Of a stretch of 32,930 nucleotides of DNA, positions 1-32,930 are shown in pieces. Within the stretch, counting starts at the first letter, position 1. The number at the start of each line of letters is the position of its first letter. The stretch covers positions 1-32,930 of the forward strand of contig NZ_MBKP01000020.1 of NCBI RefSeq assembly GCF_002243045.1, in the 5' to 3' direction. The stretch comes from Methanolobus psychrotolerans. Its GTDB lineage: Archaea > Halobacteriota > Methanosarcinia > Methanosarcinales > Methanosarcinaceae. Below the pieces are notes generated by a model. That model was given only the letters and a program-made list of their open reading frames with translations. It was not told where the DNA came from and did not search any database. The translations under genes were made by a program, and so were the position numbers.

Positions 1-2
1 GG

Positions 3-272
3 GGTAACCATTTCAGAGCGATTTATATCCCCAGGATATATCATCGGATACTTCAAAAGATATATGACCTGAGGACTTGTGTTGAAAGGAAAAATTCTAA
101 CGAGGTCGTTGGATACAATCGATCAAAAACACTAACAAGAGGTAATGAGTGGGCTAAGTTGTTTGTTTCAATAAGCAACATAACTGCACTACTTACGGCA
201 CTGGCAGCATTTAAGGTTGAAAGACTTGACCTGATACGTGCTCCAAGCGCTTTTAGAAAGTTGAGGATTTGA
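3..272 (+). pseudogene. C-terminal fragment of an IS transposase (runs off the window's left edge)
   Basis: An open frame without a start runs from base 3 to a TGA at 270-272 and encodes the last 89 residues of a protein. The fragment is basic and has the R-x4-E-type stretch DLRTCVERKNS, followed by a hydrophobic helix (SISNITALLTALAAF). This looks like the C-terminal end of a DDE transposase of the IS4/IS5/IS1182 kind; I cannot name the family. It may be a complete transposase whose 5' part lies outside the window, so 'partial' here only means cut by the edge. Its orientation is opposite to the fla operon that follows. Confidence 0.6.
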
Positions 273-421
273 GGGCATAAAAGGAAATTTTAGCGAAAAA
301 AAGCAGTTGTAAGAGTTAATGGGCCATTTAAAGGGTTAATGGGATTAATGGTTAAGCCTCAATTGAGTGAAAAACCTGACAGGCTTTTCATCAGTTTAAA
401 GTCTTTGAAATTTCTTTTAAT
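273..421. other. Spacer between transposase fragment and flaJ
   Basis: This 149-base stretch has no gene. It holds short direct repeats around GGGTTAATGGG (about 335-350) and a small imperfect hairpin (AACCTGACAGGCTT, about 375-389). Read on the minus strand, that hairpin is followed by T residues and could end the fla transcript. The terminal repeat of the insertion sequence should also lie here, but it cannot be defined without the other end. Confidence 0.35.
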
Positions 422-2077
422 TCAAGTCATACCCAACAATGAAGATACAGCTGCCATGGTAACAACTGCACTTGCTCCGGATATCCATACCATGATTACA
501 AAGTCGATAGTAGCACTCAACATATGTCCACCATCCACGATCCTGATAAGAAGAGCAGACAACAGGGAATGACCTATCATGATCAGCAGAACCATGTTAG
601 AAAGCCTGTCGATACTGCCTATATTTGTGTACAATACCATCCCCATGGACATTCCTGGAGGCATTTCCACAGCTGCAAACATGTCCTGCATAAGTCCGAC
701 TACACCAAGTGAGATATACATTGTAAATCCGATACCACCAGTCAGGCCGTACAGGACACCAACAAGACTTGCTGCAGACTGAGACCTTTTTTTCCTAAGA
801 GTTACTATCCTGTGGAAATTAGTTGCGATTATATCGCCAATGACCTCAGGCTGGCCACCAAGATTGGTTGCCTGCACGAACATTACAGAAAAACGCTGTA
901 TGAGATTACTTCCTGTGTTAGCTGAAAAATAGTCCCATGAACCGAATTTGTCAATCCTGGTCACAAGCATTTTATAGAGATTGTTCACATCTTTTGTAAG
1001 AGGACCAAAATCATGTGCCCTCAGAGCTTTCAGGGCGTCATCGATAACACCGCCCCTTGCACCGGCAGAACTTCCAAGAGAGCGTATAAATGCAGGGAAA
1101 TTCTCATCTTTCCTCCTGATGCTCTTCTCAATCTTTTTTGAGACATAACCAGTGTATACAAGAGGAGTTGAAACCATAGCCACAGCAATAGGAATTTCTA
1201 TTTTTCCATAAAGAAATACTGCAATAAACACAATAATACAGCCAGCAATTGAAATTGGTATTGAACGATACAATTTTAACTTGTTCTCCGTAACGTTGCT
1301 TGAACGACTCCATGCAGGGTCCTTTGGTATCTTGCTTTTTGTGAACATCACCATAACAAGATCTGTTACAAGGAAAATTACTACAACAACCCCCATCAGG
1401 AGTTCTGCATTCATACCCGTAATTACCGGCATGATTACAGCAAATGATGCCATGAATATCAGGGACATCACAAGAGATACGAATAATTCTTTAATTATTT
1501 CAACGACATACAGGGCACCAAAATACATCGATTCATACTCATTCATTACCACATTCTGCTCGGCAAAAAGAAATGTTTTCACATCTTCCCCGGACTGAAG
1601 TGCGTGTGCAAATCTATCAAGAAAGTCCTCAAATATGATGGAAGGGGTCCTCTTGGAAATGAACCGACATGCATCTGCAAGACTGAGGTGCCATACGGTT
1701 ACAAGATCATATATTTTTCTTGTTTCCTCTGCAAGTTCCTGGTAATCCTCATTTTCCGAAACAATGCGGACTATATCTATCCTTGGGGTTTCTGCTGTGG
1801 CAATTGAACCCATCTGGGTAATGTAGTAATGCATATTATTATCTATACGGGAAGCTTTGGCATCGAGAATGGACAACGGATAAGATAAAGCAAAAATAAT
1901 ACATACCACGGGTATCAATATCGGAATGTACTTGGTAGTACCTGTGAAAAGAGTAGGGAAAACAGTTAACAGAATTATGGAGAAAATAAAACCGAATGCT
2001 ATTATAGGTAAGGCAAATTTTTTTGCATAGGACATGGGTTCCATGCCAAGGTTCTTAAATGCCTTTTCATAACTCAT
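422..2077 (-). CDS. flaJ: Archaellum assembly membrane platform protein FlaJ (ArlJ)
   Basis: FlaJ is the polytopic membrane protein of the archaellum motor. It is homologous to TadC/GspF platform proteins and works with the FlaI ATPase to export archaellins and drive rotation. The sequence has paired hydrophobic segments near the N-terminus, a cytoplasmic domain, more membrane segments mid-protein, a second basic cytoplasmic loop, and a final hydrophobic cluster; about 551 residues is normal for the family. I chose the ATG at 2077 because GGTGAG (2087-2082 on the minus strand) lies just before it; a GTG at 2086 is the longer alternative. It is the last gene of the fla operon and directly follows flaI in the same reading frame, with only flaI's TAG stop between them. 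Confidence 0.93.
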   Translation of the reverse strand: MSYEKAFKNLGMEPMSYAKKFALPIIAFGFIFSIILLTVFPTLFTGTTKYIPILIPVVCIIFALSYPLSILDAKASRIDNNMHYYITQMGSIATAETPRIDIVRIVSENEDYQELAEETRKIYDLVTVWHLSLADACRFISKRTPSIIFEDFLDRFAHALQSGEDVKTFLFAEQNVVMNEYESMYFGALYVVEIIKELFVSLVMSLIFMASFAVIMPVITGMNAELLMGVVVVIFLVTDLVMVMFTKSKIPKDPAWSRSSNVTENKLKLYRSIPISIAGCIIVFIAVFLYGKIEIPIAVAMVSTPLVYTGYVSKKIEKSIRRKDENFPAFIRSLGSSAGARGGVIDDALKALRAHDFGPLTKDVNNLYKMLVTRIDKFGSWDYFSANTGSNLIQRFSVMFVQATNLGGQPEVIGDIIATNFHRIVTLRKKRSQSAASLVGVLYGLTGGIGFTMYISLGVVGLMQDMFAAVEMPPGMSMGMVLYTNIGSIDRLSNMVLLIMIGHSLLSALLIRIVDGGHMLSATIDFVIMVWISGASAVVTMAAVSSLLGMT

Positions 2078-2086
2078 AAAACTCAC

Positions 2087-3742
2087 CTAAATAGAGAATG
2101 GAAGGCCGTCTACGCCGTGTTTATAGAAATTGACTATTATCTCAAGAACATCATAGTAATCTTCAATTCCTCTTGATTTCATTTCTTCCAGTATCTTTGC
2201 CCTGAGGAAAAGATCCTGATATATCAGCCTCTTGTCCTCATAACCGAGTTTTGTAGCTATTTTGTCCTCAAGGATGTAACTGTTGTTCAAACCACGGAAT
2301 TTATGCCTGTCAGTATCAGGCTCCCACTGGAAAACAGCCCGTGTGGCAACACCGCCTATCTCCTCATAATAACCTTCTATTTCTTCAATCGCAAGGGCAC
2401 GCCTGAGGAACTTGCCTTTACGATAGACAGCTGACAGGATCATTGCAATGTTAAGGTTATCAATGAACGTAACAGGTACATTGATAGGGTCCGCTGTGAG
2501 ACGTTGTATCATCTTTGAAACTGCAGATGCGTGGAAAGTTGCAAGTACAGGGTGCCCTGTCTGCATACCCTGGAAAGCTACATTACCTTCTGCACCTCGG
2601 ATTTCACCCACTATGATATAATTAGGTCTTGAACGAAGAGCGGCCTTAAGCAGGGCGAAGGTATCTACCCTTGAGTCGATAGGACCCTCTTCACGGGTGA
2701 TCAACTGTTGCCATACAGGCTGAGGCGGCTGGACTTCAGCCGTATCTTCTGCAGAGAATACCTTAGCCTTTGGATTTACAAAAGCAAGACATGCATTAAG
2801 CATTGTCGTTTTTCCGCTTGCAGTTTCACCACTGAAGAATATACTCATACCATTCTCAAGACACATCCACATATAAGCAGCCATTTCTGCACTGAGTGCA
2901 CCCCATCCAATGAGCTGGGTGATGCTTACAGGCACTTCACTGAACTTACGCATGGTAAAACTGCTTCCACGCTTACTGACATCCAGACTATAAATAATAT
3001 TAATACGGGAACCATCAGGAAGGGCACCATCGGCAATAGGTCGGGCATCACTGACAGGGCGACCTATACGCTCACTCATGCTTCTCAGCCAGTTATCCAG
3101 TCCCTGTTCATCTCCAAATGTGAGGTCAGTCTTCACCATGTCAAATATTTTGTGAACGATGAAAATATTATCAACACCAATACTGTGGATATCTTCAAGA
3201 TAAGGGTCCCGTATGATAGGTTCGATTGGCCCGGAACCAATAATGTCTCTTTCCAGGTGATAAAGAATTTTGTTGTACTCACCCTGAGTCATTGGGACTT
3301 TCTTCTGCACAGGCATCAGTTTTTGGAGGAAATTGAACTTACTCTTATCATCTTCTACGTTGCCACCTGAACCAATATCAATTGCTTCATTGAACAATTT
3401 AGTTATGAGATCCTTAAGCTCTGCTTCAGAACCCGGAACAGGTTCCCTGGATGATCTTTCAAGAATTATGGCCAGAACTGCATCGTATTTCTTTCTTTCT
3501 GTGTTGTTGAGTTCAGGTTCTATTCCATAATACTTGATCTCTCCAATTTCAGGATTTCCATAAAGATGAATGAATACAGGGTCCCCCACAGGCAGAATGA
3601 TATTGACATTTTCCTTATCAATGTCTTTTGAAAGACTAACCATAAAAGTAGGCTCATCAGCTCCGGTTTTTTGCATGAATCTCTTCACATATTCCCCCAG
3701 ATGAGGATTTCTTTGTATGGCTTTTTGAAATTCCGGATCCAT
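2087..3742 (-). CDS. flaI: Archaellum motor and assembly ATPase FlaI (ArlI)
   Basis: FlaI is the type II/IV secretion-type hexameric ATPase that powers archaellum assembly and rotation at the cytoplasmic face of the membrane. Visible are Walker A (GETASGKTT, about residues 305-313), Walker B (IIVGE, about 376-380) and the His box (TGHPVLATFHA, about 395-405). The N-terminal half is the family's variable domain. The length of 551 residues is typical. The gene lies between flaH and flaJ in the usual order. It ends in TAG (2089-2087), one of only four TAG stops among the genes here; the frame stays open into flaJ, see findings. Confidence 0.96.
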   Translation of the reverse strand: MDPEFQKAIQRNPHLGEYVKRFMQKTGADEPTFMVSLSKDIDKENVNIILPVGDPVFIHLYGNPEIGEIKYYGIEPELNNTERKKYDAVLAIILERSSREPVPGSEAELKDLITKLFNEAIDIGSGGNVEDDKSKFNFLQKLMPVQKKVPMTQGEYNKILYHLERDIIGSGPIEPIIRDPYLEDIHSIGVDNIFIVHKIFDMVKTDLTFGDEQGLDNWLRSMSERIGRPVSDARPIADGALPDGSRINIIYSLDVSKRGSSFTMRKFSEVPVSITQLIGWGALSAEMAAYMWMCLENGMSIFFSGETASGKTTMLNACLAFVNPKAKVFSAEDTAEVQPPQPVWQQLITREEGPIDSRVDTFALLKAALRSRPNYIIVGEIRGAEGNVAFQGMQTGHPVLATFHASAVSKMIQRLTADPINVPVTFIDNLNIAMILSAVYRKGKFLRRALAIEEIEGYYEEIGGVATRAVFQWEPDTDRHKFRGLNNSYILEDKIATKLGYEDKRLIYQDLFLRAKILEEMKSRGIEDYYDVLEIIVNFYKHGVDGLPFSI

Positions 3743-3760
3743 CTAACCACTCTTCTGATT

Positions 3761-4456
3761 TTATGATACTGAAGCGATCTCGACAACAAGACCGACTTTT
3801 GGTTCTATCCTGAAACCTATCATTTGCCCCACAGGACCTTTGGCTCCTGTAAACTTGTTCACGACAATGGTCCTCTTAACCTCACTTCCCAGAGGTTTGG
3901 ATTTAAGGGTGATATACACGTCACACGAAGAACGGAACATGGATGCAATGTCCTCACCCAACTGATTAGGTTCTATTGTCAATATGATCACTTTGCCCAT
4001 GCCATTTAGTTTCTTGAAAAAAGAGATCAGATCCAGACTTTTCTCTGCGTTGACACTGTATTTGATAAGGGAGGAGAGTGTGTCGATAATAATCACATTC
4101 TTCTCGAAAAGTTCTTCAGCTGCCATTAATCGTTCAATGAAATCAAAACGTGACTTTGCAGCCTGCACAAGCGGAATTACCGGAATATACAACAATAGAC
4201 CATTTAAAAGGAAAGGTGCTATTGGATAATCCATGGAATACATTTGATTGATAAAACCTTTTGTCGTCAGCTGAGTTGATATGAAAGTAACACTTACGTT
4301 ATTCTCATTCAATCCGAATGAGAGACGCTGAGTTATGGAGCTTTTTCCTCCACCGCTACCACCTTCAATTACGACAAGTGAACCGGCTGGGAAGCCTCCT
4401 CCTAATTTCGCGTTAAGATCATCCCTCGGGATCTCAAATGCATTGATCTTTGCCAT
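3761..4456 (-). CDS. flaH: Archaellum regulatory ATP-binding protein FlaH (ArlH)
   Basis: FlaH is a RecA/KaiC-superfamily nucleotide-binding protein that binds FlaI and is part of the archaellum motor core. Its 231 residues carry a glycine-rich Walker A (GGSGGGKSS, residues 32-40) and a Walker B strand (VIIIDTLSS, about 121-129). A canonical catalytic Glu after Walker A is not evident, as is usual for FlaH. The ATG at 4456 has a good ribosome binding site (GAGGT, about five bases upstream). It sits 14 bases after flaG and 18 before flaI, in operon order. Two further KaiC-superfamily proteins lie at 8420-10909, so the locus holds several relatives of this fold. Confidence 0.95.
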   Translation of the reverse strand: MAKINAFEIPRDDLNAKLGGGFPAGSLVVIEGGSGGGKSSITQRLSFGLNENNVSVTFISTQLTTKGFINQMYSMDYPIAPFLLNGLLLYIPVIPLVQAAKSRFDFIERLMAAEELFEKNVIIIDTLSSLIKYSVNAEKSLDLISFFKKLNGMGKVIILTIEPNQLGEDIASMFRSSCDVYITLKSKPLGSEVKRTIVVNKFTGAKGPVGQMIGFRIEPKVGLVVEIASVS

Positions 4457-4470
4457 TTTTTACCTCTGAA

Positions 4471-4977
4471 TTACGTTTTAAAGCTCATAGCACCGGATTT
4501 ACCATTTTCGGCTGCGACAAGTATCCTGTGATCGCCAGAATCCAGAGGTGATGGGACAGTAGTGATACTCAGAATAAGAATATCACCTGGCCTCCATACA
4601 ACATCACCATCCGCCAGATCAACATCAATATCTGTAGGCCCTATTAAGATACCATCAACAAGAACAGTCACATATTCAGGCACCATTTCTGTTTTGCCGG
4701 TGTTCTTCGCATAGAAAGTGTATTTTTTACTGACATTATCGAAAGGAATGACCTTGGGATCATTTACAATAGTAATATCAGTCCGCATCTGTTCTGAAAG
4801 CAACTTACTACTTGTACCAGATGAAGCGATCATCGACTGGACATCTGCGGATATAATGGCAACTGCGCTAATAGCCAGTATTATTGCAGCTATGAAAAAT
4901 ATCATATGTGTGACTGCTGTGTCAGCGTCGGTATTTTTCAATAGATTATTTCGGTCTGTTGTAAGCATACTCATCAT
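4471..4977 (-). CDS. flaG: Archaellum stator-type protein FlaG (ArlG)
   Basis: FlaG is a membrane-anchored protein with an extracytoplasmic beta-sandwich. With FlaF it is thought to couple the motor to the S-layer. The 168-residue product has one N-terminal membrane helix (about residues 25-48, HMIFFIAAIILAISAVAI) and then a beta-rich domain with repeated aliphatic/Gly-Asp strands. The start is uncertain because ATG occurs at 4977, 4974 and 4968 with no clear ribosome binding site. An 80-base AT-rich gap separates it from flaF, the widest gap in the operon, so an internal promoter there is possible. Confidence 0.85.
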   Translation of the reverse strand: MMSMLTTDRNNLLKNTDADTAVTHMIFFIAAIILAISAVAIISADVQSMIASSGTSSKLLSEQMRTDITIVNDPKVIPFDNVSKKYTFYAKNTGKTEMVPEYVTVLVDGILIGPTDIDVDLADGDVVWRPGDILILSITTVPSPLDSGDHRILVAAENGKSGAMSFKT

Positions 4978-5057
4978 GTTTTTCTGCCAGTCTAAATGAG
5001 AATATAATTAAAATAATAATATAATACTGATAGTATATAGATATGCTTGCCATTCAG

Positions 5058-5489
5058 TCAAACAAGATATGAAGCATAAGCTGAAACACCATTTTCTGTT
5101 ACAACCTTAACACGATGTATCCCAAGACCGGAGAGACCAGTTACTGTCAAGTTCCTCGTCTCTGCAGGAGTCCATGTGGCTGCAACATCAGTATAAGTGT
5201 AAGATTGCAGATTTCCGTCCACAAGCACGTTCAATTCATCAAAACCAAGTGTCTCACTGCCTGTGTTAGAAAGAACTACGGTCAAATTGTAATTGCCTGT
5301 AAAACTATCAGGTATAGTATCCTCAATTTTTATATCTGTCTGAAGCCTGATGTGTTGCATTTGATACTGCTCTGCCGATGCATCCCCAACTATTTCGCTG
5401 GAAGAACTCAGCGTTGTATAAGAAAAAGTCCCCATAAGCACTGCGGAAATGAAGAAAATGATAGCTACGACTGACACCTCAAATCCCAT
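5058..5489 (-). CDS. flaF: Archaellum stator-type protein FlaF (ArlF)
   Basis: FlaF is the S-layer-interacting partner of FlaG. It has a single N-terminal membrane helix (about residues 5-24, VSVVAIIFFISAVLMG) and an archaellin-like beta-sandwich outside the membrane. The 143-residue length fits. Strand pattern and the SNTGSETLGFDELNVLVDG region parallel the ANTGKTE...VTVLVDGIL region of FlaG, consistent with the two being paralogues. The ATG at 5489 has a strong ribosome binding site (GGAGG, about six bases upstream). Its first codons overlap the 3' end of flaD/E by 11 bases, which suggests coupled translation. Confidence 0.88.
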   Translation of the reverse strand: MGFEVSVVAIIFFISAVLMGTFSYTTLSSSSEIVGDASAEQYQMQHIRLQTDIKIEDTIPDSFTGNYNLTVVLSNTGSETLGFDELNVLVDGNLQSYTYTDVAATWTPAETRNLTVTGLSGLGIHRVKVVTENGVSAYASYLV

Positions 5490-6771
5490 AGAGTTCCTCC
5501 AGTCCGTGCTTGACTTTTGCCATCTCCCTGTCTATGGAACTGAGCATGTTCCTGTCGATCTTACGTCCTGATAGCCTTTCAATGAAAAGAAGGGATTTTG
5601 TGTGATCTTCTGGGAGGAGGCGCCATGTTGGTTTTTCCACATAATAATCGATTCCACGGGCATAGGCCATGATCTCGGACATAACATCCTCACTTATCCA
5701 CCCGATATCTACATAGTAATCCAGAGCATCCATAAGATTGTTCCTTCCGACACGCTCCATGAGAAACTCTATCCAGTTGAGCAGAACAACTACACTTGTC
5801 GGATCTGCCTTTATGCATTCCAGCCTTATCAGAGAAATTGAAGCCTTTTTTAGAGGTTTTCCTGCATCACTGCTTTTTGTCCCTTCACTTTCCTCATCAC
5901 CAGAAACAACAGAAAGACTAGTAGCAGAAACAGGTCTTTTTTCAACTGTATCAAGGCGGGAAGAAATATTAGCAGTTGTTTCAGCAAGGTCAATGATATT
6001 CTGGTCAAGGACACCGGTTCTGGAAAACACTTCTTCCGTTCGGGATGACAACTGCTCGATACTTTCATGCATTATTATCATTGCATCTGCAAATGCGTCC
6101 ATTTTGGACTCAAGATTCTGCATTCTTGAGTCTACCTCAGAAGAGATGCCATGAGGCATGCTTAATTTCTGGGCAGTTGAATCAAAATCATTTTTTATGA
6201 GGACCAGCATGTCACCTAATTCAGTAATCCTCTTGTCCGTTTTCTCAAATCTCTCAATTGTGGCCCTGGTAGCAACATCATCCCCTACAAAAGGATTGAC
6301 CTGATTGGATACTATCTCATACAAAGATAGTAATTCCAGAACACTCTGGTCGATCTTGTCGACGGTCTTCCTGATCTCTTCATTTTCCCTCTGGACCAGA
6401 TTTAAAGTTACATCTGCTTTTGAAAGCTTAGTCTCAACGTCTTTTATTTTTTTTCTATTTTCTTCTACCATCTCATTGCTTGCAGATGATTGTTGAGTAG
6501 CCTGCAAAGGAATACTGCCTGGAGGCATACCGGGTGAAGCCATGCCAGGAGGGAACATGGACGAGCCGCCGGGTGCTTTTTGAAAACCAGGAGGAACACC
6601 AGGAATCGAGGGAGGTAAACCTGCAGACAGGTCCGGAATTGAACCAAGGTCTGGAGTACCCTGTAGAAAAGAAGGAGCATCTGAGCCAAAGGGAGAATCA
6701 GTTCCTTTTTTCGAATCTTTCTTGGAGAGAACTGAAGTCATCTTTTTTATTTTATCGCTAAATCCGGCCAT
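5479..6771 (-). CDS. flaD: Archaellum cytoplasmic ring protein, FlaD/E family (ArlD/E)
   Basis: FlaC/D/E proteins form a cytoplasmic ring around the motor and relay chemotaxis signals. The C-terminal region carries the FlaD/E signature (LNWIEFLMERVGRN and DYYVDIGWISEDV, about residues 325-370). Before it lies a long coiled coil (about residues 100-270) with many heptad-like Leu/Ile/Val and charged positions. The first 95 residues are a Pro-, Gly- and Met-rich linker (for example SIPGVPPGFQKAP), likely disordered. The ATG at 6771 is preferred; a GTG at 6777 is in frame and neither has a clear ribosome binding site. It is the first fla gene, transcribed from an AT-rich divergent promoter, and no archaellin gene precedes it. 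Confidence 0.88.
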   Translation of the reverse strand: MAGFSDKIKKMTSVLSKKDSKKGTDSPFGSDAPSFLQGTPDLGSIPDLSAGLPPSIPGVPPGFQKAPGGSSMFPPGMASPGMPPGSIPLQATQQSSASNEMVEENRKKIKDVETKLSKADVTLNLVQRENEEIRKTVDKIDQSVLELLSLYEIVSNQVNPFVGDDVATRATIERFEKTDKRITELGDMLVLIKNDFDSTAQKLSMPHGISSEVDSRMQNLESKMDAFADAMIIMHESIEQLSSRTEEVFSRTGVLDQNIIDLAETTANISSRLDTVEKRPVSATSLSVVSGDEESEGTKSSDAGKPLKKASISLIRLECIKADPTSVVVLLNWIEFLMERVGRNNLMDALDYYVDIGWISEDVMSEIMAYARGIDYYVEKPTWRLLPEDHTKSLLFIERLSGRKIDRNMLSSIDREMAKVKHGLEELYGI

Positions 6772-6777
6772 GATCAC

Positions 6778-6887
6778 ACTGGTAATAATTAATATTATGA
6801 GAAATATCTATATGAGATTCAATATACTCGCTATAATATATATAAATTTTGAATAAAACTATATGATGATAGTAGAGGAATGAAAAC
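6778..6887. promoter_or_regulatory. Divergent promoter region of the fla operon and the 6888/6930 gene
   Basis: This spacer holds overlapping TATA-like sequences (about 6831-6850, CTATAATATATATAAATTTT) suited to both strands. A ribosome binding site (GAGG, 6875-6878) lies nine bases before an ATG at 6888 on the plus strand. No recognisable operator was seen. Confidence 0.5.
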
Positions 6888-6929
6888 ATGAACCAGATGA
6901 GTTTAAATCATTTATCGGACTTAACATAA

Positions 6930-7955
6930 TTGATCCATTTGGCACGCAAGAAAATATTCAAAACCGAGATGATATCCGACAAGGATGGAATCAGATTCGC
7001 AACTCCTGAACCTGTTGCTGAGTACAGGGCAAAGAGACTTCAATGCAAAGTGATAGCTGACATCAGTTGTGGCATCGGTGGCCAGGCAATATATTTTGCA
7101 AAATGGTGTGAGTTTGTTTATGCAATCGAGATCGACCCAAAAAAAATAGCCTACGCAAAAAAGAATGCGAAGATAATGGGGGTCAGCAACATAGAGTTCA
7201 TCACCGGGGATGCACTTTCATCCGATGTAATAGCAAAATTACCAGAACTTAATGTAGTATTTTCTGATCCTGCAAGACCTCCTGCAGAAAAAGAGAGGAC
7301 CATTAATAACCTCAGTCCATCTATACCAGAAGTAATGAAGGCTTATGCAGATAAAACATTAAACTTCGCATTCGAAGCGCCACCCCAGATATCACCGGAA
7401 AAAATACCATTTGATTGTGAAAAGGAGTATATGTCCCTCGAAGGCAAGCTAAACCGCTTGAATCTCTATTTTGGCGACCTTAAAAAAGCAGATGTTTCTG
7501 CAATTGCACTGCCTGGTAGCAATATCATAAGAAAAAATCATAGAAATCGAAATGTTCACAGGTCACGTAAACCCGATGTTTATGCCTATGAACCAGAAGA
7601 ATGTGTCACAAAAGCAGGACTTCTGGAACAATTAACATCATCTTTCAAAGAACATGATGTCAGCATATTTGAAATTGATGAAAAAAGAGTGTTGGTTACT
7701 TCCAATCATCTTCTTGAATGCAAATTGTTCAAGAATAGCTACAAAGTAGTACAGGTTATGAATTTTGATATTATAAAGATTAACTCATACCTGAAACAGA
7801 ATTCTTTTGGGAATGTAATCATCAGGGCATCAATAGAACCTGAGAAGTACTGGGAAGCACGTAATACTCTGGAAAAAGAACTGAACGGAGAAAGAAAAGC
7901 GCATCTGTTTCTAAAAGAAAATGACGCAATCGTGTGCGAAGTGCTAGATCAGTGA
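6930..7955 (+). CDS. Class I SAM-dependent methyltransferase with THUMP-like C-terminal domain; 5' end interrupted
   Basis: The product has a Rossmann methyltransferase core: SAM motif I (ADISCGIGGQAIYF, about residues 44-57), an acidic strand end (YAIEIDPKK) and an SDPARP motif IV. The C-terminal half (about 200-341) resembles the THUMP-like domain found with such enzymes, so an RNA or protein target is likely but the substrate is unknown. The open frame can only begin at TTG 6930, which lacks a ribosome binding site. Immediately upstream, in the same frame, ATG 6888 has a good site (GAGG) and gives MNQMSLNHLSDLT before a TAA (6927-6929). This suggests either a nonsense change in the real gene or a leader peptide. 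The 3' end overlaps the convergent receiver gene by seven bases. Confidence 0.75.
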   Translation: MIHLARKKIFKTEMISDKDGIRFATPEPVAEYRAKRLQCKVIADISCGIGGQAIYFAKWCEFVYAIEIDPKKIAYAKKNAKIMGVSNIEFITGDALSSDVIAKLPELNVVFSDPARPPAEKERTINNLSPSIPEVMKAYADKTLNFAFEAPPQISPEKIPFDCEKEYMSLEGKLNRLNLYFGDLKKADVSAIALPGSNIIRKNHRNRNVHRSRKPDVYAYEPEECVTKAGLLEQLTSSFKEHDVSIFEIDEKRVLVTSNHLLECKLFKNSYKVVQVMNFDIIKINSYLKQNSFGNVIIRASIEPEKYWEARNTLEKELNGERKAHLFLKENDAIVCEVLDQ

Positions 7956-8323
7956 AATTCCATTTCCAGCAGTTCCTTTGTTCTTTTTATGAGTTCTTTC
8001 CTGCTAAAAGGTTTGGTTATGTAGTCATCTGCTTTTAACACATGCAGACCAAGCATCTTATCAAATTCCTGACTCTTCACAGTAAGCATAGCCACAGGCA
8101 GACATGGCTCTTTTTCTTTTATTTTATGAAAAGTTTCCCATCCGTTCATATCAGGCATCATGATGTCTAGCAAAATAGCATCCGGTCTTTCTTTATCGAT
8201 AGACTCAAGGCACTCAAAACCACTTTTTACCCCGATAACTTCTATATTTTCGGATTCCAGGATCAATTTCACGAGGTCGATAGTATCTGGCTCATCATCC
8301 ACGACCATAACTTTGGGACTCAT
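7949..8323 (-). CDS. Stand-alone response-regulator receiver protein
   Basis: The 124-residue product is one receiver domain with nothing attached. The acidic pair (D9, D10), the phospho-acceptor D53 in LLDIMMPDMNG, T81 and K104 (in TKPF) are all present, so it should accept phosphate from a histidine kinase. It differs from chemotaxis CheY in being closest to the PhoB-type receivers common in Methanosarcinales signalling, so its partner cannot be named. No histidine kinase gene is in the window. A TATA-rich 96-base spacer precedes it. Its neighbours are a RecA-like/receiver fusion and the fla operon across the methyltransferase gene, which makes a motility role possible but unproven. Confidence 0.9.
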   Translation of the reverse strand: MSPKVMVVDDEPDTIDLVKLILESENIEVIGVKSGFECLESIDKERPDAILLDIMMPDMNGWETFHKIKEKEPCLPVAMLTVKSQEFDKMLGLHVLKADDYITKPFSRKELIKRTKELLEMEFH

Positions 8324-8419
8324 AATTTTTTACAGCTCCTGAAAAGGATAATTCATAGTTATATTGATAGTATATAATGCAATCTTGTTATAATACTAAT
8401 ATATATTATAATTATATAA

Positions 8420-9472
8420 TTATTCCTCTTCAACCCAGCCCAAACGCCTCATGACCATCTTGATCCTTGCTTTGACTTCACGCTTATCAAATGGTTTGGA
8501 AATATAATCATCAATACCCAGTTCCATCCCCTTGACTTTATCCTCAATTGCAGTCTTGGCAGAGATCATAATAACAGGGATATCACTTGCAGCCTTGCTC
8601 ATTTTAAGATTTTCTACAACTTCATAACCATCCATATCAGGCATCATGATATCAAGAAGAATGAGGTCTGGAAGTTCTTTAAGGGTTAGCTCTATTGCTT
8701 CTTCCCCATTGTGAGCCACTATGAAATCATAAGGTTCACTTATAAGAGACAGTTTTAATAATTCTGGAATATCCGGCTCATCATCAACTATCAGAATTTT
8801 CAACCTGTCCCTTTTAATCTTTTTCTGCATCGGCTCAAATTCAATTGAACCATTCTCAACAGAGTATCTGAAATCAAAATCTTTCAGGCCTATCCCCGTG
8901 TGTATTTCCCCTACATTGGTAATCTCAATGACCACATCAAAGAAAGAAGTTATAAGAACTTCTGTTTCAGATGGAAGGATATTCTTTGAAAGCATCGAAA
9001 GGATACTTCCATCATATTCAACTACTTTTTTTTCGATGAACTTGATGAAATTCTCTACTACCTGCATTGTGTCACTTGCCAGAACATTCATATTATCTAT
9101 GATAAGCAAGGAACAGGTATTGTCCTGTAATATATTTGATATGTGTGAAGCCATTTTAGTATAGTCGGCAACTGAACTACAATAAAAAGTATCAGGATAA
9201 TGCTGTTTCCCGGATGCATCGATATCAATGAAAAACATCCTTTCAGTATCAACACCAAAGCCAAATTCCTCAAAACGGGTAAGTACCTTATCCCGGGAAG
9301 CACTGAGGCATAACCACACTACCGTCCTGTTCAGATCTTCCTTTAATATGTTCGATACATAAAAATAGACCAGCCGCTCGATGAAACTGTCAACAGGAGC
9401 AAGGAACAATGCATTTTTGTTGGACAGATCTTTCATGAGGGTTGAAAGGATTTCCTGCGTTTGAACGTTCAT
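8420..9472 (-). CDS. Degenerate RecA/KaiC-like domain fused to a receiver domain
   Basis: Residues 1 to about 215 look like a RecA/KaiC fold that has lost nucleotide binding. The place where a P-loop is expected reads NALFLAPVDSFIERL with no GxxxxGK[ST], although a Walker B-like strand remains (CSLLIIDNMNV, about 120-129). Residues about 224-345 are a complete receiver with D230/D231, phospho-acceptor D274 (LLDIMMPDMDG), S304 and K336 (SKPF). A short basic linker (KKIKRDR) joins them. The ATG at 9472 is preferred over the TTG at 9478 because AGGTA precedes it. The protein could dock on an active KaiC-like partner, most obviously the product of the gene just upstream, and report phosphorylation to it. 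That role is inference. Confidence 0.82.
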   Translation of the reverse strand: MNVQTQEILSTLMKDLSNKNALFLAPVDSFIERLVYFYVSNILKEDLNRTVVWLCLSASRDKVLTRFEEFGFGVDTERMFFIDIDASGKQHYPDTFYCSSVADYTKMASHISNILQDNTCSLLIIDNMNVLASDTMQVVENFIKFIEKKVVEYDGSILSMLSKNILPSETEVLITSFFDVVIEITNVGEIHTGIGLKDFDFRYSVENGSIEFEPMQKKIKRDRLKILIVDDEPDIPELLKLSLISEPYDFIVAHNGEEAIELTLKELPDLILLDIMMPDMDGYEVVENLKMSKAASDIPVIMISAKTAIEDKVKGMELGIDDYISKPFDKREVKARIKMVMRRLGWVEEE

Positions 9473-9568
9473 TGACAAGTACCTTTTAATTTTGTTTAGT
9501 AAATATTATTAGTTTTATTTTCTTATTAATGTTTGGGCAGAAAATGTACTTGCGGCATGAAATTCAGG

Positions 9569-10909
9569 TCATTTCATTGGTATCAGGCTAATCTGAGGAT
9601 AACCGGAGATGAATTCCATCTTAACTGCAAAGATACCGGTTTTGGGTACGACACCATACATAACAAGAGTCTTATCAACGTTTTCAAACTTCCAGTGGGT
9701 TGTGGCCATATGCGCAACTGTTTCGGTAATTCTCTGCCCATATTTTGTAACAGCAAGAACTACGTTCTCAGTTGTCTTTGTTATGGATGCTATCTGACCA
9801 ATTATGGAACCGATATTCTCCCACCCATAATTATATTCCATGCTGTCAAGGCCAATGTAATCAAGAATTGGTGAACCATACTGGCGCATCACATCATTTT
9901 TGACCTTATGGAATATATCCATATCTTTGTAAATGTTTCCTGAAAAAGGTTCAATGTATGTAGGTATTCTTCCTTTCAGGTCACGTATCTCAAATCCAAC
10001 GAACTGCCCATGGAAATGATTCTCACCTGTAAATGGGGATATCATACGTTTTTCAGTTTCAACACTTGTACCTTCGGTGGGCATGCTGAGAAGTCCACGG
10101 CCCATATTCAGGTGATTGATGAACGTCGGTAAAAGCAAACTATAAAAAGAGTCCCCAACGCCACTTGTGATCTCGAAAAGATTGAAACTTCCTTTCTGAT
10201 AACCACCGCCCAGTATTGAATCAAAATCGCGGATACCGGTTGATATCTTACTTTCAATCGGGTCGTGAAAGGGTTGTGGAACCTGTGTTTGTTCAGGATA
10301 TGACACTGTGAATGGTTCAAAGCTGTTAAACTTACCACCATCCAGAGTGAAGGGGTATCTTGACTGGGACAATTCCACGCCACGCATCTTTAGCAGGTTG
10401 ATCTTTCTGATGTCACGCTCCGATATCTCCGCAATATCAAGGAAAACAACACCATCTACAAGATAATCAAGAGAAGTTACACCCGTTTGCTCAGTTATCA
10501 TTATAAGATCGGCGTTTACCTTCCTGGAAAAGTCGAAGAGCAAACGTTCCAGCTCAAACTTGTTGCTTTCCCAGTCTGCTGACCTTGTTGTGGCAATGCT
10601 AAGTGAATCTATGGAATCCACAACTATGACCGGCTTGGATTCACTGGAATCCCATATCACTTTTATGCGGGATGCAAGCATCCTGAGGAAATCCTCGTTA
10701 TTGGTGAAATCACCCTCTATCCAGGGATATTTCCCATACTCTGAAGATTTATCGATACGTGGAGAGATATAGATGCAATTGCCTTCAGAACATACTTCAT
10801 CCAGTACTCCAAAGACAAAGGTTGTCTTTCCAGTCCCTGGTTTCCCTTTTACGAGAAGAGATTTACCAAACTGGGAGGAGAAAAACTCCCTTACCTCACC
10901 GGGTATCAT
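9569..10909 (-). CDS. Tandem KaiC/RecA-like (RAD55/GvpD-type) ATPase
   Basis: The 446-residue protein has two RecA-type modules. The first has an intact Walker A (GKPGTGKTT, residues 22-30) and Walker B (PVIVVDSIDSLS, about 95-106). The second starts near residue 215 with a KaiC-like entry (STGIRDFDSILGGGYQKGS), but its P-loop is degraded (EITSGVGDSF, no Lys-Ser/Thr). Such one-active, one-dead arrangements are seen in archaeal KaiC-family regulators including GvpD-like proteins; the partner and output are unknown. ATG 10909 has GAGG seven bases upstream. It lies 14 bases downstream of alaS and may share its transcript. A circadian function should not be assumed. Confidence 0.8.
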   Translation of the reverse strand: MIPGEVREFFSSQFGKSLLVKGKPGTGKTTFVFGVLDEVCSEGNCIYISPRIDKSSEYGKYPWIEGDFTNNEDFLRMLASRIKVIWDSSESKPVIVVDSIDSLSIATTRSADWESNKFELERLLFDFSRKVNADLIMITEQTGVTSLDYLVDGVVFLDIAEISERDIRKINLLKMRGVELSQSRYPFTLDGGKFNSFEPFTVSYPEQTQVPQPFHDPIESKISTGIRDFDSILGGGYQKGSFNLFEITSGVGDSFYSLLLPTFINHLNMGRGLLSMPTEGTSVETEKRMISPFTGENHFHGQFVGFEIRDLKGRIPTYIEPFSGNIYKDMDIFHKVKNDVMRQYGSPILDYIGLDSMEYNYGWENIGSIIGQIASITKTTENVVLAVTKYGQRITETVAHMATTHWKFENVDKTLVMYGVVPKTGIFAVKMEFISGYPQISLIPMK

Positions 10910-10923
10910 TCCTATTCCTCATA

Positions 10924-13698
10924 TTAATTGCTTATTTGTTCTTCAAGCAGGTTGCGGCCTGTTTCAAGGGCCTCACATATCTTGCTTGCATCGATACCGC
11001 CACCACGGGCCATGGCAGGCTTTCCACCACCGCCGCCACCAAGTATTTCCGACATTTTTCGGACAATCTTGCCAGCATCTGCTCCTGCATTCAACGCATC
11101 ATCTCCTGCGGCGCCTACAATCTTAACACCCGCAGAATCGCTTGCCAGAAGGACTACCATATCTTTGTTGGTGGCCAGTTCACCGGCAATCTTCACAAGT
11201 TCATCAATATCGGCATTTGGAATGAACGTTGCCACAAGACGAAGAGCGCCTATACTGACTGCTTCGTTTGCCATCTGAATGACATGAACATGCGCAATGT
11301 CTTCTTTCAATCTCTGATTCTCTTTCTTGAACTCCTTCCATTCATTAAAGAAACGTTCAATGGTAGACGGCAAATGTTCCGGCCTTACACGCAACGCATC
11401 AGCAGACTGATTTAGATAGGATTCCAGCTCCTGCATTGCTTTGACTGCCGCAAGACCTGCAGCGTACTCTATACGCTCCACACCATCCTGAATGCGCTCG
11501 GTCTTCAGCATCTTGATAGGACCTACAAGTCCGGTGCTGACACAGTGAGTACCTCCACAGGCCTCTATATCATCAGCTACTTTCAGGACACGAATGATCT
11601 TTCCAGGAGGAACACCCCCCTGATAAAGGCCAAAACCATATTTCTTCTCAGCTTCTACCCTGTCCATCCATTCGGCCGTAACACGCTGGTTCTCCATCAC
11701 CGTACGATTGGCTATGAGTTCTATGCGGTTAAGTTCTTCCTGAGAGATACGTTTGTAATGAGATATGTCAAGACGAGCTTTGTCTACAAATTTCTGGGCA
11801 CCTGCCTGCCAGACATGAGCACCCAGGACTTTACGTGCCGCATCATTGACAATATGAGTTGCGGTGTGGTGGCATGCATGGGCCATACGGCGCTCTTCAT
11901 CCACTTTACCATGAACCATGTCACCCTTTCTAAGATGAAGCTCATCCTCAATATCCTCTATGATGTGCACAACCACACCATCAACAGATTCTACATTTAT
12001 AACGCGAATGACAACATCCTCTACGGTAATAGTACCATGATCTGCAGGTTGTCCGCCACCTTCCGGATAGAATAGAGTGCTGTCAAGCACAATGTGATTA
12101 TCAAAAATGTCCAGGACCACTGCCTCAAAGTTCATTCTTGTAGGCTCGTCATAGAACAATTTCTTTGTTTTGGGCAAACGGGCAACTCTGTCTGCGTAAG
12201 GGAAGACCTTTACTTCTTTTTCCTCCGCCTTGCTATGACCTTCAGCAACAAGGGAGTAGAAGTTATCAGGCAGATCTACATCCACACCAATCTCTGAAGC
12301 TGCCTCTTTTGAGATCTCCGGTGGAATTCCATGACTGTCATACATCTCAACGAGAGTTGCAAGAGGTATCTTTTCACCGGCGTCCTTGTAGTGTTTGGCG
12401 GACTTCTGGATCATACGTTTTCCACGTTCTAGTGTATCTGTAAACTTCTGCTCTTCATTATAGAGAATATCCTCTATGACATCGAACTTCTCCTGGAATT
12501 CCGGATACTCCGGAAGGTTCTGTATATGCATCCTTACGATGTCAGATAACGGAATAGATATTCCCATATCCTTCATCATCCTCATAGTCCGGCGAAGCAC
12601 AAGCCTTGCCAGATAACCAGCCTTGACATTGGAAGGAATGATACCGTCTGCAAGCATGAATGTAAGACAGCGAGTGTGATCGGTTATCGCGTATATGTTC
12701 TCCACCGGCTCCATAATAGAAGATAATTTCTCGACTGTTGTTCCAATACTGGAAGCAACCTGTTTCCTGAGCTCGAAAAGATTGGCCTTCTCACTCACAT
12801 CCATAAGACCTGCCAGACGGGCGTTCTGGGAGAGGATGTTAGCGTATTCAGAATTGTCAAGTTTATGTTCAACACCGGCAAGATCCATGAGCTCATTTAC
12901 TATGTTCGGGAACACCGCATCATAGATCGTAGGCGAGCCTTTTGATGCCCATACAAATCTTTCAAGACCGTAACCCGTATCCACTATATAATTGTCCATC
13001 TTGCGGTAGTTCTCTCCTTTGATCACAGTGTCCCCATCTTTTGACTGCTGCAGATCCATGAACACAAGGGTACCAACTTCAAGACCACCAATAAGTACTT
13101 CAACACATGGACCTGCATTTCCTCCACCTGCCCATGGTTCCTCTTTGTACGTTACAGCCATAGGATCAACGCCAAGTGAATTAAGGAGCTCATCACACAA
13201 TTCTACGGTGTGATCTTTCCAGTATATCTCCTCACCCTTTTTATTAAAAGCGTGGTGTGCCATCATTTCAAATGTTGTAAGATGACGGCCACTTCGTCCA
13301 ACTGCATCAAGATCAGACAGGCGTATACAGGGCTGAGAGATCGTTAATGGATTTGCGGGTGGCGGAACCTGACCTGAAGTCACAAATGGCTGGAAATCAG
13401 CAATTGAAGCAATGGTCAGATAGATATCATCCCTCCATCTTGCAACTACAGGATACCTTTCGAGCCTTGTATGGCTCCTTTCCTCGAAGAATTTCAGATA
13501 ATATTCCCTCATTTCTGCAAGGTCGAACTTTTTCTTAAAAACAGGATTGCCAATAAAAGAGTACGGATCACATGGTGCGTCCCCACATGTGGCTCTTTCA
13601 AGATCACGGGTCCAGAAATGCTTTCCACATTTGGAGCACTGTTTACGAACAAATCCGTTCTCAGAAAAAAAATCAAGCTGATACTCATCTTCAAGCAT
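10924..13698 (-). CDS. alaS: Alanyl-tRNA synthetase, archaeal type
   Basis: AlaRS charges tRNA-Ala and hydrolyses mis-acylated Ser- and Gly-tRNA-Ala. The 924-residue protein has the archaeal N-terminal zinc-binding extension (C21, C24, C38, C43), the class II aminoacylation core, and the editing domain with HHTATH and CGGTHC metal-ligand motifs. The C-terminal DHHA1-type domain ends in a very glycine-rich stretch (LGGGGGGKPAMARGGG). Length and motif order are normal and no residue looks missing. The ATG at 13698 gives the expected archaeal N-terminus. The promoter probably lies in the AT-rich 13725-13755 repeat (two copies of TTTAGTATAA). Confidence 0.97.
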   Translation of the reverse strand: MLEDEYQLDFFSENGFVRKQCSKCGKHFWTRDLERATCGDAPCDPYSFIGNPVFKKKFDLAEMREYYLKFFEERSHTRLERYPVVARWRDDIYLTIASIADFQPFVTSGQVPPPANPLTISQPCIRLSDLDAVGRSGRHLTTFEMMAHHAFNKKGEEIYWKDHTVELCDELLNSLGVDPMAVTYKEEPWAGGGNAGPCVEVLIGGLEVGTLVFMDLQQSKDGDTVIKGENYRKMDNYIVDTGYGLERFVWASKGSPTIYDAVFPNIVNELMDLAGVEHKLDNSEYANILSQNARLAGLMDVSEKANLFELRKQVASSIGTTVEKLSSIMEPVENIYAITDHTRCLTFMLADGIIPSNVKAGYLARLVLRRTMRMMKDMGISIPLSDIVRMHIQNLPEYPEFQEKFDVIEDILYNEEQKFTDTLERGKRMIQKSAKHYKDAGEKIPLATLVEMYDSHGIPPEISKEAASEIGVDVDLPDNFYSLVAEGHSKAEEKEVKVFPYADRVARLPKTKKLFYDEPTRMNFEAVVLDIFDNHIVLDSTLFYPEGGGQPADHGTITVEDVVIRVINVESVDGVVVHIIEDIEDELHLRKGDMVHGKVDEERRMAHACHHTATHIVNDAARKVLGAHVWQAGAQKFVDKARLDISHYKRISQEELNRIELIANRTVMENQRVTAEWMDRVEAEKKYGFGLYQGGVPPGKIIRVLKVADDIEACGGTHCVSTGLVGPIKMLKTERIQDGVERIEYAAGLAAVKAMQELESYLNQSADALRVRPEHLPSTIERFFNEWKEFKKENQRLKEDIAHVHVIQMANEAVSIGALRLVATFIPNADIDELVKIAGELATNKDMVVLLASDSAGVKIVGAAGDDALNAGADAGKIVRKMSEILGGGGGGKPAMARGGGIDASKICEALETGRNLLEEQISN

Positions 13699-13925
13699 AA
13701 CTATTCCAACTGGATGATTATTTTAGATATATTTAGTATAATTTAGTATAATTTATTCTTCCAACTATCGCCCCAATGATTAAAAACGTTTCTTATCCTA
13801 GCATGCCATGTAAAGGCTTCAAATGAGCGCGTCTGTATATATATTGAAGTATAATATAAATATACATTGCGTATAATTCCTTACAGCATCGTTTTACTAA
13901 AAAGAAAGGGTTGTAAAATGCCGGT
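13699..13925. promoter_or_regulatory. Divergent promoter region between alaS and the 14025 gene
   Basis: Together with the leader that follows, this is a 326-base gene-free stretch. Near alaS is a tandem AT-rich repeat (TTTAGTATAA twice, about 13731-13750) fitting a minus-strand TATA element. For the plus strand, the TATA-like ATAATATAAATATA at 13851-13864 would put transcription start near 13885, giving a leader of roughly 140 bases. No small open frame of note was seen. Confidence 0.45.
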
Positions 13926-14023
13926 TTCATGACCATGTAACACACATTTCTTGTACATTATTTCAATTACCAGTACATTACCTTTAAGTGCATGGTCATG
14001 AAGAAGACTTATTGGTGATGACC
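13926..14023 (+). promoter_or_regulatory. Structured 5' leader with alternative pairings next to the 14025 start codon
   Basis: TTCATGACCATG (13926-13937) is the perfect inverted complement of CATGGTCATGAA (13991-14002), a 12-bp stem with a 53-base loop. The core GGTCAT (13994-13999) can also pair with ATGACC at 14018-14023, which overlaps the ribosome binding site GGTGAT (14014-14019) and ends one base before the ATG. The two pairings exclude each other, as in translational RNA switches. The loop also has two GTACATTA copies (13953-13960 and 13973-13980). No known riboswitch class was recognised. Confidence 0.45.
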
Positions 14024-14024
14024 G

Positions 14025-14303
14025 ATGGAATCAATGCGTTATATGTCATTAGTATTCAGAGGGCTTGTAGAAGAATATAATAACACAGGTGTCAGACCGT
14101 CAGTATTCATGGATGCAGGCGGCAACCTGCAAGTATACCTTTGCGATCCTATAATCGATGAAATGCACGAAGATTATGGAATTGATGTCGAAAGAGAATA
14201 TGATGTGAATGGCGGACAGTTCACACAGACATACCTTATGAATAAGGTAATGCCTGTCGACACTCTCAAGCACAGTATGGAAAGTGAGACAAATATTAAT
14301 TAG
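14025..14303 (+). CDS. Uncharacterised small acidic protein
   Basis: I do not recognise the family. The 92-residue product is soluble-looking, acidic and without membrane segments or Cys pairs; residues about 20-60 (VFMDAGGNLQVYLCDPIID) suggest alternating strands. The ATG at 14025 is supported by GGTGAT five bases upstream. The gene follows a leader with possible alternative pairing. It ends in TAG; reading through would add 19 codons to a TGA at 14361-14363, relevant if this organism inserts pyrrolysine. The next gene starts 100 bases downstream on the same strand, so the two may be co-transcribed. Confidence 0.7.
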   Translation: MESMRYMSLVFRGLVEEYNNTGVRPSVFMDAGGNLQVYLCDPIIDEMHEDYGIDVEREYDVNGGQFTQTYLMNKVMPVDTLKHSMESETNIN

Positions 14304-14403
14304 TGGAGACTTTTTGCCAGTCACAAAAGTAAGGCCTTGCAAGCGACATATGCACGGGAATGAGGGAAAAGGCACCTACATACAACCATAAGGGTGAAAA
14401 ACA

Positions 14404-14829
14404 ATGGACTATAAGAAACTTCTGAGAGTTCTTAAAAACTCCAAACAAGTTTACCGGGAAGATTATGTTAAGAAGATATTCAGAAGCGCGCATTATGATG
14501 TTGGACTATTTGAAGAGCAGCTTAACGAGTTCAATGAATCCCTTACCGGCAAAGATTCCGAACTTGCAAAGGAATATATGGACAGGACTATACTGGCACA
14601 GGTAATAGATGATGCCTCCATACTGCTGGAGATAGTAAAGGACAGCCATTGCCTCACAAGTGAGCAGAACGAATCAATAATAGAAATGATATTCAAGCTC
14701 GATGATATGAGTGAACATATAGAAGTCCTTGAAAAGGTAAAAACGCTTGCAGATATGTCTGATCAGAAAGGATTTAACACTCAGACCAACTCATCCCAGA
14801 GAAAAGACAGAATATATGCAAACGTTTGA
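14404..14829 (+). CDS. Uncharacterised helical protein
   Basis: The family is not recognised. The 141-residue product appears almost wholly alpha-helical and charged (DYKKLLRVLKNSKQVY at the start; EMIFKLDDMSEHIEVLEKVK near residues 98-117), without membrane segments, metal motifs or catalytic signatures. A four-helix or coiled-coil adaptor would fit. The last 20 residues are polar and likely disordered. ATG 14404 is preceded by GGGTGA, an acceptable ribosome binding site. It sits between the 14025 gene and surE, all on the plus strand, but the function of neither neighbour assigns it a role. Confidence 0.75.
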   Translation: MDYKKLLRVLKNSKQVYREDYVKKIFRSAHYDVGLFEEQLNEFNESLTGKDSELAKEYMDRTILAQVIDDASILLEIVKDSHCLTSEQNESIIEMIFKLDDMSEHIEVLEKVKTLADMSDQKGFNTQTNSSQRKDRIYANV

Positions 14830-14894
14830 ACACATATCACCACCACACTTTTTTACCCATTAATTTTAAAGCATGAGCTTACAATGATGTAACC

Positions 14895-15683
14895 ATGTCG
14901 AAAAAGATATTAGTCACAAATGATGATGGTGTTTATTCTACGGGCATACATGCTGCTTACAAGAGTGTTGCAGACCTTGGAGATATAACTGTTTCCGCCC
15001 CTATGACGCAACAGAGTGGCGTCGGCCGCTCAATATCGATTTTTGAACCACTGAGAATAACGCAAACTACAATTAATGGAATTGAGGTCAATGCTGTTGC
15101 AGGCACACCCACAGATTCAGTTATACTTGGCATATTTGCAGTTATGAAACAGATGCCTGACCTCATCATCTCAGGATTTAACATCGGCGAGAACATCAGC
15201 ACAGACACGATAACCACATCAGGAACCATAGGTGCTGCACTGGAAGGTGCAAGTTATGGCGTACCAGCCATTGCCGCTTCCATTCAGGTAATTGAAGAGG
15301 GATACAAGTTCGATGACAACAGAGAATTCAAGCACGACTATGATGTGGCCATAAAAGTTGTCAACAGGATGGCAAAGAAAGTTCTTGAATACGGACTTCC
15401 TGAAAATGTAGACCTGCTTAATGTAAATATCCCACACCATGTGGATAATGAACCTGAAATTGAAATAACACGCCTTGCCAGAAAATTTTTCAGAACCGAT
15501 GTGGAAGAGCGACGTGACCCAAGGGGAAGGCCTTACTACTGGATAGCAGGCGAACTAATAATTGATGAAGAAGAAGGCACCGATGTACATGCTATCATGC
15601 ATAACGGAAATGTCTCAGTCACACCGATATCCCTGGACGCAACCTCACCAATCGACTTTACAGAGATAGAACACCTGCTGTAA
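14895..15683 (+). CDS. surE: 5'/3'-nucleotidase SurE
   Basis: SurE is a metal-dependent phosphatase that dephosphorylates nucleoside monophosphates. The N-terminal metal motif VTNDDG (D10, D11) is intact, followed by SGVGRSI (the SurE serine region) and SGFNIGEN, which supplies the Asn ligand. The length of 262 residues is normal. The C-terminal part (HVDNEPEIEITRLARKFF) matches the family's oligomerisation arm region. A short AT-rich spacer precedes ATG 14895, with TGATG as a weak ribosome binding site. It is the last plus-strand gene before the convergent moaA unit. Confidence 0.94.
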   Translation: MSKKILVTNDDGVYSTGIHAAYKSVADLGDITVSAPMTQQSGVGRSISIFEPLRITQTTINGIEVNAVAGTPTDSVILGIFAVMKQMPDLIISGFNIGENISTDTITTSGTIGAALEGASYGVPAIAASIQVIEEGYKFDDNREFKHDYDVAIKVVNRMAKKVLEYGLPENVDLLNVNIPHHVDNEPEIEITRLARKFFRTDVEERRDPRGRPYYWIAGELIIDEEEGTDVHAIMHNGNVSVTPISLDATSPIDFTEIEHLL

Positions 15684-15725
15684 GGCAGGTCAGAACAAAT
15701 AAAAAAGAATTCTGGAAAATCCTGA

Positions 15726-15875
15726 TCATTGCTTCACTTTAATCAGGATCTCTTTACAATCCTTATCCACACCATGCAGAGTTGTGGCGGCACCAAATAC
15801 CGTGCTACCAAGTATAGCCTGAACAAAGTGATTTATCTCTATTTCTTTTCCATCTACTATTAATTCAACTTCCAT
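15726..15875 (-). CDS. Conserved 49-residue small protein downstream of moaA
   Basis: A short frame starts at ATG 15875 with a clear ribosome binding site (AGGAG, about nine bases upstream) and ends at TGA 15728-15726. It begins MEVELIVDGKEIEIN, continues HFVQAILGSTVFGAATTL and ends in charged EILIKVKQ. This reads as a strand, a loop and an amphipathic helix, then a final strand. The pattern matches, from memory, a small uncharacterised protein found in methanogens and Archaeoglobus (VDGKEIxLNxFVQxI); no function is known to me. It lies 14 bases after moaA's stop and is probably co-transcribed with it, which by itself does not show a role in molybdopterin synthesis. Confidence 0.75.
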   Translation of the reverse strand: MEVELIVDGKEIEINHFVQAILGSTVFGAATTLHGVDKDCKEILIKVKQ

Positions 15876-15889
15876 TTTTAAAACTCCTG

Positions 15890-16804
15890 TCAACTTCTGC
15901 AAAATGGCACGCGCTTGCTTACTGCCAGCCTGAAAAGATCCGGCAGTTCCTCCTTACTGGCATTTGAAACATCGACCATATTATCACTTACCAGCAGGCA
16001 CGGTTTGAGTTTGCCGTCTGCGGTGACTCTTAACCTGTTGCAGTTAGCACAGAATTCCGTATTGTCCACCGGCCTGACAAACTCGACTTCAGCGCCATTG
16101 ATGATATATTTTTTCCTCTTGTGCAATTCACGGACCCGCACATCTGATGAAACTGATAAAAGAGACTGTTCAACATCATTAGCATTTATCCTGTACTGAG
16201 GAATATCCCTGAAATCCATTAGCTCTATAAGCTGCAGTATCACTTTACCCCCGTAACTACGGGTAAAGTCCAGCATATCCCCAATCTCATTGTCGTTAAG
16301 ATCCTTCAAAAGGACCATGTTCAGTTTTACAGGAGTCAGGCCTGCATCAATAGCTTCCTGAATACCATCAAGTACACGTTCAAAACTGCCTGTTGCAGAA
16401 TTGGTAATCATACGATATTTATCAGGATCAAGAGTATCCAGACTTATGTTTACCCTGTCAAGACCTGCATCCTTCAGGGAAGAAGCCCTTCCTTTTAATA
16501 GGGCTGCGTTGGTTGTAAGAGAAAGGTCCCTCATGTCCGGCAAACGGGTAAGTGCATCTTCAAGGTCTTTCCTGATAAGTGGTTCGCCTCCTGAGAGCTT
16601 TAACCGATCTATCCCAAACTGCGAAGCTGCCTCTACAATATTAACGATGGTGTCTACTGGCATCTCACGACTGTGACCAATGTGGCCTTCGTTATGACAG
16701 TAGATGCAATTCATGTTGCAACGATCGGTTATGGACATCCTCAGACTTCTTACCGTGCGCCCGTAAGAGTCTGTGAGGACTTCCCCTGTTCCTGCGGAAG
16801 ACAT
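15890..16804 (-). CDS. moaA: GTP 3',8-cyclase MoaA (molybdenum/tungsten cofactor synthesis)
   Basis: MoaA is a radical SAM enzyme that, with MoaC, converts GTP to cyclic pyranopterin monophosphate. The SAM-binding [4Fe-4S] cluster motif is CNMNCIYC (C29, C33, C36), and the C-terminal GTP-binding cluster is formed by C252, C255 and C269 (FCANCNRLRVTADGKLKPC). SGGEPLIRKD and the SLDTLDPDKY region are also standard. The length of 304 residues fits archaeal MoaA. The C-terminus ends in FCRS and lacks the bacterial Gly-Gly tail, as is common in archaea. In a methanogen the product serves the W/Mo formylmethanofuran dehydrogenase. Transcription is divergent from cbiA, with an 89-base spacer. Confidence 0.95.
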   Translation of the reverse strand: MSSAGTGEVLTDSYGRTVRSLRMSITDRCNMNCIYCHNEGHIGHSREMPVDTIVNIVEAASQFGIDRLKLSGGEPLIRKDLEDALTRLPDMRDLSLTTNAALLKGRASSLKDAGLDRVNISLDTLDPDKYRMITNSATGSFERVLDGIQEAIDAGLTPVKLNMVLLKDLNDNEIGDMLDFTRSYGGKVILQLIELMDFRDIPQYRINANDVEQSLLSVSSDVRVRELHKRKKYIINGAEVEFVRPVDNTEFCANCNRLRVTADGKLKPCLLVSDNMVDVSNASKEELPDLFRLAVSKRVPFCRS

Positions 16805-16893
16805 AGTACCTAGATATACGTTATTTATTTAACTATTTTGAATACTCTTCCGAGGGAATAATACATATATAGAAATTGTACACAATTAACTCC

Positions 16894-18210
16894 ATGACAA
16901 AAGCGGTGTTACTTGCAGGTACCAACAGCGGAGTTGGAAAAACAACGGTTTCCATGGGTATTATGGCAGCTCTTAAAAGACGGGAAATGGAAGTCCAGCC
17001 CTTCAAGGTCGGACCTGATTACATCGATCCCACATACCATACAGCCATCTGCGGCAAGCCTTCGAGGAATCTGGACACGTTCATGATGCAAGTCGATGGT
17101 GTTAAAAGAACTTATTCAAAACACTCTGAAAACGCAGACATCAACATTGTTGAAGGAGTAATGGGGCTTTTTGACGGCATGGATTCAACTGAGGTTGCAA
17201 GCTCTGCGCATGTTGCAAAAACACTTGGAATCCCGGTAATACTTATCGTGAATGTCCACGGGATGTCAAGAAGTGCCGCAGCTATTGTTAAAGGCTTCTC
17301 TGAATTTGACAAGGATGTGAAGATTGCCGGAGTGATACTGAATAAGGTAGGTAGTCCCAGGCATGCAAAGATGATCATTGACTCGATACCAGACATCCCT
17401 ATTGTAGGAACCCTGCCACGTAACCAGGATGTAACCGTGCCCTCGCGTCACCTCGGACTTTACATGGCACATGAGCAGGAATTTGATACTGAGAAACTTG
17501 CCACTTTCATCGAAGAGAATATCGACCTTGATACCATTATCTCAATTGCACAAACAGCCCCTGATGCTGATAAGAACATTGCAGAAGAGGACAGTGAGGC
17601 AGATGTAAGAATTGGTATTGCATATGATAGTGCTTTTTGTTTTTATTACCAGGACATGTTCGATGCTTTCAGGAATGCAGGTGCAGAACCTGTGTTCTTC
17701 AGTCCAATAAAAGAAGAACTTCCTGAAGTAGATGGACTGTACTTTGGCGGCGGCTACCCTGAGCTATACATTTCCGAACTTGAGAGGTCAAGGACAACAA
17801 GATCCCTGAAAGAATTGTCTGCCGATGGAATACCCATCTATGGAGAATGTGGGGGATTGCAATACCTTTCAACATCATACGACATTGAAGGAACTGTTTA
17901 CAAGATGGCAGACGTCCTCCCTGCACAGACAGTCCTTACAAAGAAACTGCAGGCCCTCGGATATACAGAAGGGCAGGCCAGCGGGGATTTCATCAAAGGG
18001 ACAATACGGGGACATGAGTTCCATTATTCTGTGACATACTGTGACAATGATGCAAAGCTTGTCTATGAAATGAAAAGAGGAAAGGGAATAATCGATGGTA
18101 AGGATGGCCTCACAGAACATAATTCCCTCGCAAGCTATACCCACGCGCATCCGGCTTCGTTCCCTGTGAAGAGCTTTGTGGAGAAATGCAGAGAGTACAA
18201 GAAACGATAA
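16894..18210 (+). CDS. cbiA: a,c-diamide synthase, CbiA/CfbB family (cobyrinate or Ni-sirohydrochlorin)
   Basis: The enzyme amidates the a- and c-acetate side chains using ATP and glutamine, on cobyrinate (vitamin B12 path) or on Ni-sirohydrochlorin (coenzyme F430 path, CfbB). The N-terminal synthetase has a P-loop (GTNSGVGKTT, residues 9-18) and KVGPDYIDPTYH; the C-terminal glutamine amidotransferase has nucleophile C319 in YGECGGLQYLS and the catalytic His region GHEFHYS. Sequence alone does not tell the two substrates apart, and no other cbi or cfb gene is near. I prefer ATG 16894, which places the P-loop where the family has it; a TTG at 16876 extends it six residues. The lack of a ribosome binding site and a TATA element (about 16861-16870) suggest a leaderless or nearly leaderless mRNA. 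Confidence 0.9.
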   Translation: MTKAVLLAGTNSGVGKTTVSMGIMAALKRREMEVQPFKVGPDYIDPTYHTAICGKPSRNLDTFMMQVDGVKRTYSKHSENADINIVEGVMGLFDGMDSTEVASSAHVAKTLGIPVILIVNVHGMSRSAAAIVKGFSEFDKDVKIAGVILNKVGSPRHAKMIIDSIPDIPIVGTLPRNQDVTVPSRHLGLYMAHEQEFDTEKLATFIEENIDLDTIISIAQTAPDADKNIAEEDSEADVRIGIAYDSAFCFYYQDMFDAFRNAGAEPVFFSPIKEELPEVDGLYFGGGYPELYISELERSRTTRSLKELSADGIPIYGECGGLQYLSTSYDIEGTVYKMADVLPAQTVLTKKLQALGYTEGQASGDFIKGTIRGHEFHYSVTYCDNDAKLVYEMKRGKGIIDGKDGLTEHNSLASYTHAHPASFPVKSFVEKCREYKKR

Positions 18211-18609
18211 GACTTTTTATTTACAGATACATTATATACATAAAGCCGTACCACGTCATAAATGTGTTTAGTTGCATTTCATAACAACATCAAAAGGCAT
18301 AATAATTGAGTTTATTTGCTAAAATATAGTGTCGTTTTGTGCTTTAGATAGCAACTTAAACCTAAATGAATACCTATTTTTTAAAATTATAGGCAAAGTA
18401 AACTAAGAGTCAGATTTTCAACGAGAGCCTTATTGCACATGTACGGACTAAAGTGAAATCTTTATAGAAGTGCAGGCGAACTTAATAAAGTATAAATAGG
18501 ATTAGATTTATAGGCTAATTAACATTTAAAAAATATACAATATGTATATTGTAAAATAAATAATTATACATAAATAATGAGATATTAAAAGATTTAATTT
18601 GGTGGTACA
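18211..18609. promoter_or_regulatory. 399-base AT-rich region upstream of the PEF-CTERM gene
   Basis: No gene is visible. A TATA-like TATAAATAGG at 18491-18500 would put transcription start near 18520 and leave a leader of about 90 bases. A perfect inverted repeat, AATATACA (18532-18539) and TGTATATT (18543-18550) around ATA, falls just after this point and is placed like an operator or a leader hairpin. GGTGGT (18600-18605) is the ribosome binding site of the next gene. The rest is AT-rich and unremarkable. Confidence 0.4.
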
Positions 18610-19179
18610 ATGAAAAAAATAAATATATTGTTAATACTTACAGTATTGCTGCTCTCAATGACGCAAGCAGCAAGCGCGCAGACAGGACTTGAAGATGGCT
18701 GTTATTGTGTGAACTTAGTTGGAGATTATTCACCAGCTCTACAAGTTGCTACGGCATCCCCAATCCCCTCTACATTCCATTTAGATGTAAATGCAAAAGT
18801 GTGCAAATCCGGAACTGTAATTACAGTTGAAGAATTCAAAGACGTCAATAGTGATCCCGGTGTTGCGCTGGACACATGCATAGTTACAATCCTTGATGAA
18901 AATACTATTGAGCTTTTTGCAAATGGTACATGTATGGACGGCAATTACTTTGAAGGAAACATGATCCTGGTAGGAAGCAATGGAAACTACGCAACACAGT
19001 CCAACAAACCTGCAATAGGCACAGTTATTACGCCTTTCAGAACAATACCTGTAATGGGATTTTTCACAGCAACCGTCACACCATGCCCTGACCAGGAAAT
19101 CCCTGAATTCCCAACTATAGCTCTTCCAATGATCGCAGTCATCGGACTTGCATTTGTAATGCAGCGCAGGAAGGAATAA
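18610..19179 (+). CDS. Secreted cysteine-containing protein with PEF-CTERM sorting signal
   Basis: The product has a Sec signal peptide (MKKINILLILTVLLLSMTQA, cleavage near ASA-QTG). After it comes an extracellular domain of about 135 residues with six Cys (in GCYC, KVC, DTC, GTC and TPC), suggesting disulfides. The C-terminus is a tripartite sorting signal: EIPEFPTIALP, a hydrophobic helix (MIAVIGLAFVM) and a basic QRRKE tail. This is the PEF-CTERM pattern, processed in established cases by an archaeosortase of the ArtC type. The extracellular domain itself is not recognised. The gene is monocistronic, with a long regulatory region upstream. The cell-surface location is well supported; the function is unknown. 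Confidence 0.88.
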   Translation: MKKINILLILTVLLLSMTQAASAQTGLEDGCYCVNLVGDYSPALQVATASPIPSTFHLDVNAKVCKSGTVITVEEFKDVNSDPGVALDTCIVTILDENTIELFANGTCMDGNYFEGNMILVGSNGNYATQSNKPAIGTVITPFRTIPVMGFFTATVTPCPDQEIPEFPTIALPMIAVIGLAFVMQRRKE

Positions 19180-19228
19180 ATCTAAAATCCGGGACTGAAT
19201 GTCCCTATCATCTTTTTGTATAATAGGA

Positions 19229-20293
19229 TTATTCATCCATTGCTTTTTCAGCCACAACGGCTTCATCAGGTTTTTGTGAATCCCTTTTTCTGAACCATAA
19301 CTTGCGGCTGTAGTAGTTAAGAGGATGACTGATCTTTTTGCACATCTCATCAGGTGCATAACAATTACCATAGGTCTGCATTGTCGCGCACGATGGAGGC
19401 TTGTAATGAGTGCCTGAAGAGCCTGCAATGTGCTCTACTTGGTACCTGGCTTTTTCCACATCAAAATCAGGAGATGTGGTAAACAAGTTCATGATATCAT
19501 CAACATTCATGCCAATGGTAAGCAGGAAGGCAGTCATTGCAAATCGCATAGAATGTGCGAGATTAACACCTGCCTGTGTATTAGCTATTGCATGTGTTAT
19601 GCATGGAGGAAAAAGGTCAGTCTCAACAGACTCAAATTCAGATTCACCAAACGTGCTTTTTCGCTCTTCAAGAGCCGTCCTGACCTCCGTGAGATATGGC
19701 TCACATGCCGGGGTTAGCCCTTCAGGAACTGGCATTGGTAAATTATGCTCAACACGCTCTTTAATAAGTTCCTGCAAAAGACGGGCAAACTCCTCTTTAG
19801 AAACATTTACATTACCATGATCAAGTTTACGATTGACAAGTTTCCACTCAATAGCCTTCATGGAGCTTGCCATTCGGATATAGGATGTGAAATGTATTTT
19901 GAAACCGTGTTCAGTTTCATCAGCAGAAACGCCAAAATCAAAAGCTAATTCCCTGAGAAAATCAAGGTCATGCATCTTTAAAAGTTTGTATGAAGCAACT
20001 GCTTCTGCAAGACAATATCGCCTTGTCAGAAAAGGATCGTCGATACAGGAAATAAGTATCCTTGAAAATGGATAGGAAAGTAATTCCAGCAGGATCTTCT
20101 GTTCATCCGAAATTGAGAGAGAGGGTTTTACTATTTCACCTGAAATTGCCTGTAAAACACGCTCTTTACCACGAATACGTGATGATTCCATGGCTCTGGA
20201 CGTAACCAGGCGATCAAGAGAAATCCCAAGGCCCTTCACATAGGAAGAAGCCCCGGAAATATAAGGATATAATGCAAAATCCTTTTCATCCAT
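19229..20293 (-). CDS. priL: DNA primase large subunit PriL
   Basis: PriL is the regulatory subunit of archaeal/eukaryotic primase; it binds the catalytic PriS and holds a [4Fe-4S] cluster needed for initiation. The four cluster Cys are visible in the C-terminal domain: C231 (FPPCI), C302 (PPSCAT), C311 (YGNC) and C318 (DEMC). The N-terminal alpha-helical part (ALYPYISGAS, PFSRILISC, RRYCLAEA) is typical. The length of 354 residues is normal. ATG 20293 lies three bases after the PCNA stop codon, so the two replication genes are probably translated from one mRNA. priS is not in the window. Confidence 0.94.
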   Translation of the reverse strand: MDEKDFALYPYISGASSYVKGLGISLDRLVTSRAMESSRIRGKERVLQAISGEIVKPSLSISDEQKILLELLSYPFSRILISCIDDPFLTRRYCLAEAVASYKLLKMHDLDFLRELAFDFGVSADETEHGFKIHFTSYIRMASSMKAIEWKLVNRKLDHGNVNVSKEEFARLLQELIKERVEHNLPMPVPEGLTPACEPYLTEVRTALEERKSTFGESEFESVETDLFPPCITHAIANTQAGVNLAHSMRFAMTAFLLTIGMNVDDIMNLFTTSPDFDVEKARYQVEHIAGSSGTHYKPPSCATMQTYGNCYAPDEMCKKISHPLNYYSRKLWFRKRDSQKPDEAVVAEKAMDE

Positions 20294-20296
20294 ATA

Positions 20297-21034
20297 TCAG
20301 TCAGATTCGATCCTCGGAGCCAGAAGATAACGTACCTTGCCTGCACCATTTGCAATGGAGAAACCAATCTTCACCGGGAAATCTTTTCCAATCTCCACAG
20401 TGACCTCATTTGAGCGAGATGCCGGTTTTACAATATCTGAAAGATAATCCAAGGAGAACAGGGACCGTGCTTCACCAGGCCTCATGTCAATAAGCTTGTC
20501 TCTTGTCATGTCAAGGCGAACACGATCAGTGTCCCCTTCTGCTTCCATATAGAACACATCACCATCGATACCAAGCAGCATGTGGTCACTTATCTTCTCA
20601 GCAGCCTTAACTGCCCTCTGCAGATCTTTCCCGTTGAGGATGACCTCCGCCGGAAGTTCAAGCTGCGGTATCCTTGGTTCCGCCCTGATCGTAGAAGGAT
20701 CAAGCAATGCAAGAGTATAAGAAAGGCCTCCAAGATGTAATGACATTTTCTGGGACATTTCGTCAAGTTCCATGATAACTTTCTCGTCCTTGCCTGCTAC
20801 ACTGAAAATATCATTGATCTTTGAAAGGTCCATGCCAATCTCAGAGTCATCAGCAGTAAACTCATCAAATGCATCAGAACTAAGTTCAAAACTGACCATA
20901 GCTACATTTGCAGGATCTACAGCCCGGACAGCTATTCCTTCAGGAGAGATCCTGAACCTTGCCTCATCAACAAGAACCGAAAGAGTTTCAATTGCAGTTT
21001 TCAAAATATCTGCATCAATAGTTGCCTTGAACAT
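20297..21034 (-). CDS. pcn: DNA polymerase sliding clamp (PCNA)
   Basis: PCNA is the homotrimeric ring that tethers DNA polymerase, Fen1, ligase and others to DNA. The 245-residue product starts MFKATIDADILKTAIETLS and contains GIAVRAVDPANVAMVSFEL, both standard. The interdomain connector region (PSTIRAEPRIPQLELPAEV) and the C-terminal YLLAPRIESD are in place. The predicted pI is acidic with a basic inner-face pattern typical of archaeal clamps. It is cotranscribed with priL; a 114-base spacer with AT-rich promoter elements separates it from the TFS gene upstream. Confidence 0.97.
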   Translation of the reverse strand: MFKATIDADILKTAIETLSVLVDEARFRISPEGIAVRAVDPANVAMVSFELSSDAFDEFTADDSEIGMDLSKINDIFSVAGKDEKVIMELDEMSQKMSLHLGGLSYTLALLDPSTIRAEPRIPQLELPAEVILNGKDLQRAVKAAEKISDHMLLGIDGDVFYMEAEGDTDRVRLDMTRDKLIDMRPGEARSLFSLDYLSDIVKPASRSNEVTVEIGKDFPVKIGFSIANGAGKVRYLLAPRIESD

Positions 21035-21148
21035 CTAAATTCGCCACCAATAAATTTAATTTGTAGGTCATTATATCTGATAAGTAATATAACTTTTCTT
21101 TTAAATTATATCTGAAATCGAACGAATGACATCAGACGCAATGAGGAT

Positions 21149-21463
21149 TTAATCATACTCACGCCAGGTACATCCACATTTCGTACATTTGAAAAAACGT
21201 GTCTCCGATTCATCTGCAGACCTTAGCTGGCGCAACCACCAGTATGCAACGTTATGGCCACACTCTTCACATCGGACAGCAGTTGTTGGAAGTCCTTGAT
21301 CAGTGTTACCTTCAAGCACAGTAACTTCCCTCTTTTCTCTGGATGCTTTTGAAAGCAAAGCCTCTGAAGCGTCCTGCTTTCCTTTAATATAACCACACTT
21401 TCTGCACTTAAAAGAACCACCTGAAGGAACCATCATACTTTTACATTCGGGACAAAACTCCAT
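21149..21463 (-). CDS. tfs: Transcription factor S (TFIIS-like RNA cleavage factor)
   Basis: TFS rescues backtracked RNA polymerase by stimulating cleavage of the transcript. The protein has an N-terminal zinc ribbon (CPEC ... CRKC, from residue 4) and a C-terminal TFIIS-type ribbon (CEEC ... CTKC). The essential acidic Asp-Glu pair lies in RSADESETRFFKC. ATG 21463 gives MEFCPEC, the normal start, and has GTGAT four bases upstream; the longer start at 21481 adds six residues not typical of the family. Length is about 104 residues. Its start lies inside the 3' end of the Nudix gene (23-base overlap), so translation is probably coupled. Confidence 0.95.
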   Translation of the reverse strand: MEFCPECKSMMVPSGGSFKCRKCGYIKGKQDASEALLSKASREKREVTVLEGNTDQGLPTTAVRCEECGHNVAYWWLRQLRSADESETRFFKCTKCGCTWREYD

Positions 21464-21857
21464 AAATATCACATCTCGCATTTTCTATAATTTCGTTATG
21501 GTCAAAAGCCATTTCCGGTATGTCCTGAAGATCAAATAAATGCACTCCTTTAGCATCCGAATCAGCTCTTGGAACACCCTTTCCCATGGCCAGATAGACT
21601 ATGCTCACCGTGTGCCCGCGGGGATCACGCGAAGGTTCTGAATATACTCCAAGTAACTTAACTATTTCTATCGCAAGCCCTGTTTCTTCAAGAGCTTCGC
21701 GTACAACCGCTTCTTCAGTTGTTTCACCAATATCTACAAAACCACCGGGCAGCGCAAACTTCTCTTGAAACGGTGGGTTTTTTCGTTCAATGAGAACTAT
21801 TTTCCTGTTCAATATGATTACGGCATCGACCGTGAGTTTGGGGGTATTGGAGGACAT
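21441..21857 (-). CDS. Nudix hydrolase, ADP-ribose pyrophosphatase-like
   Basis: The 138-residue product has a full Nudix box (GGFVDIGETTEEAVVREALEE then TG), with the REALEE metal-binding glutamates intact. Hydrolysis of a nucleoside diphosphate linked to another group, such as ADP-ribose or oxidised nucleotides, is expected; the SEPSRDPRGHTVSIVYLA segment resembles archaeal ADP-ribose pyrophosphatases. ATG 21857 is preferred over TTG 21866. The gene is divergent from artA with a 66-base spacer and leads the TFS-PCNA-PriL cluster. Confidence 0.9.
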   Translation of the reverse strand: MSSNTPKLTVDAVIILNRKIVLIERKNPPFQEKFALPGGFVDIGETTEEAVVREALEETGLAIEIVKLLGVYSEPSRDPRGHTVSIVYLAMGKGVPRADSDAKGVHLFDLQDIPEMAFDHNEIIENARCDIYGVLSRM

Positions 21858-21923
21858 GCGGAACAAAAACTTAATAGACTATATCAAATATATAGGAGCC
21901 ATACCTATTAAAGGTGTGCTTAA

Positions 21924-22745
21924 ATGATCGAGAATGTATTATGGATAGCAGTTGCTTTTATGCTGTTGGGATCAATACTCCCCAAAAGTGCAAAAGCACG
22001 TAAATTGCTGTCTTCAACTGGATGGGGATTCTTTTCCATACACTGGTTTTACCAGCCATTTCATTATGTAGAGATTGGAGACTACTTCAACGTAGCCTTG
22101 GTTATAGTTGTAGGAACAGTGTGCCTGATTATAGCACATACTATGCTAAAAGAATATCAGAACAAGGATGAAATAAATCCGAAGCCAGACATTACATCAA
22201 TGGCAACAAGTGCAACAGCACTTGGTTCTCTGTTCTATTTCCCCTTTGCACAAATGGATTTCCTGAATGTATGGATAATATCACAGGTAACTGATAACGT
22301 ATTATGGATGTTGCATTTCCTGGGTGAGCCTGCAGAAATGATTGCATGGAACAAGATAGCTCTTAACGGTTATCAGGTAGAGATCATACTTGCATGCACG
22401 GCTATTGAAAGCATAGCAATGTTCATAGGACTTATTGCATCTGTAAATGCACCTTTCAAAAGACTGGCTGCAGCATTCATAGCATCCGTTCCGGTGATAT
22501 ATATCTTAAATATAATAAGGGATGTATTTGTGATAATGGCTTATGGATATCAGTGGTTTGGCCCAAATAGCTTTGATATTGCCCACCATACCATTGCAAA
22601 AATAGGGTCAGGCGTGTCATTGTTCATCATTGCATATGTAGTCATGCGCATATTGCCCGAACTAGTAGACCTGATAGAAGGGATCTGGCTTTTGGTAACC
22701 AGGTTCATTCAGAAGCTATTCTATAAAGAAGCAGGAAACCAATAA
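21924..22745 (+). CDS. artA: Archaeosortase A-like transmembrane transpeptidase
   Basis: Archaeosortases cut C-terminal sorting signals of surface proteins and help join them to membrane lipid. The 273-residue protein is hydrophobic with about seven or eight membrane helices. It carries the catalytic triad candidates of the exosortase/archaeosortase family: C158 in LACTAIES, R199 in NIIRD, and the H221-H222 region (IAHHTIAK). The family normally has Cys, Arg and a third Arg/His in these places. Following pssD and pssA, it belongs to the ArtA (PGF-CTERM) class by context; the specific class is an inference. ATG 21924 has AAGGTG about eight bases upstream. It is the first gene of a four-gene operon. 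Confidence 0.9.
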   Translation: MIENVLWIAVAFMLLGSILPKSAKARKLLSSTGWGFFSIHWFYQPFHYVEIGDYFNVALVIVVGTVCLIIAHTMLKEYQNKDEINPKPDITSMATSATALGSLFYFPFAQMDFLNVWIISQVTDNVLWMLHFLGEPAEMIAWNKIALNGYQVEIILACTAIESIAMFIGLIASVNAPFKRLAAAFIASVPVIYILNIIRDVFVIMAYGYQWFGPNSFDIAHHTIAKIGSGVSLFIIAYVVMRILPELVDLIEGIWLLVTRFIQKLFYKEAGNQ

Positions 22746-23354
22746 ATGCTTGCAAAAGGTTCTTTTCCCTGGATATTTACATCCATCACTGTAGGTGTGA
22801 CAAGTCTTCTTGCATACCTCATATACAACATCCCATACACGGGAAAACTTGCATTACTGGCTATTTGCATAACAGTGTTTTTCTTATTCTTTTTCAGGGA
22901 CCCTGAAAGAGAAATTAAAGAACATGAAGATTATATGCTCTCACCAGCAGACGGGAAGATCGTTGACATAAGGGACAGGAAGATATGTATATTTATGAAC
23001 TTCCAGAATGTTCATGTCAACAGAGCACCTATCACCGGTAAGGTCCGTACAATAGAACACAAAAAGGGAGGGTATATCCCGGCTTTCTGTAAAGATTCAT
23101 GCCGTAATGAAAGAAGCCACACCCTTATAGAAACCAAACACGGAATCGTAGAAGTTATACAAATTGCGGGAACGGTAACCCGAAGAATCGTGTCCTATGT
23201 AAGGGAGGGAGAGCATATGGCACAAGGGCAGCGATTTGGAATGATCCGTTTTGGATCCAGAGTTGATGTGACAATCCCCGAAAACTTTAAAATAATAGCT
23301 CAAAAAGGAGATCGTGTGCTTGCCGGCGAAACGGTAATCGCCAGAATACGATAA
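22746..23354 (+). CDS. asd: Archaetidylserine decarboxylase-type protein (PssD/Asd)
   Basis: The enzyme decarboxylates archaetidylserine to archaetidylethanolamine, using a pyruvoyl group made by self-cleavage. The family's cleavage site is visible as G170-S171 in MIRFGSRVDV; S171 would become the pyruvoyl residue. Two N-terminal hydrophobic segments (about residues 8-28 and 34-50) anchor it in the membrane, and FMNFQNVHVNRAPITGKV is a standard motif. The length of 202 residues fits the short archaeal/bacterial form. Its ATG follows artA's stop directly. In Haloferax volcanii the homologue is needed for ArtA-dependent anchoring (known from the literature). Confidence 0.94.
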   Translation: MLAKGSFPWIFTSITVGVTSLLAYLIYNIPYTGKLALLAICITVFFLFFFRDPEREIKEHEDYMLSPADGKIVDIRDRKICIFMNFQNVHVNRAPITGKVRTIEHKKGGYIPAFCKDSCRNERSHTLIETKHGIVEVIQIAGTVTRRIVSYVREGEHMAQGQRFGMIRFGSRVDVTIPENFKIIAQKGDRVLAGETVIARIR

Positions 23355-23359
23355 AGGAA

Positions 23360-24022
23360 GTGAACCAGATATTCCATACATTGAAATTGCCTGATTATGT
23401 CACCCTCCTCAATGCATTATGCGGAGTAACAGCAATCCTTTTGATATTGAATGGTTTCACCTATCTTGCACCATTGCTCATACTTGTCGCTGCAGTTGCC
23501 GACGGTCTTGACGGACATATTGCCAGAAAATTCTCATCCAGCGAAATCGGAGGAAATCTGGACTCACTTGCCGACGTGATATCTTTTGGTGTTGCACCCG
23601 TCATAATTACATATTCCTTTGCAGAAAACAGATACATCCTTCCTGCATTATTTCTTTACTTTGTTTGCGGAATCCTCAGGCTTGCCAGATTCAATACAAT
23701 GCATCAGGGAAAGAATTCATTCAGCGGGTTGCCCATTACTGCAGGAGGGATTGCCATATCTTCATACCTGCTTATGGGGGAACGATTCTTTGATGTCAGA
23801 ATAATGACTTCCATAGCCTTGATACTGGGAATCCTCATGATAAGCAATATAACATACCTTAAAGTCAGAAATCAGAAGATACTCATACCTCTCACATTGA
23901 TCTTTGCGGCGACAATCATTTCATATAGCATAGACATCAGCTACACACATATAATGGCATCTTTGTTATCAGGACTTATGATGATCTACATGGTATCACC
24001 TATTATAAAGAAGACCACATGA
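23360..24022 (+). CDS. pssA: Archaetidylserine synthase (CDP-alcohol phosphotransferase)
   Basis: PssA transfers the archaetidyl group from a CDP-activated lipid to L-serine. The CDP-alcohol phosphotransferase signature is complete: DGLDGHIARKFSSSEIGG and NLDSLAD supply the DG-x2-AR-x8-G-x3-D-x3-D pattern at about residues 46-70. Six or more membrane helices follow the motif (for example ILPALFLYFVCGILRL). The length of 220 residues fits the PssA group. The start is GTG 23360, with AAAGGA just before it. It is the third gene after artA and pssD, and its last bases overlap the next ATG by four bases (ATGA). Confidence 0.92.
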   Translation: MNQIFHTLKLPDYVTLLNALCGVTAILLILNGFTYLAPLLILVAAVADGLDGHIARKFSSSEIGGNLDSLADVISFGVAPVIITYSFAENRYILPALFLYFVCGILRLARFNTMHQGKNSFSGLPITAGGIAISSYLLMGERFFDVRIMTSIALILGILMISNITYLKVRNQKILIPLTLIFAATIISYSIDISYTHIMASLLSGLMMIYMVSPIIKKTT

Positions 24023-24390
24023 GGGAAATCGTGCAGCAAAAAGAAGCAATAACAGACAGGGACAATGTACTTTTCGAAGCCGGAATAAAACTTGGTGCGC
24101 TTTATCATCAGTTCACAGGTTCACCTGTCAATCTTAAAACTGTGGATAGCCTTGAGAAAGCAATACAGCAAAGCATTTCAGTCCAGCCATGTGTTGAACA
24201 GATCAAAGTTTCCATTAACAGGGATATGATACGCTCAAAGCTGAACAGAGAGTATGGTTACTGTGAACTTGAAGGCCGTATGCTGGACGTCAGGATCAGA
24301 GCCAGCTTTAAAAGTGCAACAGTGGAGGTTAGCCTGGCATTTGACACCAAACTCGACTATCCACTTATGAAAATAGAAAATATCTATTAA
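24019..24390 (+). CDS. mptD: Archaeal dihydroneopterin aldolase (MptD, PF04038-type)
   Basis: MptD cleaves 7,8-dihydroneopterin to 6-hydroxymethyl-dihydropterin in the pathway to tetrahydromethanopterin or tetrahydrosarcinapterin. The 123-residue protein has the conserved N-terminal [19 protein letters not shown] segment and the later [19 protein letters not shown] and [11 protein letters not shown] stretches, which match the archaeal family I know as former DUF372. ATG 24019 overlaps pssA's stop (ATGA), so translation is coupled. Its 3' end overlaps convergent hisC by four bases. Its link to the lipid genes is presumably positional. Confidence 0.85.
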
Positions 24391-25484
24391 ACACTGCAGG
24401 CCTTTGCTTCTTTGAAGGCTGCAACTACTTTTTTATTTTGTTCCTGTGTACCGACTGTTACGCGAATAAGGGAATTGCCCGCATTCTTAAATGACCTGCA
24501 GTCCCTGACAATAATACCTTTCCGAAGGAGAGACTCTGCCACATCCATAGCAAGCTGTGGTGCAACGTCCACAAGTACAAAATTTGCCTGTGAATCAAAT
24601 ACCTTATATGGGATATTCTCCGTAAGGAAAACACGTCCTTCCCGGGTAAATGAGATACTTTCTTCTAGATATGCCTTGTCGGAAAGAGCTGCTACCCCCG
24701 CCATAACAGCAGGATAACTTACATTGAAAGGAGTTGCTATTTTCATGTACCGGACTTTTAACCATGAAGGCATAAGCCCATACCCTATTCTCAGTCCTGC
24801 CAACCCGAATACTTTTGAAAAAGTCCTTCCTATTATAAGATTATCATATTCCATCACCAGGTGAGATAGATTGCTATCTGCAAACTCAACATACGCCTCA
24901 TCCACGAATACAAGTCCTTTTGTAGACCCCAGAATGTCACGCACATCCACCTCATCCATCAGTTTGCCAGTCGGATTATTCGGGGAACAAAGGAAGACAA
25001 CTTTTGTTCTTTCAGAAATGGCAGCCTTTATTACATTCACATCAAATGCAAGCTCGTTACCGGGAGCCACATGAACAGCAACCGCACCATTTGCTCTTGC
25101 TGCGATCTCATAATAAGAGAATGTAGGAGTGGGCAATACTACCTCATCCCCCGGAATTATGAGCAATCTCATAAGATTATCCAGAAGTCCATCCATACCC
25201 GGACCTGAAGCACAGATATTCTCTGCTGGAAGACCTGTATAGGCAGATATTGCATCCACCAGTTCCGAAGCATCTGCTGAAGGATAGATATTCACTCTGG
25301 AAGCGGTTGATACAAGAGCTTCAATCGCCTTGGGTGACGGACCAAGTACATTCTCATTTGAACCCAGCTTGATTATTTCAGACGGGTTGAAACCGTATTT
25401 TTGTGCAATTTCTTCAATTGATCTTCCCGGAACATATTCAGCAATGGAAGCAACAACTTCCTTGACAAGCTCAGGCCTGCTCAA
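24387..25484 (-). CDS. hisC: Histidinol-phosphate aminotransferase
   Basis: HisC transfers the amino group from glutamate to imidazole acetol phosphate in histidine synthesis. The 365-residue class I/II aminotransferase has the [12 protein letters not shown] opening, the CSPNNPTG Asn motif, the DEAYVEF aspartate segment and [18 protein letters not shown], in which the Lys (about residue 219) binds PLP. A TTG start at 25484 is supported by GGTGA eight bases upstream. The first codons overlap the 3' end of argD by 14 bases, giving a two-gene aminotransferase operon. Its 3' end overlaps mptD. Confidence 0.95.
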
Positions 25485-26646
25485 GCACGTTCACCACCGT
25501 ATCGATCTGCTCTTTTGTGATTACCAGAGGTGGTGCAATACGCAGGACTGTTTCTGAGGTACAGTTCAGGAGAACACCGTTCCTGCGGCCGTAGTCTACA
25601 AGATCTGCGCATTTGCGGTTGAACTGAACACCTATCATCATACCTTTTCCACGGACTTCAACAAGACCATCTGTGGAAAGCTTCTTCAGTTCATTCTGGA
25701 AGTATTCACCCATTTCCTTTGAACGCTGAAGGAGATTTTCCTCACGTATGATCTCAATAGATGCAAAAGCAGCTGCGCAGGCCAGAGGATTGCCTCCAAA
25801 GGTTGCGGCATGCTCGCCACGACCAAAAGAGATTCCTTCACGTGCAGCGATAGCTCCCATCGGGAATCCACCGCCCATTGCCTTGGCCATTGTCATGATA
25901 TCAGGTTCAACACCGAAATGCTCTTTACAGAACCAGGTTCCGGTCCTGCCAAAACCCGTCTGTACCTCATCAAAGATCAGGAGAGTCTCAGTCTCATCAC
26001 ATATCTTGCGAACTTCCTTCATGTAAGCTTCCGATGGTATATTTATGCCACCTTCGCCCTGGATTGGTTCAACTATCACTGCTGCTGTGTTCGAAGTTAT
26101 GGCATCTGAAATTGCCTGTGCATCATTGAATGGAACAAACATCTCTTCCTGCACAAGAGGCTTGAAAGGAGCACGATACATATCCTTATATGTCAGACTC
26201 AGGGCACCCATTGTGCGCCCGTGGAAGGAGTGCTCCACAGCTATAAAATTAGTCTTTTTAGTAGTGACCCTTGCAAGTTTCATTGCAGCTTCCACTGCCT
26301 CAGTGCCCGAGTTACAGAAGAAGACACGGTCCATTCCTGTTATATCTACCAGTTGCTCAGCAAGCTTTGCCTGCGGCTCAGTGTAGTACAGATTAGAAAC
26401 ATGGATCAGCTTTTCTGCCTGCTCCTTTATTGCCTCTACAAGACGTGGGTGACAGTGCCCTACATTGTTCACTGCAATGCCGGCAACACAGTCAACATAT
26501 TCCCGTCCTTCAATATCACAGATAACAGAACCTTTCCCACTGGCGATGACTATTGGCTGGCGGCCATATGTCTGCATAACATATTTTGAATCTTTACTGA
26601 ATATTGATTGTGAATCTGATGAAGATGAAATATAATCCTGTTCCAA
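25471..26646 (-). CDS. argD: Acetylornithine aminotransferase
   Basis: ArgD converts N-acetylglutamate semialdehyde to N-acetylornithine in arginine synthesis; homologues can also use the lysine-path substrate. The 391-residue class III aminotransferase has [42 protein letters not shown] and [13 protein letters not shown], whose Lys (about residue 250) binds PLP. The start is TTG 26646 with GGTG seven bases upstream. An N-terminal stretch rich in Ser ([10 protein letters not shown]) precedes the conserved core and is longer than in many homologues. It is separated from the upstream membrane protein by a terminator hairpin, so it has its own promoter. Confidence 0.95.
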
Positions 26647-26719
26647 ATTAACACCTTTTCATTATAATATTAGAACCTGTTTTAAATCTGACTATCGATA
26701 CAATGAAAAACAAAAAACA

Positions 26720-26758
26720 AAAGTGATGTAAAACCTCCTGGGAGGTTAAAGATCACTT
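26720..26758 (-). terminator. Hairpin terminator of the 26758 gene
   Basis: AAGTGAT (26721-26727) pairs with ATCACTT (26752-26758), and inside it AACCTC (26732-26737) pairs with GAGGTT (26742-26747) around a CTGG loop. Read on the minus strand, the hairpin is followed by T-rich DNA (TTTTGTTTTTTGTTTTT, 26722-26705). Its outer arm overlaps the stop codon of the small membrane protein gene. Confidence 0.65.
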
Positions 26759-27099
26759 TAAAGGATCCGTCTGTCAGGAACCCTTATCGCTACATAGAGA
26801 TGATAAAGGAAAAGCAGCATTGAAAGCTGGAAAATCGAAAGCATTGTACCTTTTAGTGCATCGTGCTGTGTACTTCCGGTAATTGAATTTACTGTAATGA
26901 ATGCCTCAAAAAGATAAAGAACGAAACCAAATGTAAGGAAAACAAAATACTTTTTGAGATTCTTAAAGGCCACATAAATTCGCGAGCGAATGACATCCGG
27001 ATCTATCTTGAGAAGAAGATAAGATGTCAGCAAAGATAAAATAACTATGCACAGACGAACTGCAAGGTCTATGAAATTGAAAATTCCAATTGAATTCAT
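26758..27099 (-). CDS. Small membrane protein, about four helices
   Basis: The 113-residue product is mostly hydrophobic: helices near residues 8-27, 44-62, 80-94 and 97-108, with short basic loops (KNLKKY). I do not recognise the family. ATG 27099 is preferred over 27105 because GAGGGG lies about six bases before it. It is downstream of the bactofilin-like gene, 59 bases apart on the same strand, and may be co-transcribed with it, which would make it a candidate membrane partner (inference). Confidence 0.75.
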   Translation of the reverse strand: MNSIGIFNFIDLAVRLCIVILSLLTSYLLLKIDPDVIRSRIYVAFKNLKKYFVFLTFGFVLYLFEAFITVNSITGSTQHDALKGTMLSIFQLSMLLFLYHLYVAIRVPDRRIL

Positions 27100-27158
27100 A
27101 ACCATCCCCTCATTATTGTGTGTTTACCCGATATATAACTACTATTACTGTCACTAAA

Positions 27159-27989
27159 TTAAATATCCAGTTCCATCAACTCATTGTCACTTAAAGCAGC
27201 ATCTTCATCGCGCTCAAAGACAATACCAGCTGGCGCGCGCATTACGCCATCCACACGGGCAGTCTCATGGATCTTTACCGACTGGGAATTTATCTCGCCC
27301 AGAACATGCGTTCCGGCAGCAATGTACACATTGCCCCTTGAGATGATATTTCCATGAATTACATTGTCTGTTCCAAGTTTTACATCCTGGATGGTACGTA
27401 TGCTTCCATAAAGTGTGGTTCCGTTTGCCATTTCAAGGGAAGTGGCGCGTATGTTGCCAACAAGCCTGCACTTGCTTCCAATGATAGCATTTGATGGGAC
27501 CTTCATAGAATCCATTGATATTTTGGAGCCATTTGGAATTATCATTGAATTAAGTCCGATGGACTCTACATCATCCTCAAATAATTCACTTAATGCCTTT
27601 TCAACTTCCTCGTCCTTTCCAAGCCTTAAGAGCTCACTTATGTAAAGGAAAAGATAAACTATGACCGGGATTGGATTCCTTACAACTATCCACCCTTTAG
27701 CCTCAAATCCACCGTTTATCTTTACATCATTGCCAATATCAAGGTCACCTTTTACCACTAATTTTCCATCAATTGTGACAAATTCACCTATATAGGCATT
27801 CTTATCTGTTTTAACATTCCCGCCTATCTGTGACCAGATATCTATCCTGGCATCATTGGTAGAGGTCAGATCTCCAGAAAAGACAACCCTCTCACCCAAT
27901 ATTATTGAATGTGCAATGATACCATATCTTATCTCGGAGTGATTGCCAGCAATGACATCCCCATCTACGACTATTGTATGTTCTTCCAT
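27159..27989 (-). CDS. Polymer-forming (bactofilin-like) protein with a central hydrophobic insert
   Basis: The 276-residue protein consists of short hydrophobic strand repeats with Gly/Asn turns (VIAGNHSEIRYG, GNVKTDKNAYIGEFVTIDG, GNIISRGNVYIAAGTHVLG), the pattern of right-handed beta-helix bactofilins. Bactofilins and the related archaeal halofilins form filaments near the membrane and affect cell shape. Here residues 1-98 and about 148-255 are two helix blocks, split by a hydrophobic and helical insert (about 99-145, with NPIPVIVYLFLYISELLRLG), which could dip into or bind the membrane. The acidic C-terminus is probably disordered. ATG 27989 begins MEEHTIVVDG. A filament role is inferred from fold. 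Confidence 0.8.
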   Translation of the reverse strand: MEEHTIVVDGDVIAGNHSEIRYGIIAHSIILGERVVFSGDLTSTNDARIDIWSQIGGNVKTDKNAYIGEFVTIDGKLVVKGDLDIGNDVKINGGFEAKGWIVVRNPIPVIVYLFLYISELLRLGKDEEVEKALSELFEDDVESIGLNSMIIPNGSKISMDSMKVPSNAIIGSKCRLVGNIRATSLEMANGTTLYGSIRTIQDVKLGTDNVIHGNIISRGNVYIAAGTHVLGEINSQSVKIHETARVDGVMRAPAGIVFERDEDAALSDNELMELDI

Positions 27990-28133
27990 CCTTGTATTAT
28001 CTGGAATTACAAATGTCTTAAAAATCTCCTCTTCTATGCTTTCACTCTCCGGTAGGGGATAAACTGTATCAAAGGCATTACTATGACTTTATTTTCATCG
28101 TATTTAATAGATATAGATTTATAAATAGTTATT

Positions 28134-28607
28134 CTAGGATTGTGCTATCCCTCGCCTGACATCAACCGCAGGACCCCTGCCCATACGAATGGCCTCATGA
28201 GGAGATAACAGTAACTGACCAGTTGCCAGGATTTCATCTGAAGCGTCAACAACTATCACTTCATCACCTGCACGGAGGTCAGGGTCCACATCTACCACGT
28301 GTTTGGCAAAAGTAGTCTTACCTTTTGATACAAAAGGTACTGCATCTTCACAAATGACAACCCTTGAGGCAGGTTTTTCAAGCATCCCGTGTAAGGCAAC
28401 AGCACCATCGATACTCAAAGTCAGCATACCATCCTTGGCACGAATGGTTGCCATATGCTTCCCATTATACAGGACCTGTCTGATGCGCTTGGTTTTGGAA
28501 AGCTGGAAAGTAACACCATCAGGAAAAAGAACTTCTCCACAACCTTTTCCGAACTGGATATCGGCCATTATTCTTACTTTTTTGAGATTTTTATCAGCAT
28601 TGCTCAT
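28134..28607 (-). CDS. PUA-domain protein
   Basis: The 157-residue product ends in a PUA domain (about residues 75-150: GKTTFAKHVVDVDPDLRAGDEVIVVD ... ILATGQLLLSP), a fold that binds RNA in archaeosine and pseudouridine enzymes. The N-terminal half (FPDGVTFQLSKTKRIRQVLYNG) resembles the pre-PUA region of stand-alone archaeal PUA proteins. No catalytic domain is present. The start is uncertain: ATG 28607 or ATG 28568 (MADIQFGKGCGEVLF). The gene ends in TAG; readthrough would add only four codons before TAA. RNA binding is likely, the target is unknown. Confidence 0.82.
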   Translation of the reverse strand: MSNADKNLKKVRIMADIQFGKGCGEVLFPDGVTFQLSKTKRIRQVLYNGKHMATIRAKDGMLTLSIDGAVALHGMLEKPASRVVICEDAVPFVSKGKTTFAKHVVDVDPDLRAGDEVIVVDASDEILATGQLLLSPHEAIRMGRGPAVDVRRGIAQS

Positions 28608-28728
28608 AGATGCTAAATAAAGTATAAGTATTAAATTGATAGCGGTTAATTAAGATGGTTGATACGAACTGCTGGCCTTTATGATAGAGAGTTAATATGA
28701 TGAGGTATATAAATAATGTCAAACAGAT

Positions 28729-28738
28729 TTATATATAA
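28729..28738 (+). promoter_or_regulatory. TATA element of the putative small RNA gene
   Basis: TTTATATATA at 28729-28738, preceded by purine-rich AAACAGA (a BRE-like context), is about 25 bases before the hairpin at 28758, the normal archaeal spacing. A second TATA-like sequence lies at 28706-28714. Confidence 0.55.
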
Positions 28739-28756
28739 TAATGACTAATTATAAGT

Positions 28757-28886
28757 TGAGGAAACAGGAACAACTGCTTGTAACTGTATTCAAAGGTATA
28801 GTAACTGTAACCAAGCAAAACCATTCATCCCCTCAAACATGTTCCTGTTTCCTCGTTGCTCAATTATTTGAGTAAAACTGTTTTTT
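28757..28886 (+). ncRNA. Putative structured small RNA with long closing stem and U-rich terminator
   Basis: GAGGAAACAGGAACA (28758-28772) is the perfect complement of TGTTCCTGTTTCCTC (28840-28854). Within it GCTTG (28776-28780) pairs with CAAGC (28812-28816), and ACTGTA (28783-28788) pairs with TATAGT (28797-28802) with one G-U, around an eight-base loop. After the closing stem comes a small hairpin (CTCAA 28859-28863 / TTGAG 28868-28872) and TTTTTT (28881-28886), resembling a terminator. A TATA box lies 25 bases upstream. No protein frame fits. I recognise no known RNA family; the inverted repeat could instead be a transposon remnant (flanked by GTT on both sides). Confidence 0.6.
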
Positions 28887-28917
28887 GGATTTTATGTTAG
28901 TTGGAACCCTATTATTT

Positions 28918-28925
28918 GTTTAATT
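28918..28925. repeat. Target-site duplication, left copy
   Basis: GTTTAATT, identical to 29120-29127, directly abuts the left terminal inverted repeat of the MITE-like element. Confidence 0.75.
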
Positions 28926-29119
28926 GTAACTATTCAGCCTATCCATATCAGCCTATTGATGCTGATTCGGTTAAAATTGAGAAGTTTAGTCCTAAATTAA
29001 TTTGAAATGCAAAACGAAAGCAAGTGGTACAATTAAAATAAATGTAGCGTAAGAAATTCACGTATCAACTTTTTATCACAACGGTTATTGATGGTGATTC
29101 TATCAGGCTGAATAGTTAC
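28926..29119. mobile_element. MITE-like non-autonomous element (194 bp) with 15-bp terminal repeats
   Basis: GTAACTATTCAGCCT (28926-28940) is the exact inverted complement of AGGCTGAATAGTTAC (29105-29119), and the element is flanked by perfect 8-bp duplications. There is no coding frame inside; near the left end ATCAGC (28947-28952) and GCTGAT (28961-28966) form a small hairpin. Ends starting GTAA with 8-bp target duplications are typical of IS66-family elements, so an IS66-type transposase elsewhere is the likely mobiliser (inference). It sits in the gene-free stretch between rtcB and the PUA gene. Confidence 0.75.
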
Positions 29120-29127
29120 GTTTAATT
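29120..29127. repeat. Target-site duplication, right copy
   Basis: GTTTAATT, identical to 28918-28925, directly follows the right terminal inverted repeat. Confidence 0.75.
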
Positions 29128-29169
29128 TATAATTTAAAACATAAAAAAAGGTAGCCAGAATAAACAAAA

Positions 29170-30636
29170 TTAACCTTTGACTACCCCCATTGGAAGGACA
29201 CGTGCAACTTTTGTGGCAATACCAAGGTTGTGTACAACATCAACAACATCACTGCTGGATTTGTATACCTCTGGGGCCTCCTCGGCGATAAGTGAAGGCT
29301 GGGTTGCCCTTACAATGATCCCCTGTGACTTTAACTCTTTCTGAATCTCTTCACCACTCAACTCGTGCTTTGCACTCTTGCGGCTCATGACCCTTCCTGC
29401 ACCATGACAGGCACTGCCAAATGTGATGTCCATTGCTGCAGGGCATCCTTTCAGGATATAGGAGGCTGTGCCCATGCTTCCGGGGATGATGACAGGTTGT
29501 CCTATACTGCGATAATCTTCAGGGACTTCCGGATGACCTGCCGGAAATGCACGTGTGGCACCTTTTCTGTGAACGTAGACCTCTTTCTGTTCACCATCTA
29601 TGGTGTGTTTCTCAAGTTTTGCAACGTTATGAGCAACATCATAAACAAGGTCAAGACCAAGGTCACCAAATTCATCTTTAAAGAAACGGTCAAACACTTC
29701 ACGTGACCAGTGCATTATCACCTGACGGTTGACCCATGCATAGTTTGCCGCACATATCATTGCCTTGAAATAGTCCTGTGCTTCCTCAGACTCAGCAGGA
29801 GCACATGCAAGCTGCTTATCTGGAAGGGTTATCTTATACTTCTTCGAAGCCTGGGCTAGGACCTGCAGATGGTCCGTACATATCTGGTGGCCTGCCCCAC
29901 GGGAACCACAATGAATCATAAAAGTAACCTGGCCTTCCTTAAGACCAAATGCCCTGGCTGCTTCCTCATCATACACCTTATCAACATACTGCACCTCAAG
30001 GAAATGATTGCCGCTTCCAAGGGTCCCAAGCTGTGGCCTTCCCCTTTTGCGGGCCTTTATACTAACCTTTGAAGGATCAGCACCAGGCATTGTACCGTTG
30101 CTCTCACAATGACTTACGTCTGCCTCTACACCATATCCGTTTACAACAGCCCAGCGCACGCCATGTATAAAAATATCATCGAGTTCTTTATCATTGACCC
30201 TTATACGACTCTTTGAGCCAACACCGGAAGGTATGGCTTCAAACAAGGCATCCAACAATTCTGGAAGTTTCGGACGGACATCCCCCTCGGACAGATTGGA
30301 GCGTATGAGGCGCACTCCACAGTTGATATCAAAACCAACCCCCCCGGGGCTTATTACTCCTTTATCCTTATCAAAGGCCGCAACCCCCCCAATAGGGAAA
30401 CCATAACCCAGATGAGCATCAGGCATTGCCATGGAATATTTCTGTATGCCCGGAAGAGAAGCTACGTTTGCAACCTGGTCGAGAGTTTCTTTTTCAAGAA
30501 TATCAAGAAGGGTCTTTGATACAAATATTCTCCCGGGGACATTCATACCAGGTTTAAAGTTTCCGGGCAACTCCCATGTGTTATCATTGATCTTTGTAAG
30601 AATATCATAAACTGAATTTACATTTGCCTCTGACAT
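29170..30636 (-). CDS. rtcB: RNA-splicing ligase RtcB
   Basis: RtcB joins 2',3'-cyclic phosphate or 3'-phosphate ends to 5'-OH ends using GTP and Mn2+, completing tRNA splicing in archaea. Motifs visible include [29 protein letters not shown] (metal Cys), [20 protein letters not shown] and CHGAGR (the guanylylated-His region). About 488 residues, with no intein. The ATG at 30636 is preferred because AGAGGA lies before it; the longer start at 30654 contains that site within its codons. It lies 112 bases downstream of the archease gene on the same strand. Confidence 0.96.
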
Positions 30637-30748
30637 AATTATTCCTCTTGCCATATTTGTCCTGTAAAATGTGATATGAAGACTATATGCGCTAATCTTA
30701 TGAATACATTGATAATAAGAAACTGATAAAACTGGTATGCAACGATAT

Positions 30749-31192
30749 TCAGGTATCCACAGTTGCCTGTATCATCCAGCCTTCATCCCTCTGTTCTATT
30801 ATCATGTCGTTGTATGTGGCCGCTTTTACTTCAGTATCAAACACATGGACCGAATGGTCGATGGTTTCCCCAAACAAGGTTGCATATATAGAGCATTCTT
30901 CATCACTAACATTAAGCTCATTGACCTTTATGCGGCCAAATACCATTTCATCAACCTCAAAAACAAAAAGTATCTCTGAAAGCCAGTCAAAGAGAAGACT
31001 ATCGATATCATTGGCAGCCAGTTTAATATTCACCGACAAAGTGTTCTTCACTGAACCTGTATCGACCATGACATTGAGCATGGCAAGGGCAGCGTTTTCG
31101 AAAGCTTCACCAAGGCTTTTTCCGTAAGCCCTGAATTTGGCATCTGCTGTGTGTTCCAGATACTCAAAGTCTTTGCCCATATAAGATGACAT
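30749..31192 (-). CDS. Archease, RtcB-activating protein
   Basis: Archease speeds RtcB guanylylation and broadens its nucleotide use. The 147-residue product has the family's [23 protein letters not shown] segment split across residues 13-35 and an acidic, mainly beta-strand remainder. The family normally ends in a conserved Asp-Ile pair; here the last residues are ATVDT, so the final hydrophobic is replaced. The start is ATG 31192 or, four codons later, 31180. It precedes rtcB in the direction of transcription, the usual functional pairing. Confidence 0.93.
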
Positions 31193-31250
31193 GAACCTTA
31201 ATTGACCTTGGTATAATTAAATTAGCTCCTCAAGGTCATTATGAGATACG

Positions 31251-31862
31251 TCATTTGAGCTGTTTCCATATATGCACTATGCGCTGGAAAGCAGTTATGT
31301 GGCTACCTGCTCCGATGACTATGATCATCCAGCCAAGAGATGAGAAACCGTATAGTTCAGAAGGATAAACAAAATAGACCACTGAAGAAAGCATGATAAG
31401 CACCAGTCTGTCAGCCCTTCCGATGATACCACCATAATATCTCCCAAGATGAAGTGCCTGCGCCTGTGTACCAAGATAACTTGTGAGCAGCACACCTACT
31501 ATAGTTACAACGCCTATCTGCCAATCCACGTACCCGCCAAAGAAGATGCCACAAATTATGAATACATCAGAATAACGGTCTATGACATGGTCAAGGAAGT
31601 CACCCCTTGCACTGGCTACGTTGAGATAGCGCGCCATCAGACCATCCACTGCATCAAGCAGAGAATTGAACGCAACCAGCAGCCCGGCTACCAGCACAAG
31701 AAGCGGATCAAAGGCTGAGTAGTAGTAAAGAAAGCCTGCAAATGCTGCAAACAAAAGTGAGAGCATTGAAATAGCATTTGGTGAGATGCCTGCATCTGCG
31801 GTAATCTTTGCCAGGGGCTCAAGTACTTTTGATGCTACGGGTCTTAAAGCATTGAATGTCAT
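31251..31862 (-). CDS. CDP-alcohol phosphotransferase, probable archaetidylinositol phosphate synthase
   Basis: The family joins a CDP-activated archaeal lipid to an inositol phosphate or similar head group. The complete signature is DAVDGLMARYLNVASARG followed by DFLDHVIDRYSD (about residues 69-99). There are about six membrane helices. The 203-residue length and N-terminal LRPVASKVLEPLAKITADAG match the archaeal archaetidylinositol-phosphate synthase group rather than PssA at 23360. Substrate is by family resemblance. It lies 58 bases upstream of archease on the same strand and has no clear functional tie to it. Confidence 0.85.
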   Translation of the reverse strand: MTFNALRPVASKVLEPLAKITADAGISPNAISMLSLLFAAFAGFLYYYSAFDPLLVLVAGLLVAFNSLLDAVDGLMARYLNVASARGDFLDHVIDRYSDVFIICGIFFGGYVDWQIGVVTIVGVLLTSYLGTQAQALHLGRYYGGIIGRADRLVLIMLSSVVYFVYPSELYGFSSLGWMIIVIGAGSHITAFQRIVHIWKQLK

Positions 31863-31916
31863 GAATATTGTACCAAATGAGCATTTTTATGATTTAACGT
31901 TTTCCGGGAAAAACAT

Positions 31917-32474
31917 CTAACTACTTTTTTTTGCAAGGTCATACCAGTATTTTATCTTACATGAATGCTCAACCTGAGTTGTCAGCACATATGCCTCATC
32001 GAGAATCTTACCAATGGCAAAAGTGCCGTGACTATAGATAATAGATGCCTTGTGTGATGCAAGGGATGTCGCAAGGTTCTGCGCAAGTTCATCAGAACCG
32101 ATGCCACCTTTTACAATAGGCACTTCCCCCAGGAAATACTGCCCTTCACTGTCAGCAGGAGTTATACTATCACCTTCGGCCAGCAAGGAAAGCGTTACAG
32201 CAAATGGACAGTGCGCATGAACTATGGCAAGTGCCGGAGTGTTCCTGTATATTGCCCTGTGGACAATGGTCTCGGAAGATGCGATCATATCAAGTGCGCA
32301 CGATCCGTCCAGACTCACTTCTACAACACGATCCTCTGTGATCTCGTCCAGCGCGCATCCACTCCGTGTGATGAGCATACGGTTACCAACCCTTACACTA
32401 ATGTTCCCAAAGTGGGATTCCACCAGCCCGTTTTCAACAAGTTTTTTTCCGATCCTTGATATTTCACGCCACAT
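31917..32474 (-). CDS. Class II aldolase, L-fuculose-phosphate aldolase type
   Basis: The 185-residue protein has the class II aldolase zinc site: Glu in SSETIVHRAIY, the pair of His in VHAHCPFAVTL and a distal His in TTQVEHSCKIKYWY. In methanogens homologues of MJ1418 make lactaldehyde for the F420 path, so that role is plausible, but sugar-phosphate cleavage or 5-methylthioribulose-like substrates cannot be ruled out. ATG 32474 gives MWREISRIGKKLV. The gene ends in TAG; readthrough would add about ten codons. It is transcribed away from the tRNA gene. Confidence 0.87.
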   Translation of the reverse strand: MWREISRIGKKLVENGLVESHFGNISVRVGNRMLITRSGCALDEITEDRVVEVSLDGSCALDMIASSETIVHRAIYRNTPALAIVHAHCPFAVTLSLLAEGDSITPADSEGQYFLGEVPIVKGGIGSDELAQNLATSLASHKASIIYSHGTFAIGKILDEAYVLTTQVEHSCKIKYWYDLAKKSS

Positions 32475-32542
32475 ATGACATCTCCGGCTAATGTGCTACC
32501 ATAAAATTTATCTCCTATTATGCTATGTAAGGGAATACCTTC

Positions 32543-32550
32543 CATAAATA
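32543..32550 (+). promoter_or_regulatory. TATA box of tRNA-Thr
   Basis: CATAAATA at 32543-32550 lies about 26 bases before the tRNA 5' end, the normal archaeal distance. Confidence 0.6.
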
Positions 32551-32572
32551 GATGTGGAATAAGCATCACAGC

Positions 32573-32646
32573 GCCTCGATGGCTCAGCCCGGCAGAGCGA
32601 GTGATTTGTAATCACTAGGTCGCGTGTTCAAATCACGCTCGAGGCT
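32573..32646 (+). tRNA. tRNA-Thr (anticodon TGT)
   Basis: A full cloverleaf can be drawn: acceptor GCCTCGA (32573-32579) with TCGAGGC (32639-32645) and discriminator T; D stem GCTC/GAGC; anticodon stem AGTGA/TCACT around loop TTTGTAA, anticodon TGT; five-base variable loop; T stem GCGTG/CACGC with TTCAAAT. CCA is not encoded. No intron is present. Confidence 0.96.
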
Positions 32647-32816
32647 TCTGGTACTTTTTAAAATATGACTTAAACCCACAAGATTTTGAATTGAAAATTA
32701 ATTCCTACTTAATACTATATCTACAATATCCCCTGATGCCGCATTTATCACATATAGGATTGGTGTTGAGACATATGCTACCACCCTCCAACCCAAAATA
32801 TTTATCGTTCCCCATC

Positions 32817-32930
32817 TGTCAACGGCGGTTTACTTTTCCCCACTTTCGTCGGTCTAAAATTCCCCACCTTAAGATATAAAATTACCCCCCCCCCCCACAT
32901 ACTTAATTAAATCTTACAGTTTTCCACTCT
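32817..32930. mobile_element. Probable terminal region of an IS21-family element
   Basis: TGTC at 32817 is followed by two imperfect 20-base direct repeats, 32824-32843 and 32848-32867 (15 of 20 identical), each ending TTCCCCAC. Repeated CCCCAC blocks next to a TGT terminus are the end structure of IS21-type elements. A run of 12 C follows at 32885-32896. The window stops before any transposase gene, so the family call rests on end structure alone. Bases 32647-32816 hold nothing recognisable. Confidence 0.5.

Follow-up and report, generated by a model that had tools for sequence, protein, structure and literature searches.

A predicted small RNA gene of Methanolobus and related methanogens whose product probably acts in trans on the leader of a winged-helix protein gene

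We report a predicted small RNA gene of methane-making archaea, present in Methanolobus and seven other genera, whose product we read as a trans-acting antisense RNA dedicated to essentially a single target, of which it would be a probable translational repressor; judged from sequence, we put the probability of this reading at roughly 80%. The gene lies in a 32,930-nucleotide contig of Methanolobus psychrotolerans (NZ_MBKP01000020.1; the whole of this stretch is referred to as the window). A C-rich unpaired stretch of the RNA, CCAUUCAUCCCCUCA (28821-28835), complements hairpins in the leader of a gene for a winged-helix protein, and it is very probable that the RNA regulates this gene through base pairing. 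The features of the window are as follows.

28134-28607, minus strand: flanking gene for a TGT C2/PUA domain protein (Pfam, synteny), divergent from the RNA
28706-28717, plus strand: second TATA-like element, TATATAAATAAT, conserved across Methanolobus in alignments
28720-28739, plus strand: likely core promoter, BRE-like CAAACAGA and then TATA box TTTATATATAAT (alignments; fixed distance in homologues)
about 28757-28888, plus strand: full transcript of the small RNA, ~130 nt, as predicted from the sequence
28757-28856, plus strand: conserved body of the small RNA (covariance model R1, 108.6 bits, E 2.7e-24 within the window)
28758-28772, plus strand: 5' arm of the closing stem (15/15 complementarity, compensatory changes)
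28775-28817, plus strand: inner stem-loop with the UGCUUG/CAAGCA helix (fold); Methanolobus has an additional internal hairpin at 28783-28802
28819-28839, plus strand: single-stranded antisense stretch AACCAUUCAUCCCCUCAAACA (predicted unpaired probability 0.91-1.0, near-invariant in homologues)
28840-28854, plus strand: 3' arm of the closing stem (15/15 complementarity, compensatory changes)
28856-28886, plus strand: weak hairpin and T6, presumed terminator (fold, T-run conservation)
29170-30654, minus strand: flanking gene for the RtcB tRNA-splicing ligase, rtcB (Pfam, synteny), convergent with the RNA

An earlier note on this DNA had described a complete-looking small RNA gene of no known class in a 562-base gap free of protein frames, with a TATA element, a perfect 15-bp closing stem, two nested inner helices and a hairpin followed by a T-tract. 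The gap, between frames ending at 28607 and starting at 29170, has exactly that length, and no reading frame of at least 80 amino acids was found within it; homologue alignments contain indels inside the RNA that are not multiples of three, and no conserved reading frame. The closing stem (28758-28772/28840-28854) is complementary at all 15 of its positions, and both inner helices were located, at 28775-28780/28812-28817 and 28783-28790/28795-28802. The 181-nt sequence folds with a predicted energy of -45.1 kcal/mol as compared with -25.7 ± 3.4 kcal/mol for dinucleotide shuffles (z -5.7), none of 200 being equally good. A search of Rfam 15 (4227 families) yielded no match at gathering score, in agreement with the note, and at a permissive threshold only chance-level matches to unrelated families, the highest sub-threshold match over the small RNA being SpF43 (18.5 bits against 70). 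Elsewhere in the gap, near the 3' end of rtcB, positions 29084-29165 gave a sub-threshold C/D-box snoRNA-like match (22.8 bits against 43), which is probably due to chance.

The conserved TATA box, TTTATATATAAT at 28728-28739, is preceded by the BRE-like stretch and starts 30-31 nt ahead of the stem in almost every one of the 61 homologues, so that transcription should begin at the foot of the stem, at about 28756-28758. The TATA box at 28706 that the earlier note had assigned to this gene is too far upstream and probably not its own; the element at 28706-28717 begins ~22 nt ahead of the likely promoter box and is possibly a regulator site or a second promoter. At the other end of the gene, the described hairpin (28856-28863/28868-28875) and T-tract (T6 at 28881-28886) are both present, but the hairpin is the least conserved part of the small RNA, and it is the T-run that is kept: a run of T4 or longer lies within 45 nt of the stem in 55 of 61 homologues. 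The fold, the fixed promoter and the covariation described below support the reading of a complete, albeit predicted, small RNA gene.

By BLAST, the small RNA was found in 26/26 other genomes of the genus at 85-97% identity, and it occurs in further genera of the family as well. Scanning named genomes for an exact pattern recovered it from Methanolobus, Methanohalophilus, Methanohalobium, Methanosalsum, Methanococcoides, Methanomethylovorans and ANME-3 mud-volcano genomes. A covariance search in Methanosarcinaceae, which the earlier note had proposed along with a look for compensatory changes in the stems, was conducted with a model built from 42 distinct sequences and returned exactly one orthologue in each of 65 of 112 genomes, in 8 of 14 genera; no match was obtained in Methanosarcina-type genomes (4-6 Mb; G036, G099-G102). 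Most of the loci inspected in other genera keep the position seen here, upstream of the PUA gene and on the 3' side of rtcB, this synteny being masked in a few by contig ends or rearrangement. The compensatory changes were found as well. Standard pairs make up 93.2% of the cells of the drawn structure, falling to 37-56% when the partner is slid by 1-3 columns, and 19 stem cells are changed on both sides, as compared with a shuffled mean of 7.3 and with 0/500 shuffles reaching 19; these cells affect six pairs, a number equalled by 29/500 shuffles. A long perfect inverted repeat in an AT-rich gap might also be a transposable repeat or arise by chance, and many genomic copies would have spoken for the former; every genome that carries the RNA has just one copy of it, and its orthologous position, stem covariation and core invariant over eight genera make such an origin barely conceivable.

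The most conserved part of the small RNA is the unpaired (A)AAACCAUUCAUCCCCUC (28817-28834), within an unpaired region of 22 nt between the inner stem-loop and the 3' arm. The antisense stretch is invariant across the 42 distinct homologues, many of which were selected by that motif, and is altered only in G097 among 61 genomes read. The named-genome set was picked by an exact pattern over this stretch, and its invariance there is therefore partly by construction; the BLAST and covariance-model sets were not selected in this way, and only G097 differs in them. A second near-invariant stretch, ACUGUAAYCAAGC, is found at 28803-28815 (ACUGUAACCAAGC) and is conserved even where its inner UGCUUG partner is lacking (the Methanohalophilus type); pairing with the leader leaves it unexplained.

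Short BLAST matches to the antisense stretch in other genomes fall in the leader of one gene, which is present in every Methanolobus genome. In M. psychrotolerans this gene is on a separate contig from the RNA (C59:13415-14326, minus strand; L119), and positions 28821-28835 of the RNA would pair with UGAGGGGAUGAAUGG in its leader, which holds two sites 35 nt apart, TGAGGGGATGAATGG (14348-14362) and TGAGGGGATAAATGG (14383-14397). Pattern searches, as distinct from a full target scan, located exact TGAGGGGATRAATGG in the 3.16-Mb genome only in the complement of the RNA and in the two tandem leader sites. The RNA-leader duplex has a predicted energy of -32.6 kcal/mol, as compared with -28.5 kcal/mol for the best of 502 background stretches and -25.4 kcal/mol for the best of 300 shuffled leaders. 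Across the 55 genomes with both pieces measured, the longest Watson-Crick run between RNA and leader is 10-20 bp (median 15). All 58 leaders read harbor at least one GAGGGGAU loop and nearly all carry two; the leader of G098 carries the sites, and some genomes have one good site only. Departures at single positions of the target are often A to G, whereby G-U pairing is preserved, with the exception of an A-C mismatch in Methanolobus site 1 (GAUAAAUGG) and two mismatches in Methanomethylovorans site 1.

Each site is part of a hairpin with an outer stem (ACCAU/AUGGU; AUCCAU/AUGGAU), an inner UC/GA step and a UGAGGG loop. In 51 distinct leaders, 95.2% of the hairpin cells pair, as compared with 22-56% when slid, and six cells are changed on both sides, all in the second hairpin. 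The hairpins constrain the sequence, and part of the conservation of the sites could be conservation of the hairpins. We also considered, by inspection of the leaders, whether the loops are kink-turns (C'/D'-like CUGA...GAUGA), and set this reading aside since several leaders depart from the motif, with CAGA in G090 and G095, GAUAA in Methanolobus site 1 and GAGAA in G130; as almost all leaders keep GAGGGGAU, antisense pairing accounts better for the loop core. Small upstream frames that begin within the hairpins were not regarded as coding, because their frame relative to the gene varies by species (by eye).

The RNA and the target gene are inherited together. The winged-helix domain and the RNA each occur in 65 of the 112 family genomes, with 63 in common; the RNA is present without the gene in G131 and G134 (60% and 83% complete), and the gene without the RNA in G060 and G061 (75-76% complete). 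When considering genomes of at least 90% completeness and at most 5% contamination, 56 have both and 30 have neither, with no discordance. Within the family, the target gene occurs in the RNA-carrying genera only, plus g23, which is represented by incomplete assemblies. G060 and G061 (leaders L217 and L215), which represent one genus, have the target gene with both hairpins, the RNA being undetected; we predict that the RNA lies in the missing part of these assemblies, between the PUA gene and rtcB.

The two partners have also changed together. In the Methanosalsum-type genome G097 the RNA reads CCGUUCAUCCCCUCAGA, in which CCAUUC, kept in the other 60 genomes, has become CCGUUC, and leader site 2 has UCUGAGGGGAUGAACGG, which matches the RNA of the same genome perfectly over 17 bp. 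With the PUA gene and rtcB on either side, this RNA is the orthologue, and since the change is matched inside the leader hairpin too, both partners moved together; G097 is the only natural case of such a compensatory change between RNA and target. Three of the features by which a trans-encoded antisense RNA is recognized are present, namely a predicted promoter and terminator of its own in an intergenic gene with no conserved frame, an accessible stretch complementing the leader of a gene elsewhere and conserved beyond chance, and, in one instance, a compensatory change. A structural or protein-binding RNA (riboswitch-like, ribozyme or scaffold), for which the leader match would be secondary, might better account for the almost invariant inner helix (columns 22-26/60-64 of alignment A2, 100% of cells paired, nearly no variation) and ACUGUAAYCAAGC, which exceed the needs of a simple antisense presenter. 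We regard it as very unlikely, given that the RNA has its own promoter and terminator with no downstream gene on the same strand and fits no Rfam class, and that the complementarity to tandem sites, the perfect co-occurrence and the matched change in G097 would be left unexplained.

Instead of having essentially one target, the antisense RNA could act more broadly on ribosome-binding sites that are G-rich, ftsZ being a second target. In the Methanolobus genomes checked, the ftsZ ribosome-binding site, GUGAGGGGAUGAA, has 12-14 nt complementary to the antisense stretch, and AUGGUUACAGU, upstream in many Methanolobus ftsZ leaders, complements another conserved part of the RNA. However, GAGGGGAU(GAA) precedes ftsZ in genera lacking the RNA too, including the Methanosarcina type, and in other families, so that no small RNA is needed to explain the motif, which is not evidence for regulation. 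Broad targeting is further disfavored by the presence of just eight GAGGGGATGA sites in the M. psychrotolerans genome, in the RNA, leader site 2, ftsZ, two transposase-like leaders, two coding frames and one frameless position. Matches in a dihydroorotase-like frame (C79:12229) and other coding frames were taken as chance. We therefore dropped ftsZ, promising within Methanolobus and unsupported once the motif was seen in RNA-less genera, and consider broader targeting improbable. In the same genome, the ftsZ leader at C105:5400-5414 (L123, L139) has GTGAGGGGATGAA at the ribosome-binding site, and one Methanolobus subclade has ATGGTTACAGT upstream, both of which match the complement of the RNA; the first is shared with RNA-less genera.

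For the preferred reading, antisense pairing with the leader of the winged-helix gene, we propose that the stem closes an RNA of ~130 nt and thereby leaves CCAUUCAUCCCCUCA exposed after the inner hairpin and before the 3' arm, that this stretch pairs with one or both of the tandem hairpins in the target mRNA, and that pairing probably starts at the UGAGGG loop, from where it would extend along the 3' strand of the hairpin stem. A median of 22 nt separates the end of the nearer site from the start codon, and ~10 nt separate it from the AGAGG ribosome-binding site; a duplex so close would most likely impede binding of the 30S subunit and thereby repress the protein. The same pairing could have the opposite sign, the RNA opening or shielding the leader hairpins and so activating translation or stabilizing the mRNA. 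Methanosarcina mazei sRNA154 is reported in a review to act in the latter way on the nifH, nrpA and glnA1 mRNAs (PMC5867862), the predicted pairing disrupts the 3' side of both leader hairpins, and the ribosome-binding site falls outside the duplex. Nevertheless, the site is already mostly open before pairing (median unpaired probability 0.71) and is not opened further by it (0.68-0.70), and the duplex is within reach of an initiating 30S subunit; we consider activation unlikely. No consistent change in the predicted accessibility of the ribosome-binding site on pairing was found, which makes a direct ribosome block likelier than a switch and leaves the repression reading resting on nearness.

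The target protein (~300 residues) is predicted to consist of an N-terminal beta-beta-alpha unit, a Q/P-rich stretch modeled with low confidence and a C-terminal winged helix near residues 203-280, of which ~210-280 are modeled with high confidence. In a structure comparison, residues 211-281 aligned with Fur (9ire_B; Z 9.5, rmsd 2.6, 70 aligned), with which many winged helices, including PadR, tie; by the predicted model, the C-terminal domain belongs to the winged-helix fold. Searches of Pfam/NCBIfam gave weak winged-helix matches only, with Penicillinase_R below the cut-off, and a PDB sequence search with a winged-helix profile returned nothing significant. Judged from this model, the protein is likely a transcription regulator. 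Its gene is flanked by a divergent PAN gene and, downstream, by two small membrane-protein genes and uvrB, the names PAN and uvrB having been read from the sequence by eye. We tentatively suggest, as something close to an even bet, that RNA and gene form a one-RNA/one-target pair kept as a unit over eight Methanosarcinaceae genera including ANME-3, in which tandem receiver hairpins with the same loop would read RNA dose by being occupied singly or together, and in which the target, with its long Q/P-rich and probably disordered region, may be a master regulator.

A target is known for only a few archaeal small RNAs, and all the methanogen examples that we found belong to Methanosarcina mazei. 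Among these, sRNA162 is 191 nt long with three stem-loops, has homologues that its authors found only in Methanosarcina, and pairs through a variable linker with the adjoining MM2441 (ArsR family), covering the ribosome-binding site, from which translational repression was inferred (PMC3510493). The present RNA resembles sRNA162 and sRNA171 in being an archaeal trans-acting candidate in which an unstructured stretch between stem-loops would pair with the mRNA of a DNA-binding protein (PMC3510493). It differs from sRNA162 in its length (~130 nt), its one closing stem, its locus between the PUA gene and rtcB and its absence from Methanosarcina-type genomes, as well as in having its pairing stretch as the most conserved part and its target on another contig; we rejected homology with sRNA162 on the published description (PMC3510493), distribution and position. 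M. mazei sRNA154, which targets nif/gln genes, and sRNA41, which targets ACDS operons (reviewed in PMC5867862), are likewise encoded between genes in a methanogen and act in trans, on leaders or ribosome-binding sites; compared by description only, each has several targets, whereas here one stands out. The closest mechanistic parallel, by analogy and not by kinship, is RNAIII and rot mRNA in Staphylococcus aureus, where C-rich unpaired letters contact two G-rich hairpin loops in the leader of a regulator mRNA and both contacts are needed for repression (PMC2837412). RNAIII is bacterial, much longer and multi-target, and uses several hairpin loops, whereas here one stretch matches both sites; RNAIII contacts leader and ribosome-binding site, while the nearer site here is upstream of the ribosome-binding site. 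Trans antisense RNAs are thus already known in methanogens, and what stands out in the present one is a single, deeply conserved target with a doubled receiver. A study of Methanolobus psychrophilus R15 reports 195 intergenic start sites, and passages of its main text name no such RNA or target (PMC5378194); the present RNA may be among those sites.

The predicted pair combines target conservation and exact sites with a compensatory change that arose in nature and a clear-cut pattern of presence and absence. It lends itself to tests of antisense control in Archaea and gives access to a winged-helix protein, so far unstudied, of methylotrophic methanogens and ANME-3. Lastly, a transposase-like gene present in at least two copies (C50:3361-3370, C51:1413-1422; L201, L202) has TCATCCTCATGATCATCTGAGGGGATGAAT in its leader, in a hairpin that shares the GAGGGGATGAAT motif with the target of the RNA.
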